Assembly: GCA_035948415.1 (NCBI GenBank)
Contig: DASZJD010000084.1
Location: 1-60,115, forward strand
Length of the DNA stretch: 60,115 nt
Origin: Acidimicrobiia bacterium
GTDB taxonomy: Bacteria; Actinomycetota; Acidimicrobiia; IMCC26256; PALSA-555
Reading direction: 5' to 3'
In this document: positions 1 through 60,115 of the stretch, piece after piece
How the letters are laid out: each line of letters begins with the position of its first letter
Numbering within the stretch: the stretch's first letter is position 1
Translations under genes and position numbers: made by a program
The notes under the pieces: model-generated
The model's database searches: none
What the model was told of the DNA's origin: nothing
The model's input: the letters and a program-made list of their open reading frames with translations, nothing else

Positions 1-389
1 GCGAGCCGTGCCGGGCTCGACCCGAACGATGGGCGGTCACCAGGAGCACGCAGACGCGCATCCAGGGCGTCAGGCGTCGCATGGAGCCAGAAGACGAAGG
101 CGTCCGACCGGAGGCGGGCACGGGCGCGTGGGGCCGTCACAACGGACGCCGCGGCCGCCACAACGTCTGGGCCCTCGCGCGCCAAGTTCTCCAGCAGAAT
201 GTCGACCTCGCGCTCGTGGAGTCGAGCCGCGCCCTCATCGATCGCGATCGCCCCGGCCGTGCGGCCCTCACGATCCACCAACCCCTCGTCGTTGTCCCTG
301 AATGGCCAACCGAGGCTCGCCGCCACGAGACGCCCCACAGTGCTCTTACCGGCACCCATGGTACCGACGAGGACGACATGGCGTTCCAA
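1..389 (-). CDS. Shikimate-kinase-like P-loop kinase, C-terminus cut by window edge
   Basis: The reverse strand reads open from 389 to the window edge with no ATG at the front. The protein opens LERHVVLVGTMGAGKST, a Walker A loop (GTMGAGKS) of the shikimate kinase fold, followed by FRDNDEGLVDREGRTAG and HEREVDILLENLAREGPDVV, which match the substrate-side aspartate region and the ExxxLxxL helix of shikimate kinases. TTG at 389 is chosen because a GGGAG Shine-Dalgarno sequence lies 6 bases upstream; a second TTG at 395 directly abuts it, and an in-frame TGA sits just beyond. The usual GGG strand of shikimate kinase is AAAASV here, so the substrate may differ. About 129 residues are visible; the end is missing. 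No aro genes are nearby to support a pathway role. Confidence 0.6.
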   Translation of the reverse strand, partial: MERHVVLVGTMGAGKSTVGRLVAASLGWPFRDNDEGLVDREGRTAGAIAIDEGAARLHEREVDILLENLAREGPDVVAAAASVVTAPRARARLRSDAFVFWLHATPDALDARLRAPGDRPSFGSSPARL

Positions 390-471
390 CTTCAACTCCC
401 GCGCGAGTCACACCGGATGGGCCCTTGCACGGCGGCGATGACCTCACGCCGACGTGACCACCCCTTGTTCG

Positions 472-675
472 TCAACCAGTGACCGGGATCCTGCACTCAT
501 CTTGCCATCGGCCGGAGAACTCGGTAGACGTCGCTTCCCGCTCCGCTTCGGGACTCCGAGAACCAACGGATCGAGGCGCGAACAAGGCACCAACGGCACC
601 GGCACCCGGTCGTGCATACATGGGACTCAAGATGACTGGCGTCAGATCCTCAATCAGCTTCTTGTGCAGTGCCAT
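472..675 (-). CDS. Small ORF (67 aa) of unknown function behind a strong RBS
   Basis: A 67-residue frame starting MALHKKLIEDLTPVIL lies 17 bases downstream of the membrane-protein gene on the same strand. Its main support is an AAGGAG ribosome site 8 bases before the ATG, stronger than most in the window. The first 25 residues look protein-like; the rest is rich in Arg, Ser and Gly and unlike a folded domain. It could be the start of a longer gene that has been frameshifted or truncated, in keeping with the decayed character of this edge. No family is recognised. Confidence 0.35.
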   Translation of the reverse strand: MALHKKLIEDLTPVILSPMYARPGAGAVGALFAPRSVGSRSPEAEREATSTEFSGRWQDECRIPVTG

Positions 676-692
676 CCCTCACTCCTTACGGC

Positions 693-1442
693 TTATGCCA
701 TCGCCGGGACGGCGGTGGTGTGCGTACGTTCGGGTAGGAGCAGCACGGCACCGACAAGGAAGGCCATGCCACCGAGGAACGTCCCCAAGTTCATCAGGGC
801 GACGTTCCGGGGCTGGTCGCTCGCGGGGACGATGTGCGACGCAGCGGCCGAGACGCCGAACGCGATCGATCCGGCCAGATTGAGCCCGGCAATCCACCAC
901 GACAAGACGCGCGGACGCCACGACCACCGACAGTGCGACACCTCGGCCCACGCGAGCCAGCTCGCGACAAGGAAGCACAACGACCCGACGACGTCGGGTC
1001 TCCACACGAGACGATTGGTCTGTGTCGCTGAGAGCTGGTGGGACATCGCCGCAAGCGTGCTGCGGTTGAAAAATAACGTGCCGGCGAGCTGCACGAGAGT
1101 CGCCCACCAGTCGATGCGTCGGGGCTCCCATATCAACCAACGACGGTCTGCTCCCGTGTCGCCAGACAGGCTGCCGGGCGCATTCCCGACCTCGAAGTAC
1201 TGCAGACATGCGGCGCTCGTGAAGAAGAGCGATCCAATGAAGAACGTGATGCCGTCGCCTGCTCCCCCGACAGCGTCTACGTACCCTGGCGCGGCACCAA
1301 GCACGAAGCACAGCGACCCGAACGCGAACAGAATGCCGATCCACCAGCCGATCGCTCCCGGAGCCCACCATGTCGAGCCGCTCCCCTGGTCGAGCAATGA
1401 GTGCAGCTTCCGCTGTTCTCGCGACGTCCCAGTGTTATTCAT
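693..1442 (-). CDS. Six-helix integral membrane protein, uncharacterised
   Basis: A 249-residue protein with about six hydrophobic segments (roughly residues 26-58, 65-90, 115-138, 152-172, 182-206 and 216-240), many with Trp-Trp or Trp-rich edges. Aromatic-rich pairs of helices such as SLCFVLGAAPGYVDAV and DGITFFIGSLFFTSAA suggest an internal duplication and recall YrhK-like membrane proteins, but this is only a resemblance. The ATG at 1442 starts MNNTGTSREQRKLHSL. The frame stays open upstream, but that stretch is Arg-rich and lacks protein character. A small same-strand ORF follows after 17 bases. Substrate and role are unknown. Confidence 0.7.
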   Translation of the reverse strand: MNNTGTSREQRKLHSLLDQGSGSTWWAPGAIGWWIGILFAFGSLCFVLGAAPGYVDAVGGAGDGITFFIGSLFFTSAACLQYFEVGNAPGSLSGDTGADRRWLIWEPRRIDWWATLVQLAGTLFFNRSTLAAMSHQLSATQTNRLVWRPDVVGSLCFLVASWLAWAEVSHCRWSWRPRVLSWWIAGLNLAGSIAFGVSAAASHIVPASDQPRNVALMNLGTFLGGMAFLVGAVLLLPERTHTTAVPAMA

Positions 1443-2107
1443 AACATCAGGACGCAGGAAACTGGCGAGTGACGAACGGGCCCGGCTGCGCCTCGTCAGG
1501 GCGCGTCCGGCCGGTCGGAGCCTCGGCTGCCGACAGCCGGGGGGCACTCTCTTCAGTCGATGTGTTCGTAGTTCACCGCGCCGCGGTCGAGCCTCCGGGA
1601 CGCATTCATACCCCCGCAGACTGTGGCACAACTGTGGAGCCCGAACCAGATCCCAGTTCGCGTACCGCCGCGTGGGCATTGCGGTTCCGTCAGGCGATGT
1701 GGCAGTGGATCATGCGTGATTGCTCCGAGTGGGAGTGCTGGTCGGTGCTGTCGAGGGCGAGATAGCACAGGCGGCGAATTGGGCTTCGACGCGGTTGGGC
1801 CAGCTCGCATAGAGCGGGATGTAAGCGAACTTGAACCATCCCAGGGCGGTTCAGTAGGGGAACGCGCCTGCGGCGAGTATGTGGTTGGGGACTTTCATTG
1901 ACGGCTGTGCGATCGAAGGGACAAACTCAAGGGCGCCATTCGGCCTATAAGTGTGTTCGTCTTCCTGGCCTCTGGACCCCGGGCTGGGCCGTCAGCAGTG
2001 GAGGCGGAGGCATGCCTGGCGGTCATCGCGACCACTTACATTTGACTCAGCCGGCTCAGCGTTTCCGCACTGGCTCGCCGCACGAAGAAGGCAAGGCAGC
2101 AAGCCCA
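1443..2107. other. Gene-free stretch at a decayed region edge
   Basis: About 660 bases in which no frame on either strand has convincing protein character. Short open frames exist but are compositionally random and lack ribosome sites. Together with the broken regulator that follows, this looks like eroded former coding DNA. No tRNA, repeat or transposase remnant was recognised. Confidence 0.5.
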
Positions 2108-2510
2108 CGGTTGCTCAACACCAAACTCGAGCCACCTCCCCTGCCGGCACATGTGGTTCGTTTCTTCGGGCACCGCTTTCACCGCGCCTGGCGGGTCGCG
2201 CTTCTCACCGGCGGTCCCGGCGCCGGCAAGACCCTCGCTGCTCGACATCGTTCGAACAGGCCACCGGTTCCCTCGCAGGGTGGCTCACGCTCGAGTCGAG
2301 TGATGACAATCCAGCGCGGTTCTGGCGTTACGTCGTGGCCATGCTCGAGGGCGCGGCGGACGCTGAGTTCCCGGAAGTTAGCGCGCCCGTCTAAGTCGAG
2401 TGCCGAGGATCAATTCTTGTTGGCCTTGCCGAACGAAATCGCAGCCCTCGCCACCAAAGTGCTTCTGGTACTCGACGACCTCCACGATCCGCGTCCCAGT
2501 CAGTTTCAGG
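2108..2510 (+). pseudogene. Frameshifted remnant of a MalT-like LuxR-family ATP-dependent regulator
   Basis: Three pieces in two frames line up with the N-terminal nucleotide-binding region of large MalT/LuxR-type regulators. From 2108, one frame gives RLLNTKLEPPPLP and then LLTGGPGAGKTLAARH (the Walker A loop, Lys codon at 2228). From about 2270 to 2390 a different frame gives AGWLTLESSDDNPARFWRYV, the typical W-x-S-L-D..ND..RFW-YV segment. From about 2408 the first frame resumes with LLALPNEIAAL and VLLVLDDLH (Walker B). At least two frameshifts interrupt it, and the ~600 residues of TPR and LuxR HTH expected downstream are absent, replaced by the sulfatase gene. It is a dead gene unless these are assembly errors. 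Confidence 0.65.
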
Positions 2511-2576
2511 CAGCTTGCCTTCTTCCTATCCGCCGACCCCCAAGTCCAAATGAACTGACCCAAAGGGAGTGTCGTA

Positions 2577-4103
2577 GTGGCTGAGAAACGACCAAACATC
2601 CTGGTTCTGTTCGGCGATGACATCGGCTGGTGGAACATCAGCTACAACAGCCGTGGCCAGATGGGCTACCACACGCCGAACATCGACCGCATAGCCAACG
2701 AGGGCATCGCCTTCACCGACTACTACGGACAGCAGAGCTGCACGGCGGGACGGGCTGCGTTCATCACGGGGCAGAATCCGATCCGTACGGGACTGACGAA
2801 GGTCGGCATGCCCGGGGCCGACGTCGGCTTGCAAGCCGAAGACCCGACCATCGCCGAGATGCTCAAGCCGCTTGGCTACGCGACCGGCCAGTTCGGCAAG
2901 AACCACCTAGGCGACAAGAATGCGTACCTGCCGACCGCGCATGGGTTCGACGAGTTCTTCGGCAACCTCTATCACCTGAACGCAGAAGAGGAGCCGGAAC
3001 TTCCGGACTATCCCACGGACCCGTCCTTCAGGGAACGCTTCGGACCACGAGGCGTCATGCACAGCTGGGCGACCGATACCGAAGACCCGACCGACGATCC
3101 ACGATGGGGCAAGGTCGGCAAGCAGAAGATCGAGAACACGGGTCCGCTCACGATCGAGCGCATGGGAACCGTCGACGACGAGATCACCGAAGCCGCGTTG
3201 GGATGGATCGACAAGACACACCAGGAAGGGAAGCCGTTCTTTCTCTGGTACAACACGACGGCCATGCACTTTCGCACCCATATCACCGAAAAGACGCGGG
3301 GAAAGAGCGACGGACAAGGCGATTATGCCGACCGGATGGTCGAGCACGACGAGAACATCGGCAAGATGCTCGACAAGCTCGACGAACTCGGCATTGCCGA
3401 AGAGACCATCGTCATCTATACCACCGACAACGGGCCGCACTACAACAGCTGGCCCGACGGCGGAATCACCCCATTCGCGCACGAGAAGGACACAAACTGG
3501 GAAGGCGCGTGGCGCGTGCCCGCGTTTGTGCGTTGGCCTGCAAAGCTCGAGGCGGGCACTGTGCTCAACGGCATTGTCACCCACCAGGACTGGGCGGTGA
3601 CGCTCCTCGCTGCCGCCGGAGTGCCCGATATCAAGGACAAGCTCCTCCACGGCTACGAGATGGACAGCAAGACTTTCAAGGTCCACCTCGACGGATGGAA
3701 CATGCTCCCGTACTTCATGGGAGACGTCGCTGACAGCCCGCGTCCGTTCTTCTTCTACTTCAGCGACGACGGAGACGTCATCGCAGTCCGCTTCGGGGAC
3801 TGGAAGATGACGTTGAGGGAGCAGCGTGCCAAGCAGCTGAGCTGCTGGATCGAGCCGTTCGTACCGTTGCGCATCCCGCACATTTTCAACCTTCGGCGCG
3901 ACCCCTTTGAACGCGCACTCGAGAACTCGAACACCTACTACGACTGGATGCTCTCCCACGCCTTCCTGCTCTACGAGATGCAGGCGATCGTGGCCGGGCA
4001 AGCTCAGGAGTTCACCGAGTTCCCGCCGCGCCAGAGGCCAGCTTCGTTCAATTTGGACGCGGTGATGGCACAGGTCACGACGGCATTGACCGAGCACCAC
4101 TAG
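2577..4103 (+). CDS. Sulfatase (arylsulfatase family), formylglycine-dependent
   Basis: A 508-residue alkaline-phosphatase-fold sulfatase that would hydrolyse a sulfate ester. The N-terminus RPNILVLFGDDIGWW supplies the Asp-Asp calcium ligands (residues 14-15). The modification motif is C55-T-A-G-R, the CxAxR variant of the usual CxPxR, in which Cys is converted to formylglycine. TTDNGPHYNSWPDGG holds further metal and sulfate ligands. The GTG start follows an AAAGGGAG ribosome site. No signal peptide is visible, so the enzyme may be cytoplasmic. No sulfatase-maturing enzyme lies in the window. It sits directly after the broken LuxR-type gene, and a GC-rich hairpin follows it. The substrate cannot be read from the sequence. 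Confidence 0.9.
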   Translation: MAEKRPNILVLFGDDIGWWNISYNSRGQMGYHTPNIDRIANEGIAFTDYYGQQSCTAGRAAFITGQNPIRTGLTKVGMPGADVGLQAEDPTIAEMLKPLGYATGQFGKNHLGDKNAYLPTAHGFDEFFGNLYHLNAEEEPELPDYPTDPSFRERFGPRGVMHSWATDTEDPTDDPRWGKVGKQKIENTGPLTIERMGTVDDEITEAALGWIDKTHQEGKPFFLWYNTTAMHFRTHITEKTRGKSDGQGDYADRMVEHDENIGKMLDKLDELGIAEETIVIYTTDNGPHYNSWPDGGITPFAHEKDTNWEGAWRVPAFVRWPAKLEAGTVLNGIVTHQDWAVTLLAAAGVPDIKDKLLHGYEMDSKTFKVHLDGWNMLPYFMGDVADSPRPFFFYFSDDGDVIAVRFGDWKMTLREQRAKQLSCWIEPFVPLRIPHIFNLRRDPFERALENSNTYYDWMLSHAFLLYEMQAIVAGQAQEFTEFPPRQRPASFNLDAVMAQVTTALTEHH

Positions 4104-4147
4104 CTAGGCCGTCGGACAGAAGTGACACCAAGTGGCTTTACTCGAAC

Positions 4148-4168
4148 TGGCGGCCCGGCAGGCCGCCA
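4148..4168 (+). terminator. Hairpin after the sulfatase gene
   Basis: TGGCGGCC and GGCCGCCA form a perfect 8-base stem around a 5-base loop 45 bases after the sulfatase stop. There is no T-run, as is common in high-GC actinobacteria, so terminator function is inferred from position and stem strength only. Confidence 0.45.
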
Positions 4169-4278
4169 AACACCAGTGCGTGGACTCTCGTCGTCGGGGA
4201 CCGTCGAAATTGATGGGATGCTGATGGGATCCGGTCGGCGCGTCCGTGCGGGAAAGCCCCGCTGACGTGCGAGGATAG

Positions 4279-4995
4279 GTGGGGACTGTCAGCGCGATCC
4301 TCTTCGACTTCTACGGAACGCTCGCCGAGGCGACCCAGTGGGTCTCCATCGACGTGGTGCTCGCCGAGCACGGGTACGAGCTCCCGGTTGACGTTCGGGA
4401 CCGGTGGTGGAACGACGGCATCGACGGGATCGAGCACCTCGAGCATTCCCATAGCCGTGACCACTACGTGGCCTGGCAACGCGAGCGGCTCCTCGGGATG
4501 CTCTCCGAGACGGACGTGCACCCGGGCGAGTACGAGGTGATCCTCGAGAAGCTGCGCCAGGGGACCGAGACGAGGGTGCTCGAGCCGTACCCCGACGCGC
4601 ACCCGGTGCTCGATGCACTCCGCCGCTGCGGCACCGCCCTCGCGATCTGTTCGAACTGGGACTGGGACCTGCTCGACGCACTCGAGGAGGTGGGGGTGCG
4701 AGACCGCGTCGACGTGGTCGTGTCGTCGGCGTGGGCCGGCGCTCGGAAGCCTCACCCACGGATCTTCGAGCACACCCTGGACAAGCTCGGTGTCGGTGCT
4801 GCCGACGCACTGTTCGTGGGCGACACCTGGGGGCCCGACGTCGTCGGTCCTCGGGCCGTCGGGATGACGGCCCTGTACCTTCGGCGGGAGGGCCGTTGGC
4901 CCGACGACGCCGCACCCGACGACCCGGCGGCCGAAGGGGTCCCGTCAGCCCCCGACCTCACCGCCGTGCTCGACCTCGTGGAGGAGGGGGCATGA
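4279..4995 (+). CDS. HAD-superfamily hydrolase
   Basis: A 238-residue haloacid-dehalogenase-type phosphohydrolase. Motif I is ILFDFYGTLAE, motif II is ICSNWDWD, the motif III lysine is in ARKPHPRIFE, and motif IV is FVGDTWGPDV; a helical cap lies between motifs I and II. The second Asp of the usual DxD is Tyr here (DFYGT), so phosphatase activity is uncertain and a haloacid-dehalogenase-like reaction is possible. GTG at 4279 is used. The stop overlaps the ATG of the aldehyde dehydrogenase by four bases, so the two are translationally coupled. The shared substrate is not evident. Confidence 0.85.
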   Translation: MGTVSAILFDFYGTLAEATQWVSIDVVLAEHGYELPVDVRDRWWNDGIDGIEHLEHSHSRDHYVAWQRERLLGMLSETDVHPGEYEVILEKLRQGTETRVLEPYPDAHPVLDALRRCGTALAICSNWDWDLLDALEEVGVRDRVDVVVSSAWAGARKPHPRIFEHTLDKLGVGAADALFVGDTWGPDVVGPRAVGMTALYLRREGRWPDDAAPDDPAAEGVPSAPDLTAVLDLVEEGA

Positions 4996-6389
4996 CCACC
5001 GCCACCAGCACGCGCGCCCGGCTCGACCTACCCGACACCGTGGCCCGGCTGCGGGCCACCTTCGAGTCGGGACGGACCCGACCGCTCCGCTGGCGCCGCG
5101 ACCAGCTCGAGGCCCTGCGGGCCATGCTCGTCGAGCGCGAGGCCGACCTGCTCGCGGCGCTGAAGGCGGACCTCGGGAAGCCCCCGACCGAGGCGTGGGC
5201 CACCGACGTGGGGTTCGTGATCAGCGAGATCACCCACGCCCTGCGACACCTCCGAGCGTGGTCCCGTCCGGAGCGGGTCTGGGCCCCGATGGTCACCCGA
5301 CCGGCGTCGGCCCGCATCGTTCGCGAGCCGGTCGGCGTGGCGCTCGTGATCGCACCCTGGAACTACCCGGTCCAGCTGCTGCTCTCGCCGCTCGTCGGCG
5401 CCCTCGCGGCCGGGAACTGCGTGGTCGGCAAGCCCTCCGAGGTCGCCCCGGCCACCGCCGCCGCGCTGGCGGAGCTGCTCCCGAAGTACCTCGACACCGA
5501 CGCCGTCGCCGTCGTCGAAGGTGGCGTCGCCGAGACCCAGGCGCTCCTCGCGCAGCGATTCGACTACATCTTCTATACGGGCAACGGTCGTGTGGGGCGG
5601 ATCGTCATGGAGGCGGCCGCCCGGCACCTCACGCCGGTGACCCTCGAACTCGGCGGCAAGAGCCCAGTCATCGTCGACGACGACACCGATCTCGCCGTCG
5701 CGGCGCGTCGCGTCGCGTGGGGCAAGTACCTCAACGCGGGACAGACCTGCATCGCGCCCGACTACGCGCTGGTCGTCAAGGGCCGCGAGGACCAGTTCGT
5801 CGAGCACGTGCGTCGCGCCATCTTCGACTTCTACGGTGCCGACCCGAAGGCGAGCCCGGACTACGGGCGCATCGTGAACGACCAGCACCTGCGCCGGCTG
5901 GCCGGTCTCCTCGAAGGTGGCCAGCCGACCGTCGGCGGCGGCGTGGACGAGGCGGATCGCTACGTCGCCCCCACAGTCCTGCAGCGAGTCCGCGAGGACG
6001 CGCCGGTGCTCCAAGACGAGATCTTCGGCCCGATCCTCCCCGTGGTGCCCGTCGACGACGTGGATGCGGCCGTCGCCTACGTGAACGCGCACGAGAAGCC
6101 TCTGGCGCTCTACCTCTTCACCCGCTCGCACGCCACGCGGGACCGGGTGCTCGAGCAGACGACGTCTGGCGGCGTGGCGGTGAACGCCACCATGTACCAG
6201 GTCGCGGTCCCGGGGCTGCCGTTCGGGGGCGTCGGGCCGAGCGGCATGGGCGCGTACCACGGCAAGGCCAGCTTCGACACCTTCAGCCACGCCAAGAGCG
6301 TGCTCCGCAAGCCGGGGAAGCCCGACCCCGCGCTGGCCTATCCGCCGTACACGGCCACGAAGGACCGGCTGATCCGTCGGTTCCTGTAG
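4992..6389 (+). CDS. NAD(P)-dependent aldehyde dehydrogenase (class 3 type)
   Basis: A 465-residue aldehyde dehydrogenase oxidising an aldehyde to its acid. Visible hallmarks are APWNYPVQLLLSPLVGALAAG in the cofactor-binding region (seen in class 3 and coniferyl/fatty aldehyde dehydrogenases), LELGGKSP with the general-base Glu, and NAGQTCIAPDY with the nucleophilic Cys. At about 465 residues it is at the short class 3 length. The ATG at 4992 overlaps the HAD gene stop; longer upstream frame is shadow coding over the HAD gene. It ends 29 bases before the convergent GGDEF gene, with the palindrome CGCTCGCGAGCG at 6401-6412 between them. Confidence 0.92.
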   Translation: MTTATSTRARLDLPDTVARLRATFESGRTRPLRWRRDQLEALRAMLVEREADLLAALKADLGKPPTEAWATDVGFVISEITHALRHLRAWSRPERVWAPMVTRPASARIVREPVGVALVIAPWNYPVQLLLSPLVGALAAGNCVVGKPSEVAPATAAALAELLPKYLDTDAVAVVEGGVAETQALLAQRFDYIFYTGNGRVGRIVMEAAARHLTPVTLELGGKSPVIVDDDTDLAVAARRVAWGKYLNAGQTCIAPDYALVVKGREDQFVEHVRRAIFDFYGADPKASPDYGRIVNDQHLRRLAGLLEGGQPTVGGGVDEADRYVAPTVLQRVREDAPVLQDEIFGPILPVVPVDDVDAAVAYVNAHEKPLALYLFTRSHATRDRVLEQTTSGGVAVNATMYQVAVPGLPFGGVGPSGMGAYHGKASFDTFSHAKSVLRKPGKPDPALAYPPYTATKDRLIRRFL

Positions 6390-6418
6390 CGACCGCCCAC
6401 GCTCGCGAGCGACGCGGG

Positions 6419-8014
6419 TCAGTGCGCCGAGCGACGGTCGCGCTTGGCCGCGTACATCGCCGCGTCGGCCGCCGAGACGAGCGCGTCGGCCGTGGCCTCA
6501 CGCCGCCCCGCGTACGCCACGCCGACGCTGGCGCGGAGCTCGATCGGCGAACCCCCGATCCGGAGCTGACCCTGGACCGCCGCCGCGATGCGATCCGTGA
6601 TCGTCTTGGCCTCGTCGGCCCCGGCCACGTCAGGGCACACGACGAGGAACTCGTCGCCGCCGAGCCGGCCGACGAAGTCGCCGTGCCGAACCGCCCGGGT
6701 CAGACGCTCCCCCACGACGATGAGCAGCTCGTCGCCCACCGCGTGCCCGTGCCGGTCGTTCACGGCCTTGAAGTTGTCGAGGTCCACGAAGATCACGGCC
6801 GTGTAGCCGTCGTCGCCCTGGGCGAGCGTCGCCTCGAGCGAGCTCATCACCGTCGCTCGGTTCAGACACCGCGTGAGCATGTCGATCGTCGCTCGTCGTT
6901 CGAGCTCGGCTTGCAGCTGGGCGCTCTCGGTCACGTCCTCGAGCGAGACGATCGCTCCCGTCACCGCCCCCTCGTCGGTGAGGGCACGCACGCGGGCCAG
7001 GCACCGGCGGAGGCTCTGGTCGCCGTGGCGCTGGACCTGGACCTCGAGATCAGCGTCGGCGCCGTCGCCGACGGCGGCCGCGATCGCGGCGCGGAAGGCG
7101 GCCCAGTCGTCGCGAACGACGGCGCCGAACTGCGCGTCGACCGCGTCCGAAGGGGGCTGGCCCAGGATCTCCTCAAGCCGGGCGTTGGTGTACACGACCG
7201 CGCCGTCGCGGTCGATTTGAACCAGCCCGCTCGGGAGCGCCTCCGCGAGGCGTCGGAACAGCTCCTCGCGCTGGCGCAGCGCCTCCTGGGCCCCGACCTC
7301 GTCGGACACGTCGATCATCTCCGCGGCGACGAAGGCCCGGCTCGGGTCGTCGAGGAAGTTGTGGTTCGTGACCTCCAGCCACACCCACGACCCGTCCGAC
7401 CGACGATGGCGAAGCCGGACCCGCGGCCCGTTGTCGCCCGCGGCCAGCATCGCCATCCAGGCCCGAATCGCACGCTCCTGGTCGTCGGGGTGGATCAGCT
7501 CCAGCGACCTGCGGCCGACGAGGTCGTCGGCCGCCCAACCCAGGATCTGGCTCAGGGCCTCGTCGACGTCGACGAACACGGCCGCCTCGTTCTTCCGTGC
7601 CCGCGCCAGCCGAGGCGGCGACGCGTCGACCTCGACGCCCGCGGCGAGGGTCTCACGGGCGCTCGGCCCGATGAGGACGCCGAGGTACACGCCGTGGCGA
7701 TGCCGAGCGTCGAAGTAGTGGACGACGACTCGCTCGTGTGGAGCTGCGGCCAGTCGCACGACCGCTCGGCCCGCGCCCGTCGTCCGCGTCCGCTCCCACG
7801 CCTCGATGATGCGCTCCCAGTCCTCGGGGACGACGAAGTCCATCGCCGAGCGGCCGGGGAGCGTCCCGTGGCCGTTGCGGGTCAAGGAATCGGGGATCGG
7901 GACGAAGATCCCGTCGGCGCCGATGGCGGCGATGAGCGCCGTGGGCTGCTGCTCGAGCAGGGCTTCCCAGCCGACCTCGAGGGCGGCCTCGTCGAACAGG
8001 GGCGGCCCGTCCAT
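6419..8014 (-). CDS. PAS-domain diguanylate cyclase (GGDEF)
   Basis: A 531-residue cytoplasmic signalling protein with no membrane segment. PAS-like regions occupy roughly residues 20-120, 135-245 (ending in a PAC-like DGSWVWLEVTNHNFLDD stretch) and 250-365. A GGDEF domain follows at about 370-531, with the intact GGDEF active site at 452-456 and DLDNFKAVNDRHGHAVGDE before it. The inhibitory I-site RxxD is present as RHGD five residues before GGDEF, so product inhibition by cyclic-di-GMP is expected. No EAL domain is present. The ATG at 8014 is the first start with protein character. The gene stands alone; the sensed signal is unknown. Confidence 0.9.
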   Translation of the reverse strand: MDGPPLFDEAALEVGWEALLEQQPTALIAAIGADGIFVPIPDSLTRNGHGTLPGRSAMDFVVPEDWERIIEAWERTRTTGAGRAVVRLAAAPHERVVVHYFDARHRHGVYLGVLIGPSARETLAAGVEVDASPPRLARARKNEAAVFVDVDEALSQILGWAADDLVGRRSLELIHPDDQERAIRAWMAMLAAGDNGPRVRLRHRRSDGSWVWLEVTNHNFLDDPSRAFVAAEMIDVSDEVGAQEALRQREELFRRLAEALPSGLVQIDRDGAVVYTNARLEEILGQPPSDAVDAQFGAVVRDDWAAFRAAIAAAVGDGADADLEVQVQRHGDQSLRRCLARVRALTDEGAVTGAIVSLEDVTESAQLQAELERRATIDMLTRCLNRATVMSSLEATLAQGDDGYTAVIFVDLDNFKAVNDRHGHAVGDELLIVVGERLTRAVRHGDFVGRLGGDEFLVVCPDVAGADEAKTITDRIAAAVQGQLRIGGSPIELRASVGVAYAGRREATADALVSAADAAMYAAKRDRRSAH

Positions 8015-8121
8015 GGAGGATTCTTCGACCTCGGGGCCGTGCCCCTTGACGCCGAGGAGGCCGGCGCCCGAAGGCCCGAGGACCGGCCCCGGCGGGGGCG
8101 CGGGCGCCGTGCTCGGGGCGG

Positions 8122-8502
8122 TCAGTCGTAGGCGCGCAGCTCGATCGTGTTGTCGTCGGGGTCGCGGACGTAGAGGCTCGTGGCGTACCCGCGGGCGCCG
8201 AACAGCCCGCCGACGGGCCCGTCGCCGACCACGTCGAAGCGTCCCGAGGCGGCGAGCACGCCGAGGTCCGTGGGCTCGAGGACCAGGCAGAGGTGGTCCA
8301 CGTTCACGCCGGAGCGATCGGCGGCGAGGAGGTCGATGATCGTGGCGTCGTCGACGCGCACCGACGGGAACGGGGCGGTGCCGGCCCGCCACTCGTCGAC
8401 GCGAACGGGCTGGAGCCCGAGCTCCTCGACGTACCAGTGGAGCGACCGATCGACGTCCTGGCAGTTCAGGACCACGTGGTCGAGCCCGCGGACGCGCACC
8501 AT
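8122..8502 (-). CDS. VOC-family (glyoxalase/dioxygenase fold) protein
   Basis: A 126-residue vicinal-oxygen-chelate protein. It starts VRGLDHVVLNCQD with the first metal-ligand His, has a central NVDHLCLVLE with the second His, and ends YVRDPDDNTIELRAY with the Glu ligand, so a metal site is complete. Length and spacing fit the single-subunit glyoxalase/bleomycin-resistance type. It begins 6 bases after the acyl-CoA dehydrogenase stop, so it is the third gene of the acyl-CoA synthetase operon. It may act on a CoA-linked or ring-cleavage intermediate, but that is inference from context. Confidence 0.88.
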   Translation of the reverse strand: MVRVRGLDHVVLNCQDVDRSLHWYVEELGLQPVRVDEWRAGTAPFPSVRVDDATIIDLLAADRSGVNVDHLCLVLEPTDLGVLAASGRFDVVGDGPVGGLFGARGYATSLYVRDPDDNTIELRAYD

Positions 8503-8508
8503 CCGCGT

Positions 8509-9672
8509 CTACCCCCGCGGCAGCCCGAGGATGCGCTCGCTGACGATGTTCTTCTGCACCTCGGAGGTCCCGCCGGCGATCGACGCCGCGCCGCTCCAGA
8601 GCCACTGGCGCTGCCACTTGCCGCCGCCGGGCAGGTCGTGCGCGCCGCGCCAGAGGGGCGCGGCCTCGCCGCAGAGCTCGACGGCGTGGCTCGAGAGGTG
8701 CTGGGTCATGTCGCTCCACGCCAGCTTGACCCAGCTCGTCTCGGGTCCGGGCTCGGTGCCGCGGGCGAGCCGCGAGAGGGTTCGCCAGTTGTGCAGCCGG
8801 AGGACTCGCAGCTCGACGAACGACTGGGCGAGCCCGTCGGCGGCCTCGACGCGGTCGAGGACGCCCTGGTCGTGGGCCAGGCGGTAGAGCTCGTCGAGGT
8901 ACGCCTCGTGGACGACCTGCTCCTTGAAGGCGAAGACGGTGCCGCGCTCGTGGGACAGGGTCGTGCTGGCGACCATCCAGCCCTGGTGCAGGCCGCCGAC
9001 GAGCTGGTCGGCGGGCACGTACACCTCGTCCAGGAACACCTCGTTGAACTCGGCCTCGCCGGTGAGCTGGACGAGCGGGCGAACGTCCACGCCGGGGCTG
9101 TCGAGGTCGATGACCAGGTACGAGATCCCGCGGTGCGGGGGTCCGTCGGGGTCGGTACGGGCCAGGCAGATCCCCCACCGCGACCACTGGGCGTAGCTCG
9201 TCCACACCTTCTGGCCCGACACCAGCCAGCCGCCCTCGACGGCGGTGGCCCGGGTGGCGAGCGAGGCGAGGTCCGAGCCGGCGCCCGGCTCCGAGAACAG
9301 CTGGCACCACAGCTCGCTGGCGTCGAGGATCGCCGGCAGCCAGCGGTGCTTCTGCTCGTCCGTGCCGAAGGCCAGGAGCGTCGGGCCGACGTTGTTGACG
9401 CCCACCCGGTTCACCGGCTGGGGGGCCCGTGCGCGCGCGTACTCCATGTTGAGGATCGCCACCTGCACCGGCGACGCGCCCCGCCCCCCGTACTCGACGG
9501 GCCACTGGATCCCGACCCACCGGTCCCGAGCCAGCGTGGCCTGCCAGCGGCGACCCCACTCGACCTCCTCGTCGAGCGAGTCGAACGGCGCCGGCAGCTC
9601 GAGGTGCTCGGCCATCCAGGCCCGGACCTCAACGGCGAAGGCCTGCTCCTCGGCCGTGAAGGCCAGGTTCAC
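8509..9672 (-). CDS. Acyl-CoA dehydrogenase
   Basis: A 387-residue flavoenzyme making the alpha-beta double bond in an acyl-CoA. The N-terminal helical domain begins NLAFTAEEQAFAVEVRAWM. The middle domain has CQLFSEPGAGSDLASL, the FAD/substrate loop of the family. The C-terminal domain ends GGTSEVQKNIVSERILGLPRG, the usual FAD-contacting tail. The sequence style resembles actinobacterial steroid and branched-acid dehydrogenases rather than short-chain ones. The GTG start at 9672 overlaps the stop of the acyl-CoA synthetase as GTGA, so the two enzymes are coupled and probably act in sequence. Expression should follow the operator at 11425-11442. Confidence 0.92.
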   Translation of the reverse strand: MNLAFTAEEQAFAVEVRAWMAEHLELPAPFDSLDEEVEWGRRWQATLARDRWVGIQWPVEYGGRGASPVQVAILNMEYARARAPQPVNRVGVNNVGPTLLAFGTDEQKHRWLPAILDASELWCQLFSEPGAGSDLASLATRATAVEGGWLVSGQKVWTSYAQWSRWGICLARTDPDGPPHRGISYLVIDLDSPGVDVRPLVQLTGEAEFNEVFLDEVYVPADQLVGGLHQGWMVASTTLSHERGTVFAFKEQVVHEAYLDELYRLAHDQGVLDRVEAADGLAQSFVELRVLRLHNWRTLSRLARGTEPGPETSWVKLAWSDMTQHLSSHAVELCGEAAPLWRGAHDLPGGGKWQRQWLWSGAASIAGGTSEVQKNIVSERILGLPRG

Positions 9673-11372
9673 AGGTCCCAGAAGCGGGCCCGGCCGTGCT
9701 GGACGAAGGACCGGTGGAGCTCCTGTTCGTCGGCGGCGGTGAAGGCGCGATAGGTCGCGTCGTGGCGGCCGCGAACGAAGACGGGGTCGTCCCCGACGCG
9801 GTCGTGGCGCCACTTCTGGTGCACGAGGGCGCGCTTCACGATCTTGTTCGTGCCCGTCGTGGGCGGGTCCCGCAGCACCCGCACGTACCGCGGCCGCCAC
9901 TTCGGCCCGACCGCGCCCTGGGCGTCGAGCCACGCCGCGAAGGCGTCGGGGTCGAAGGCGGCGCCCGGCGCGACGACGAGCCCAGTCATGACCTGGTCGC
10001 CGGCCTGGTCGTCGGGCACCCCGTAGACGGCCGCGAGCACCACCGACGGGTAGCGCGCGATCGCCGACTCGACGGGCTGGGCCGGGAAGTTCTCGCCGTC
10101 GACGCGGAGCCAGTCGGCGTTGCGCCCCGCGAAGTAGAGGTAGCGGTCCTCGTCGAGGTAGCCGAGGTCACCGGTCCAGTACCAGCCGAACCGGAGCGTG
10201 CGCTCGTTGGCGTCCGCGTTGTTGTAGTAGCCCTCGAAGGGCCCGGCGCCGGCGGTGTTGACGATCTCGCCCACGCACGCGTCGGCGTTCAGCAGCGTCC
10301 CGTCGGGGCCGAACCGGGCAACCGCCAGCTCGCGGCCGTCGTCGTCGACGACCTTGACGTGCTCGGCGACCTGCCCGAGGGCGCCCGCCCGCGCTTCGAC
10401 CTCCCGGTTCACCGCGACCCCGCCCTCGGTCGCCCCGTAGGCGTCGATGACGTCGACGCCGAAGCGCCGGGCGAACGTGTCGACGATCTCCGGCGCCCCC
10501 TCGTTCCCGAACGCGACCCGCAGGGGATTGTCGGCGTCGTCGGGCCGCTCGGGTGTGGCCAGGAGGTAGGCGAGGGGCTTCCCGGTGTAGTTGAAGTACG
10601 TGGCGCCGTATCGGCGCACGTCGGCGAGCCACCGGGAGGCGCTGAAGCGCCGGGCCAGGCCGACGGACGCGCCGCACACGATCGATGGGGCCCAGCCGAC
10701 CATCAGCGCGTTGGAGTGGAACAGCGGCATGCAGACGTAGCCGACGTCCTCGGCGCTGAGGTCCATGATGATCGTCATGCGCGTGCCGGTCACGAGGAAG
10801 CGCCGCTGCGTGCAGATCACCGCCTTCGGGGCGTCGGAGGTGCCCGAGGTGAAGATGAGCGCCCACCGGGTGTCGGGATCGGGCTCGAGACCCGGGTCCT
10901 CGTCGGGGGCGTCGGGGAGGGCCGCCGCGAGGTCCTCACCGAGCCGGGCGGGTGGGTCGTCGTCGTCGGCGAACCGGCGGCTCGTCAGCACCGCCGGCAG
11001 CCGGTCGGCGATCGGCTCGAGCAGCGTGACGTGACGGGGCTCGGTGATCACGAGCCCGCAGTGCGTGTGGGTGAGGTCGCGCAGCAGGTGCTCGCCGCGG
11101 CGGGTGTGGTTGAGGCCGACGACCGTGGCCCCGATGAGGGCGGCGGCGCCGAGGGTGAAGAGGTAGTCGGGCGTGTTGTCGAGGAGGACGCCGACGTGCG
11201 CGGGCGACCCGGGGTCGAGCCGGCCGCGCAGCAGCTCGGCGAAGCGCCGGGACTCGTCGAGGACCTCGGCGTGGCTCCAGACCTGGTCCCCGAACTTCAC
11301 CGCCGGCCGGTGCGCCCGGTCGGGGTCGGCGGCGTTCCCACGCAGCAGCGCGGCCGCGTTTGCCGCGGGCAT
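9669..11372 (-). CDS. AMP-forming acyl-CoA synthetase
   Basis: A 567-residue adenylate-forming enzyme activating a carboxylic acid to its CoA ester. The phosphate-binding loop is IFTSGTSDAPKAV, the acid-side motif is YGATEGG, the hinge region is WTGDLGYLDEDRYLYFAGR, and the catalytic lysine lies in TGTNKIVKRAL near the C-terminus. It resembles FadD17-like or steroid/fatty acid CoA ligases. ATG at 11372 is the first start with family-like sequence; the frame beyond it is Arg/Pro-rich shadow of the DinB gene. It is the first gene of a synthetase-dehydrogenase-VOC operon. The shared palindrome CTGAC-N6-GTCAG lies 54-70 bases before its start. Confidence 0.92.
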   Translation of the reverse strand: MPAANAAALLRGNAADPDRAHRPAVKFGDQVWSHAEVLDESRRFAELLRGRLDPGSPAHVGVLLDNTPDYLFTLGAAALIGATVVGLNHTRRGEHLLRDLTHTHCGLVITEPRHVTLLEPIADRLPAVLTSRRFADDDDPPARLGEDLAAALPDAPDEDPGLEPDPDTRWALIFTSGTSDAPKAVICTQRRFLVTGTRMTIIMDLSAEDVGYVCMPLFHSNALMVGWAPSIVCGASVGLARRFSASRWLADVRRYGATYFNYTGKPLAYLLATPERPDDADNPLRVAFGNEGAPEIVDTFARRFGVDVIDAYGATEGGVAVNREVEARAGALGQVAEHVKVVDDDGRELAVARFGPDGTLLNADACVGEIVNTAGAGPFEGYYNNADANERTLRFGWYWTGDLGYLDEDRYLYFAGRNADWLRVDGENFPAQPVESAIARYPSVVLAAVYGVPDDQAGDQVMTGLVVAPGAAFDPDAFAAWLDAQGAVGPKWRPRYVRVLRDPPTTGTNKIVKRALVHQKWRHDRVGDDPVFVRGRHDATYRAFTAADEQELHRSFVQHGRARFWDL

Positions 11373-11424
11373 AGGCGCCTCGCCCGGCGCTGGCACCCGG
11401 CGGCCGCGCAACGAGCCCCCGGGC

Positions 11425-11442
11425 GCTGACACGTCGGTCAGG
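11425..11442 (-). promoter_or_regulatory. Putative TetR operator, site A
   Basis: Read on the minus strand this is CCTGACcgacgtGTCAGC: two inverted CTGAC arms separated by six bases. It lies 54-70 bases before the acyl-CoA synthetase start in the only intergenic space of the operon. The same arms and spacing occur at 20375, 21103 and 27596, all in promoter regions. The shared binding protein is inferred to be the TetR regulator at 20415, because that gene carries one of the sites in its own promoter. Confidence 0.65.
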
Positions 11443-11494
11443 TTACCGGCCGGCCCTGGCGGCGTCGGCGGCCCGCGCCGTCCGAGCGCCGGCG

Positions 11495-12067
11495 CTACGC
11501 GGTCCGGCCGTCGCGGCGCGCCGCCCGCAGGGCCCGCCCGATGTCGAGCAGGTGATGCTGGCCCTCGTGCACGACGTTGCGAGCCATCCAGTCGACGCTC
11601 ATGTCGAGGTCCTCGCGCACGCCGATCCGCGACCAGCCGTCGGCGGGGACCGCCTCGAGCTCGGCGGCGAGCGCGGCGGCGCGGGCGGCGAGCTCGTCCC
11701 CGACGACGCTGGGGTCCTGGCGGTTGTACGCCTGGTCGACCGCCCGCTGGTCCCGGTTCATCCTCGGAAACGACGGCCGGTCCTCGGCCAGCGTGACGCG
11801 GATGCGGGCTTCGTAGAGCGCGAACGAGTCGCGCACGTGGCACGCGTACTCGAGGGCGGACCAGCGCCCCGGGGCCGGCCTCGACCGGAGCAGCCGCTCC
11901 AGGTCCTCGCCGGGCAGGGAGCGCTCCATCGGGACGCGGTACCGCGGTGGGAGGGCTCGAACCGTCGCCGCGCTGGCGGCCGGGGCGCAGTCGTCGTAGG
12001 CGAACCCGCACTCGGGACAGACGAAGCCCGGCTCGGGCCGGGTCCACGGGCCGTCGGCGATGCTCAT
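11495..12067 (-). CDS. DinB-like domain protein with N-terminal zinc-ribbon-like CxxC
   Basis: A 190-residue protein with a short N-terminal FVCPECGFAYDDC segment that could bind zinc, followed by a four-helix DinB/YfiT-type bundle. The three metal-binding histidines of such bundles are suggested by ACHVRDS near residue 76 and HEGQHHLLD near residue 165. Related domains include mycothiol- or bacillithiol-dependent transferases and damage-inducible proteins, so a thiol-transfer role is possible but unproven. It starts at 12067, divergent from the gene at 12133, and its stop is about 120 bases upstream of the acyl-CoA synthetase gene on the same strand. Confidence 0.8.
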   Translation of the reverse strand: MSIADGPWTRPEPGFVCPECGFAYDDCAPAASAATVRALPPRYRVPMERSLPGEDLERLLRSRPAPGRWSALEYACHVRDSFALYEARIRVTLAEDRPSFPRMNRDQRAVDQAYNRQDPSVVGDELAARAAALAAELEAVPADGWSRIGVREDLDMSVDWMARNVVHEGQHHLLDIGRALRAARRDGRTA

Positions 12068-12118
12068 CGTGCTCGGCGCAGCGTACGCGCGCCCCGGCCG
12101 GGGTCACGAACACGTTCC

Positions 12119-12124
12119 TAGACT
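12119..12124 (+). promoter_or_regulatory. Extended -10 like box for a leaderless transcript
   Basis: TAGACT ends 8 bases before the ATG of the gene at 12133. With no ribosome site present, transcription would begin at or next to the start codon. This is inferred from position and from similar boxes before other genes in the window. Confidence 0.4.
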
Positions 12125-12132
12125 CGCCCGCG

Positions 12133-12768
12133 ATGGAGGACCGTCGCACCGCCGGGCTGTACCTCGAGATGGTCGACGGGCCCGCAGGGGCGTACGTCGA
12201 CGCGCGCGTCCCCGCCGTCCTCGAGGTTCCCGGCGTCCAGCGGGCGACGTGGTGGCAGAACGCCCGGCCCGGCCGCGACGACCTGCCCCGCGTGCTGCCC
12301 GAGTTCGGGCTCCTCGGCGCGTACGAGGTCGAGGACGGGTTCTCGCCACCCGCCTGCCCGGCCGGCGTCGCCGGTCATCACTTCCGGCGCACGCCGCGAC
12401 CGGGTCAGGGGCGGCTCACCGGAGGGCCGACGGTCGGCCTGTCCCTCGTGCTCATCAGCCCGCGCGACCCGACGCGAGCCCAAGAGCTGCGCGACTGGGC
12501 CGACTTCGTGCACATTCGCCACATCGCGGAGGCGGCGGTGCCCGGCTACACCATGATCACGCCGTACGAGCACGTGGACGGCGGCGACCCGCGGTTCCTG
12601 CACTTCTACGAGATGGACACCGAGGATCCCGAGGCGTCCTTCCAGGCCATGACGCCGCTCGTGCGCGAGCGCCTCGACGGCCCGGCGTTCGGGGCCTGGG
12701 CGGGACACGAGACCCTGCGGATCATGTACGTCAACAGCTTCCGGCGCGTCGGTGCGCGTGCCGCGTGA
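12133..12768 (+). CDS. Conserved hypothetical protein, possible EthD-like alpha-beta barrel
   Basis: A 211-residue protein starting MEDRRTAGLYLEMVDGP. The stretch LVLISPRDPTRAQELRDWADFVHIRHIAEAAVPGY (about residues 115-148) resembles the dimeric ferredoxin-like barrel of EthD-type and stress-response proteins: a beta strand, a W-x-x-x-H helix, then a variable-phase loop. FLHFYEMDTEDPEASF fits the second half of such a barrel, and the N-terminal half looks like a more diverged copy. No catalytic residues can be assigned. The gene has a leaderless-type promoter, and its stop overlaps the GTG of the nitroreductase, implying co-expression and perhaps a shared substrate. Confidence 0.7.
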   Translation: MEDRRTAGLYLEMVDGPAGAYVDARVPAVLEVPGVQRATWWQNARPGRDDLPRVLPEFGLLGAYEVEDGFSPPACPAGVAGHHFRRTPRPGQGRLTGGPTVGLSLVLISPRDPTRAQELRDWADFVHIRHIAEAAVPGYTMITPYEHVDGGDPRFLHFYEMDTEDPEASFQAMTPLVRERLDGPAFGAWAGHETLRIMYVNSFRRVGARAA

Positions 12769-13364
12769 CCGACTTCTTCGACGTCGTCCGCTCGCAGCGC
12801 GCCTGCCGCGCCTTCGCGCCAGCGCCGGTCGACGACGCCACGCTGGCTCGAATCCTCGACGCGGCCACCTACGCGCCCAGCGCCGAGAACCGCCAGCCGT
12901 GGGTCTTCGTCGTCGTGCGCGACGCGGCGCTGCGGGGGCACGTGCACGACCTGACCCAGCGGGCCTGGGAGGACGGCGGCCGGGACTTCGCCACCCGCCG
13001 GCTGACGTCGGGGCTCCTCGCCGACGTCGAGCACGGGATCGCGGGGGGCGGCTACCGGGCGGCCCCGGTGCTCGTCGTGGTCGCCGCCGACACCGATCGG
13101 TGCCACCCGGCCACCGTCCCGGCCTCGATCTTCCCCGCGGTCCAGAACCTGTGCCTGGCCGCGCAGGCGCTCGGGCTGGGGTCGGCGCTGACCACCCTCA
13201 CCACCACCTTCGCGGTCGAGCTCGGCGCCCTCCTCGAGCTCCCGGCCCCCGTGGTGGCCCAAGCCGTCGTCCCGGTCGGCCACCCCGCCCGACGCCTCGG
13301 GCCGCCACGACGCGAGCCGTTCGCGGCGCACGCGTTCCGAGACCGCTTCGGCGTGCCGTGGTGA
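12765..13364 (+). CDS. Nitroreductase-family FMN oxidoreductase
   Basis: A 199-residue flavin reductase. The start TDFFDVVRSQRACRAF gives the RxxRxF FMN-phosphate contact. APSAENRQPWVFVVV is the classic nitroreductase substrate/FMN loop. The C-terminal part has LCLAAQALGLGSALTT and VVPVGHPA, the GLGS and P-x-G FMN-contact segments. The GTG start overlaps the preceding stop (GTGA). Proteins of this family reduce nitro groups, quinones or enoyl groups, or dehydrogenate substrates; the actual substrate is not evident. Confidence 0.88.
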   Translation: MTDFFDVVRSQRACRAFAPAPVDDATLARILDAATYAPSAENRQPWVFVVVRDAALRGHVHDLTQRAWEDGGRDFATRRLTSGLLADVEHGIAGGGYRAAPVLVVVAADTDRCHPATVPASIFPAVQNLCLAAQALGLGSALTTLTTTFAVELGALLELPAPVVAQAVVPVGHPARRLGPPRREPFAAHAFRDRFGVPW

Positions 13365-13386
13365 GCACGCCGCCGGGCGGTCGGGG

Positions 13387-13827
13387 TTGAAGGTGGCCGT
13401 CGACGGGATCCTGCACCTGTCGCTCCCGGTCCGCGACCTCGCCGAGGCGCGTGCCTTCTACGTCGACGTGCTCGGCTGCCGGCCCGGCCGACGCCGCGAG
13501 CGCTGGGCCGACGTGTGGTTCTTCGGGATGCAGCTCACGCTCCAGGACCAGCCGGACGCGGTCGTGCCCGAGTCGGAGCGCGGCGCTCGCCACTTCGGGG
13601 TGACGCTGCGCCGCGACCAGCTCGACGCCCTCGTGCGGCGCCTGCGCGCCCACCCCGTGCGATGGGTGCGCGAGCCGACGACCGACTACGCCGGCACGTC
13701 GCAGGAGCAGACGAAGGCGATGATCCTCGACCCGAGCGGCAACGCGATCGAGCTGAAGGCGTACGTCGACGCGCCGGCCGCGCTCGAGACGCCGGCGGCG
13801 GCGTGGCGCCCCGGTCGGAGCCCGTGA
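13387..13827 (+). CDS. VOC-family protein
   Basis: A 146-residue glyoxalase-fold protein: ILHLSLPVRDLAEARAFYVDVLGC at the start, GARHFGVTLRRDQLDALVRRL in the middle and AMILDPSGNAIELKAY at the end, with His, His and Glu in the metal positions. TTG at 13387 is the most upstream plausible start; GTG at 13393 would give a protein two residues shorter. It follows the nitroreductase by 22 bases and is probably co-transcribed. It differs in sequence from the VOC genes at 8122, 13942 and 53807. Substrate unknown. Confidence 0.82.
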   Translation: MKVAVDGILHLSLPVRDLAEARAFYVDVLGCRPGRRRERWADVWFFGMQLTLQDQPDAVVPESERGARHFGVTLRRDQLDALVRRLRAHPVRWVREPTTDYAGTSQEQTKAMILDPSGNAIELKAYVDAPAALETPAAAWRPGRSP

Positions 13828-13941
13828 CCCCTACCGGAGCGTCAGCCGGCGGCACGACCGATGAGTCTCGGCCCGACCGGTCGTCGAATCCCAGCACGAG
13901 CACGAGGCGCCGGCCCCCCGGCGCGGAAGGAGCCACCCACC

Positions 13942-14313
13942 ATGGGCCAGCCCGTCGTCCACTTCGAGGTCATCGGGACCGACGCCGAGAAGCTGCGGTC
14001 GTTCTACGCCGACCTCTTTGACTGGAAGATCAACGCCGACAACCCGATGAACTACGGGCTCGTCGACCGCGAGAGCAACGTCAACGCCGACGGCGTCGGG
14101 ATCGGCGGCGGCATCGGGGCCGGACCCGAGGGGTATGCGGGGCACACCACCTTCTACGTCGAGGTGCCCGACGTCGAGGCCGCGCTGAAGCGGGCCGAGA
14201 GCCTCGGCGGCACTCGGATGATGGGCCCGGAGACCGTCATGGACCAGCTCGTGATCGGCCAGTTCGGCGACCCCGAGGGCCACGTCGTCGGGGTCGTCCA
14301 CTACCTGTCGTAG
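13942..14313 (+). CDS. VOC-family protein (PhnB/YdcE-like type)
   Basis: A 123-residue protein starting MGQPVVHFEVIGTDAEKLRSFYADLFDWKI, typical of small VOC proteins where FEV replaces the usual metal-binding H. The middle has HTTFYVEVPDVEAALKRAESLGG, and the end VIGQFGDPEGHVVGVV lacks the Glu metal ligand (G-H in its place), so it may not bind metal in the usual way. ATG at 13942 follows an excellent GGAAGGAG ribosome site. A 114-base gap separates it from the preceding VOC gene, so it may have its own promoter. Confidence 0.87.
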   Translation: MGQPVVHFEVIGTDAEKLRSFYADLFDWKINADNPMNYGLVDRESNVNADGVGIGGGIGAGPEGYAGHTTFYVEVPDVEAALKRAESLGGTRMMGPETVMDQLVIGQFGDPEGHVVGVVHYLS

Positions 14314-14377
14314 CGCGGCGCGGCCCCCCGAGCCGCCCGCCGCCGGCCGCCTCGCGAGCCGAGTCCGGCGGCCGGGC

Positions 14378-15439
14378 TCAGACCGCGACCGTCGCGCCGC
14401 TCGCCGCCGCCGACGCCCGGATGGCGTCGAGGACCCGCATCTCGGCGACCCCGTCGACGAAGCTCGGCAGCGGCACCGCGGCTGACGGCGCGCGTCCCTC
14501 GACGCCGGCCCGCAGCGCCTCGCAGAGGCGGGTGAAGGGGCCGAGCTCGAGGTGGGTGAAGCGGTGCCGGGGGTCCGCGCTCGCAGGCGGCGGCTCGGGG
14601 AGCGCGAGGTCGGGCGGGATCTCGAGGCGCCGGCTCCCCGCCGCGTCGGCGATCCAGGCCTCGGATCCGTCGACCCAGGCGCTGCCCCGGGTGCCGGCGA
14701 CCCGCGTCAGCCCGCTGACGGGGCCCCACGCCGCGGCGGTCTGCTGGAGCACTCCGTCGACACCGGCGCGGAGCCGGAAGCGCACCGTGAAGGTGTCCTC
14801 GGCCACCCCCCGCCGGTCGGACACGGTCGGCAGGCGGGCGCTGACCTCGGCGAACTCGCCGAGCCACGCCCGCACCTGGTCCACGACGTGCGAGCCGGAC
14901 GCGCCGAGCCAGCCGCCACCGGCGGTGGCGTCGAACCACCACCACGGTGTGGGCGCGTCCGGCGCGGCGACGAGGGGCACGAACTGGACCAAGGAGGCCA
15001 GCCGCACCTGGCCGAGGCGACCCTCGGCGATGGCGCGCCCGACCACGGCCCGCTCGGGGGCGAACCGGAACTCGTGCCCGACGAGGTGCGTCACGCCCGC
15101 GCGCTCGGCCGCTCGCAGCATCGCCGCGGCCTCCGCCTCATCGAGCGCGAACGGCTTCTCGCAGAGCACGTGCTTGCCCGACTCAGCGGCGGCGATGGCG
15201 ATCGGCGCGTGGGCGTTCGGCGGCGTCGCGATCGTCACCGCGACGACGTCCGAGCGGGCCAGCGCCGCGTCGACGTCGGTCAGCGCGTGCGGCACGTCGA
15301 CCCGGTCGGCCCGGCGGCGGGTTCGCTCGGCGTCGCGGCCGACCAGCGCGACGATCTCGAACCCGGCGGCCCGGAGGGCGGGGACGTGGACCCGGGTTCC
15401 GAACCCGGTCCCGACGACGGCGGCGCCCGGTCGGCTCAC
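14378..15439 (-). CDS. Gfo/Idh/MocA-family NAD(P)-dependent oxidoreductase
   Basis: A 353-residue sugar- or polyol-type dehydrogenase. The Rossmann fold begins AAVVGTGFGTRVHVPALRAAG, the family signature LCEKPFALDEAEA carries the catalytic-region Lys, and ASGSHVVDQVRAWLG holds the substrate-side HxxD motif. It is the last gene of the selenoprotein operon, 36 bases behind the UGSC-partner gene. The reaction would be oxidation or reduction of a hydroxyl or imine on a small polar metabolite; how this connects with the selenoprotein is unknown. Confidence 0.88.
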   Translation of the reverse strand: MSRPGAAVVGTGFGTRVHVPALRAAGFEIVALVGRDAERTRRRADRVDVPHALTDVDAALARSDVVAVTIATPPNAHAPIAIAAAESGKHVLCEKPFALDEAEAAAMLRAAERAGVTHLVGHEFRFAPERAVVGRAIAEGRLGQVRLASLVQFVPLVAAPDAPTPWWWFDATAGGGWLGASGSHVVDQVRAWLGEFAEVSARLPTVSDRRGVAEDTFTVRFRLRAGVDGVLQQTAAAWGPVSGLTRVAGTRGSAWVDGSEAWIADAAGSRRLEIPPDLALPEPPPASADPRHRFTHLELGPFTRLCEALRAGVEGRAPSAAVPLPSFVDGVAEMRVLDAIRASAAASGATVAV

Positions 15440-15475
15440 CCGACGGCGGGACGAGCCGTCGCCCCAGTGTCCACG

Positions 15476-16579
15476 TCAGAACGGTCGGGTCACCGCGCGC
15501 GTCGGCCCGAAGCTGTGGAGGGCGAGCGCGTGCAGGTTCCCGAGGCCGCCGCAGACCATCACGAGCATGTGGGTCGGGTCCTCCACGAGGTGCACCATCC
15601 CCTCTCGGTCGACCCGACCGTGCTCGTGCGCCTGCTGCTGGTGCGGCGCCGGCCACCAGGTCACCGGCAGGGCCGCGTGGGTCCAGAGCCGCTCCTGTAC
15701 GTCCTCGATCGCCGGGTAGGCGGCGGCGATGAGGTCGGCCCACGGCGGCGCCAGGCAGACCATGATCTCGGCCCCGTGGTACCCCGAGATGAACGCGTTG
15801 GTGCCGGGGAAGGCGAGCGACTTGCCCACGATCTCGAGCAGGTCGACGCCGTTGTCGGCGACGATGTCGGCCACGTCGATCGTGCCGGTGCAGCCGTGCA
15901 CGGTGACCGCGTCGCCGGGCACGCCGCGGCGCGCCGCCAGGGGCGCCCACGGCGATCGCTCCTCCCACTCTCCGACGACGATGCCGGCGACGCGCCCGGG
16001 CGAGCCGAACACGCTCTTCGAGGAGACGCCGACGACCTGACCGCCGATGTTGCGCATGACGAGGCGGGTGGCGCGCCCGATCGCGGGGCCAGGCCCGGCC
16101 TGGCCGCCGAAGCAGCCGGCGTCGTACGGGACGCCGAGGCGGTCCCGGCTCGGCCCGTTCACGAACAGGCCGGGGACCACGCACGACGTCGTGGTGTTGA
16201 GCGCGAAGAGGTTCAGGATCGGGTCGGCCATGGCCTCGATCGACGCGCAGAGCAGCGGCATGGCGTCGGCCGGCATCCCGGCCATCACCGCGTTGATCGC
16301 CACCTTCTCGACCGTCGCCCGCCCGTTGCGGGGCGGCAGGTCGCAGAGGCACTCGTCGGGGAAGCGGCCCGAGCTGGCGACGTGCCCGCGGACCCGCGCC
16401 TCGGTGGGCGGGATGAGGGGGAGGCCGTCGCCCCAGCCGGCGTCGGTGGCCAGCTTCGTGAAGGCGGCCGGGTCGTCGTCCACCTCGAGGCGGGCGCTCG
16501 CCAGCCACTCGATCGTGCAGCCCTCGGGGCCGCAGTCGACGCGCGACGCGATGCGGCTCCCGGTCACCGGTCGCGCCAC
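15476..16579 (-). CDS. Conserved protein of unknown function paired with UGSC selenoprotein
   Basis: A 367-residue soluble protein with no recognised enzyme domain. Conserved-looking blocks are GWGDGLPLIPPTEARV (residues 48-63), LPPRNGRATVEKVAINAVMAG, PGPAIGRATRLVMRNIGG and GEWEERSPWAPLAARRGV. From general knowledge this WxDGLPxxPPT...ATVEKVAINAVMAG pattern belongs to a widespread family of uncharacterised proteins that also appears beside or fused to UGSC-type proteins; this should be verified. GTG at 16579 lies 10 bases after the selenoprotein stop, so the pair is an operon. Several Cys (residues 16, 21, 78, 80) could take part in redox chemistry with the selenocysteine, but that is speculation. 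Confidence 0.75.
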   Translation of the reverse strand: MARPVTGSRIASRVDCGPEGCTIEWLASARLEVDDDPAAFTKLATDAGWGDGLPLIPPTEARVRGHVASSGRFPDECLCDLPPRNGRATVEKVAINAVMAGMPADAMPLLCASIEAMADPILNLFALNTTTSCVVPGLFVNGPSRDRLGVPYDAGCFGGQAGPGPAIGRATRLVMRNIGGQVVGVSSKSVFGSPGRVAGIVVGEWEERSPWAPLAARRGVPGDAVTVHGCTGTIDVADIVADNGVDLLEIVGKSLAFPGTNAFISGYHGAEIMVCLAPPWADLIAAAYPAIEDVQERLWTHAALPVTWWPAPHQQQAHEHGRVDREGMVHLVEDPTHMLVMVCGGLGNLHALALHSFGPTRAVTRPF

Positions 16580-16589
16580 CCGCCCACGC

Positions 16590-17129
16590 TCACCCCGACG
16601 CGCCGATGGTGGCGAGCAGCGCCGGCCAGTGCTCGGCGGCGATGGCCCGCACGTCGGCCTCGCGACGGGTCTCGAGCGGGTACGGCAGCACGTGGACGCG
16701 CAGCCCGCCCCGCCCGGCGTTCGCGGCCATCGTGTGGGCCAGGGACTCGAACTCTGCGGTTACGACGACGACCGCCGTCTTCCCCTCGCGGGCGGCGGCC
16801 ACGGTGTCGTGGACGCTCCACGAGGTGCAGGAGCCTCAGTTGCCCAGCCCGACGATGGCCACGTCGACGTCGGCGGCGAAGTCGTCGAGCTCGCGGAACG
16901 TCCGCTCCCCCGCCTCGCCGATGCGGTTCCCGGCGGTCCAGACCCGAACCGTCGCGCCCGCGGCGTCGAGGTCCTTCCGCCACTCGTCGATGACCCACTC
17001 CCACGACTGCCACGTCTCGTCGGTGCGCAGCCCGACGCGGCGACCCGCCAGCGGCCCCGCGTCGGGACCCGGGTCGGGCGACACCTCGGGTGGCGCGGCC
17101 GTCGGGTCGAGGATGGTGATCTTTGCCAT
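16590..17129 (-). CDS. UGSC-family selenoprotein, in-frame UGA read as selenocysteine
   Basis: Reading through an in-frame TGA at 16836-16838 gives one 179-residue protein, MAKITILDPTAAPPEV... to ...ALLATIGASG. The UGA codes residue 98 in VDVAIVGLGN-U-GSCTSWSVHD, the defining motif of UGSC selenoproteins (Cys homologs read CGSC). Both sides have continuous protein character and a Rossmann-like alpha-beta pattern: a strand before U98, a helix after it, then TAVVVVTAEFE. The ATG at 17129 is preceded by GAGAGGCGAG and a -10-like TACGAT at 17160-17165. A short hairpin follows the UGA. Without recoding the gene would look like two fragments. Family function is unknown; a thiol/selenol redox role is presumed from U-x-x-C. 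Confidence 0.88.
16815..16838 (-). promoter_or_regulatory. Candidate bacterial SECIS hairpin after the UGSC UGA
   Basis: Directly after TGA (one base later) the minus strand can fold GCTCC-TGCACCTCGT-GGAGC: a 5-base stem and a 10-base loop. An alternative pairs GCTC/GAGC and CAC/GTG with a CTG bulge and a CTC loop. Bacterial SECIS elements lie immediately 3' of the UGA inside the coding region, so position fits. Binding by SelB is inferred, not shown. Confidence 0.5.
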
Positions 17130-17315
17130 CGCGTCTCGCCTCTCGTTGGTGCGCTCCCGATCGTAGTGAGCGGCCGCAGCCGTCGCGACCAGCCACGACG
17201 CGCCGGTTCGCTGCCATGATGGGGCCGCCGGCGGAGGAGCGCGCGTGCGAGCAGTCGACCAACCCGAGCCCCGCCGCGCCGCGCCGGGCGACGACCTCCG
17301 GCTCGGCGCCGGCCG

Positions 17316-18380
17316 GTGACCGCCGCCGCGCCCCCGCTCGGCGTCGACGAGCTGACGGCGCCGTGGCTGGCCGGCGCGCTCGGCGCCCCCGTCACCGACG
17401 TCGAGGTGCTCGACGCCCACTCGGGCACGACCGGGCGCGTGCGCCTGGCCGTCACCTACGAGGGCGGGGCGACGAACGGGCCGGCGTCGGTGTTCGTGAA
17501 GCTCGCGCCCTTCGACGAGCGCCAGCGGCGCTTCGTCGACGCCGTCGGGCTCGGCGTGGCCGAGGCGACCTTCTACCGGGACGTCGCCGCCTCGACCCCG
17601 GTGCGCGTCCCCCGGGTGTGGCACGCCGCCGTCGACGGGGGCCGCTACGTGATGGTGCTCGAGGACCTGGAGGCGAGCGGGTGCCGCTTCCCCCGTCCCG
17701 ACGACGCCGACGTCGGGGAGCTCGCCGGCCGGATCGTGGACGAGCTGGCGGCCCTCCACGCCCGGTTCTGGGGATCGGAAGCGCTGCGAACGGGCCCGCT
17801 CGCGTTCGTCCGCCAGGGCGCCCGGCTCGCCTTCGGCGGCGGCGGCCCGTTCATCGCCCGCGCCGTGGACCGGTTCGCGGCCGAGATGCCGCCGGTGTTC
17901 ACCCGCCTCGGGGAGCTGTACGTCGCCCGGGCACCCGAGATCGCGTCGCTCTTCGAGGTCGAGCCCCGCACCCTCGCCCACGGCGACCCGCACCTCGGCA
18001 ACCTCTTCGTGGACGGGCACCGGCCGGGGTTCTTCGACTGGGGGATGGTCATGGCCCGGGCCGGCATGTGGGACGTCGCCTACGTGCTGTGCGGGTCGGT
18101 GCCGACCGAGGTCCGCCGCGCCCACGAGCAGGCGTGGATCCGCCGCTACCGGGACGGCCTGGCCGCCGGCGGCGTGGCGCTCGACGCGGCGACGGCGTGG
18201 GATCAGTACCGGCTGTTCGCGGTGTACGCGTGGGCGTCGGCGACGTCGACGGCCGGCGTCGGGGAGCGCTGGCAGAGCGCCGCGGTCGGGCGCGGCGGGA
18301 TGGCCCGGGCCACGGCCGCCGTCGACGACCTCGACGCCGTCGCCTACCTCGAGCGCCGGCTCACGGCGGCGCGCCCATGA
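17316..18380 (+). CDS. Aminoglycoside/choline-kinase-like phosphotransferase
   Basis: A 354-residue protein-kinase-fold phosphotransferase. ASVFVKLAP supplies the ATP-binding lysine. LAHGDPHLGNLFVDG is the Brenner catalytic motif, and GFFDWGMVM carries the metal-binding Asp of the D-W motif. Such proteins phosphorylate small molecules and are often found in lipid or xenobiotic breakdown clusters of actinobacteria, where they are annotated as ecdysteroid-kinase-like; no drug-resistance role is implied. GTG at 17316 is used. It diverges from the selenoprotein operon, and its 3' end overlaps the convergent TIM-barrel gene by 20 bases. Confidence 0.85.
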   Translation: MTAAAPPLGVDELTAPWLAGALGAPVTDVEVLDAHSGTTGRVRLAVTYEGGATNGPASVFVKLAPFDERQRRFVDAVGLGVAEATFYRDVAASTPVRVPRVWHAAVDGGRYVMVLEDLEASGCRFPRPDDADVGELAGRIVDELAALHARFWGSEALRTGPLAFVRQGARLAFGGGGPFIARAVDRFAAEMPPVFTRLGELYVARAPEIASLFEVEPRTLAHGDPHLGNLFVDGHRPGFFDWGMVMARAGMWDVAYVLCGSVPTEVRRAHEQAWIRRYRDGLAAGGVALDAATAWDQYRLFAVYAWASATSTAGVGERWQSAAVGRGGMARATAAVDDLDAVAYLERRLTAARP

Positions 18381-19002
18381 GGGCGCGGACGCGCGCGGTG
18401 AGCGCCTGCGCCCAGCCGAGCGGATCCGCGAGCGGCCAGCCGTACTCGGGCAGGTCGAAGTACTCGACCGACAGCCGGCCCCGGTAGTCGAGGGCGTCGA
18501 GTCGGGCGAGCACGGCGCCGAAGTCCACGACCCCGGTGGGGTCGTCGACGTGCACCTGGGTGGCGCCGGGGCGACCCTGGCGCAGCTGGACGTGGTCGGC
18601 GTGCTCGAGCAGCTCGAGCGGGTCGCCGCCCCAGTCGGCGACGTGGCCGGTGTCCACGAGCAGCCGCAGCCCCGGCACCTCGGCCCGCATGGCCTCGACG
18701 GTCTCGCGGGAGCACACGGTGGCGCCGGCCCAGGGCTCGAGCAGCGCGCCGGGCGCGTCGCGGAACCAGCGCACGGTCCGCTCCCACATGCCGGGCCCGG
18801 CGCGCGGCGCCGGCGTCGAGCACCACCCGGGCTGCGGCTTCGGGAACGCGGTCGGGCAGCCGACGGGCAGCGCCAGCGTCGCGGCGTCGACGTCCACGAC
18901 CACGTCGATGTGCTCGTAGCCGAGGGCGGCGGCCCGGCGGGAGCTCTCCGACGGTGACGCCGGACCGAACACCAGGTCGAGCACGCCGAGCGGGTATCGC
19001 AC
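18361..19002 (-). CDS. Sugar phosphate isomerase/epimerase-like TIM-barrel protein
   Basis: A 213-residue protein of the xylose-isomerase/AP-endonuclease-2 fold. It opens RYPLGVLDLVFG and AALGYEHIDVVVD (first strands), then has LRLLVDTGHVADWGGDP (the metal-binding D-x-x-H region), and VQLRQGRPGATQVHVDDPTG and RGRLSVEYFDLPEYG near the end with further acid and His ligands. It is about 50 residues shorter than typical members. It starts 10 bases after the SDR stop, making it the third gene of the MaoC-SDR operon. The product is probably an isomerase or epimerase, but substrate is unknown. Confidence 0.78.
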   Translation of the reverse strand: MRYPLGVLDLVFGPASPSESSRRAAALGYEHIDVVVDVDAATLALPVGCPTAFPKPQPGWCSTPAPRAGPGMWERTVRWFRDAPGALLEPWAGATVCSRETVEAMRAEVPGLRLLVDTGHVADWGGDPLELLEHADHVQLRQGRPGATQVHVDDPTGVVDFGAVLARLDALDYRGRLSVEYFDLPEYGWPLADPLGWAQALTARVRALMGAPP

Positions 19003-19012
19003 CCGGCGCCCC

Positions 19013-19918
19013 CTACTTCGACTCGCCCTGATACTCCATCCCCGACGGCATGACCATGCCGACGGTCTGGAGGTGCTGGCCCAGCACCTGGTCGAAGTGC
19101 TCGGCGACCAGCTCCGGCGTCCAGCCCCCGTCCCGCCACATGAACGCGATCTGCTTCGGGTGCTGGAACAGCGTGTAGGCGAAGTCGGTGCGCCCGAGGA
19201 TCTGGCCGTTCACGTGCCCGGCCCGCTCCGAGGCGATGAACACCACGAGCGGGGCGTTCAGCGCCGGGTCCTGCTCGGGCGGCGGCGCCGACCCGGACCG
19301 CTCGAACAAGGCCGCGGTCATGCGGGTGGCGCCGGCGGGGGCGACGGCGTTCACGGTAATGCCGTACCGGCCCAGCTCGAGGGCCCAGATGAACGTGAGG
19401 CCCATCAACGCGGCCTTCGCGGCGCCGTAGTTCGTCTGACCGAAGTTGCCGCGCAGCCCGGCCGAGCTCGTGATGTTGATGATCCGCCCGTACCCGGCCT
19501 CGCGCATGGCCGCGGCGGCGTGCCGGGCGCAGTTGAACGAGCCCTTGAGGTGCACCGCGAGGACGGCGTCGAAGTCCTCCTCGGTCATCTTCGTGAGCGT
19601 CCGGTCGCGGACGATCCCGGCGTTGTTGACGAGGATGTCGAGCTGCCCGAAGGCGTCGATTGCGCTGCCGACGATGCGGGCGGCGCCGTCGAAGTCGGTG
19701 ACGGAGTCGTGGCTGGCGATCGCCTGACCGCCGAGGGCGTCGATCTCGGCGCACACCTGGCTCGCCGGGTCCTCGCCCGTCCCGCCGCCGTCGAGGGTCG
19801 CGCCGACGTCGTTGACCACGACCCGGGCGCCGGCGCGGGCCATGGCGAGGGCGAACTCGCGGCCGATGCCGCGACCGGAGCCCGTGACGACGGCGACGCG
19901 CCCGTCCAGGAGCCCCAC
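19013..19918 (-). CDS. SDR dehydrogenase, 3-hydroxyacyl-CoA dehydrogenase (MFE-2) type
   Basis: A 301-residue short-chain dehydrogenase. The cofactor motif is TGSGRGIGREFALAMARAGA, NNAG follows (ILVNNAGIVRDRTL), and the catalytic Ser and YxxxK lie in NITSSAGLRGNFGQTNYGAAK. VVVNDVGATLDG and IVRDRTLTKMTEEDFD are typical of the dehydrogenase part of peroxisomal multifunctional enzyme type 2, which oxidises (3R)-hydroxyacyl-CoA. The C-terminal 90 residues extend beyond a minimal SDR. GTG at 19918 lies 5 bases after the MaoC stop. With that hydratase it would carry out consecutive beta-oxidation steps. Confidence 0.88.
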   Translation of the reverse strand: MGLLDGRVAVVTGSGRGIGREFALAMARAGARVVVNDVGATLDGGGTGEDPASQVCAEIDALGGQAIASHDSVTDFDGAARIVGSAIDAFGQLDILVNNAGIVRDRTLTKMTEEDFDAVLAVHLKGSFNCARHAAAAMREAGYGRIINITSSAGLRGNFGQTNYGAAKAALMGLTFIWALELGRYGITVNAVAPAGATRMTAALFERSGSAPPPEQDPALNAPLVVFIASERAGHVNGQILGRTDFAYTLFQHPKQIAFMWRDGGWTPELVAEHFDQVLGQHLQTVGMVMPSGMEYQGESK

Positions 19919-19923
19919 GGCGC

Positions 19924-20346
19924 TCAGGCCGCCGCGGTGGCGGTGCCGGTCAGCACCTCGACGCCGTCCTGGTTCGTCACCGCGCAGGCCAGGTCGACGA
20001 GGCGCTCGCCGCCCTCCTCCCGCTTCCCGGTGACCGTGGCGGTGCAGGTGAGCGTGTCGCCAGGCCACACCTGCTTCGCGAACCGGACCTGGAACCGTCG
20101 CATCGCGGTCGGGCCGAACCAGTCCTTCACGACCCGAGCCATGAGGCCGGCGGTGAGCATCCCGTGGCCGAACACCGACGGGTTGCCGACCGCGGTGGCC
20201 ACGGTGTCGTCGTGGTGCATGGGGTTGAAGTCACCGGAGGCGCCGGCGTAGCGCACGAAGTTCGTGCGGGTGAGCGAGTCGACGACGAGCGGCGGGGCGG
20301 CGTCGCCGACGTGCAGCGCGTCGAACGTCGGGGCGGCCGCGGGCAC
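19924..20346 (-). CDS. MaoC-like (R)-specific enoyl-CoA hydratase
   Basis: A hotdog-fold hydratase with the hydratase-2 motif in YAGASGDFNPMHHDD (Asp and His) and the following FGHGMLTAGLMAR segment. It would hydrate 2-enoyl-CoA to (3R)-hydroxyacyl-CoA for the adjacent SDR. The GTG at 20346 (140 aa) is preferred: a -10-like TACGCT (20353-20358) lies 6 bases upstream, and operator site B would then occupy the -35 region. A longer start, GTG at 20382 (152 aa), would place the start codon inside the operator. Leads the MaoC-SDR-isomerase operon, divergent from tetR. Confidence 0.88.
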   Translation of the reverse strand: MPAAAPTFDALHVGDAAPPLVVDSLTRTNFVRYAGASGDFNPMHHDDTVATAVGNPSVFGHGMLTAGLMARVVKDWFGPTAMRRFQVRFAKQVWPGDTLTCTATVTGKREEGGERLVDLACAVTNQDGVEVLTGTATAAA

Positions 20347-20374
20347 GCGCGGAGCGTATCGCGGCGCCCGGAAA

Positions 20375-20392
20375 CCTGACACGGCCGTCAGG
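20375..20392. promoter_or_regulatory. Putative TetR operator, site B (autoregulatory)
   Basis: CCTGACacggccGTCAGG has two perfect 6-base inverted arms and a 6-base spacer. It lies between the divergent MaoC operon and the tetR gene, flanked by outward-facing -10-like boxes TACGCT at 20353-20358 (minus strand) and 20398-20403 (plus strand). One dimer bound here could repress both directions. This is the best-placed of the four sites for linking the motif with this regulator. Confidence 0.72.
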
Positions 20393-20414
20393 CAAAGTAC
20401 GCTCCGCGTCCGCG

Positions 20415-21107
20415 ATGACCCCTCGGGACGGCGCCGCGGCGCGGCCCGCGGGCCGGTCCGCCGCCGGCCCCGGCTCGGGACGGGAGCTGCGCGCCCGCGG
20501 CCAGCGGACCCTGCGCCGGCTGCTCGACGCCGGCGCGGCGGTGTTCGCCGAGCGCGGGCTCCACGCCGCCCGGGTCGACGACATCGTGAAGGCGGCCCAG
20601 ACCTCGCACGGCACCTTCTACCTCTACTTCGCCAGCAAGGAGGACCTGTTCCGCGCCTTGGCCGAGGACGTGGCGGCGTCGATGGCGGCGCTGGCCCGGC
20701 AGCTGCCTCCGCTGAACCCGGACCGAGACGGTTACGCCGCGCTCGTCGACTGGCTGGGCCGCTTCACCGACCTCTACGCGCAGCACGGGGCGCTGCTGCG
20801 GACCTGGACCAAGGCCGAGATCGCGGACACCGAGCTGGGGCGGGTCGGCGACGACCTCGTCGCCCAGTTCGCGCGGGAGTTGGCGACGCGCGTGCGGGCG
20901 GCGGCCCCGGACCTCGACGCACGGGTGGCGGCCTTGGCCCTGGTGGCGATGATCGAGCGCGCGGTCTACTACCAGCAGGCCGAGCAGGTCCGCGCCGACC
21001 GGGACGAGCTGGTGATCACGCTGGCGGCGGTGACGCACGCGAGCCTGTTCGGTGCCGCCGCCCGAGGGGTGACTGCCGAGGCGCCAGACCCGGTGCTACG
21101 TTCCTGA
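20415..21107 (+). CDS. TetR-family transcriptional regulator
   Basis: A 230-residue regulator. After a disordered 25-residue Ala/Gly/Arg leader come the TetR helices RTLRRLLDAGAAVFAERGLH and VDDIVKAAQTSHGTFYLYFA (the helix-turn-helix, about residues 36-80), ending SKEDLFRALAE. The C-terminal ligand domain (about 85-215) is acyl-CoA-regulator-like in length only; the inducer is unknown. The ATG lies 11 bases after a TACGCT -10 box, so the transcript is nearly leaderless. Divergent from the MaoC-SDR operon with a shared operator. Further copies of that operator stand before the acyl-CoA synthetase, a secreted protein and the LIV-type transporter. Confidence 0.9.
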   Translation: MTPRDGAAARPAGRSAAGPGSGRELRARGQRTLRRLLDAGAAVFAERGLHAARVDDIVKAAQTSHGTFYLYFASKEDLFRALAEDVAASMAALARQLPPLNPDRDGYAALVDWLGRFTDLYAQHGALLRTWTKAEIADTELGRVGDDLVAQFARELATRVRAAAPDLDARVAALALVAMIERAVYYQQAEQVRADRDELVITLAAVTHASLFGAAARGVTAEAPDPVLRS

Positions 21108-21120
21108 CGCCAGCGTCAGC
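21097..21120 (+). promoter_or_regulatory. Promoter with putative TetR operator, site C
   Basis: A -10-like TACGTT (21097-21102) abuts CCTGACgccagcGTCAGC (21103-21120), whose CTGACGC-CA-GCGTCAG core is a perfect 16-base palindrome. The operator would cover the transcription start of the secreted-protein gene at 21143. It has the same arms and 6-base spacing as sites A, B and D. It begins within the last codons of tetR. Confidence 0.68.
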
Positions 21121-21142
21121 AATGACAGACCCAGGGGGGAGC

Positions 21143-21706
21143 ATGAGGAAGACGTGTGCGGTCCTCGCCGCGGTCGGGCTCGTCGCCACGTTGATGGCGG
21201 CCCTGGCCGGGCCGGCGGGCGCGAAGGGTTCACCCGGTGGGCAGCCACCGAAAGAGAGCAAGTGCTCGAGCAAGTCCCAGAAGGGCATCGTGTACTCGAT
21301 GACGCAGTTCCTGACCCAGCCGACGGCGGCCGGCAAGACCGCCTACGTGCAGGGCGGGTCGGCGCTCACGACCGTGATCGACCAGACCTTCACTGCGGCG
21401 AAGACTGCCGGGCTCGTCAAGGACACCCAGGACGACATCCCCGCGGGGATCGCCCCGAAGTGCACGGGCAAGACCACGGCCAGCTTCACCTACGACCTGC
21501 AGTACAAGGACAAGGCGACGGGGACGACGCAGGCGCCACTCGGCCTGCACAACGCTGGGGGTGCCGTCCTCGTGAAGGGCCACTGGCTCATCACCGCGCA
21601 GACGGTGTGCGACCTCACGGCGCTGTTGGGCATGGCCATCCCGAACTCGCCCTACGGCAACCAGTGCTACCAAGCCGCTGGGCTGCCGGTCCCGCCGCCC
21701 TCGTAG
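21143..21706 (+). CDS. Small secreted protein of unknown function
   Basis: A 187-residue exported protein. Residues 1-27 (MRKTCAVLAAVGLVATLMAA then LAGPAGA) form a clear Sec signal peptide. The mature part has six Cys-poor strands and reads like an NTF2/SnoaL-fold or MTB12-like low-molecular-weight antigen: a helix-rich ALTTVIDQTFTAAKTAG, then TASFTYDLQYKDKATGTTQ, then GGAVLVKGHWLITAQTVCDL. That assignment is weak. ATG at 21143 follows an AGGGGGGA ribosome site. The operator palindrome overlaps its promoter, placing it in the same regulon as the transporter and acyl-CoA enzymes, so it might bind or deliver the substrate outside the membrane. Confidence 0.72.
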   Translation: MRKTCAVLAAVGLVATLMAALAGPAGAKGSPGGQPPKESKCSSKSQKGIVYSMTQFLTQPTAAGKTAYVQGGSALTTVIDQTFTAAKTAGLVKDTQDDIPAGIAPKCTGKTTASFTYDLQYKDKATGTTQAPLGLHNAGGAVLVKGHWLITAQTVCDLTALLGMAIPNSPYGNQCYQAAGLPVPPPS

Positions 21707-21737
21707 ACGGCTCCCTGCGACGCTGAGACGGTGATCG

Positions 21738-21765
21738 GGCCGCTCGCCCTTCGGGGCGGGCGGCC
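21738..21765. terminator. Strong bidirectional terminator hairpin with TTCG loop
   Basis: A 12-base stem (GGCCGCTCGCCC with GGGCGGGCGGCC, one G-T pair) closed by a TTCG tetraloop. It lies midway between the convergent secreted-protein and livF genes, so it can serve both strands. No T-run follows. Confidence 0.75.
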
Positions 21766-21779
21766 GGTCTCCGGCGGTG

Positions 21780-22550
21780 TCAGCGCCGGGTCGGGCCGGC
21801 GCCGTTCCCGGACCCGCCCTCGCCGTGGATCGCGGGCAGGATCCGGTCGCTGACGTCACCGAGCTCGTCGGTGCGACCCGAGAGCTGCACCCGCCCCTTG
21901 CCCATGACCACGACGTGGTCGGCGAGGCTGAGCGCCTGACGGACGTGCTGCTCGACGACGAGCAGCGCGGTGCCGCTGGCGTGGATGGTGGCGAGGGTGG
22001 CGTACACCTCGTCGATGATGAGGGGGGCCAGGCCCAACGAGAGCTCGTCGGTGATGAGGAGCTTCGGCGCCCGCACCAGCACCCGCGCCAGCGAGAGCAT
22101 CCGCTGCTCCCCGCCGGACAGCGTGCCCGCCACCTGTCGCCGCCGCTGCCCGAGCCGGGGGAACAGGTCGTAGGCGCGGCTGAGGGCCGCCCGGGCCTCC
22201 CGCCGGCCGAAGCACTGCCGGAACGTGAGCGCCAGGTTCTCCTCCACGGAGAGGGTGCTGAACACCGAGCGGCCCTCCGGCGCGTGGACGACCCCCATCC
22301 GGGCCAGGCGGTAGGCGCGCTGCTCGGTGACGTCCTGGCCCTGGTAGAGGATCTGTCCACCGATCGGGTGCAGCAGGCCCGAGCAGATCCGCACGACGGT
22401 GGTCTTGCCGGAGCCGTTGCCGCCGAGCAGCGCGGTGACGCCCCCCTCGGCAATCGTGAACGACACCCCGAACAGGGAGCGGAACGGGCCGTAGCTGGCT
22501 TCGACGCCGCGCAGCTCGAGCAGCGGCGCAGGTGCGGCGCGAGCGCTCAC
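21780..22550 (-). CDS. livF: LIV-type ABC transporter ATP-binding protein (LivF-like)
   Basis: A 256-residue ABC ATPase. Walker A is GGNGSGKTT, the signature is LSGGEQRMLSLARVL, Walker B is LLITDELSLGLAP, and the switch His is in VVEQHV. MGVVHAPEGRSVFSTLSVEENL is diagnostic of the LivF subgroup of branched-chain amino acid/amide transporters. GTG at 22550 overlaps the LivG stop. It is the final gene of the transporter operon, ending at a strong terminator. The transported solute need not be an amino acid: LIV-type systems carry many amides, acids and aromatics. Confidence 0.93.
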   Translation of the reverse strand: MSARAAPAPLLELRGVEASYGPFRSLFGVSFTIAEGGVTALLGGNGSGKTTVVRICSGLLHPIGGQILYQGQDVTEQRAYRLARMGVVHAPEGRSVFSTLSVEENLALTFRQCFGRREARAALSRAYDLFPRLGQRRRQVAGTLSGGEQRMLSLARVLVRAPKLLITDELSLGLAPLIIDEVYATLATIHASGTALLVVEQHVRQALSLADHVVVMGKGRVQLSGRTDELGDVSDRILPAIHGEGGSGNGAGPTRR

Positions 22551-23353
22551 AGCATGTCCCCGAGGTAGGCGCGGCGGACCTGCTCGTCGCCGAGCACGGC
22601 GGCGGTCGAGCCCGACGCGATCAGCTCCCCGAAGTCGAGGACGTACAAGCGGGTGACGAGGCTGGAGACCATCTCGACGTCGTGCTCGACGAGCAGGACC
22701 GCGAACTCGTGCTCGGCTTGCACGGCGGCGAGCTTGTCCGCCAGGCCGGCCGTCTCCTTCACGTCCAGCCCGGACGACGGCTCGTCGAGGAGCAGCAGCT
22801 TGGGCTGGGTCATGAGGGCTCGGCCGAGCTCGACGAGACGCCCCCGACCCAGCGAGAGGGATTCGACCGGCTTGTCGGCCTCCCGCTGCAGACCGGTGAT
22901 CTCGACCATCCGCTCGGCGAGGGCCTGCTCGTCGGCGGTCGGCTTCGCCAGGTTCAGCAGGTCCTTCCACAGCCGACCGGTTCCGCGGCGGGCTCGCTCG
23001 GTGACGAGGAAGTGCTCCCGCACCGTCATCCCCGAGAAGAGCTCGAGCCGCTGGAAGGTGCGGCCGAAGCCGAGCCGGGCCCGCCGGTGGACCGGCAGGC
23101 GGGTGATGTCGCGCCCGTCGAAGCGGACCGTCCCGCCCTCGGGGCGGAGCATGCCCAGCAGGCAGTTGAAGAAGGTGGTCTTCCCGGCGCCGTTGGGTCC
23201 GATGAGGCCGACCATCTCCCCGGGCGCGACGTCGAGGTCGACCTGGTCCAGCGCGCTGATCCCGGCGAAGCGCTTCGTGATGCCGCGCGCTGCGAGCAGC
23301 GGCTCCGGGGCCGACCCGCGGCCGGTCGCCTCGGCGACGCTCGGCGCGCTCAC
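22547..23353 (-). CDS. livG: LIV-type ABC transporter ATP-binding protein (LivG-like)
   Basis: A 268-residue ABC ATPase. Walker A is GPNGAGKTTFFNC, Walker B is LLLLDEPSSGLD, and FGRTFQRLELFSGMTVREH is the LivG-typical Q-loop region. The ABC signature is degenerate: SLSLGRGRLVELGRALM replaces the usual LSxGxQ, retaining the second Gly but with Arg-Gly in place of Gln, which may alter ATPase cycling. GTG at 23353 overlaps the permease stop as GTGA. Partner of the LivF-like ATPase and the fused permease. Confidence 0.92.
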   Translation of the reverse strand: MSAPSVAEATGRGSAPEPLLAARGITKRFAGISALDQVDLDVAPGEMVGLIGPNGAGKTTFFNCLLGMLRPEGGTVRFDGRDITRLPVHRRARLGFGRTFQRLELFSGMTVREHFLVTERARRGTGRLWKDLLNLAKPTADEQALAERMVEITGLQREADKPVESLSLGRGRLVELGRALMTQPKLLLLDEPSSGLDVKETAGLADKLAAVQAEHEFAVLLVEHDVEMVSSLVTRLYVLDFGELIASGSTAAVLGDEQVRRAYLGDML

Positions 23354-26085
23354 TCGCTGCCACCGGCGGGGGTGGGCACGAACGCCGGCGCGGGCGCCGC
23401 CTCCGGCTCGTCTCGGCCCTCGGCCATGGCCCGCACCTCGCCCTCCTGCCCGATCGACACCTCGTTCACCGCTCCTTGGATCCCGGCCACGGCCTGGAGC
23501 CACACGACCGTGATCATGAATACCACGAGGACGACGGGCCACCCGCTCGGCGGCGTCCCGGCGCCGATCGTCCCGATGCCCCTCGCGGCCGTCATCCGCG
23601 AGAACAAGTAGGTGCCCACGACCACGAACACCGCCGGGACGACGCCGTCCCGGTGGACCATCGGCAGGTCCAGCCAGCCCTTGGACCGAGCCACCCGCTC
23701 GACCTGGGCCGGCAGCCACAGGAACATGGCGAACGCGGCCCCGGCGGCCACGCCGACGAGCACGTCGTCGAGGACGCTGCCCGGCAGGTCGCCGAAGAGG
23801 GGGATGCTGTGGCCGCCCGAGTGGAGGCCGAGCCCCGCCGCGGCGCCGAGGACGGCGCCGCCGAGCATGACGAGCGAGCCGCGTGGCGCGCCCCCCAGGC
23901 CGCGCAGGGACCCGTCGGTCCGCAGCATCCACAGGAGGAGGAACACGACGCTCGGCACGATGAACACGAGCAGCGTCACCGTGTGCACCTTCGCCCACGA
24001 GTCGTCGATCAGGCTCCGGCCGAGCAGGTAGGCGAGGTAGAGGGCAGGACCGGCGGCGCAGGGGACCACCACGGCGGCCACGCGGGTGTAGGACTCGGGC
24101 AGCCGCCGGGCCGCGGCGTACGCCTTCGCTCGGGCGTTCAACGCTCGGGCTCGGCCCATCTGCACGATGCTCTTGCGGGTGTTGTACTCGACGATCCCTT
24201 CGGGGTGGCGGGCGTAGGTGATCGCGCCGAGCCCGAACAGGATGAGGAAGATGCCCGGCTCGAGGTGCAGCGCGTCCTGGAGCAGCCACTGCACCACCAC
24301 GAAGCTGATCCCGGCGTTGACGGCTCCGTCCACGGTGCGGGAGCCGAGCGTGACGACCAGCACGACCCAGGCGATCCCGATGATGGTCGGGAAGGTGGCC
24401 CCCTGCCCGACCCGGATGTCCTGCGCGACCATCGCGTACAGCGCCCCGCCGATGCCGGCGACCGCCGACGACACCGCGAACAGGGTGATGCGCAGCGCGG
24501 TGGCGTTGATCCCGATCGAAGCCGCCGCGGCCTCGCTGCCCCGGATCGCCATGAAGAACCGGCCGGTCGTCCCCTTGCGTATCAGGATGACCGCGAACGC
24601 CACCAGCGCGAAGACCGCGAACACGAAGAGGAAGAACGAGCGGTCGCTCTGCGCGAACTCGGGCCGCGGGACGTGGACGCCGACGTTCCCGTTCGAGATC
24701 TCGGACCGGTTGAAGACGACGTTCTCGACCATGAGCCCGAAGGCCAAGGTGGCCAGGGTGAGATAGATGCCGCCGAGACGAAGGGCGGGCAGTGAGAAGA
24801 GGGCGCCGGCGGCGGCGGCGACGACGGCGCCGATGACGATCCCGGCAAGGATCGGGATCCCGTGGTCGACGGCCAGGTCGGCCGCGGTGAATCCCCCCAG
24901 CCCGGCGAACGTGGCCTGCGCGAGCGAGATCTGGCCCGCGAACCCGGTGATGATCGTGATCGAGAGGAAGATGACGGTCAGGGTCAGCCCGTCGGTGAGG
25001 CGCAGCACCCACAGGCCGCTGACGATCGTGAGCATGGCGGCGATGAACCCGACGATGAAGACCGGGAAGGCGATCTTCGTGAGCCGCTCGACCTCGGGCG
25101 TCTTGTAGGTGTGCGCCATGGCCGGCGGGGGCGGGTCGACCCCGGCGAGGGGGTCCACCGACTCCCGACGGCGGATCGAGCGAACGAGCACCAGGACGAG
25201 GAACAGGACGAGGAAGGGCAGGGTCGGCCGGATGTCCTGGGCGACCTCCCCGCTGGTGCTGAGCCCGAACCAGTTGTGGAGCACGTCGGGCAGGGCCCGG
25301 TCGGCGACGCCGAGGGCGATGCCGGCCGCGAGGGTGACGGGGAGGCTCTGGAGCCGCCCGACCGCGGCGGCGGCGATGGTGACGACGAGCAGCAGGACGT
25401 AGGTCGTCACGTCGAGGCTCTGGGCCAGGGTCGCCAGCAGCACGCCGGCGATCCCGGCCAGCAGGCTCGAGAGCATCCAGGCGACGGCGCTCACCCGCTC
25501 GGAGTTCACCCCGGCCAGCTCCACCATGCGCGGGCTCTCGACGACGGCACGCATCTGCAGCCCGATGGCGGTGTACCGGAACACGAACCCGAGCACCAGG
25601 ACGAGCACGACCGTGATGATCGCGGTCATCGTGAAGTCCCACGCCACGAAGTGCGACCCGATGTTGAAGCCAGCGGCGTTGATTCCCAGCATCTTCGGGA
25701 TGCTCGAGGTCGCGGTGACCGGGATGGGCTGCTCACCGCTGATGAACAGCTTCACGATCTCCGGCAGCGCGACGAAGATGCCCAGGACCGTGACGAGCTT
25801 CACCTGCCAGGCCGCGGTTCGCATGGCCCGGAACAGGATCCGGTCCAGCAGCAGGCCGAACAGCGGCGAGACGAGCAGCACCGCGGTGACGAGCCCGATC
25901 CAGCGCGGGTCGCCGTCGACCTCGACCATCTCCACGTACACGGCGCCGGCGAGGAAGGCTTGCGCCGCGAACGCGAAGTTGAAGACTCCGGTCGTCTTGT
26001 ACGTGAGGACGATCCCGACGGCGATGAGCGCGTAGACACAACCGAAGGGGATGCCCTCGATCAGCCAGGCAGGGATCTGATTCAC
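23350..26085 (-). CDS. Fused LivH-LivM permease with extra C-terminal membrane domain
   Basis: A 911-residue membrane protein joining two permeases that are usually separate. Residues 1-310 are LivH-like (IPFGCVYALIAVGIVLTYKTTGVFNFA, then GLQMRAVVESPRMVELAGVN). About 330-635 are LivM-like (LTVIFLSITIITGFAGQISLAQATFAGLGGFTAA in outline; IRGSEAAAASIGINATALR). The final ~270 residues form several more hydrophobic segments not found in either family, followed by an acidic, Pro/Ala-rich cytoplasmic tail. The solute pathway would be built from both halves in one chain. It lies 54 bases after the substrate-binding protein gene and overlaps livG. The role of the added domain is unknown. Confidence 0.9.
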   Translation of the reverse strand: MNQIPAWLIEGIPFGCVYALIAVGIVLTYKTTGVFNFAFAAQAFLAGAVYVEMVEVDGDPRWIGLVTAVLLVSPLFGLLLDRILFRAMRTAAWQVKLVTVLGIFVALPEIVKLFISGEQPIPVTATSSIPKMLGINAAGFNIGSHFVAWDFTMTAIITVVLVLVLGFVFRYTAIGLQMRAVVESPRMVELAGVNSERVSAVAWMLSSLLAGIAGVLLATLAQSLDVTTYVLLLVVTIAAAAVGRLQSLPVTLAAGIALGVADRALPDVLHNWFGLSTSGEVAQDIRPTLPFLVLFLVLVLVRSIRRRESVDPLAGVDPPPPAMAHTYKTPEVERLTKIAFPVFIVGFIAAMLTIVSGLWVLRLTDGLTLTVIFLSITIITGFAGQISLAQATFAGLGGFTAADLAVDHGIPILAGIVIGAVVAAAAGALFSLPALRLGGIYLTLATLAFGLMVENVVFNRSEISNGNVGVHVPRPEFAQSDRSFFLFVFAVFALVAFAVILIRKGTTGRFFMAIRGSEAAAASIGINATALRITLFAVSSAVAGIGGALYAMVAQDIRVGQGATFPTIIGIAWVVLVVTLGSRTVDGAVNAGISFVVVQWLLQDALHLEPGIFLILFGLGAITYARHPEGIVEYNTRKSIVQMGRARALNARAKAYAAARRLPESYTRVAAVVVPCAAGPALYLAYLLGRSLIDDSWAKVHTVTLLVFIVPSVVFLLLWMLRTDGSLRGLGGAPRGSLVMLGGAVLGAAAGLGLHSGGHSIPLFGDLPGSVLDDVLVGVAAGAAFAMFLWLPAQVERVARSKGWLDLPMVHRDGVVPAVFVVVGTYLFSRMTAARGIGTIGAGTPPSGWPVVLVVFMITVVWLQAVAGIQGAVNEVSIGQEGEVRAMAEGRDEPEAAPAPAFVPTPAGGSE

Positions 26086-26139
26086 GAGGCCCTCAACCTC
26101 CGGTCGCGGATCTCCTCGGGTTCCCTCCCCCAGGCCTGG

Positions 26140-27543
26140 CTACGGCGGCGGGGGCGTCGTGGTCGGGATCGTCGCGCTGGGCGGCAGCACGTCGGTCGGC
26201 TTCGGCGGCCGGTAGTAGAGGGTCGACGAGTTGAGCGCGTCCGGCAGCGGGAAGTTCTGGCTGCAGACCCAGGGCTGCCCGGGCTTGCCGAACTGCGGCA
26301 CGAACTTGCCGTTGATCACGGCCACGTACGCGGTGCAGGCCTCCGGGCCCGGCCCGTGGTCGACCGCCCAGTTGATCGGATAGATGATGTTGTCGGCCGT
26401 GTAGCCGTTGATGTGGTTGATCGCGTTGACGACCGAGGCCTGGGTGAAGTTCGGGCCGGCGGCCTTGATGCCTTGGTACAGCAGGTCGGCGTTGATCCAG
26501 CCGGCGAGTGCTTGCTCGTTGAGCGGCTTGCCGAGCTTGTTCATCTGGGCCGCCCACCGCGTCATGCCCGGTGACTGGTTGATCGACTGGAAGGGCATGA
26601 AGTCGATGCCGAAGTAGAACCCGTTGAGCTCGCTGCCGTACTTCTTCAGCGTTGTGGGGTCATAGCCCTGCGGGGCGTAGAACTTTGCGTTCGTCAGTCC
26701 CGCCCGGCGCAGTGCCTGCGCGACGCGCACGTTCGCGCCGACATCCATGCACGTGCCGACGAACTGCACGTTGCCGGCCTTCATCGCGTCGACGTCGGAG
26801 CCGAGATCCGTGAAGCCAGGTGTCAGCGACTTGTCGTTGCGCACCACGTTGAGCCCGAACTTGCGGAAGCCGGCCTCCATGCCGTTGGCGCACTGGGCCG
26901 ACTGCGGCACGGTGTAGGCGAGGATCGCGACGTTGCGAGCGCCGACCTGCTGGGCGAGGTACGCCGGCGCCTCCTGCGGACAGTCGAAGCAGAGGAACGA
27001 GCCCTTCTCGCCGAACAGGTTCGGTGCGCCGCTCCCGGTGCACGGTGGGCCCACCCCTCTCGTCGAGCATCCAGCCGGGTAGGCCGATCCCACGGTCGGG
27101 TAGCCCGTGGCCCACTGGGCGTTGATGTTCCATCCGAAGGTCGGGACGCCGGATCTCGCCAGGTACGAGCCGGCGCTGAAGTTGTCGACGACGACCGGCA
27201 GGACGGCGAAGACGTGCTTCTCCTCGACGAGCGAGCGGGCCTGGATCAGGTCCTGGGACGGCGAGTCCTGGTCGTCGAGCTTGGCGATCAGCTTGAACTT
27301 GTGACCGAACGCGCCGCCCTTGGCGTTGATGTAGTTGAAGTAGGCCTGGACGCCGTCGAAGCCGGACGCGTAGGGCTGGCCGACGAAGTTCTCGACGCCG
27401 GCCATGCCGCCGACGTTGATCGTGGTGGGGGTGACCCCAGGACGGCCGGCCTGGGCGCCGGCGGGGCCGGCTCCGACCACCCCCACCGTCAGCGTGGCGA
27501 CGACCGCGACGATGCAGGCCCGAACGGCACGGTTCCTTCGCAT
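26140..27543 (-). CDS. LIV-type ABC transporter substrate-binding protein
   Basis: A 467-residue periplasmic-binding-type protein. A signal peptide spans residues 1-31 (MRRNRAVRACIVAVVATLTV onward, ending PAGAQA); there is no lipobox Cys at the cleavage site, so anchoring is unclear. GVTPTTINVGGMAGVENF opens the type I fold, and FGWNINAQWATGYPT and GFTDLGSDVDAMKAGNVQFV lie in the two lobes. Several Cys in the GCSTRGVGPPC and LCFDCP region may form disulfides. ATG at 27543 follows GGGGGGA. The gene leads the transporter operon, with operator site D at its -35 region and TAGAGT as the -10. It defines specificity, but the ligand cannot be read here. Confidence 0.92.
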   Translation of the reverse strand: MRRNRAVRACIVAVVATLTVGVVGAGPAGAQAGRPGVTPTTINVGGMAGVENFVGQPYASGFDGVQAYFNYINAKGGAFGHKFKLIAKLDDQDSPSQDLIQARSLVEEKHVFAVLPVVVDNFSAGSYLARSGVPTFGWNINAQWATGYPTVGSAYPAGCSTRGVGPPCTGSGAPNLFGEKGSFLCFDCPQEAPAYLAQQVGARNVAILAYTVPQSAQCANGMEAGFRKFGLNVVRNDKSLTPGFTDLGSDVDAMKAGNVQFVGTCMDVGANVRVAQALRRAGLTNAKFYAPQGYDPTTLKKYGSELNGFYFGIDFMPFQSINQSPGMTRWAAQMNKLGKPLNEQALAGWINADLLYQGIKAAGPNFTQASVVNAINHINGYTADNIIYPINWAVDHGPGPEACTAYVAVINGKFVPQFGKPGQPWVCSQNFPLPDALNSSTLYYRPPKPTDVLPPSATIPTTTPPPP

Positions 27544-27577
27544 CGGACTCCCCCCAAGTCGGCCGACGATGGGCCGC

Positions 27578-27613
27578 ACTCTAGCCACGAACCCGCCTGA
27601 CGCTCACGTCAGG
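27578..27613 (-). promoter_or_regulatory. LIV-transporter promoter with putative TetR operator, site D
   Basis: The palindrome CCTGACgctcacGTCAGG occupies 27596-27613, with perfect 6-base arms and a 6-base spacer. On the minus strand a -10-like TAGAGT follows at 27583-27578, so the operator lies over the -35 region of the substrate-binding protein gene. Same motif as sites A, B and C. Confidence 0.7.
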
Positions 27614-27656
27614 TCGCGCCACGTGCGGTGGCGCCGTGCGCGCGGCTCGGGGCGAT

Positions 27657-28754
27657 TCAGGCCGGGGTGGCGCGGCGCCGCCGCACGAACCGGGGCCGCC
27701 AGCGCAGCGACCGGTCCGACGACCACGGCGCGTATGGCGCCATCGTCACGCTGGCCAGCCCGAGCAGCACCGAGTCGTAGTTCACCCGCCACCCGGCGAA
27801 GTCGCGCCAGGCTCGCTCCCGGTCGGGCCGCACCAGCGCCCCCGACCCACCGAGACGCTCGTAGGCGTCGTTGAACTCCGAGCGGGCGATGCTGATGGGG
27901 TCGTCGGGACTGGGGTCGGGGTCGTACGGGATTCTGAAGATGTCGGCGATCTCGCGGAGCGCGAGCGTGCCGGCCCGGATGCACAACCCGGCCTGGGGTG
28001 ACCAGGGGATGGCGAGCGTCGACTGGGCGAGCGACGCCGCGTCCAGGAGCGCGCCCGCCGCCGTCACCCACGAGCGGTCGGGGTGCGGCGACCGGAAGAA
28101 GACCAGCACCGCCAGCGACGTGTGCGTCTCGGCCACGTCGGCGAACCACGCCTCCCATGCCGCCCACAGCTCGGGCAGCTGTTCGTTCCAGCCGATGGCG
28201 TGGTAGCGCTGGAGGAGCTCGACGCCGCTCGGCGGGCGTCCGGCCCGGGTGGCGAGCTGGGTGACCGCCAGCTCGCGTCGGGAGAAGGCGCCGTAGATCG
28301 TGGGCAGGTAGGCGATGAGGAGGGCGAGGAGGCCGAGCCCCGAGCCGGCCTCGAGGAACACCAGGATCGCGCTCGCCACGCCGCTCGGCGGCGCCGCGAA
28401 CCCGAGGGTGAAGAACGACGAGCCGCTGAGCTCGAACGCGTGCTGCCAGTCCGTCACCTCCAGCACGCCCCGGTAGATGAGCATGAACCCGACGATGACC
28501 AGCGCCATCCAGAAGGCCACGAGGAGCAGGAGGAACACCGGCCCGTACAGGGCCATGATGCGGTCGCGCCGCTCGTACGTCTTGCCCTCGCGGGCGAGCA
28601 GGTCGAACCCCTTTCGCAGCGTCGTCGCCAGCGCCCGGGTCAGGAACGGGGTGACGCCGCGCGGGAGGACGAACGTCCGCAGCGCCGAGTCCAGGACGGC
28701 GACGATGATCAGCGCGCCGGCGCCGGTACAGACCGCGTCGACGACCAGGTGCAC
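27657..28754 (-). CDS. Two-TM potassium-channel-like membrane protein
   Basis: A 365-residue protein with hydrophobic segments at about 10-30, 70-93 and 127-150. A pore-helix-like FELSGSSFFTLGFAAPPSG lies at 107-124, between the last two helices; this layout matches the outer helix, pore loop and inner helix of K+ channels. The filter reads TLGFA instead of TVGYG, so potassium selectivity is doubtful. The remaining 200 residues form a cytoplasmic domain rich in helices and Trp (HAIGWNEQLPELWAAWEAW), unlike TrkA/RCK domains. GTG at 28754 is the start. It stands alone between two transporter operons. Confidence 0.7.
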   Translation of the reverse strand: MHLVVDAVCTGAGALIIVAVLDSALRTFVLPRGVTPFLTRALATTLRKGFDLLAREGKTYERRDRIMALYGPVFLLLLVAFWMALVIVGFMLIYRGVLEVTDWQHAFELSGSSFFTLGFAAPPSGVASAILVFLEAGSGLGLLALLIAYLPTIYGAFSRRELAVTQLATRAGRPPSGVELLQRYHAIGWNEQLPELWAAWEAWFADVAETHTSLAVLVFFRSPHPDRSWVTAAGALLDAASLAQSTLAIPWSPQAGLCIRAGTLALREIADIFRIPYDPDPSPDDPISIARSEFNDAYERLGGSGALVRPDRERAWRDFAGWRVNYDSVLLGLASVTMAPYAPWSSDRSLRWRPRFVRRRRATPA

Positions 28755-28858
28755 CCCGACAGCCTCGCAGAGCCGGTCCCGACCGGCGCGGGCGCTCGGC
28801 TCCCCCGGTGCTCGCCCGGACCGAGGTCGGCGTCGGGGTCAGGGCCGACGCCGCGGTG

Positions 28859-29278
28859 TCACTCCTCGTCGGGCTGGGGCCGGGACCGCCGCCGCTTGAG
28901 CTGGCTGCGGCGCCGCTTCGTCTCCACCCGAGCGCGCTTGGTGGCCGCGCTCGGTGCCGTGGGTCGGCGGGGCGGGGCGGTGCGGAGTGCGGCGGCGAGG
29001 CGACGAGCGAGCCGCTCGAGGGCGAGCTCTCGGTTGCGCGCTTGGGAGCGGCTGTCGGCGGCGCGGGCCCGCACCACCGGGCCGAGGCGCTCGAGCAGCC
29101 GGGCCCGCTGACGGGGCCCGAGCGACCGGGAGGAGGCCACGTCGAAGACGACCTCGACCGCGGTGTCGGAGGTGTTGGCGTGCTGCCCGCCGGGGCCGCC
29201 CGACCGGCTGGCTCGCACCACCAGCTCGCGCTGGTCGATCCGGCACGACGGGCTGACCCTCAGCCAGCGCGGCCCCAT
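28859..29278 (-). CDS. arfB: ArfB/YaeJ-like peptidyl-tRNA hydrolase (GGQ protein)
   Basis: A 139-residue single-domain release-factor relative. VVRASRSGGPGGQHANTSDTAVEV carries the GGQ motif that hydrolyses peptidyl-tRNA, and there is no codon-recognition domain. The C-terminal tail is strongly basic (ATKRARVETKRRRSQLKRRR), as in ArfB, where the tail enters the empty mRNA channel of stalled ribosomes. Function would be rescue of non-stop ribosomes. ATG at 29278 gives the usual length; an in-frame ATG at 29353 would add 25 residues without family character. It is divergent from the peptide transporter operon. Confidence 0.88.
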   Translation of the reverse strand: MGPRWLRVSPSCRIDQRELVVRASRSGGPGGQHANTSDTAVEVVFDVASSRSLGPRQRARLLERLGPVVRARAADSRSQARNRELALERLARRLAAALRTAPPRRPTAPSAATKRARVETKRRRSQLKRRRSRPQPDEE

Positions 29279-29352
29279 CGCCGCCGACGGTACCCGCGGT
29301 TCTTCGACCCCCCCGGGCTTCGTTACCGGCCAGTAGAGTCCCGGGGCCGCCA

Positions 29353-29403
29353 TTGACAGCCCGCGGCGGGCTTCTAGAGTGGCGGCACCGTGACGGGGGT
29401 CAC
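29353..29403 (+). promoter_or_regulatory. Promoter and palindromic operator of the peptide-type ABC operon
   Basis: TTGACA (29353-29358), a 16-base spacer and TAGAGT (29375-29380) form a good housekeeping-type promoter. Ten bases on, GTGACggggGTCAC (29390-29403) is a 5-base inverted repeat with 4-base spacing over the expected start site. Its TGAC/GTCA half-sites resemble the N6 operators above, but the spacing differs. Confidence 0.62.
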
Positions 29404-29465
29404 AGCCCGCACGAGCAGCACGGCCCGCGGGACGTCCGCGTCCCATCAGTTCTGGGGGGAACACG

Positions 29466-31103
29466 GTGGCCGATCCGCACCGGCACGAACCTCGTCGGCT
29501 CGCCCGCGCCGTGGCCCTGGTGGCCGCGGGGGCCCTGGCCCTGACCACGCTGGGGGGGATCGCCGGCGCGTCGACGCACGGAGCCGGGCGGCAGAAGAGC
29601 GGCGGGGACCTGAAGTTCGGGCTCGAGGCCGAGACGACCGACTACTGCCTGGCCCGCGCCCAGCTCGCCATCTCGGGGATCCAGGTCGTCGCCGCCATCT
29701 ACGACACCCTCACCGTCCCGAACGACAAGGGCGTCGCGGTGCCGTACCTGGCCAAGTCGGTCACGCCGAACAGCGACTTCACCCAGTGGACGATCGGGCT
29801 CCGCCCTGGCGTCAAGTTCCAGGACGGCGAGGCGCTCGACGCCGCCGCCCTGAAGCTGAACCTCGACACCTACGCCGGCCTGCCCGGCGGCGTCAGCGCG
29901 TCCGGCGGCCCGCTCTTCGCCATCTACCTCTCGTTCGTGCAGGGCGTCACCGTCGTGGACCCGACGACGGTGCAGGTCACCCTCAAGAAGCCCGTGGCCG
30001 ACTTCCCCGAGTACCTGTACTCGACCGGTCGGATGGGCATCGAGGCGCCGGCGCAGATCAACAGCGGCCCGGGGTGCTCGACGAACATGATCGGCACCGG
30101 CCCGTTCAAGCTGCAGTCGTACCAGCAGAACCAGTCGACCGTCGTCGTGAAGAACCCGAACTACTGGCAGCCCGGCTACCCGAAGGCCAACTCGATCACC
30201 TTCGTGCCGATCCCCGACGGCGCCGCCCGCAACACGCAGCTGCAAGGCGGCCAGATCGACCTGACCCACCAGTCGGGTGGTCTCCAGGTCGACAACCTCA
30301 AAAACATTCCAGGCGTCAAGCGCCTCACGCAGCAGCCCGGCTTCCGGGAGATCTCCCACTACTTCCTGCTCACCAAGAACCCGCCGTTCAACAACCAGAC
30401 CGCCCGCACCGCGTTCCAGCTGGCCGTGAACCGCACCGAGATCAACCAGATCCGGAACAAGGGCGTCTTCACGGTGGCCAACAGCGTCATGGACAGCAAG
30501 GTCCCCGGCTACCTGTCGAACGCGGGCTTCCCGAACTTCGACCTCAAGAAGGCGCAGGCCCTGGTCAGCCAGTACAAGGCTCAGAGCGGCGGCCAGTTCA
30601 ACGTCATCCTCGGCACGACGACCGACCCGGACGCCAGCGCCGAGGCCCAGCTCCTGAAGGAGCAGCTCAGCAAGGCCGGCATCAACGCCACCATCGCCCA
30701 GTTCGACCAGGCGACCCTGATCAACAAGGCGCTGAGCTTCAGCATCGACGTGTTGCTGTGGCGGAACCTCTACGGCGAGTACAGCGAGGCTGCGGACGCC
30801 GAGACGTTCATCTGGTTCCAGAGCGGCAGCCCGGTGAACTTCGGCGGGTTCAACGACCCGCAGGCCCAGGCCCTGCTCGACCAGGGGCGGGGGGCGACGT
30901 CAGCGGCGCAGGCGGCGCCCATCTACCAGCAGTTCAACCGCCTGATGGCCCAGAAGGGTTACCTGCTGCCGACCTGGTTCGTGAACTGGACCATCGGCTA
31001 CAACTCGGCCGTCAACCTGAACTTCCCGCCGCTGCCAGACGGTCACGGGAAGCCGCTGTTCGCCTACGGGCGGATCCCGGTGCTCGGCCTGAGCAAGAGC
31101 TAG
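29466..31103 (+). CDS. Peptide/oligo-solute ABC transporter substrate-binding protein (family 5)
   Basis: A 545-residue extracytoplasmic solute-binding protein of the DppA/OppA type. After a basic N-terminus, residues 13-36 form a signal segment ending GIAGAS. GVAVPYLAKSVTPNSDFTQWTIGLRPGVKFQDGE is the typical first-lobe block (shown in outline), MIGTGPFKLQSY the hinge region, and ARTAFQLAVNRTEIN the second-lobe helix. No clear lipobox is seen. GTG at 29466 follows CTGGGGGGA. It leads a five-gene operon with two permeases and two ATPases. Ligands of this class include peptides, nickel and sugars. Confidence 0.93.
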   Translation: MADPHRHEPRRLARAVALVAAGALALTTLGGIAGASTHGAGRQKSGGDLKFGLEAETTDYCLARAQLAISGIQVVAAIYDTLTVPNDKGVAVPYLAKSVTPNSDFTQWTIGLRPGVKFQDGEALDAAALKLNLDTYAGLPGGVSASGGPLFAIYLSFVQGVTVVDPTTVQVTLKKPVADFPEYLYSTGRMGIEAPAQINSGPGCSTNMIGTGPFKLQSYQQNQSTVVVKNPNYWQPGYPKANSITFVPIPDGAARNTQLQGGQIDLTHQSGGLQVDNLKNIPGVKRLTQQPGFREISHYFLLTKNPPFNNQTARTAFQLAVNRTEINQIRNKGVFTVANSVMDSKVPGYLSNAGFPNFDLKKAQALVSQYKAQSGGQFNVILGTTTDPDASAEAQLLKEQLSKAGINATIAQFDQATLINKALSFSIDVLLWRNLYGEYSEAADAETFIWFQSGSPVNFGGFNDPQAQALLDQGRGATSAAQAAPIYQQFNRLMAQKGYLLPTWFVNWTIGYNSAVNLNFPPLPDGHGKPLFAYGRIPVLGLSKS

Positions 31104-31134
31104 GAGTCCAGGCAGGAGTCAACGGACCAGCAGG

Positions 31135-32142
31135 ATGCACAACGAGCTGCTTCGACTGATCGGGCGCCGGCTCATGCAGCTGGCGGTCGTCCTGATCGTC
31201 GTCAGCTTCTTCACCTTCCTTCTGATCCGGCTCCTGCCGGGCGACCCGACCCAGACCATCATCCCGTTCGGCCGGGGGCCGTTCTTCGAGGCCGCCCGCC
31301 GCCGGCTGCGGGCGGACCTGGGGCTGAACAAGGGCTTCTTCACCCAGTACTGGGACTACCTGACCGGGCTCCTGCAGCTGAACTTCGGGCACCAGTACTC
31401 GTCGGGGCGGTCGGTCTCGACCCTCGTCAACCAGTCCCTGCCGGTGTCGCTCGAGCTCATGGTCTACGCCCAGATCATCTCGCTGGCGATCGCCATCCCG
31501 CTCGGCGTGCTCGCGGCCTACCGGGCCGGCACCCGGACCGACAGCGTCATCAACACCACCGCGTTCGGGGCGCTGGCCCTGCCGAACTTCGTGCTCGCCC
31601 TCCTGCTGTCGTTCTTCATCGGCGCGCAGCTGCGGTGGCTCCCGACGGGCGGGTACGCGCCCGGCTGGCTCGACCCGATCTTCAACGGCAGCGCGCACAT
31701 GGACCTGGGCCAGCACCTGCGGTACATGATCCTCCCGGCGTTCACGCTGGCGGTGGGTCAGATCGCCGTCTACATGCGGCTGCTCCGCACCGACATGATC
31801 GCCACCCTCCAGGAGAACTTCATCACCTTGGCCAAGGCCAAGGGGCTGAGCAACCGGCGGATCCTGTGGCGTCACGCCCTCCGACCGTCCAGCCTCACGC
31901 TCCTGACCGTGGCCGGGCTGAGCGTCGGCACCCTGATCGGCGGGGCGGTGGTGGTCGAGGTGATCTTCACCGTCCCCGGGATGGGCCTGAAGATCTTCCA
32001 GGCGATCAACGCCCGGGAGTACGTGGAGCTCCAGAGCTACATCGTGATCATCGCCGTGCTCTTCGTGCTCGTGAACTTCCTCGTGGACTTCTTGTACGCC
32101 GTTCTCGACCCGAGAATTCGCCGTGCCCGGGTTGCGGCGTAG
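31135..32142 (+). CDS. Peptide-type ABC permease (DppB-like)
   Basis: A 335-residue inner-membrane permease with six helices. The N-terminal RLMQLAVVLIVVSFFTFLLI and RLLPGDPTQ are standard for DppB/OppB. The ATPase-coupling loop ITLAKAKGLSNRRILWRHAL is intact, and the C-terminus DFLYAVLDPRIR is typical. It lies 31 bases after the binding-protein gene and its end overlaps the next permease by 20 bases. Confidence 0.93.
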   Translation: MHNELLRLIGRRLMQLAVVLIVVSFFTFLLIRLLPGDPTQTIIPFGRGPFFEAARRRLRADLGLNKGFFTQYWDYLTGLLQLNFGHQYSSGRSVSTLVNQSLPVSLELMVYAQIISLAIAIPLGVLAAYRAGTRTDSVINTTAFGALALPNFVLALLLSFFIGAQLRWLPTGGYAPGWLDPIFNGSAHMDLGQHLRYMILPAFTLAVGQIAVYMRLLRTDMIATLQENFITLAKAKGLSNRRILWRHALRPSSLTLLTVAGLSVGTLIGGAVVVEVIFTVPGMGLKIFQAINAREYVELQSYIVIIAVLFVLVNFLVDFLYAVLDPRIRRARVAA

Positions 32143-33343
32143 CGCCCGCCCGAGCCCCGGGCCCGGTCGGGGGGCGACCCCCCCGACCGACGTGCTCCGG
32201 CCGGACGCCCGCGAGCTCTACGGCGACGCGCTCACCGCCGACGCCGCCCTGCCCGGGGTCGAGGCGGTCGAGGCCGGTCCCGAGGGCGAGCGCCGCCGCC
32301 CCGGGCTCAGCGTCGGGGCCTGGATCGCCATCGCCTGGATGGTCTTCATCGTGCTCGTGGCCGTGCTGGCCAAGACCGGCATCTTCACCTGGGGCGACCC
32401 CCAGGCGGTCCACGCCTCCTGCGCCCGCAAGGGGCCGTTCTCCACCGACGGGTCCGCCTCCGGTCACCTGCTCGGGTGCGACACCGACGGGCGCGACATG
32501 ATCGCCCGCCTGGCCCTCGGCGCCTGGACGTCGCTCCTGGTCTCGATCGGCGCCATCGCGGTCGGGTTCATCGTCGGCGGGGGCCTCGGGATCGTCGCCG
32601 GCTACTTCGCGGGCCAGCCGAGCCGCGTCATCGCCGCCATCGTCGGCGGCGTGTTCGGCGCCGCCTTCGGCGTCATCGTCGGCGGCGTCGTCGGCGCGGC
32701 GGGCCTCGGGCTCCCGGACGCCGTCGCAGCCGTCATCGGCGCGTTCCTCGGCATCGGCGCCGGGGTCTACTTCGGGTACCAACGCGGCGACGTCGACGCG
32801 TTGATCGCGAACATGTTCAACGTGATGCTGTCCGTCCCCGCGATCGTCCTCGCCCTCGCGCTCGTTGCCTTCTTGCAGGGCAGCGAGGCGGCGGGAACGA
32901 AGGCCGTGCTCCCCGACGTCCTGATCCTCATCATCGCCATCGGGATCGTCGCCGTGCCGCTCGTCGGTCGCATCTCGCGGGCGAGCGCGCTCACGTGGAG
33001 CCAGCGCGAGTTCGTCCTCGCGGCTCGCGCCCAAGGAGCCCGGCCGGGCCGGATCATGGTCCGCGAGGTGCTCCCGAACGTGGCGCCGGCCATGTTCTCG
33101 ATCTCGCTGCTCGGCATCGCGGTGGCGATCGTGGCCGAGGGCACGCTCGCCATCCTCGGCGTGGGGGTGCGGCCGCCGGCCCCGTCGTGGGGCAACATCA
33201 TTGCCCTGGACCGCAACGCCCTGTTCAACAACCCGCACATCGTGTTCGAGGCGTCGCTGCTCATCTTCGTGACCGTGCTGGCCCTCAACTACCTGGGTGA
33301 CGTCGTCCGGGCCCGGTTCGACGTGCGGGAGGCCGGCATTTGA
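32123..33343 (+). CDS. Peptide-type ABC permease (DppC-like) with internal Gly/Ala insertion
   Basis: A 406-residue permease, about 100 longer than normal DppC. It has a Pro-rich leader (1-60), a first helix at 65-84, the DDGRD-like DTDGRDMIAR, and the coupling loop AARAQGARPGRIMVREVLPN. Between GIVAGYFAG and DALIANMFNVMLSVP, normally adjacent, there is an extra ~55-residue Gly/Ala-rich stretch (about 165-221) able to form two more membrane spans. The end ALNYLGDVVRARFDVRE is typical. GTG at 32123 lies in the upstream gene's end, and the stop overlaps the TTG of the ATPase gene. Confidence 0.9.
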   Translation: MPGLRRSARPSPGPGRGATPPTDVLRPDARELYGDALTADAALPGVEAVEAGPEGERRRPGLSVGAWIAIAWMVFIVLVAVLAKTGIFTWGDPQAVHASCARKGPFSTDGSASGHLLGCDTDGRDMIARLALGAWTSLLVSIGAIAVGFIVGGGLGIVAGYFAGQPSRVIAAIVGGVFGAAFGVIVGGVVGAAGLGLPDAVAAVIGAFLGIGAGVYFGYQRGDVDALIANMFNVMLSVPAIVLALALVAFLQGSEAAGTKAVLPDVLILIIAIGIVAVPLVGRISRASALTWSQREFVLAARAQGARPGRIMVREVLPNVAPAMFSISLLGIAVAIVAEGTLAILGVGVRPPAPSWGNIIALDRNALFNNPHIVFEASLLIFVTVLALNYLGDVVRARFDVREAGI

Positions 33344-34428
33344 GCGCCCGCTTCACCGAGGTCCAGTACGACGGGCCGCTGCTGGAGGTCACCGACCTCA
33401 AGACCGCGTTCGACACCGACCGGGGGCTGGTGCGAGCGGTCGACGGGGTGTCGTTCAGCCTCGAGCGGGGCCAGACGCTCGGCATCGTCGGCGAGTCCGG
33501 CTCGGGGAAGACGGTGCTGGCCCGGTCGATCATGAACCTGCTCCCCCACCGGGGCCTGGTGCGAGACGGCTCGGTGCGGTTCGAGGGACGGGAGATCTCG
33601 ACCCTGTCCCCGAAGGAGATGCGCGCCTACTGGGGCGCCCAGATGTCGATGATCTTCCAGGACCCGATGACGTCGCTGAACCCGGTGATGAAGATCGGCA
33701 ACCAGATCACCGAGTCGATCCGCCAGCACCTCGACGTGTCCCGGGACTACGCCGTCGGGCTGGCCGAGGCGCTGCTCGCCTCGGTGCGCATCCCCGAGCC
33801 GAAGGTCCGCCTCGGCGAGTACCCGCACCAGCTCTCCGGGGGGATGCGCCAGCGCGTGTGCATCGCGGTGGCGCTGGCCTGCGGCCCGAAGCTGCTGTTC
33901 GCGGACGAGCCGACGACGGCGCTCGACGTCACCGTCCAGGCCCAGGTGCTCGACCTCATCGCCAAGGAGCAGTCCGAGCGCTTCATGGCCATGATCCTCG
34001 TCACCCACGACCTCGGGGTGGTGGCCGGCCGGGCCCAGGAGATCGCGGTGATGTACGCCGGGCGGATCGTGGAGCGGGCCACGACCAGCGTCCTGTTCGC
34101 CGACATGAAGATGCCGTACACCGAGGCGCTGTTCGCCTCGATCCCCAAGATCGACGAGCACAGCCACACCCGCCTGACCACGATCCCCGGCCGGCCCCCC
34201 GACCTGTCCGAGTCGCCGCCCGGCTGCAAGTTCGCCGCCCGCTGCCGCTACGTGCAGGAGCGCTGCCTCGACGAGGAGCCGCCCCTCCGGGCCGGCGTCG
34301 AGGCCGGCCACGAGTTCCGCTGCTGGTTCCCCGTCGGCACCCCCGAGGGCAACGAGGCGCTCGAGCGCAACGAGCGGGAGGGCCGGGTCCCCGCCGCGGC
34401 CACCGTGGCTGCCGCGGGCGGGGCCTGA
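33340..34428 (+). CDS. Peptide-type ABC ATPase (DppD-like)
   Basis: A 362-residue ABC ATPase. Walker A is GESGSGKTV, the signature is LSGGMRQRV, Walker B is LLFADEPTTALD and the switch His is in LVTHDLG. The C-terminal OppC-type extension has GCKFAARCRYVQERC and FRCWFP, the four-Cys cluster that holds an Fe-S centre in some relatives. The TTG start overlaps the permease stop, and the stop overlaps the next ATG (TGATG). Pairs with the second ATPase. Confidence 0.92.
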   Translation: MSARFTEVQYDGPLLEVTDLKTAFDTDRGLVRAVDGVSFSLERGQTLGIVGESGSGKTVLARSIMNLLPHRGLVRDGSVRFEGREISTLSPKEMRAYWGAQMSMIFQDPMTSLNPVMKIGNQITESIRQHLDVSRDYAVGLAEALLASVRIPEPKVRLGEYPHQLSGGMRQRVCIAVALACGPKLLFADEPTTALDVTVQAQVLDLIAKEQSERFMAMILVTHDLGVVAGRAQEIAVMYAGRIVERATTSVLFADMKMPYTEALFASIPKIDEHSHTRLTTIPGRPPDLSESPPGCKFAARCRYVQERCLDEEPPLRAGVEAGHEFRCWFPVGTPEGNEALERNEREGRVPAAATVAAAGGA

Positions 34429-35501
34429 TGGCCGGGACGGGGACCGCGCACCTGCGCGACCCGGAGCGAGCGCTCCTGCGGGTCGAGGACCTGGTCGTCG
34501 AGTTCCCCGTCGGCCACCTCAACGAACGGGTCCACGCCGTGTCCGGGGTCAGCCTCGACATGATGGCGGGCGAGACCCTCGGCCTGGTGGGCGAGTCCGG
34601 CTGCGGCAAGTCGACGACCGGGCGGGCCGTGATGCAGCTCCCGCCGCCGCAGTCGGGCAGCGTCCGCTTCGACGGCGTCGAGCTCACGAGCCTCCGGGGC
34701 GAGGCGCTGCGCCGCGTCCGCCCCCAGCTCCAGATGATCTTCCAGGACCCGATCTCGTCCTTGAACCCGCGCCGACGGGTCCGAGACATCGTCCGAGAGG
34801 GCCTCGACATCTGGCAGCTGGGCGACAAGCCGGCTCGCGACGCCAAGGTGGACGAGGTCCTGGACGCCGTCGGCATGGAGCCGGCGAACGCCGCCCGCCA
34901 CCCGCACGAGTTCTCGGGCGGCCAGTGCCAGCGCATCTCGATCGCCCGGGCCGTGGTCACCGACCCGAAGCTGATCATCTGCGACGAGCCCGTGTCGGCC
35001 CTCGACGTCTCGGTCCAGGCCCAGATCCTGAACCTGCTCGAGGACATGAAGCGCCGCTACGGGCTCACGATGGTGTTCATCGCCCACGACCTCGCGGTCG
35101 TGAAGAACGTCAGCGACCGGGTCCTCGTCATGTACCTCGGCAAGATGTGCGAGGTCGGGTCGCCCGAGGACCTGTACGCCCAGCCGTCGCACCCGTACAC
35201 CGGCGCGCTGCTCGCCGCCATCCCCGTCCCCGACCCGTCCGTGCGTCCCGACGAGGAGCGGGTCCTCGGCGGCGAGGTCCCGTCCCCGATCCACCCGCCG
35301 ACCGGCTGCCGGTTCCGCACCCGCTGCCCGAAGGCCCAGGAACGGTGCGCGGCGGAGGAGCCCGTCCTCCGCCCGATCGGGCCCAACCACTACGTGGCGT
35401 GTCACTTCCCGCTCCAGCCGGGCGAGCAGATCGACTTCACGCGCGTCGGCGTCGGCGCCACCATCGACGCCTCGCCCGACGGCGACCGCGCCCACCGCTG
35501 A
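34428..35501 (+). CDS. Peptide-type ABC ATPase (DppF-like)
   Basis: A 357-residue ABC ATPase, last of the operon. Walker A is GESGCGKST, MIFQDPISSLNPRR is the Q-loop region, the signature is FSGGQCQRISIARAV, Walker B is LIICDEPVSALD, and IAHDLAVVK holds the switch His. The C-terminal extension has GCRFRTRCPKAQERC, again the Cys cluster of the family. A hairpin follows within 20 bases. Confidence 0.93.
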   Translation: MAGTGTAHLRDPERALLRVEDLVVEFPVGHLNERVHAVSGVSLDMMAGETLGLVGESGCGKSTTGRAVMQLPPPQSGSVRFDGVELTSLRGEALRRVRPQLQMIFQDPISSLNPRRRVRDIVREGLDIWQLGDKPARDAKVDEVLDAVGMEPANAARHPHEFSGGQCQRISIARAVVTDPKLIICDEPVSALDVSVQAQILNLLEDMKRRYGLTMVFIAHDLAVVKNVSDRVLVMYLGKMCEVGSPEDLYAQPSHPYTGALLAAIPVPDPSVRPDEERVLGGEVPSPIHPPTGCRFRTRCPKAQERCAAEEPVLRPIGPNHYVACHFPLQPGEQIDFTRVGVGATIDASPDGDRAHR

Positions 35502-35503
35502 CA

Positions 35504-35518
35504 CCGAGCAAGGCTCGG
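35504..35518. terminator. Short hairpin between the ABC operon and lon
   Basis: CCGAGC-AAG-GCTCGG gives a 6-base stem and 3-base loop in the 36-base space between convergent genes. Location suggests termination for both strands; the stem is short and no T-run is present. Confidence 0.4.
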
Positions 35519-35537
35519 GCCGCGGGGGCGCGGGTCG

Positions 35538-37883
35538 TCAGGCTGCCAGCGCCTGGTCGGGCGTGGCCAGCGCGAGGTCGAGGACCTCGGCCACGTCGTC
35601 GACCAGGTGGAAGGTGAGCTGCTCGCGCACGGCGGCCGGGACGTCGTCCAGGTCGGGTCCGTTGCGGGCGGGCAGGATCACCGTGGTGAGCCCGGCCCGC
35701 TGGGCCGCCAGGACCTTCTGCTTGACGCCGCCGATGGGCAGCACGCGACCCTGCAGGGTCACCTCGCCGGTCATGCCCACGTCGGGTCGCACCGGCCGTC
35801 CCGTCAGCAGACTGGCGAGCGCCGTCGTCATCGTGACGCCGGCCGACGGGCCGTCCTTCGGGATGGCGCCGGCGGGCACGTGGACGTGGAAGCGTCGGGC
35901 CGCGTCGGCGGGGTTCACGCCGAGCGCGTCGGCGTGGCCCTGCACGTAGGACAGCGCGATCTGGGCCGACTCCTTCATGACGTCGCCCAGCTGGCCGGTC
36001 AGGGTCAGGCCGGGCTCGCCCGCCATCGCCGTCGCCTCGATGAACAGCACGTCGCCACCGGTTCCGGTCACGGCCAAGCCGGTCGCGACACCGGGCGTCG
36101 CCGTCCGGTCGGCGAGCTCGGCGAAGAACCGCGGCCGACCCAGGGCACCCGGCACGGCGTCGGCGTCGACGACCACCGGGGCGGTGGCGTCGCCGCTCAC
36201 GAGCCGGGCCGCCACCTTGCGCAGCAGCTTCCCGAGCTCGCGCTCGAGGTTCCGGACCCCGGCCTCGCGGGTGTAGTCGGTGACGATGCGCCGCAGCGCC
36301 CCGTCGTCGATCGTGACGTCGTCGACCCCGAGGCCGTTGCGCTCCAGCTGGCGGTCCAGCAAGTGGTCGCGGGCGATCGCCACCTTCTCGTCCTCGGTGT
36401 AGCCGTCGAGGCGGATCACCTCGAGCCGGTCGAGGAGCGGCCCCGGGATCGTCTCGGCCAGGTTCGCAGTCGCGATGAACAGCACCTGCGACAGGTCGAG
36501 GTCGACCTCGAGGTAGTGGTCACGGAAGGTGTGGTTCTGCGCCGGGTCGAGGACCTCGAGCAGCGCCGACGACGGGTCGCCCCGCCAGTCGGCCCCGAGC
36601 TTGTCCACCTCGTCGAGCACGATCACGGGGTTCATCGTGCCGGCCTCGGTTAGGGCGCGGACGACGCGGCCCGGCCGGGCGCCGACGTACGTGCGCCGGT
36701 GCCCTCGGATCTCAGCCTCGTCGTGCACGCCGCCGAGCGCCACCCGGGTGAACTTCCGACCGAGGGCGCGCGCGATCGACTCGCCGAGCGAGGTCTTCCC
36801 CACGCCGGGGGGCCCGACCAGCGCCAGGATGGCGCCGACGCCGCGGCCGGTGGCCTCACCGAGGCCCCGGTCGGCGCGCAGCTTCCGCACCGCGAGGAAC
36901 TCCACGATGCGGTCCTTCACGTCCTCGAGACCGGTGTGGTCGGCGTCGAGGATGCGTCGGGCCGCGCCGACGTCCAGGTTGTCGTCGCTGCGCTCGCCCC
37001 AGGGGACCTCGAGCAGCGTGTCGAGCCAGGTGCGGATCCACCCGTGCTCCGGGCTCTGCTCGCTCGTCCGCTCGAGGCGGTCGAGCTCGCGGGTGGCCGC
37101 GTCGCGGATCGCCTCGGGCAGGTCGCGCTCCTCGAGCGTGCGTCGGAACTCGGAGACCACGTCGCCGTCGTTCTCGCCCAGCTCCTTGCGGATGGCGTCC
37201 ATCTGTCGGCGCAGCAGGAACTCCTTCTGCTGGGCCTCCATCCCGTCGGTCACCTCGGAGCGGATCCGATCGGCGACCTCGAGCTCCGCGAGGGCGTCGC
37301 GCGCCCACGCCACCACCGCCTCGAGCCGCGCCTCGACGTCGAGGGTCTCGAGCAGCTCCACCTTGCGCTCGATGGCCAGGTCGGGCCACCAACCGGCGGT
37401 GTCGGCGAGCGCGCCGGGATCGGTGACGCCCTGGATGGCCTCGGCGAGACGCCCGGCGCGAAGCCGCGTGGCGATCTCGCTCACGATGGCCCGGTACTCA
37501 GTGCTGAGCTCCTGGGCCCGCGGGGACGCGGCCGCCGGCTCGGCGACCGGCTCGGCCTCGACCCAGAGCGCGGCGTCGGTGCCGGCCACGCCGACCCCGA
37601 CCACGGCGCGCGAGAGGCCTCGCAGCAGCAACGCCTGGACGCCGTTCGGCAGCTCGCCGGCGCTCTCGATGCGCGCCACGGTGCCGACGCGGGCGTACCG
37701 GCCCTCGACCCGGGGCACGAGGAGGACCTGGCCGTCCCCGCCGCCGGCGGCCTCGGCCGCCCGGCGGGCGTCGTCGGACTCAAGGGCGAGGGTGACGACC
37801 ATCTGGGGCAGGACCACACCGCTGCTCAGGGGGAGCAGGGGCAGCACCAGGCGCTCGTCCAGGGAAGGGCTCGTGTCGGCCAT
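35538..37883 (-). CDS. lon: ATP-dependent Lon protease
   Basis: A 781-residue Lon. The N-terminal substrate domain opens [19 protein letters not shown]. The AAA+ core has [20 protein letters not shown] (Walker A) and [13 protein letters not shown] (Walker B). The protease domain carries the catalytic Ser in [17 protein letters not shown] and the Lys further on, near [10 protein letters not shown]. Length and order match LonA. It degrades damaged and regulatory proteins in the cytoplasm. The promoter stretch has two GGATCC sites 20 bases apart (about 37890-37922) with a GTAATC repeat between them, but no HAIR/HspR-type heat-shock element was found. Start ATG follows GAGGT. Confidence 0.95.
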
Positions 37884-38024
37884 CGTGACCTCGGATCCGA
37901 TTACAGGATTACGTTGACGGATCCAACGGCGGGGCCGGGATCCTCATTCCCGACCCGACCCTCAGCAATGGCGCCGGCTCCTGGGCCCCCAGGGCCCGCT
38001 CGGGCCGGAGCCGGGGCCGGGGGC

Positions 38025-39416
38025 CTAGCCGGGGCCGGTCATGCGCTCGGGCCGGACCAGCCGGTCGAACTCCTCGGCGCTGAGGTGCCCGAGGGCGACC
38101 GCGGCCTCCCGGAGGGAGGTCCGATGGCGGTGGGCGTGCTTGGCGATCTCGGCCGCGGTGTCGTAGCCGAGCTGGGGGCTCAGGGCGGTCACCACCATCA
38201 GCGAGCTGGCCAGGTGCTCGGCGATCCGGTCGGTGTTGGCCTCGAGCCCCTCGACGGCGAACCGCCGGAAGTTCGTCGCCGAGTCGGCGAGGAGCCCGAT
38301 CGACTGGAGGACGTTGAAGATCATGACGGGCTTGAAGACGTTGAGCTCGAAGTTGCCTTGCGACCCGGCGAACCCGACCGTGGCGTCGTTGCCGAGGACC
38401 TGGGTGCACACCATCGTGAGGGCCTCAGCCTGGGTGGGGTTCACCTTGCCCGGCATGATCGAGGAGCCGGGCTCGTTCTCCGGGAACACGAGCTCGCCCA
38501 GGCCGGCGCGGGGTCCGGACGCGAGCCACCGCAGGTCGTTGGCGATCTTCATCAGCGACACCGCGAGCGTGCGGAGCGTGCCGCTGGCCTGGACGAGGGC
38601 GTCGTGGGCGGCGAGGGCGGCGAACTTGTTCGGTGCTGACACGAAGGGCAGCCCGGTCAGCTCGGCGATCCCAGCCGCCACGCGCTCGGCGAACTCCGGG
38701 TGGGTGTTGAGGCCGGTGCCGACGGCGGTGCCGCCGATCGCCAGCTCGTAGAGGTCGGGCAGCGCGGTGTCGATGCGGTCGAGGTCGGCGTCGAGCTGGG
38801 CCACGTAGCCCGAGAACTCCTGGCCGAGGGTCAGCGGCACCGCGTCCTGGAGGTGGGTGCGCCCGATCTTCACGATGTCGGCGAAGGCGACGGCCTTGGC
38901 GTCGAGCGCGTCGCGCAGGGCTCGGATCGCGGGCTGGAGTCGGTGGGTCAGCTCCTCGACGGCGGCGATGTGCATCGCGGTCGGGAAGGTGTCGTTCGAG
39001 GACTGGGACATGTTGACGTGGTCGTTCGGGTGGACGGGGTCCTTGCTGCCCTTCGTGCCCCCGCCCAGCTCGATGGCCCGGTTGGCGACGACCTCGTTCA
39101 CGTTCATGTTCGTCTGGGTGCCGCTGCCGGTCTGCCAGACCGCGAGCGGGAACTCGTCGGCCAAGCCGCCGGCGATGATCTCGTCGGCCGCGGCGACGAT
39201 CAGCGTGGCGAGCTCCGGCGCCAGCTGGCCGAGGTCCTGGTTGACGAGCGCGGCCGCCTTCTTGAGGATCGCCATGCCGCGGATCACCGACGCCGGCATC
39301 CGCTCCTCGCCGATGCTGAAGTGGTGCAGCGACCGCTGGGTCTGCGCGCCCCAGTACCGGTCGGCGGGGACCTCGATCGGTCCCATGCTGTCCGTCTCGG
39401 TTCGGGTCGCCGTCAT
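38025..39416 (-). CDS. fumC: Class II fumarase
   Basis: A 463-residue fumarate hydratase converting fumarate to L-malate in the TCA cycle. The family signature [11 protein letters not shown] is intact, the N-terminal [14 protein letters not shown] and [16 protein letters not shown] are FumC hallmarks, and [15 protein letters not shown] and [11 protein letters not shown]-like [17 protein letters not shown] form the rest of the active site. ATG at 39416 is 11 bases after the SDR stop, so it may be the second gene of a two-gene operon. The downstream space to lon holds GC-rich palindromes (CCTGGG/CCCAGG at 37980-37993) that may end transcription. Confidence 0.95.
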
Positions 39417-39427
39417 CGCGATCGACG

Positions 39428-40282
39428 CTAGCCCTGGTCGCGGCGTCGACCCGGTGAGCCGGCGCGCCGCACGTGCCGATCGAAGGACGCCCGGAGGTAG
39501 GGGCCGAGGAGCCCGGCGGCGCGCGCCAGCACCGCCGTCCCCGGGTCGGCGGTGATGACGAGCCGGTCCCGCTCGACGCCCCGCACGATCGCCCGCGCCA
39601 CGGTCGCCGGCGACCGCACCTTCACGGATGCCGAGATCCGCGCCGTCGCCGCGGGCTTCTCGAGGTTCTCGCGCGCCAGCCCCGGCGTGTCGGTGTCGGG
39701 CGGGTAGGCGCAGGCGACGACGACGCCGTACGGCTTCAGCTCGCACCGGAGCGTCTCGGCCAGGCCTCGGACCGCGAACTTCGCCGGCGAGTAGGCCGAG
39801 TAGCCGTAGACCCCGACGATGCCGGCGGTCGAGGACACGAGCAGGAGATGGCCGCGGCGGCGCTCGATCATCGAGGGCACGACGCTGCGGACCGCGTGCA
39901 GCGTCCCGAAGTAGTCGAGGGCCATCTGCTCGTCGAACGCCGACGCCGGCAGCTGCTCGAAGTGGCCGGGGCGCGCCGCGCCCGCGCTCGTCACCAGCAC
40001 GTCGACCGGTCCGAGCTGGGCCGTCAGCAGGGCCACGGCGACCTCGAGCCGGTCCGGTTCGGTGACGTCGGCGGGCTCGGCCGCCACCCGCGTCCGGTCG
40101 CCGACGCTGCGCTCGAGGTCGTCGAGCGCGCGCGTGAGCCGCGTCGCGTCTCGGGCGACGATCGAGACGCGGGCGCCCCGCGCCAGCGCGGCGCGAGCGG
40201 TCTCCAGCCCGATGCCGCTCGATCCGCCGGTCACGAGGACGTGCGCGTCGGCGAGGCGGGTCACGGCCCGGGATGGTGCCAT
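39428..40282 (-). CDS. SDR oxidoreductase, 3-ketodihydrosphingosine-reductase-like
   Basis: A 284-residue short-chain dehydrogenase. The cofactor motif is [21 protein letters not shown], the structural [14 protein letters not shown] replaces the usual NNAG, and the catalytic part is [20 protein letters not shown] (Ser, Tyr, Lys). SSGIGLE with YPPDTDTPG near residue 200 is typical of the KDSR subgroup, which acts on long-chain sphingoid or acyl ketones. The C-terminus is basic. It is divergent from the secreted hydrolase gene, with only 34 bases between starts, and precedes fumC. Confidence 0.85.
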
Positions 40283-40300
40283 ACCGCGGCGGGACTCCGA

Positions 40301-40306
40301 TACGTT
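40301..40306 (+). promoter_or_regulatory. -10 like box for a near-leaderless transcript
   Basis: TACGTT ends 10 bases before the ATG at 40317, inside a 34-base divergent intergenic space with no ribosome site. The identical box occurs before the genes at 21143 and 51847. Confidence 0.42.
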
Positions 40307-40316
40307 GCCGGACGGC

Positions 40317-42551
40317 ATGCCGCGTCGCTCGCTGCTTCTCACCGCGCTCGTCGTCGGCGCGCTCACGGTGCCGCCCGCGGCCGCAGGCGCGAGCGGCCCG
40401 CCGGCGGTGGCCACGGCGAGCCCTTCCGCGGGCTTCCACGCCGCCGGCAGCGTCGAGCAGGTGTACGTCACGGGTGCGCCGAGCGGGACGCGGCTGGACC
40501 TGGTGGGCGCCACCGGGGCCCGGGTGCAGGAGGGACACGCCGATTCGCAGGGGGCGCTGCTGTTCCGCAGAGTCGCGCCCGGCGACGGGTACCGCGTCCA
40601 GTCGGGCGACGGCCGGCACCTCCGGTCGCCAGAGCTGCGGGTGCTGCGTCCCGACGAGAGCCCGCCCCCGTCCTTCTACCGGAGCCAGCGCCTCGGCCCC
40701 GGCTACGGGTACCTCACCACCCGCGACGGGACGGAGCTGGCGGTGAACGTGCACCTGCCCGGGCCCCCCGAGCTCGGCCCGTACCCGACGGTCGTCGAGT
40801 ACTCGGGCTACGACCCCGCCAACCCGGGCGGCACCCAGCCGGCGTCGATGATCGCCCAGGCCCTCGGCTACGCGACCGTCGGGGTGAACATGCGCGGCAC
40901 CGGCTGCTCGGGCGGGGCGTGGGACTACTTCGAGCCGCTGCAGTCCCTCGACGGCTACGACGCCATCGAGGCCGTCGCGGCCCAGCCGTGGGTGCTGCAC
41001 GGCCTGGTCGGGATGGTCGGCATCTCGTACCCGGGCATCACCCAGCTGTTCGTCGCCGCCACCCGGCCGCCTCACCTGGCCGCGATCACGCCGCTGTCGG
41101 TCATCGACGACACCTATCGCGGCGTCCTCTACCCGGGGGGCATCCTCAACGTGGGCTTCGCGGTGGCCTGGGCCAAGGACCGCCAGCACGACGCGCAGCC
41201 GGCGGGGCAGTCGTGGGCGCGCCGGCGCATCCGCGACGGCGACGCCGCCTGCGCCGCCAACCAGGCCCTGCGGCTCCAGACCCCCGACGTCCTCGGCCAG
41301 ATTCGCGCCGCCCGCTTCTACGTCCCGGCTCGGCTCGACCACCTGAACCTCGACCTCCTGGTCTCGAAGATCACGGCGCCCACGTTCCTCGCCGGCGCGC
41401 TCGAGGACGAGCAGACCGGTGGCCGGTGGCCCGAGCTCGTCAGCCACTTCCCCCCGACGACGACGCTGCGGGTCACGATGACGAACGGCACCCACGCCGA
41501 GGGGTTCGGACCGGCGGTGGCCGTGCGCTGGGGCGAGTTCCTCGACCTCTACGTCGCCCGTCGGATCCCGGCCATCCCGGCCGGGGTGCGGGCCGCGGCC
41601 CCGGTGGAGTACGCGGCGATCTTCGGGACCGCGCTCTCGCTGCCCCCGGACCGCTTCGCGGGGGCGACGAGCTACGCCAGCGCCCTGGCCCGCTACGAGG
41701 CCGAGCCTCGCGTGCGCGTCCTCTTCGACAACGGGGCCGGGCCCCCGGTCGGCGCGCCGGTGCCGGGCTTCGAGGCCTCGTTCCCGAGCTGGCCGCCCCC
41801 CGGCGTGCTGCCGACGACGTGGTACCTCCGGGCCGGTGGGCGCCTCGACCGGTCGGCGCCCCCGGCCGCCGACCACGGGTCCGACGCGTACCAGTACGAC
41901 CCGACCTCCGTGCCCGCCACCGACGCCACCCCGGAGACCGCGAACGACATCTTTGGGAGCCTGCCGCCGTACAACTGGGAGGCCCCGCGCGCCGGCGCCG
42001 CGCTCGCGTACACGAGCGACCCGCTTCCCCGCGACTTGGTGCTCACCGGGCCGGCCAGCGTCGACCTGTGGTTGCGCACGACCGCGCCGGACACGGACCT
42101 CGAGGTCGCGCTCACCGAGGTCCGCCCCGACGGCAAGGAGACGTACGTGCAGAGCGGCTGGCTGCGGGCGAGCCACCGGACCACGCTCGACGCCGCGGCG
42201 TCGACGCCGCTCGAGCCCCGCTACACGGACGAGCAGGCGCAGGTCCGCGCCATGCCGAAGGGCCGGCACGCGCTGGTCCGGGTGCCGCTGTTCCCGATCG
42301 CGCACGCCTTCCGCGCCGGGTCGCGGCTCCGCATCATCGTGCAGGCCCCGGGCGGCAACCGGCCCCTCTGGGCGTTCGAGGACCTGCCCGCGGCCGGCTC
42401 GGTCCGCAACGAGGTCGCCCGGTCGGGCATGCTGGCGTCCAAGCTCGTGCTCCCCGTCAACCCCGCCGTCGCGGTGCCGACCCCGCTGCCGCCCTGCCCC
42501 GCGCTGCGAGGCGAGCCGTGTCGCACCGCCGACCCGCCGGTGGGACGATGA
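40317..42551 (+). CDS. Secreted CocE/X-Pro dipeptidyl-peptidase family hydrolase
   Basis: A 744-residue exported alpha/beta hydrolase. Residues 1-25 are a signal peptide ([20 protein letters not shown]). A beta-rich segment follows, then the hydrolase domain from about 125. The nucleophile is Ser237 in VGISYPG, the acid lies in [11 protein letters not shown] and the His in [11 protein letters not shown]. The C-terminal jelly-roll (PFAM X-Pro peptidase C type) includes [20 protein letters not shown]. Such enzymes cleave Xaa-Pro peptides, cocaine-like esters or antibiotic esters, so the bond type is open. The stop overlaps the ATG of the DUF885 gene, suggesting linked peptide or ester scavenging. 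Confidence 0.88.
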
Positions 42552-44233
42552 CGTCCGCCGTCGCCGCCGTCGCCGACCGCTACGTGGAGCGCGCCGCCGC
42601 CCTCGACCCGGTGGCAGCGACCCTCGAGGGGCTCCCCGGCCACGACGACGAGCTCACCGACTACTCCCCCGACGGCGTGGCCGAGCGGCTGAACCACGAC
42701 CGCGCCACCCTCACCGAGCTCGGCCGCGCCGCCGCCCACGACGAGGGCGACCGGGTGGCGGCCGAGGTGCTCCGCCGGTTCCTCGAGATCGGGGTCGAGG
42801 TGACCGAGGCCGGCGAGCCGCTGCGGGCGCTCCGGGTCATCGACTGCCCGATCTCGAGCGTCCGCATGGTGTTCGACCTCATGCCCCAGGAGACCGAGGC
42901 GGACTGGGACACCATCACCGCCCGGGCCGCGGCGGTGCCGCAGGCGCTGTCGTCGTTCCAAGACGCGCTCACCGAGGGGGCGCGCGGGGGCCTCCCCGCG
43001 GCCCGCCGTCAGGTCGTGGCCTGCGCCCGGCAGGCCGACACCTGGGGCGGCCAGCTCGACACCGGCCAGCTCCCGTTCTTCCTCTCGCTGCTCGAGCGCT
43101 TCGACGCCACCGGCCTCGACCAGCCCGCCCTCCGCGGCCGCCTCGAGGAGGTGGCCGGCCGCGCGACCGCGGCGTACGCGTCGCTCGGCCGGTACCTGGT
43201 CGAGGAGTACCTGCCGCACGCGACCGAGCGGGACCCGGTCGGCGAGGAGCGGTACGAGCGCATGGCGCGCGCGTTCACGGGCACCGCGCTCGACCTCGCC
43301 GAGACCTACGAGTGGGGCTGGGAGGAGCTCGCCCGCATCGAGGCCGCGATGGCGAGCGTCGGGGACCGGATCCTGCCGGGCGAGTCGATCCCCGCCGTCA
43401 TCGAGCACCTCGAGCACGACCCGACCCGCACCATCGAGGGCGTCGACGTCTTCCGAGCCTGGCTCCAGGACCTGCTCGACCGCACCGTCAGCGAGCTCGA
43501 CGGCGTCCACTTCGACATCCCGGCGCCGGTGCGCCGGGTCGAGGCGATGATCGCGCCGCCCGGCGGCGCGGCGGCGATGTACTACACCGGCCCGTCCGAG
43601 GACTTCAGCCGCCCGGGGCGAACCTGGTACCCGACGCTCGGCCGCACCCGCTTCCCCCTGTGGGGCGAGGTGAGCATCTGCTACCACGAGGGCGTCCCGG
43701 GCCATCACCTCCAGATCGGCACCGTGCGCCACCTCGCCGACCGGCTCACCCGGTTCCAGCGCACGATGGCGGGCAACTCGGGTCACGCCGAGGGCTGGGC
43801 GCTGTACGCGGAGCGGCTGATGGGCGAGCTCGGCTACCTCGACGACCCGGCCTTCGAGCTCGGCATGCTGCGGGCCCAGGCCATGCGGGCGGTGCGGGTG
43901 GTCGTCGACATCGGTCTGCACCTCGAGCGCACGATCCCCGCCCACGAGTCGTACCACCCGGGTGAGCGGTGGACGCCGGACCTGGCCCTCCCGTTCGTCA
44001 TCGAGCGCAGCCACTTCCCGCCCGACTTCATGGCCAGCGAGGTCGACCGCTACCTGGGCCTGCCGGGCCAGGCCATCTCCTACAAGGTCGGCGAGCGGGC
44101 CTGGCTGCGGGCGCGCGACGAGGCGCGCCGCCGCCGCGGCGACGGCTTCGACCTGAAGGCGTTCCACGCCTTCGCGCTCGAGCTGGGGCCGATGGGCCTC
44201 GACCAGCTCGAGGCCGAGCTGGCCCGGTTCTAA
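42548..44233 (+). CDS. DUF885-family metallopeptidase-like protein
   Basis: A 561-residue helical protein of the DUF885 family, related to M32-like zinc peptidases. The putative zinc site is [11 protein letters not shown] (HExxxHH, about residue 382), supported by [15 protein letters not shown] with a downstream Glu. [19 protein letters not shown] is the usual preceding substrate segment. There is no signal peptide, so it is likely cytoplasmic. ATGA overlap with the secreted hydrolase suggests co-translation. Its stop overlaps that of the convergent oligoendopeptidase by four bases. Confidence 0.9.
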
Positions 44234-46032
44234 GCCGGCAGGCGGCCGGCGGCCGCGGCGGCCTGCTCCGCGGCGACGAGCTGCTCCTCGACGATGGCCA
44301 GCCCACCGTCCCAGAAGCCGGGGTCGGCCAGGTCCACGCCGACGATGCGGCCGAGCGCCTCCGGGGTCTCGGAGCCGCCGCGCGAGAGCAGCTCGAGGTA
44401 GGCGGGCACGAACGCCGCCCCCTGCCGCTCGTACTGGCGGTACACCGAGAGCGCGAGCAGCTGCCCGTACGCGTAGGCGTACACGTAGCCGGGGGTGCCG
44501 ATGAAGTGCGGGATGTACGACCACCAGCACCGGTACCCGGGCGTGAGCTCGACCGCCGATCCGAGCATGTCGGCCTGGGTCTCGATCCAGCACGCCCCGA
44601 ACCGGTCGACGCTCAGCTCCCCGCGCTCGCGGCGCTCGGTGTGCACGCGGTCCTCGAACCGGTTCATCGCGATCTGGCGGAACACGGTCGCGATCTGGCC
44701 CTCGAGGCTCTCGGCCAGCAGCGCCAGGCGGGCGTCGGGGTCCGTCGTCTCCGCCAGCAGCCGCCCGAAGGTGACGGTCTCCCCGAACACCGACGCCGTC
44801 TCCGCCAGCGTGAGCGGCGTCGACTGGTGGAACACGCCCTGACCACGGGCCAGGTAGGCGTGGGCGCCGTGCCCGAGCTCGTGGGCCAGCGTGAGGACGT
44901 CGCGTCGGCGACCGGTCCAGTTCAGCAGCACGTACGGGTGCGCCGACGGCACCGTGTACGCGCAGAATGCCCCCGGCCGCTTCCCGGGCCGGACCGGCGC
45001 GTCGATCCACTGCTCGTCGAAGAACCGGCGCACGACGTCGGCGAGGTCGGGCGAGAAGGACGCGTACGCGTCGAGCACCAGCTCGGTCGCGCCGCGCCAC
45101 CCCAGCTCGGCGTCCTCGGCCGCGATCGAGGCCATCCGGTCGTAGTCGGCGATCCGGTCCACGCCCAGGAGGCGAGCCTTCAGCGCGTACCAGCGTTGGG
45201 GGATGTCGTAGCGCCGCACCACCGCGTCGACGAGCGCCTGCACCGACTCGTCGCTCGCCTCGTTGTCGAGGTTGCGGCTCGCGAGCCAGTCCGGGTAGTG
45301 GCGGATGCGGTCGTCGCTGGACTTGTCGGCGAGCAGCGTGTTGAAGATGAAGGCCCGGGTGCGGAGACCGGGCTCGAGCGCCTCGCTCACCGCCTCGGCC
45401 GCGGCCCGGCGGACCTCCCGGTCGGGGGCCTGCAGCCGTGACAGGGCGGGCTCGAGGGCGGCGGGGCCGTCGTCGAGCTCGACGGTCAGGGCCGCGGTCA
45501 GCTCGCTGAAGAGGCGGGACCAGGCGCTGCGCCCGGTCACCGCCTTGTCGGCCAGGATCCGCTCCTCGGGCTCGGTCCGGAGGTGCGGCCGGTAGCGACG
45601 GACCGAGAGCAGGTGGTGCCGGCAGAACGCGAGCGCGGGGTCGTCGATGATCGCGGCCACGTGCTCGTCGGCGAGCGCCGCCCACTCGAGCTCGACGAAG
45701 AGCAGCTCGTTCGAGATCGCCGTCGCGCGCTCCTCCACCGTGGCCAGCAGCGCGCCGCGAGCCGGATCGCTCGTGTCGACAGCGAAGCGCAGCGCCGCGT
45801 ACGAGCCCGCCCGTCCGATCAGCTCGGTGATCGTCGCCAGCTCGTGCATGAGGGCGGCGGTGCCCGCCGGGTCGAGGTCGGCCACGCGGCCGCGGTAGCC
45901 GCCGAGGTCGGCGGCGCGCCGCTCGGCGTCGTCGAGGAGCGCGGCGGCGCCGGCCTCGCCCCGCCCGTCGACGAGCGGCTCGAGGTCCCACGCGACGTCG
46001 GCGCCCGTCCGGTCCACGTCGGTCGCGGTCAC
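44230..46032 (-). CDS. pepF: Oligoendopeptidase F-type M3 metallopeptidase
   Basis: A 600-residue zinc peptidase cleaving short peptides in the cytoplasm. The zinc motif is LAHELGHGAHAYLA (HExxH), followed by FGETVTFGRLLAE with the third ligand Glu. FIGTPGYVYAYAYGQLLALSVY is the C-terminal substrate-binding block of PepF. The N-terminal helical lobe opens DVAWDLEPLVDG. GTG at 46032 lies 11 bases behind the HelD-like stop, so it ends a four-gene run with the SDR, histidine phosphatase and HelD genes. Confidence 0.92.
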   Translation of the reverse strand: MTATDVDRTGADVAWDLEPLVDGRGEAGAAALLDDAERRAADLGGYRGRVADLDPAGTAALMHELATITELIGRAGSYAALRFAVDTSDPARGALLATVEERATAISNELLFVELEWAALADEHVAAIIDDPALAFCRHHLLSVRRYRPHLRTEPEERILADKAVTGRSAWSRLFSELTAALTVELDDGPAALEPALSRLQAPDREVRRAAAEAVSEALEPGLRTRAFIFNTLLADKSSDDRIRHYPDWLASRNLDNEASDESVQALVDAVVRRYDIPQRWYALKARLLGVDRIADYDRMASIAAEDAELGWRGATELVLDAYASFSPDLADVVRRFFDEQWIDAPVRPGKRPGAFCAYTVPSAHPYVLLNWTGRRRDVLTLAHELGHGAHAYLARGQGVFHQSTPLTLAETASVFGETVTFGRLLAETTDPDARLALLAESLEGQIATVFRQIAMNRFEDRVHTERRERGELSVDRFGACWIETQADMLGSAVELTPGYRCWWSYIPHFIGTPGYVYAYAYGQLLALSVYRQYERQGAAFVPAYLELLSRGGSETPEALGRIVGVDLADPGFWDGGLAIVEEQLVAAEQAAAAAGRLPA

Positions 46033-46043
46033 GGCGGCCGATC

Positions 46044-48317
46044 CTACGACGCCGCGATCGGAGCGGCGGCGAGCGCGGCGGCCGCGAGCGGCTCTGGGAG
46101 CGGGTCCGCGTGCACGACGGCGAGGGTCCGGGTGGCGCGCGTCAGCGCGACGTACAGCAGCCGGAGCCCGGGCGGGTCGGTCGGGACGAGCTGGGCCGGC
46201 TCGCCGACGACGACGTGGTCGAACTCGAGGCCCTTGGCGTCGCCGGCGCGCAGCACCGCGACAGGGGCGTCGAGCGCGTCGACGGTCCCTGAGCGTGCGC
46301 CCACGTCGGCGAGCTCCTCGACGAGTTCGCGATGCCGCGAGGCCGGGGCGATGACCGCGACGGTCCCGCCCGCGGCCACGCCGCGACGGGCCTCCTCGGC
46401 GAGGGCCGCGACGAGACTCCCGGCGTCGACGCCCACGAACCGCGGCTGGGCGCCGGTCCGGCGGACCGATTGGGTCGGCTCGGCTCCCGCCTCGGTCGCG
46501 GCGAGCACCTGGTGGGCGACCCGCATGATCTCCGCCGGGGTCCGGTAGTTCACCGACAGCGTGACGACGCGGGGCTCGATCCGGCCCGGGAGGAGCCGGA
46601 GCACCTCCGACCAGTCCCGCAGCGCGCCGGGCCGGCTGGCCTGCCCGAAGTCGCCGACGACCGTCATCGATCCGGTCGGGCAGCGTCGGGCGAGCATGCG
46701 CCACTGCATGGCCGACACGTCCTGGGCTTCGTCGACGAGGACGTGACCGAAGGTGCGGGGCTCGTCGGCCGCCTCGGCGGCGCCGTGACCGTCGCCGCGG
46801 TAGCGGCGGGCGAGCTCGGCCGGCGTCACGAACCCGCCCACGCCGAGCTCGGCCACCACCGCGGCCGCGGCGTCGTCGCCGCGCGGCCGACCCCGCCGGC
46901 GCCGCGGTCGCGCCGCTTCGGGGGGCCCGAGCCGAGCGTCGGCCTCGTCGATGAGCGCCAGGTCGGCCTCGGTCCACGGGACGTCGCGCGGCCTCGCCGA
47001 CCGCTCGCGGGCGAGCTGCGCCTGCTCGTGGCGGGACAGGACGCCGTCGGCGGCCGACCGGATGAGGGCGGGGAACGAGAACAGGTCGTGGACGAGCTCG
47101 CCGCCCGTGAGCACCGGCCACATGCGCTCGAGGGCGCGACGGACCTCTGGGAGGCGACGAAGCCGGGCGTCGAGCTCACGGTCCCAGTCGGCGTCGTCGG
47201 GGGCGGCGGCGCCGAGGGCGCGCCGATACTGGTCACGCAGGTGCTCGACCACGGCGCGCACGACGCCCGGCCGCTTCGCGTTGTGGGTGCCGCGTCGCCG
47301 CCGCGCCCGCTCGATGATCCGCGTCGACGCGGCCGCGGTCAGCCGCAGCACGGTGCCGTCCACCATCAGGACGAGGTCGCGAGGCAGCGGGTGCTCCCGG
47401 TCCCGGAGGGCACGGTCGACGACGCGGATCATGCGCGGGTCGCCCTTCAGGCGAGCCGTGTCCGCGTCCTCGTCGCCGACCGCGCGGTAGGAGGGCTTCA
47501 GGCCGGCGAGCGTCGACAGCTGGACGTCGTTCTCGCCGAGCGACGGGAGCACCTGGTCGATGTAGCGCAGGAAGATCGAGTTGGGTCCGACGATCAGCAC
47601 CCCCTGGGCCGCGAGGCGGCGGCGGTGCGTGTAGAGGAGGTACGCGGCCCGGTGCAACGCGACCGCGGTCTTGCCCGTCCCCGGGCCGCCGGCCACGACG
47701 AGCACCCCGCGGTCGGGGGCGCGGATCGCCTCGTCCTGCTCGGCCTGGATGGTGGCGACGATGTCGCCCATCCGGCCGGTTCGAGCCCGGTCCAGCGCGG
47801 CCAGCAGCGCCGCCTCGCCGAGGACCGTCAGCCCCGAGGACTCGGCCTCGTCGCGGTCGAAGACCTCGTCGTCGATCGCGACGAGCTCCCGGCCGTCGCC
47901 GGGGCGGGTGAGGAAGTGGCGCCGGCGGACGACGTGCATGCGATCGCCGGCGGTGGCCCGGTAGAAGGGCTCGGCCACCGGGGCCCGCCAGTCCACGACC
48001 AGGGGCGCCTGGTCCTCGTCGGTGACGGCGACCCGCCCCACGTAGAAGGTTCGAACGGCCGCGGACGGCGGCTCGGGCTCGAGGTCGAGGCGCCCGAAGC
48101 AGAGCGGCGCGGCGCCGATGTCGAGGGCGGCGAGCCGGCGTCGCGTCAGCTCCTCGGCCGCGTCCCGTTCGAGGCGCGCCTGGTGGGTGCCGCCGGCGCC
48201 GACCTCCGAGTAGCCGTCGGCGACGCGCCGGGCCGCGTCGCGCATGGCGTCGAGTCGGTCGTAGGCGCGGTCGACGTAGCGCTGCTCGGCCGCAAGCTCT
48301 GGGTGCGCAGCGGACAA
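46044..48317 (-). CDS. helD: HelD-like UvrD-family ATPase
   Basis: A 757-residue superfamily 1 motor of the HelD type, which frees stalled RNA polymerase. The N-terminal coiled coil EQRYVDRAYDRLDAMRDAARR is the arm that enters the secondary channel. The 1A domain has VVAGGPGTGKTAVALHRAAYL, then LIVGPNSIFLRYIDQVLPSLGE, a HelD hallmark. Walker B is HVLVDEAQDVSAMQWRML, and the C-terminal part has LSVNYRTP and LLYVALTRATR. TTG at 48317 is the only in-frame start after a TGA and has AAGGTGAG upstream. In some actinobacteria HelD relatives also give rifamycin tolerance; that is not shown here. Confidence 0.9.
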   Translation of the reverse strand: MSAAHPELAAEQRYVDRAYDRLDAMRDAARRVADGYSEVGAGGTHQARLERDAAEELTRRRLAALDIGAAPLCFGRLDLEPEPPSAAVRTFYVGRVAVTDEDQAPLVVDWRAPVAEPFYRATAGDRMHVVRRRHFLTRPGDGRELVAIDDEVFDRDEAESSGLTVLGEAALLAALDRARTGRMGDIVATIQAEQDEAIRAPDRGVLVVAGGPGTGKTAVALHRAAYLLYTHRRRLAAQGVLIVGPNSIFLRYIDQVLPSLGENDVQLSTLAGLKPSYRAVGDEDADTARLKGDPRMIRVVDRALRDREHPLPRDLVLMVDGTVLRLTAAASTRIIERARRRRGTHNAKRPGVVRAVVEHLRDQYRRALGAAAPDDADWDRELDARLRRLPEVRRALERMWPVLTGGELVHDLFSFPALIRSAADGVLSRHEQAQLARERSARPRDVPWTEADLALIDEADARLGPPEAARPRRRRGRPRGDDAAAAVVAELGVGGFVTPAELARRYRGDGHGAAEAADEPRTFGHVLVDEAQDVSAMQWRMLARRCPTGSMTVVGDFGQASRPGALRDWSEVLRLLPGRIEPRVVTLSVNYRTPAEIMRVAHQVLAATEAGAEPTQSVRRTGAQPRFVGVDAGSLVAALAEEARRGVAAGGTVAVIAPASRHRELVEELADVGARSGTVDALDAPVAVLRAGDAKGLEFDHVVVGEPAQLVPTDPPGLRLLYVALTRATRTLAVVHADPLPEPLAAAALAAAPIAAS

Positions 48318-48380
48318 CGGGGCGCGTGCTCACCTTCAATCGGCGACGGGGGGACCGACCAGAATAGGTCGGCCCGGCGC

Positions 48381-49022
48381 CTATTCGGACGGCGTGCCCC
48401 GCCCCGGGTCCACGCCTGGGCCCTCGCCGGTCAGGAGCGAGACGCGCGCCCCCAGCCGGAGCCGCTCCCCGTCACCCTCGAGCCAGACGCCGCCGAGGTT
48501 GGGGACCGGCCACGGGGCCGCGCCGAGCCCGCTGACGACGGCGCGGATGAGACCGCCGTGGGACACCACGACCACCGGCGCGTCTGCGGCAGCCGCCGCG
48601 GCGGCGCCGAGCGCGGGCCACGCCCGTGCGCGCACCGCCTCGTCGTCCTCCCAATCCTCGGGGCGGCGGCCGTCGGCCAGCCACCCCGGGTAGCTCCGCT
48701 CGATCTCGTCCTGGGTCAGCCCGGTCCAGGCTCCGACGTGACGCTCCCGCAGCCGCGCGTCCACCCGCACCGCCGCCCCGTCGGGCGTCAGCAGCTCGGC
48801 CGTGCGGCGGGCCCGGGCCAGGTCGGAGGCCCAGACCGTGGTCGCCGGGTCCAGCGTCGCGGCGGCGGACCGGGCTTGCGCCGCGCCCAGCTCGCTGAGC
48901 GCGGGGTCGGCTTGGCCCTGCCAGCGGCGCTCGGCGTTCCACGTCGACTGGCCGTGCCGGAGGAGCAGGACTCGGGTCGACCCTCGAGGGCCGGACCTCA
49001 CGCCCGCACCGCCGGCGCCCAC
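48381..49022 (-). CDS. Histidine phosphatase (phosphoglycerate-mutase-like)
   Basis: A 213-residue phosphatase. The catalytic motif is VLLLRHGQSTWNAERRWQGQ (phospho-His in RHG), the acid lies in LRERHVGAWTGLTQDEIE, and the second His in VVVSHGGLIRAVVSGL. The length and LRERHVGAW match broad-specificity or GpgP-like phosphatases of actinobacteria; the substrate cannot be fixed. GTG at 49022 follows the SDR by 19 bases. An inverted repeat GAATAGG/CCTATTC (48362-48386) spans its stop codon and may be a weak terminator or the promoter of the HelD-like gene. Confidence 0.88.
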   Translation of the reverse strand: MGAGGAGVRSGPRGSTRVLLLRHGQSTWNAERRWQGQADPALSELGAAQARSAAATLDPATTVWASDLARARRTAELLTPDGAAVRVDARLRERHVGAWTGLTQDEIERSYPGWLADGRRPEDWEDDEAVRARAWPALGAAAAAAADAPVVVVSHGGLIRAVVSGLGAAPWPVPNLGGVWLEGDGERLRLGARVSLLTGEGPGVDPGRGTPSE

Positions 49023-49041
49023 GGGCCGGGCGGGTCCCCGG

Positions 49042-49857
49042 CTACGGCCGCCGGGGCCGGTTCGTCCACCCGCCCTCCTCGGTGCGGAACCAGCCGCCGG
49101 CGGCGTAGGTGCCGCCGTCGGCGTGGACGGTGGTGCCGGTCACGAAGCCGGCCAGGTCCGACGCCAGGAAGAGCGCCACGCCGGCCAGGTCGGCCGGCGT
49201 CCCGAAACGCCCGATCGGCACCCACTGCGGGATTCGGGACTCGTCCCCGGGCTGGAGCCACCGGGAGTACGGGACCTGGAGCGTCTCGGTGACGTCGGGC
49301 GCGATGGCGTTGACCCGGATCCCGTGCTGCGCGTACTCGAGGGCGAGGCTCTTCGTCAGCGCCGTGACCCCGGCCTTGAACGCCGCGTAGACCGCCCGGG
49401 TCGGGATGCCCCGGAAGGCCTCGATCGTCGAGACGTTCACGATCGCCCCCGATCCGCGCTCGACCATGTTCGGGAGCACGGCTCGGGTCAGGAGCAGCAC
49501 GTGCTCGAGGTTCACCCGATACAGGTCGAGCCACTCGTCCCGCGTCGATTCGTGGAAGGGCTTGCGGGCCCCCCCGTAGTGGCCGACGTTGTTCACGAGG
49601 ATGTCGACGCCGCCCCGATCGTCGAGGGTCGCCGCCAGCACCCGGTCCACCTCGGCCTCGTCGCGTACGTCGGCCACCACCCCCGACGCGACGCCGCCGG
49701 CGGCGCGGATGGCGGTCACCGTCTCGTGGGCCCGGCTCGCGTCGAGCTCGGCCACGGTGACGGCCGCGCCCTCGGCCGCGTACCGCTCGGCGATGCCGCG
49801 CCCGATCCCCCCGCCCCCGCCCGTGACGATCGCGGTCTTGCCCTCGAGGAGCCCCAT
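49042..49857 (-). CDS. SDR oxidoreductase
   Basis: A 271-residue classical short-chain dehydrogenase. The NAD(P) motif is TGGGGGIGRGIAERYAAEGA, the structural motif NNVGHYGG replaces NNAG, and the active site is NVSTIEAFRGIPTRAVYAAF then K. ADGGTYAAGGWFRTEEGGW is at the C-terminus. Asp in VAELDAS after strand 2 favours NAD over NADP. It is divergent from the second selenoprotein gene and leads the operon with phosphatase, HelD and oligopeptidase. Substrate unknown. Confidence 0.88.
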   Translation of the reverse strand: MGLLEGKTAIVTGGGGGIGRGIAERYAAEGAAVTVAELDASRAHETVTAIRAAGGVASGVVADVRDEAEVDRVLAATLDDRGGVDILVNNVGHYGGARKPFHESTRDEWLDLYRVNLEHVLLLTRAVLPNMVERGSGAIVNVSTIEAFRGIPTRAVYAAFKAGVTALTKSLALEYAQHGIRVNAIAPDVTETLQVPYSRWLQPGDESRIPQWVPIGRFGTPADLAGVALFLASDLAGFVTGTTVHADGGTYAAGGWFRTEEGGWTNRPRRP

Positions 49858-49879
49858 GCGGCGAGCCTATGGCCCCGGG

Positions 49880-49885
49880 TAGGTT
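49880..49885 (+). promoter_or_regulatory. -10 like box for the leaderless redoxin selenoprotein transcript
   Basis: TAGGTT ends 6 bases before the ATG at 49892, with no room for a ribosome site, so the mRNA probably begins at the start codon. Inferred from position. Confidence 0.42.
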
Positions 49886-49891
49886 CCTCCC

Positions 49892-50932
49892 ATGAGTGAT
49901 CGCGCCACCATCGTCGACGACGACCACGCCGTCACCGTTCGTGCCACCGCCCGCGACGGCACGCTCCTCGTCCCCGCCGAGGACGTCGCGCGCGCCACCG
50001 GCTGGGCACTGAAGCCAGAGGGGTTGTGCCGCGACGACGTCTGCGTCCCCGTCCCCGACCACGCCGCGCTCGTCGTCGACGGGTCGATCGACGTGCGTGG
50101 CCTCGCGGCCGCGCTGCGGCGGCCCGTCGCGGTCGAGCCCGACGCCAGCCTGGCCGTGCTGGGCGAGGCCACGAGGACGGTCAGCACCCGCCTCGCCGCG
50201 CTCGAAGCCCCGCCGTTCACGCTCCCCGACCTCGACGGGCGTCCGGTCTCCCTCGACGACTTCGCCGGCCGGAAGCGCCTGCTGATCGCGTGGGCGTCGT
50301 GGTGAGGGTGCCGCTGGGACCTGCCCGTGTGGCAGGCGCTGCACGAGGAGCTGGCCGCGACCGGGCTCGTGATGCTGGCCGTGGCCCTGGACGAGGACCC
50401 CGACGCCGTGCGCCAATGGGCGCGCGACGAGTCCCCCGTCCCGCTCACCTATCCGGTCTTGGTCGACCGCGACCATGTCGTCGCTGAGCGGTACGGGATC
50501 CTGAACATCCCGACCACGGTGTGGATCGACGAGCGGGGCCGCATCGCTCGGCCACCGGCGATCGCGCCCGCCGACGACCGGTTCCGAGACTTCACCCAGA
50601 TCGACTCGGGGGTGCACCACGCCGACCTCCGTCGATGGGTGCTCGAGGACGTCGCGCCGCTGAGCGACGCCGAGGTCAACGAGCGGCAGCTGCTCCCGGA
50701 CGACGACGTGCAGCAGGCTCGGGTCGAGCGACGCCTCGCCGTGCACCTGCTGCGGAGGGGTGAGCGCGCGGCGGCGGAGCGGCACCTGGCCACGGCGATG
50801 GCCCTGGCGCCCGCCGACTGGACCATCCACCGCGGCTCGATGCCGCTGCGCGGCGAGGACCCCTTCGGGCAGGCTTTCTTCGACTTCTACCAGCAGTGGG
50901 AGGCGGCCGGGCGGCCGGGCTACGGGCCGTGA
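49892..50932 (+). CDS. Redoxin (TlpA-like) selenoprotein, in-frame UGA read as selenocysteine
   Basis: Reading through TGA at 50303-50305 gives one 346-residue protein. Residues 1-100 form an N-terminal domain (ending [15 protein letters not shown]). A thioredoxin-fold redoxin follows: [20 protein letters not shown], then LLIAWASW-U138[17 protein letters not shown], [18 protein letters not shown], and the cis-Pro loop [16 protein letters not shown]. The UGA sits exactly where TlpA proteins have their first redox Cys, and the resolving Cys is at 140 (U-x-C, not C-x-x-C). A ~110-residue C-terminal helical region follows. The stop overlaps the GTG of the SMP-30 gene. Without recoding this appears as two genes, 49892-50305 and 50327-50932. 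No signal peptide is seen, so it is probably cytoplasmic. Confidence 0.87.
50303..50334 (+). promoter_or_regulatory. Candidate SECIS hairpin after the redoxin UGA
   Basis: After TGA the RNA can pair TGCC (50309-50312) with GGCA (50331-50334) and, inside, GGG (50316-50318) with CCC (50324-50326) around an ACCTG loop. The position just 3' of the UGA fits a bacterial SECIS element. The fold is by eye and internal loops are unpaired. Confidence 0.45.
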
Positions 50933-51804
50933 ACGCCGAGGTCGTCGCGACCGGCATCCGGTTCCCCGAGGGCCCGGCCTGGTGCCCCGACCCGGCCGGC
51001 GGCGCCGGCACCCTCGTGGTCACGAGCGTCGCCGACGGCACGCTCGAGCGCGTCGACGTCACGGACGGACGGGTCGAGCGCATCGCGAGCCTGGGCGGCG
51101 GCGCCAACGCGGCCGCGGCCTGCCGCGACGGCGGCTTCCTCGTCACCCAGAACGGCGGGATCGACTTCGCCAGCACCCACCTCTACGAGGACCCGCCGCC
51201 GTTCCGCCCGGTGACCCCCGGGATCCAGCGCGTCGCCCCCGACGGCACCGTCACCTACCTCCTCGACGACGGGTTCCGAGCGCCGAACGACCTCGTGGTC
51301 GCCGACGACGACACCGTCTGGTTCACCGACCCGCCGCCGTACCCGCCTCCGACGGATCCGGTCGGGCGGGTGCACACCATTCGACGTGACGGGACGAGCG
51401 CGGTGGTCGCCACCGGCTTCCTGTACTGCAACGGGATCGCGCTCGAGCCGGACGGCACGACCGTGGTGGTCGAGGCCCGGGGTCTGCTGCGCCTGACGCC
51501 CGATGGGGGCCGGGAGTGGATCGTCGAGCGGCTGGCGGGCGGCGATGGCGACGGGCTCTGCGTCGACGAGGAGGGGCGCTTCTACGTCGCCAACACCGCC
51601 GCGCACGGGGTGCGAGTGCTCGAGCCGGACGGGACCGACGTGGAGTTCCTCGGCATCCCGGGCACAGGCGTGACCACCAACTGCTGCTTCGGCGGCGCCG
51701 ATCGGCGCACCCTCTTCGCCACCGACGGTCTGCCCGGCCACGTCGTCGCCTGGGAGGGCCTGCCGACGCCCGGCCTGCCGGTGCGGCCCTGGTCCGGCCC
51801 CTGA
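50929..51804 (+). CDS. SMP-30/gluconolactonase-family protein
   Basis: A 291-residue six-bladed propeller, likely a lactonase or related hydrolase. The metal-binding Glu is in [13 protein letters not shown], the Asn in [20 protein letters not shown], and the Asp in [16 protein letters not shown]; these positions match SMP-30 and gluconolactonase. GTG at 50929 overlaps the selenoprotein stop, so the two are translated together, and the redoxin may act on this enzyme or in the same pathway. No signal peptide is seen. Confidence 0.9.
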
Positions 51805-51839
51805 TACGTTCGACCCGGCGAGCCGAAGTACCGAGGAGG
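51805..51839 (+). promoter_or_regulatory. Promoter box and ribosome site before the alcohol dehydrogenase
   Basis: TACGTT (51805-51810) starts right after the SMP-30 stop codon, and GAGGAGG (51833-51839) lies 7 bases before the ATG at 51847. The dehydrogenase can therefore be transcribed on its own and, unlike several neighbours, has a leader. Confidence 0.4.
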
Positions 51840-51846
51840 CACGCGC

Positions 51847-52923
51847 ATGCGAGCAGCGATCTTCGTGGAGCCGAACGGCGACCTCGTCGTCGAGGACGTG
51901 ACGCCGACCGACCCCGGACCCCGAGACGTCGTGGTCCAGGTCACGGCCAGCGGCGTCTGCCACTCCGACCTGTCGGTGATCAACGGCACGCTGCCGATGC
52001 CGCCCCCGGCGATCCTGGGCCACGAGGGAACGGGCGTCGTCGAGTCCGTCGGCTCCGAGGTGTCCCGGGTGAAGAAGGGCGACCGGGTGATCGGCTCGTT
52101 CATCCCCGCCTGCGGCGTGTGCTGGTTCTGTCGCAACCAGCAGACCAACCTCTGCGAGCAGACCTACGCCGTCATGGCCCCTCAACGCGCCACGCGTGGC
52201 GACGGCTCGCCGCTCATGACCATGACGGGGCTCGGCACCTTCTCGGACGTCATGACCTGCAACGAGATCTCGCTCGTCAAGGTGGACACCGACCTCCCCG
52301 ACGAAGAGCTCGCCCTCATCGGCTGCGGGGTGACCACCGGGGTGGGCGCGGCCCTCAACACGGCCAAGGTCATCCCGGGGTCGACGGTCGCGGTCGTCGG
52401 CTGCGGCGGCGTCGGCCAGGCCGTCATCCAAGGGGCGAGCATCGCGGGAGCGGCGCGGATCATCGCCGTCGACCCTGTCGAGCTGAAGCGCGCGACCGCC
52501 CTGGAGCTCGGCGCGACCGACACCGTCGACCCGTCGGCCGGCAACCCGGTGGCGCAGGTCCAGGAGCTGACGGGCGGACGCGGCGCCGACTACGCCTTCG
52601 AGGTCATCGGGAACCCGGCGACGGTCCTGCAGGCCTTCGACATGACCAGGGCCGGCGGGGCCTGCGTCGTGGTCGGCGTGCCCCGCTTCGACCAGACCAT
52701 CGACCTGCCGACCATGCCGCTCATCCTCCAGGAGAAGCGGGTCCTCGGCACCGTCTACGGATCGGCCCAGGTGAACCGGGACTTCCCCCGACTCATCGGG
52801 CTCGTCGAGCAGGGCAGGCTCGACCTCGGGCACATGGTCTCGCGGCGCATGAAGCTCGACGAGATCAACGACGCCCTGCGGGCCATGCAGGCGGGCGAGG
52901 TGATCCGCAGCGTCATCACCTGA
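51847..52923 (+). CDS. Zinc-dependent alcohol dehydrogenase (MDR family)
   Basis: A 358-residue medium-chain dehydrogenase. Catalytic zinc ligands are Cys in ASGVCHSDLSV (residue 38), His in ILGHEGTG and Cys in LIGCGVTTGVGAAL. The structural zinc set is CGVCWFCRNQQTNLC (Cys 98, 101, 104, 112). The NAD fold has VAVVGCGGVGQAVIQGASIAG. The layout and GCGVTTGVGA resemble class III and NDMA-dependent actinobacterial alcohol dehydrogenases. It oxidises an alcohol or thiol-alcohol adduct. It has its own promoter and ribosome site behind the SMP-30 gene and converges with the PIG-L gene. Confidence 0.92.
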   Translation: MRAAIFVEPNGDLVVEDVTPTDPGPRDVVVQVTASGVCHSDLSVINGTLPMPPPAILGHEGTGVVESVGSEVSRVKKGDRVIGSFIPACGVCWFCRNQQTNLCEQTYAVMAPQRATRGDGSPLMTMTGLGTFSDVMTCNEISLVKVDTDLPDEELALIGCGVTTGVGAALNTAKVIPGSTVAVVGCGGVGQAVIQGASIAGAARIIAVDPVELKRATALELGATDTVDPSAGNPVAQVQELTGGRGADYAFEVIGNPATVLQAFDMTRAGGACVVVGVPRFDQTIDLPTMPLILQEKRVLGTVYGSAQVNRDFPRLIGLVEQGRLDLGHMVSRRMKLDEINDALRAMQAGEVIRSVIT

Positions 52924-52938
52924 CGCTGCGGGCGCCGC

Positions 52939-53658
52939 TCAGCGCGTCTCGATGCCGACGAACCCCTCGGCCAGGCGGCCCTCGGGCCACCCGGCGAGCT
53001 TGGCCAGCGCGGTCTGCCAGCCCCGCAGGAGCGGCTCCAAGCGGTCCGGGTCCGGGTGCTGGCTGACGTGGCAGCGGAGCGCCTCGAGCTTGCGGTCGAA
53101 GGCGTCGGTCACGTCCACGAAGCGATCCGGCGTGTTCGCCGCCATGAGCCACAGCTCGTCGACCGACCACGGCTCGAGCCCCTCCTCGTCGAGCAGCTCG
53201 GGGTGCGCGAACGGGTTGCGGGCGTCGGGGTAGACGGCGCAGAGGGCCGCCTCCCCGGCCGCGAGGTGGTCCGGGTGGCTGGCGTAGATCCGCTGGTAGT
53301 TGCGGTCCGGTGACTGCGAGAGGACCCGCTGCGGCCGGACCTGGCGGATGACCCGGCTCAGGTCGCGGCGCAGGTCGAGCGTCGGCTCGAGCCGGCCGTC
53401 GGGGTAGCCGACGAACACGAGGTCTCGCACGCCGACGACCTTCGCCGCCGCCGTCTGCTCGGCCCGGCGGATCTCCGCCATCTCGGCGCGCGAGACGCTG
53501 CGGTCGAAGCCACCGGCAGCGCCGTCGGTCACGATGCAGTAGGTGACGTCCATGCCCGCGTCGGTCCAGACCGCGGCGCTGCCAGCCGCCCCGAAGTCGA
53601 CGTCGTCGGGGTGCGCGGTGATGATGAGGACCCGCTCGACCGAGTCATCCGAGGTCAC
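52939..53658 (-). CDS. PIG-L/LmbE-family deacetylase
   Basis: A 239-residue zinc N-deacetylase. IITAHPDDVDFGAAG gives the zinc-binding His-Pro-Asp-Asp, and YASHPDHLAAG the third His. The lengths and spacing match LmbE-like enzymes including mycothiol conjugate amidase (Mca) and MshB, and the sequence DRNYQRIYASHPDH is close to the Mca-like group; so thiol-conjugate detoxification or GlcNAc deacetylation are the best guesses. It lies 148 bases behind the VOC gene on the same strand, possibly in one operon with the amidohydrolase. Confidence 0.9.
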   Translation of the reverse strand: MTSDDSVERVLIITAHPDDVDFGAAGSAAVWTDAGMDVTYCIVTDGAAGGFDRSVSRAEMAEIRRAEQTAAAKVVGVRDLVFVGYPDGRLEPTLDLRRDLSRVIRQVRPQRVLSQSPDRNYQRIYASHPDHLAAGEAALCAVYPDARNPFAHPELLDEEGLEPWSVDELWLMAANTPDRFVDVTDAFDRKLEALRCHVSQHPDPDRLEPLLRGWQTALAKLAGWPEGRLAEGFVGIETR

Positions 53659-53806
53659 GAGTCGACCCTAGCCCGGGGGTTCGCGTCGGCCCGCGCCGGT
53701 CCCGTGGACGGCGGCGCGCGGGCGGCATCGGGTGCTGTCCGCGGCCTGACCGCCCGCGCCACCGAGTCCTCCGATGTCCTGCTCGCGGGTGGGGCGACGC
53801 CGTCCC

Positions 53807-54307
53807 TCAGAACACCGGGTTCCCGTACATCTCGCCGAGCGGGTCGCTGATGAGCTCGATGCGCGCCCCGTCGGGGTCCCGGAAGTAGAGGGATGAGGAG
53901 ATGCACTCGGTCGCCACGCCGGCGGCCTCGAGCCGGCTTCGCTGCTCGGCCCAGCGCTCGGGTGGCACCGAGATCGCCAGGTGGTGCAGCCCGCCGAGCA
54001 CCTCGGCGTAGGGACCGAGGTCCAGCCCCGGGAAGTCGAAGAAGGCCAGCGCGTTGCCGTTGCCGATGTCGAAGAAGAAGTGGGTCGAGCCCGCGTAATC
54101 GCGGTTCTCGAACAGCTCCGTCAGCGGGAAGCCCAGGGTCTCCTGGTAGAAGCGGATGGTTCGCTCCACGTCGTGGCTCAGCAGGGCCACGTGATGCACG
54201 CCCCGAGCGCTCGTCGCCGGCCGCTCCCCCCGCGGACGCAGGTACCGTTGCCGCAGGTCCTGCCATTCCTGCTCCCGCGCGCCTCGGGACACCGCGGCCT
54301 CGCTCAT
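53807..54307 (-). CDS. VOC-family protein (ring-cleavage dioxygenase/glyoxalase fold)
   Basis: A 166-residue VOC protein. After a ~35-residue helical leader comes GVHHVALLSHDVERTIRFYQETLGF (first His), FFDIGNGNALAFFDFPG, GGLHHLAISVPPERWAEQRS (second His) and LYFRDPDGARIELISDP (Glu). All metal ligands are present. The ATG overlaps the amidohydrolase stop (ATGA). Pairing with an ACMSD-like amidohydrolase suggests ring-cleavage or similar aromatic acid metabolism, by inference only. Confidence 0.88.
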   Translation of the reverse strand: MSEAAVSRGAREQEWQDLRQRYLRPRGERPATSARGVHHVALLSHDVERTIRFYQETLGFPLTELFENRDYAGSTHFFFDIGNGNALAFFDFPGLDLGPYAEVLGGLHHLAISVPPERWAEQRSRLEAAGVATECISSSLYFRDPDGARIELISDPLGEMYGNPVF

Positions 54308-55482
54308 GCCGGTCTCCGCGCCGTCAGCTCCCTCGCGTTGTCGCGCAGGACGAGGCGGCGGGCGTCGTCGTCGAGCTCCTTGAGCTCGGCGACGTAGTCG
54401 AGCGGCCGGGGCATGCCCTCGATGTGGGGCCAGTCGGACCCGAAGATCACCCGATCGGCGCCCATGAGCTCGACGACCTGGACCGGGTCGTCCTCCCAGA
54501 ACGGGTTGATCCAGATGTGGCGTCGGAAGGTCTCGGCCGGGTCCTCGCCGAAGTAGCCCGGCATCTTCCGGGCCGTCGACTCCAGCTTCTTGAAGAGGTC
54601 GGGCAAGAACTCGGAGCCGTTCTCGACCGAGGCGACCCGCAGGTTCGGGAAGCGGTCGAAGAGCCGGTCGAAGACGAGCGTCAGCAGGAAGTCGTACGCG
54701 GCCCGCTCGATCGCGAGCATCTTCACCGAGGGACGGCCCGCGCCCTCGAACGTGGCGGCGAAGCCGTCCTTGGCGTAGCCCTGGGACGAGTACCCGCTGT
54801 CGCCGGCGTGGACGACGACGGTGATGCCCGCCTCGCTCGCCCGAGCCCAGAACGGGTCGAACGTCGGATCGGTGGGCGGCCGCGGCCCGGTGGTAGTCGT
54901 CGGCGCCGCCGGCCTGAGCACCACCGTGCGAGCGTCGCGGTCGAGCGCCCACTCCAGTTCCCGGACGGCCCAGTCCACGTCGCAGAGGGACAGGTAGGGC
55001 GCGGCGTAGATGCGGTCGTGGTAGTTGCAGCCCCAGTCTTCGTCGAGCCACCGATTGAAGGCGGTGAAGGTCAGCGTGACCGCCTCGGGGTCGTCCTTCA
55101 GCAGCTCCTCGTAGAGGATCCCGAGGGTCGGGAACAGCCAGACCGATTCGAGGCCGAACTCGTCGAGGGTCCGCACCCGCGCGTCGCGGTCGCGGTACTC
55201 GGGGCGGATCGGCTCCCGAGCCCGGAGGAGCTCGAGCGGCGACTTGGCGTCGGGGTTCCCGCGGAAGTAGTCGTGCAGGGCACCGGCCTTCGCGATCGGG
55301 TCGAAGGTCGGGTTGACGACCGCGTGGCTGACCCGGCCGCCGACGACGTGGTAGCGACGTCCGTCGACCTCGGCCCACTGCACACACCGCGGGCCCAGTC
55401 GCGGATCCAGATGGCGGGTGAAGGCATCGATCGCCTCGTAGTAGTGGTTGTCGGCGTCGAAGACGAGGTAGTCGAGGTCCAC
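54304..55482 (-). CDS. Amidohydrolase-2 (ACMSD-like) family hydrolase or decarboxylase
   Basis: A 392-residue metal-dependent TIM-barrel enzyme. VFDADNHYYE replaces the usual DxHxH (D-x-D-x-H), GITVVVHAGDSGY has the strand-5 His, and VIFGSDWPHIEG holds the strand-8 Asp and substrate contacts. RVASVENGSEFLPDLFKKLE is typical of the actinobacterial branch often called 2-amino-3-carboxymuconate semialdehyde decarboxylase-like. It could decarboxylate or hydrolyse an aromatic or lactone-type compound. It leads an operon with VOC and PIG-L genes. The upstream 70 bases show no clear promoter. Confidence 0.88.
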   Translation of the reverse strand: MDLDYLVFDADNHYYEAIDAFTRHLDPRLGPRCVQWAEVDGRRYHVVGGRVSHAVVNPTFDPIAKAGALHDYFRGNPDAKSPLELLRAREPIRPEYRDRDARVRTLDEFGLESVWLFPTLGILYEELLKDDPEAVTLTFTAFNRWLDEDWGCNYHDRIYAAPYLSLCDVDWAVRELEWALDRDARTVVLRPAAPTTTTGPRPPTDPTFDPFWARASEAGITVVVHAGDSGYSSQGYAKDGFAATFEGAGRPSVKMLAIERAAYDFLLTLVFDRLFDRFPNLRVASVENGSEFLPDLFKKLESTARKMPGYFGEDPAETFRRHIWINPFWEDDPVQVVELMGADRVIFGSDWPHIEGMPRPLDYVAELKELDDDARRLVLRDNARELTARRPA

Positions 55483-55552
55483 GGCCGCCAGCGTAGAGCC
55501 CGAGCTGACGTCGCGGATCGGCGGCGAGCGCGCGCTGCCCGCCCGCCTGAGG

Positions 55553-56215
55553 TCAGGACTGGGCCTGCTTGAGCAGCTGGCTCCGACGACGGGCCCGGAG
55601 CCGATCGAGCTGCTGGAAGCTGAGCGGGTGACCCGGCAGCGGACTCGACTCGAGCGGTCGGAGACCGTCTAGGACGATCGTGAGGTAGCGCTCGCGGAGA
55701 ACCTGGTCGACGCCAGCGAGGGCGGCAGCATGCGCGATCCCGGCGAACAGCATGGCCATGTCCGCCGGCCCGATGTCCGAGCGCACGGTCCCGTCGTTCT
55801 GGGCGCGCTCGACGAGCTCGGCGACCGCCTGGCGGAGCGCGACTTTGACCTCGCGTGTGCTCGTCGGCAGGTCTGCCGTCAGCGCCATCTCCTCGGCCAG
55901 GATCCGGTGGCGCGCCTGAAAGTCAGCCATCGTCGTGACGAAGCGGGTGAACGCGCGACCCGCATCAGGATCGGACAGCGCGGCTCTGGTCGCCTCGAGG
56001 AGCTGCTCGCACACGCTCTCCAGCACGGCTGCGATCAGCCCTTCCTTCGTCGTGAAGTGTCGGCAGACGGTGCCGACGCCGACCCCAGCGCGCTGCGCGA
56101 TCTCTTCAACCTGCACCTTGAGCCCTCGCTCAGCGAGGAGCTCGGCGGCGGCCTCGAGCACCCGCTGACGGTTGCGCACGCCGTCGGCGCGCATGGGTCG
56201 GGTCGACACACTCAC
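55553..56215 (-). CDS. TetR-family regulator of the adjacent MFS pump
   Basis: A 220-residue regulator. RNRQRVLEAAAELLAERGLK and EEIAQRAGVGVGTVCRHFTTKEGL form the TetR DNA-binding domain (residues about 10-60); the C-terminal part is a ligand domain of standard length. GTG at 56215 is chosen because GGAGGAG lies 8 bases before it; the frame upstream runs through the pump's promoter. It is divergent from the MFS gene with a palindrome in between, the usual layout of a repressor that senses the pump's substrate. Confidence 0.9.
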   Translation of the reverse strand: MSVSTRPMRADGVRNRQRVLEAAAELLAERGLKVQVEEIAQRAGVGVGTVCRHFTTKEGLIAAVLESVCEQLLEATRAALSDPDAGRAFTRFVTTMADFQARHRILAEEMALTADLPTSTREVKVALRQAVAELVERAQNDGTVRSDIGPADMAMLFAGIAHAAALAGVDQVLRERYLTIVLDGLRPLESSPLPGHPLSFQQLDRLRARRRSQLLKQAQS

Positions 56216-56239
56216 CGCGGGGCTCCTCCGGGAGGCGGC

Positions 56240-56269
56240 TTGACAGACGGAACCGTAGTTCCGTATCGT
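56240..56269 (+). promoter_or_regulatory. Promoter and TetR-type operator of the MFS pump
   Basis: TTGACA (56240-56245) and TATCGT (56264-56269) are 18 bases apart. Between them CGGAACcgtaGTTCCG (56248-56263) is an inverted repeat with 6-base arms, well placed for a repressor to block the pump promoter and the divergent tetR promoter. It differs from the CTGAC-type operators, so it belongs to the local TetR. Confidence 0.62.
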
Positions 56270-56337
56270 GGTCTGAAACGGTAGCATGCTTCCGATTAGC
56301 CGTCGATCCCTGCTGAGAGCGCGAGTGGTTCTCCTCC

Positions 56338-57996
56338 ATGACTGACGAGCCGGCGCGCGTGGAGAGCGAGCTTCGGCTGTACGAGCGGCGCTGGTGGACG
56401 CTCGCCGTGCTCTGCCTGAGCATCGTGATCATCTTCGTCGGGAACTCGAGCCTCAACGTGGCGATCCCGACCCTGTCCCGGGTGCTGCACGCCACGAACT
56501 CCGAGCTGCAGTGGGTCGTGGCCGTCTACTCGCTGGTCTTCGCCGGGCTCCTCTTCTCGGCCGGGGCGCTCGGTGACCGCTTCGGTCGAAAGGGCGCCCT
56601 GCAAGCCGGCCTCGTCTTGTTCCTCGTCGCCGCGGCGCTGGCCTCGGAGTCGACGGTCATGTGGCAGCTCATCGCTTGTCGAGCCCTCATGGGCGCCGCC
56701 GCGGCCTTCATCATGCCGTCGACGTTGTCCATCCTGATCAATGTGTTCCCTCCCGAGGAGCGCACGAAGGCGATCGCGATCTGGGCCAGCTTCACCGGAG
56801 CGGCCGGCGCGATCGGGCCGGTCGGGAGCGGCATCCTCCTCGGACACTTCTGGTACGGGTCGATCTTCTTGATCAACGTCCCGATCGTCGCGCTCGCGCT
56901 GATCAGCGGCCGGTTCCTGATCCCGAAGTCGCGGGACCCCGAGCAGGCGCGTTTCGATCCCCTCGGCGCCTTGCTCTCGATCGTCGGGATCGGGGCCGTC
57001 GTCTACGCCCTGATCGAGGCGCCGAACAGCGGATGGCTGGCCACCTCGACCGTGGCCGCCTTCGCGTCGGGCGCCGTCGCCCTCGCTCTCTTCGTGGTGT
57101 GGGAGCGTCGGGTGGCCGACCCCATGCTCGACATGACCTATTTCCGGAACGCCGCCTTCAGCACCGGGACCAGCGGGATGATCCTGCTGTTCCTCGCCAT
57201 GTTCGGCGTCATCTTCCTCCTCACCCAGTACTTCCAGCTGGTCCTCGGATACTCACCGCTCGGGGCCGCGTTGCGCCTCCTGCCGATGGCGCCGATCATG
57301 CTGATCGTCGCTCCCCTGACGCCGCGGCTCTCGGCCCGCGTCGGCGTCAACCGGACGGTCGCCTCCGGGATGGCGCTCATCGCGGTCGGGTTCCTGCTCT
57401 TCCACGGCTTGACCGTGCACACCGCGTACCTCTACGTGCTCGGGTGTCTCGTGCTGCTCGTGGGCGGCATCAGCCTGGCGATGGCGCCGATGACGGCGTC
57501 GATCATGTCCGCGGTCCCCCTCCGCCGCGCCGGAGCGGGCTCCGCGACGAACGACGCCACACGGGAGCTCGGTGCTGCCCTCGGCATCGCCGTGCTGGGC
57601 AGCGTGGCCGCTTCCCGCTACGGGAGCAGCCTCGGTCCCTTCGTCGGCAGGCTCGCGGCGTCGGCGCGCAGCACCGCCCGCGGCTCCCTCGCCGGCGCGC
57701 TCCATGTTGCCTCCGGCCTGGCGCCAGCGGCGCGGCGGGCGCTGGAGCTGGGCGCCAAGCACGCCTTCGTCGACGGATTGCGGTTGTCGGCTCTGTTCGG
57801 CGCGGCGCTCGCCGTCGCCTCGGCCGTCATCGTGATTCGCTACCTGCCCCGGGTGCTCGCCCACCAAGGCGCGGCTCGAGGCCCGATCGAGGCGGCTGAG
57901 GACGCCGCCGAGCTCGGGCTCGCCGGCACGCTCCCGGTGTTCGCCGACGAGCCCGCCGCACCGTCCGGCGCCAGGTCGGGAGCGGCTTCGGACTAG
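56338..57996 (+). CDS. 14-helix MFS efflux transporter (DHA2, EmrB/QacA type)
   Basis: A 552-residue proton-driven exporter. The N-terminal half has WWTLAVLCLSIVIIFVGNSS and the motif A loop GALGDRFGRKGALQ; the motif C-like GAAGAIGPVGSGILLGHFWY marks it as an antiporter for export. About 14 membrane spans can be counted, fitting the DHA2 group. The acidic C-terminus is cytoplasmic. Drug or metabolite export is likely, controlled by the divergent TetR regulator. The stop overlaps the NrdJ stop by 4 bases. Confidence 0.92.
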   Translation: MTDEPARVESELRLYERRWWTLAVLCLSIVIIFVGNSSLNVAIPTLSRVLHATNSELQWVVAVYSLVFAGLLFSAGALGDRFGRKGALQAGLVLFLVAAALASESTVMWQLIACRALMGAAAAFIMPSTLSILINVFPPEERTKAIAIWASFTGAAGAIGPVGSGILLGHFWYGSIFLINVPIVALALISGRFLIPKSRDPEQARFDPLGALLSIVGIGAVVYALIEAPNSGWLATSTVAAFASGAVALALFVVWERRVADPMLDMTYFRNAAFSTGTSGMILLFLAMFGVIFLLTQYFQLVLGYSPLGAALRLLPMAPIMLIVAPLTPRLSARVGVNRTVASGMALIAVGFLLFHGLTVHTAYLYVLGCLVLLVGGISLAMAPMTASIMSAVPLRRAGAGSATNDATRELGAALGIAVLGSVAASRYGSSLGPFVGRLAASARSTARGSLAGALHVASGLAPAARRALELGAKHAFVDGLRLSALFGAALAVASAVIVIRYLPRVLAHQGAARGPIEAAEDAAELGLAGTLPVFADEPAAPSGARSGAASD

Positions 57997-60115
57997 GAGC
58001 AGCCGCTCGTCGCGCCGCAGCTCGGGCACGTGTGACACGAGCCCGCCCGCTGCATGATGTCCCCACACACGTAGCAGAGCACCACCTCGGCTTCGCGTGT
58101 CGTCGGGGCGTCCTCGACCGCCGCCGCGGCATCCGCCGTCGGCAGCCCCGCCGACGGGGCGCGGTCCTCCGGCGGCAGCAGATCGAGGCCGGGCTCGTTC
58201 CGGATCGCGGCCTCCTCGACACCGGGGAGCGTCGGCTGCTGGCGCTCGTGGATGGTGAAGATGCCGAGGTCCGTCCGCTCCTCGGTCGTGAGGTACTCGA
58301 CCGCGAGGCGACGGAAGATGTAGTCGACGAGGCTGGTCGCGAAGCGGATGTCGGGATCGTCGGTCATCCCCGCGGGCTCGAAGCGCATGTTCGTGAACTT
58401 CTCGACGAACGCGCGCAGCGGAACCCCGTACTGCAGTCCGAGGCTGACCGAGATCGCGAACGCGTCCATGATCCCGGACAGCGTCGACCCTTGCTTGGCG
58501 ACCTTCAGGAACACCTCGCCGGGCCGGCCGTCCTCGAACTCCCCGACGGTCGCGTACCCGTGACAGTCGGCGACCCGGAACGAGAACGTCTTCGACGTCC
58601 GGGTGCGGGGCAGCTTCTGACGGACCGGCTGCTGGACGATCACGGTCTCGACGATCCGCTCGACCTGCTGGGCGAGCCCGTTCTCCACCGAGTCGGTCGC
58701 GGCGCCGGCCTTCTTCTGCGTTGCGAGGGGCTGCGCGACCTTGCAGTTGTCGCGGTACAGCGCGACCGCCTTCAGGCCGAGCTTCCACGCGTCCAGGTAC
58801 AGCTGGCCGATCTCCTCGACCGTCGTCTCCTCGGGGACGTTGGCGGTCTTCGAGATCGCGCCGCTGATGAACGGCTGCACCGCCGACATCATCTTCACGT
58901 GACCCATGTAGTGGATCGTGTTGTCACCCATCGAGCAGGCGAAGACGGGCAGATGCTCGTCCTTGAAGTCGGGCGCGCCGAGGATCGTCTTCTGCTCCTC
59001 GATGTGCTCGACGACGTTTTGGACCTGCTCGTCCGAGTAGCCGAGCTTGCTGAGCGCCCGCGGGATCGTCTGGTTGACGATCAGCATCGTCCCGCCGCCG
59101 ACCAGCTTCTTCGCCTTCGTCAGCGCCAGGTCGGGCTCGATACCCGTCGTGTCGCAGTCGAGGGCCAGCCCGATCGTGCCCGTGGGGGCCAGGACGGTCG
59201 CCTGCGAGTTGCGAACACCGTGGATCTCCGCGGTGTCGACCGCCTCGTCCCAGGACCGCTGCGCGGCGCTGAGCAGGCTCGGCGGGACACTCTCCTCGTC
59301 GATCTTGGCAACCTCGGCCCGGTGCATCCGAAGCACGTTCAGCATCGGGTCCCGGTTGTCGGCGAAGCCGGCGAACGGCCCCATCCGCCCCGCGGTCCGG
59401 GCGCTCGTCGTGTAGGCGTGGCCGGTCATCAGCGCGGTGATCGCCGCCGCCCAGGCTCGACCCTGATCCGAGTTGTACGGGAGGCCTTGGGCCATGAGCA
59501 GCGCCCCGAGGTTCGCGTAGCCGAGTCCGAGCTGCCGGAACCGGCGGCTCGTGTCGGCGATCTTCTCGGTCGGGTACTCGGCGTTGCCGACCAGGATCTC
59601 CTGCGCCGTGAACACCACCTCGACCGTGTGCTCGAACGCCTCGGTGTCGAAAGTCCCATCGTCGTTCAGGTACTTCAGGAGGTTGATGCTCGCGAGGTTG
59701 CACGCCGAGTTGTCGAGGTGCATGTACTCGGAGCAGTTGCGAACCACGATGCCGTTGACGACGTAGCTGTGGTTCCGCGGCTCGCACAGGTTGTAGGTCA
59801 GCTCGACCCCGTCGTCGCAGCGCTCGACGAGCCGGACGTCCTCGTCGGTGACGTAGCGCCGGTGCTCGACGACGCACCGGGCCAGCGCGGCGGACTTCGA
59901 CGGGATCGAGAACCCGATCGCGTCGGCAAAGCGGGCGATGGACCGACTCGAGATGCGCAGGTCGAACGTCGGCCCCGTTGCGTACTCGACCTCGGTGCCG
60001 TCCTTGCGCTGATACCGGAACGCGGTTTCGGCGGAGCGTTTCGTCTGATACATGCGGGAGAAGATCCCGAACCCGGTGAGGAGACGCTGGACGCCTCGCA
60101 GGAGCTCGTCGGAGG
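57993..60115 (-). CDS. nrdJ: B12-dependent (class II) ribonucleotide reductase, interrupted by an intein; 5' part beyond window
   Basis: The gene enters from the right edge; only its C-terminal extein (580 residues from Cys at 59735) and part of an intein are visible. CSEYMHLDNSACNLASINLL is the reductase core after the intein; LAPTGTIGLALDCDTTGIEPDL is diagnostic of NrdJ. The extein ends with a Cys-rich zinc-ribbon-like tail CYVCGDIMQRAGSCHTC then CGATSGC, typical of the long NrdJ form. It reduces ribonucleotides with adenosylcobalamin. The reading frame stays open from 60053 to the window end (SDELLRGVQRLLTGFGIFSR), so the apparent ATG at 60053 is not a start. Confidence 0.93.
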   Translation of the reverse strand, partial: SDELLRGVQRLLTGFGIFSRMYQTKRSAETAFRYQRKDGTEVEYATGPTFDLRISSRSIARFADAIGFSIPSKSAALARCVVEHRRYVTDEDVRLVERCDDGVELTYNLCEPRNHSYVVNGIVVRNCSEYMHLDNSACNLASINLLKYLNDDGTFDTEAFEHTVEVVFTAQEILVGNAEYPTEKIADTSRRFRQLGLGYANLGALLMAQGLPYNSDQGRAWAAAITALMTGHAYTTSARTAGRMGPFAGFADNRDPMLNVLRMHRAEVAKIDEESVPPSLLSAAQRSWDEAVDTAEIHGVRNSQATVLAPTGTIGLALDCDTTGIEPDLALTKAKKLVGGGTMLIVNQTIPRALSKLGYSDEQVQNVVEHIEEQKTILGAPDFKDEHLPVFACSMGDNTIHYMGHVKMMSAVQPFISGAISKTANVPEETTVEEIGQLYLDAWKLGLKAVALYRDNCKVAQPLATQKKAGAATDSVENGLAQQVERIVETVIVQQPVRQKLPRTRTSKTFSFRVADCHGYATVGEFEDGRPGEVFLKVAKQGSTLSGIMDAFAISVSLGLQYGVPLRAFVEKFTNMRFEPAGMTDDPDIRFATSLVDYIFRRLAVEYLTTEERTDLGIFTIHERQQPTLPGVEEAAIRNEPGLDLLPPEDRAPSAGLPTADAAAAVEDAPTTREAEVVLCYVCGDIMQRAGSCHTCPSCGATSGCS
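59736..60115 (-). other. C-terminal part of an intein in NrdJ
   Basis: About 126 residues before the extein Cys do not belong to ribonucleotide reductase. The last stretch, VELTYNLCEPRNHSYVVNGI then VVRN followed by Cys, matches intein blocks F and G: the beta-strand N-H-S-Y/F-VVNGIVV, the terminal Asn and the +1 Cys. The earlier ELLRGVQRLLTGFGIFSRMY and DLRISSRSIARFADAIGF resemble the end of a LAGLIDADG homing endonuclease domain. The penultimate residue is Arg instead of the usual His. The insertion is just before CSEYMHLD, in the reductase active-site region. Confidence 0.85.

Follow-up and report, generated by a model that had tools for sequence, protein, structure and literature searches.

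Does an in-frame TGA in a minus-strand gene of an Acidimicrobiia bacterium encode selenocysteine (Sec), and what might the resulting protein do? The gene lies on contig DASZJD010000084.1 of assembly GCA_035948415.1. We analyzed positions 1 to 60,115 of this contig and refer to this whole stretch of 60,115 nucleotides as the window. An initial annotation had proposed that a TGA divides a member of the UGSC selenoprotein family exactly at an N-U-G-S-C motif. Translating positions 17129 to 16590 with TGA read as U confirmed this placement, with the gene on the minus strand, and gave a protein of 179 residues, with U at residue 98 in the sequence GLGN-U-GSCTSW. The TGA at residue 98 is the sole interruption of the frame. 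The gene uses TGA twice, as the Sec codon at 16836-16838 and as the terminal stop at 16590-16592. Reading the feature on the plus strand does not give the UGSC protein. The codon at 16802, described earlier as an ATG from which gene callers might begin the protein again, is an in-frame GTG. Scanning the window against Rfam found no family. The features discussed here are collected in Table 1.

Table 1. Positions of the UGSC gene, its elements and its neighbors in the window.
Feature	Coordinates	Strand	Description
UGSC selenoprotein gene	16590..17129	-	179 residues, ATG start, TGA stop; TGA-as-U translation, PF24696 match, conservation across the TGA
In-frame TGA, predicted Sec codon (first residue of U-G-S-C)	16836..16838	-	TGA/TGC exchange in relatives
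Candidate bacterial SECIS hairpin	16807..16823	-	TCGTGGA-GCG-TCCACGA, 7 pairs, starts 15 bases after the T of TGA; atypical loop
Partner gene	15476..16579	-	367 residues; GTG start codon 10 bases downstream of the UGSC stop; motif GWGDGLPLIPPT
TIM-barrel (AP_endonuc_2) gene	18361..19002	-	Neighbor conserved with the window's UGSC subfamily, at seven orthologous loci
Short-chain dehydrogenase	19013..20068	-	Neighbor conserved with the window's UGSC subfamily

The family assignment was borne out by Pfam. PF24696 (UGSC) matches residues 5-175 of the translated protein, spanning the TGA (9.7e-33; 114.1 bits against a cut-off of 25), and the protein covers positions 1-170 of the 172 in the profile. 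The NCBIfam equivalog model NF041046 (UGSC_fam) gave the window protein 74.2 bits. Because this score falls under the model's cut-off of 125, we regard the window copy as a divergent member of the family as judged by profile scoring. It shares with other members the full-length Pfam match, the U/C-G-S-C motif and the exchange of Sec and Cys between the window gene and its relatives; it differs in belonging to a subfamily that misses the NCBIfam cut-off. Columns one, two and four of the motif are invariant among 81 sequences. UGSC is a known selenoprotein family to which no function has been assigned, and the window gene is one more member.

The source genome is equipped to insert Sec. As the initial annotation had suggested looking for, it contains selA (6.6e-141), selB (258.9 bits), selD (1.2e-116) and a tRNA-Sec gene (66.7 bits, above the gathering score). 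It carries three UGSC genes including the window copy, each with a single TGA. UGSC was found in 105 of 296 genomes of the class, mostly with one TGA and in some cases with none. The TGA-less relatives that were examined base by base have TGC or TGT at the Sec codon. When genes were aligned at this codon, 107 had Sec and 21 had Cys, and Cys also occupies the UGA position in close relatives from the same subfamily (48-53% identity). Sec and Cys have changed places at least five times on a tree of 128 UGSC proteins. Two findings had been named that would overturn the Sec assignment, namely a lack of homologs aligning Cys to the UGA and a sense codon in a genome of the same species devoid of Sec machinery. 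What we found was Cys (TGC or TGT) exactly at the UGA, and selA, selB, selD and tRNA-Sec together in the source genome. In a set of 20 genomes checked for selA, the gene was absent or weak only among those drawn for Cys-type UGSC, and all the Sec-UGSC genomes carried it.

Each of seven orthologues has one TGA, located at the Sec codon of the window gene. Their amino acid identity to the window protein is 72-85% after the TGA versus 55-70% before it, and their nucleotide differences from the window are concentrated at third codon positions. By these comparisons, the reading frame is under selection beyond the UGA. The gene might instead be a pseudogene or the product of a sequencing error, with the TGA a true stop or a misread TGC or TGG; a single-base error is conceivable in an assembly of 133 contigs. 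We consider this explanation highly improbable, given that the TGA is common to the seven orthologues and to all three UGSC paralogues of the genome, that the genome has selenocysteine machinery, and that conservation of the frame is greater after the TGA than before it. We conclude that the window gene is almost certainly a genuine selenoprotein with predicted Sec at the UGA, because the UGA aligns with the Sec or Cys of relatives, the full Sec machinery is present, and selection extends past the UGA.

A candidate hairpin for Sec insertion lies downstream of the UGA in the family, and it is not the one described at the outset. The window does contain the stem-loop reported to begin one base after the UGA (GCTCC/GGAGC); several orthologues have lost it, and we rejected it as a conserved element for that reason. 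The search for a SECIS downstream of the UGA instead identified a different, strongly conserved family hairpin. In this helix, bases 15-21 after the T of TGA pair with bases 25-31, leaving a loop of three bases, and at least 5 of the 7 pairs are present in 103 of 107 Sec-type genes. The loop is mostly GTN in the family and GCG in the window. The window sequence allows all 7 canonical pairs, yet its minimum-energy fold is another structure. The best SECIS evidence is a codon preference: among Sec-type genes, 81 of the 86 AGY serine codons that contribute the loop are AGT, compared with 23% of AGY codons over the UGSC and partner genes together and none of the 5 AGY codons found there in Cys-type genes. 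At the tip of the helix, covariation is clean (GTC with G, GTG with C), with about 4 independent switches on the tree. We downgraded the corresponding Fisher test (2e-10) since the tree shows only these few switches. The contrast between Sec-type and Cys-type genes in helix pairing is not upheld once kinship is corrected for. Comparative sequence analysis thus indicates that the SECIS hairpin is real for the UGSC family and that the window copy is atypical. A distant UGSC clade (L062:7319-7843, L140:3213-3737 and L092:143-667) breaks the common helix and has a possible alternative stem, GCCCGC/GCGGGC, at the SECIS site.

The function of UGSC was approached through its neighbor. The partner protein had no match in Pfam or NCBIfam. 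A homolog of the partner adjoins all three UGSC genes of the source genome, and in 43 of 43 loci from related genomes a partner of about 340 residues is encoded on the UGSC strand. The order of the two genes varies among these loci, but they are nearly always next to each other, and the partner mostly lies within about 120 bases. The association also holds when approached from the other side. When the partner alone was used to search bacterial and archaeal genomes, 80 loci came back, from Proteobacteria, Chloroflexota, Rokubacteria, Actinomycetota and a haloarchaeon; 76 of these contain a UGSC gene, and 3 of the 4 exceptions lie near a contig end. In 23 of 122 close pairs, UGSC and the partner share a single open frame with no break other than a Sec codon, and such fusions occur in several separate lineages. 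The two proteins mirror each other in their divergence, both across all pairs (r=0.85) and among 9 pairs within one genome (r=0.93, p=0.0002). UGSC and its partner are very probably an obligate pair. Because the two-gene unit is conserved and is fused in some lineages, UGSC and the neighbor at 16579..15476 most likely form one two-part enzyme.

Several loci show variations on this arrangement. One UGSC gene is followed by three tandem copies of the partner (L171:5992-9023). At L107:1200-1718, a UGSC-like gene that lacks the U/C-G-S-C motif adjoins an ordinary partner gene, and two ordinary UGSC-partner pairs lie downstream; the motif-less copy is possibly degenerate or repurposed. The haloarchaeon Natrialba has a Cys-type UGSC gene with a partner (L109:5324-6945), and the selA-like match in its genome is only weak.

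A fusion of this kind was reported previously. A Global Ocean Sampling study describes a UGSC/Unknown_1 fusion, in which UGSC is joined to an uncharacterized conserved domain as in the fusions found here (PMC2398784). Unknown_1 may be the partner domain of our fusions. Our literature search found no paper giving UGSC a partner or a function, and the accessible portions of the published family descriptions mention neither the partner nor a kinship to GrdB. What is new here is that UGSC belongs to a conserved two-part system, fused in some cases, in which its counterpart has no description in the libraries we searched, and that its Sec domain is probably related to that of GrdB/PrdB.

We compared predicted structures of both proteins with known folds. 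The UGSC model (pLDDT 96.6) consists of five strands and five helices in strict alternation with no strand hairpin, and Sec98 follows strand 3 (residues 90-96) and precedes the helix spanning residues 99-114. Its structure matches are flavodoxin-like and other Rossmann-type proteins. In this model, the Sec-bearing half has a flavodoxin-like fold rather than a thioredoxin-like one. The partner was also modeled well (pLDDT 92, pTM 0.90), and structure searches with it returned nothing reliable: the best Foldseek match had an E-value of 0.006 (fumarase) and the best Z score was 4.6 (chorismate mutase). Searching PDB sequences with UGSC, the UGSC profile and the partner profile found nothing useful.

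The fold bears on a proposal that UGSC is a general redox or stress thiol oxidoreductase, similar to thioredoxin or peroxiredoxin, with a neighbor that is merely co-transcribed. The motif is of the U-x-x-C type, and PMC2398784 places the family among thiol oxidoreductases with a guessed thioredoxin-like fold. A thioredoxin-like order (beta-alpha-beta-alpha-beta-beta-alpha, with a strand hairpin) was not seen in the UGSC model, which alternates strands and helices in flavodoxin-like order. Tight pairing, fusions, mirrored divergence and the number of UGSC matches per genome (up to 8 among the 296 genomes of the class) suggest a substrate-specific enzyme instead. A general thiol oxidoreductase is therefore an unlikely identity for UGSC.

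The closest functional parallel came from the selenoprotein subunits GrdB and PrdB of glycine, sarcosine, betaine and D-proline reductases (PF07355). In hhalign comparisons, the UGSC profile matched GrdB-family profiles, built from small sets of 7 and 10 sequences, with 91-92% probability and an E-value of about 1e-6. The alignment places Sec on Sec and includes the helix and the strand that follow. Among comparison families clearly free of UGSC sequence, the best reached 12%, and GrdE-like proteins scored under 1%; a few high-scoring families were set aside because they seem to include UGSC or its antisense frames. GrdB-family genes from UGSC-bearing genomes are themselves interrupted by TGA, in the motif V-D-A-V-I-L-T-S-T-U-G-T-x-T-R. 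UGSC resembles GrdB and PrdB in having Sec at the end of a strand, in the succession of U-G-x-x-T, a helix and E-x-x-G-I-P-T-V, and in a two-subunit organization. UGSC differs in that it lacks the N-terminal domains of GrdB and has no direct match to PF07355, which was not among the matches of the window protein up to an E-value of 1; PF07355 also had no match in the source genome. Structure searches could not show kinship to GrdB because GrdB has no usable match in the PDB. From the profile evidence, we think it likely that UGSC is kin to the Sec domain of GrdB/PrdB.

The resemblance does not extend to the second subunit. We considered whether the partner is a relative of GrdE/PrdA (PF09338) or of the N-terminal part of GrdB, and rejected both on profile comparison (0.2% against the PF09338 set and under 1%, respectively). 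Because the partner is unrelated to either, the analogy to GrdB is limited to the Sec domain. UGSC is not classed as a GrdB; we propose that it would work like the GrdB Sec domain. In the course of this comparison, we also observed short GrdB-like selenoproteins with a U-P-x-C motif (L180-L184, L187-L191 and L194), some of which have a long C-terminal extension. A PF09338 partner was not found in five genomes with such short GrdB-like selenoproteins (G296, G297, G303, G308 and G309).

The genomic setting of UGSC points to catabolism. The neighbors that recur beside orthologues of the window copy are a short-chain dehydrogenase, a TIM-barrel gene and a nitroreductase. Elsewhere, UGSC lies near catabolic genes and TctC receptors, the latter making up 27 of 112 immediate neighbors. 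The betaproteobacterial genomes involved contain 121 or more TctC matches each, so TctC neighbors point only to a catabolic setting; we rejected TctC as a clue to the substrate since it is too common in the genomes concerned.

The pair could also carry out non-reductive chemistry, for example as a hydrolase, lyase, isomerase or racemase, with Sec or Cys acting purely as a nucleophile. Cys at the end of a strand in a flavodoxin-like fold is known from enzymes such as Asp/Glu racemase, and the partner has weak structural hints to fumarase and cyclic amide hydrolases (E-values of 0.006-0.2). These hints do not reach a useful threshold. Sec typically serves redox or reductive chemistry, and all of 81 sequences keep the motif's second Cys. 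We regard a purely nucleophilic role as a minority possibility.

Our best reading, to which we assign a probability of about 0.7, is that the window gene encodes a genuine selenoprotein that serves as one subunit of a two-part, GrdB/PrdB-like selenol enzyme, with a chemistry and substrate that we infer. In such an enzyme, Sec would sit where strand 3 ends and the following helix begins in the flavodoxin-like domain, and its selenolate would attack a small substrate bound where this domain meets the partner subunit. The Cys at the third position after Sec would resolve the intermediate to form a selenide-sulfide, to be reduced in turn by thioredoxin or a comparable donor, as in GrdB/PrdB. The most likely net reaction would be the reduction or reductive cleavage of a small organic catabolic substrate, often of the carboxylate type. 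Assigning GrdB-like chemistry to the UGSC-partner pair in this way is an argument by analogy, and we hold it tentatively, at somewhat less than even odds.

More broadly, there is nearly an even chance that UGSC and its partner are the subunits of a new class of Sec enzymes within a wider GrdB/PrdB superfamily. This class would occur in Actinomycetota, Proteobacteria, Chloroflexota and Rokubacteria and, in its Cys form, as far afield as a haloarchaeon, and its many copies per genome would serve different catabolic substrates. A partner of undescribed fold would take the place of the pyruvoyl subunit. The obligate partner, the natural fusions and the kinship to the GrdB Sec domain turn UGSC from an orphan family into a testable two-component enzyme. 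The fused and Cys-type forms would be convenient for expression, where they avoid subunit assembly and selenocysteine insertion.
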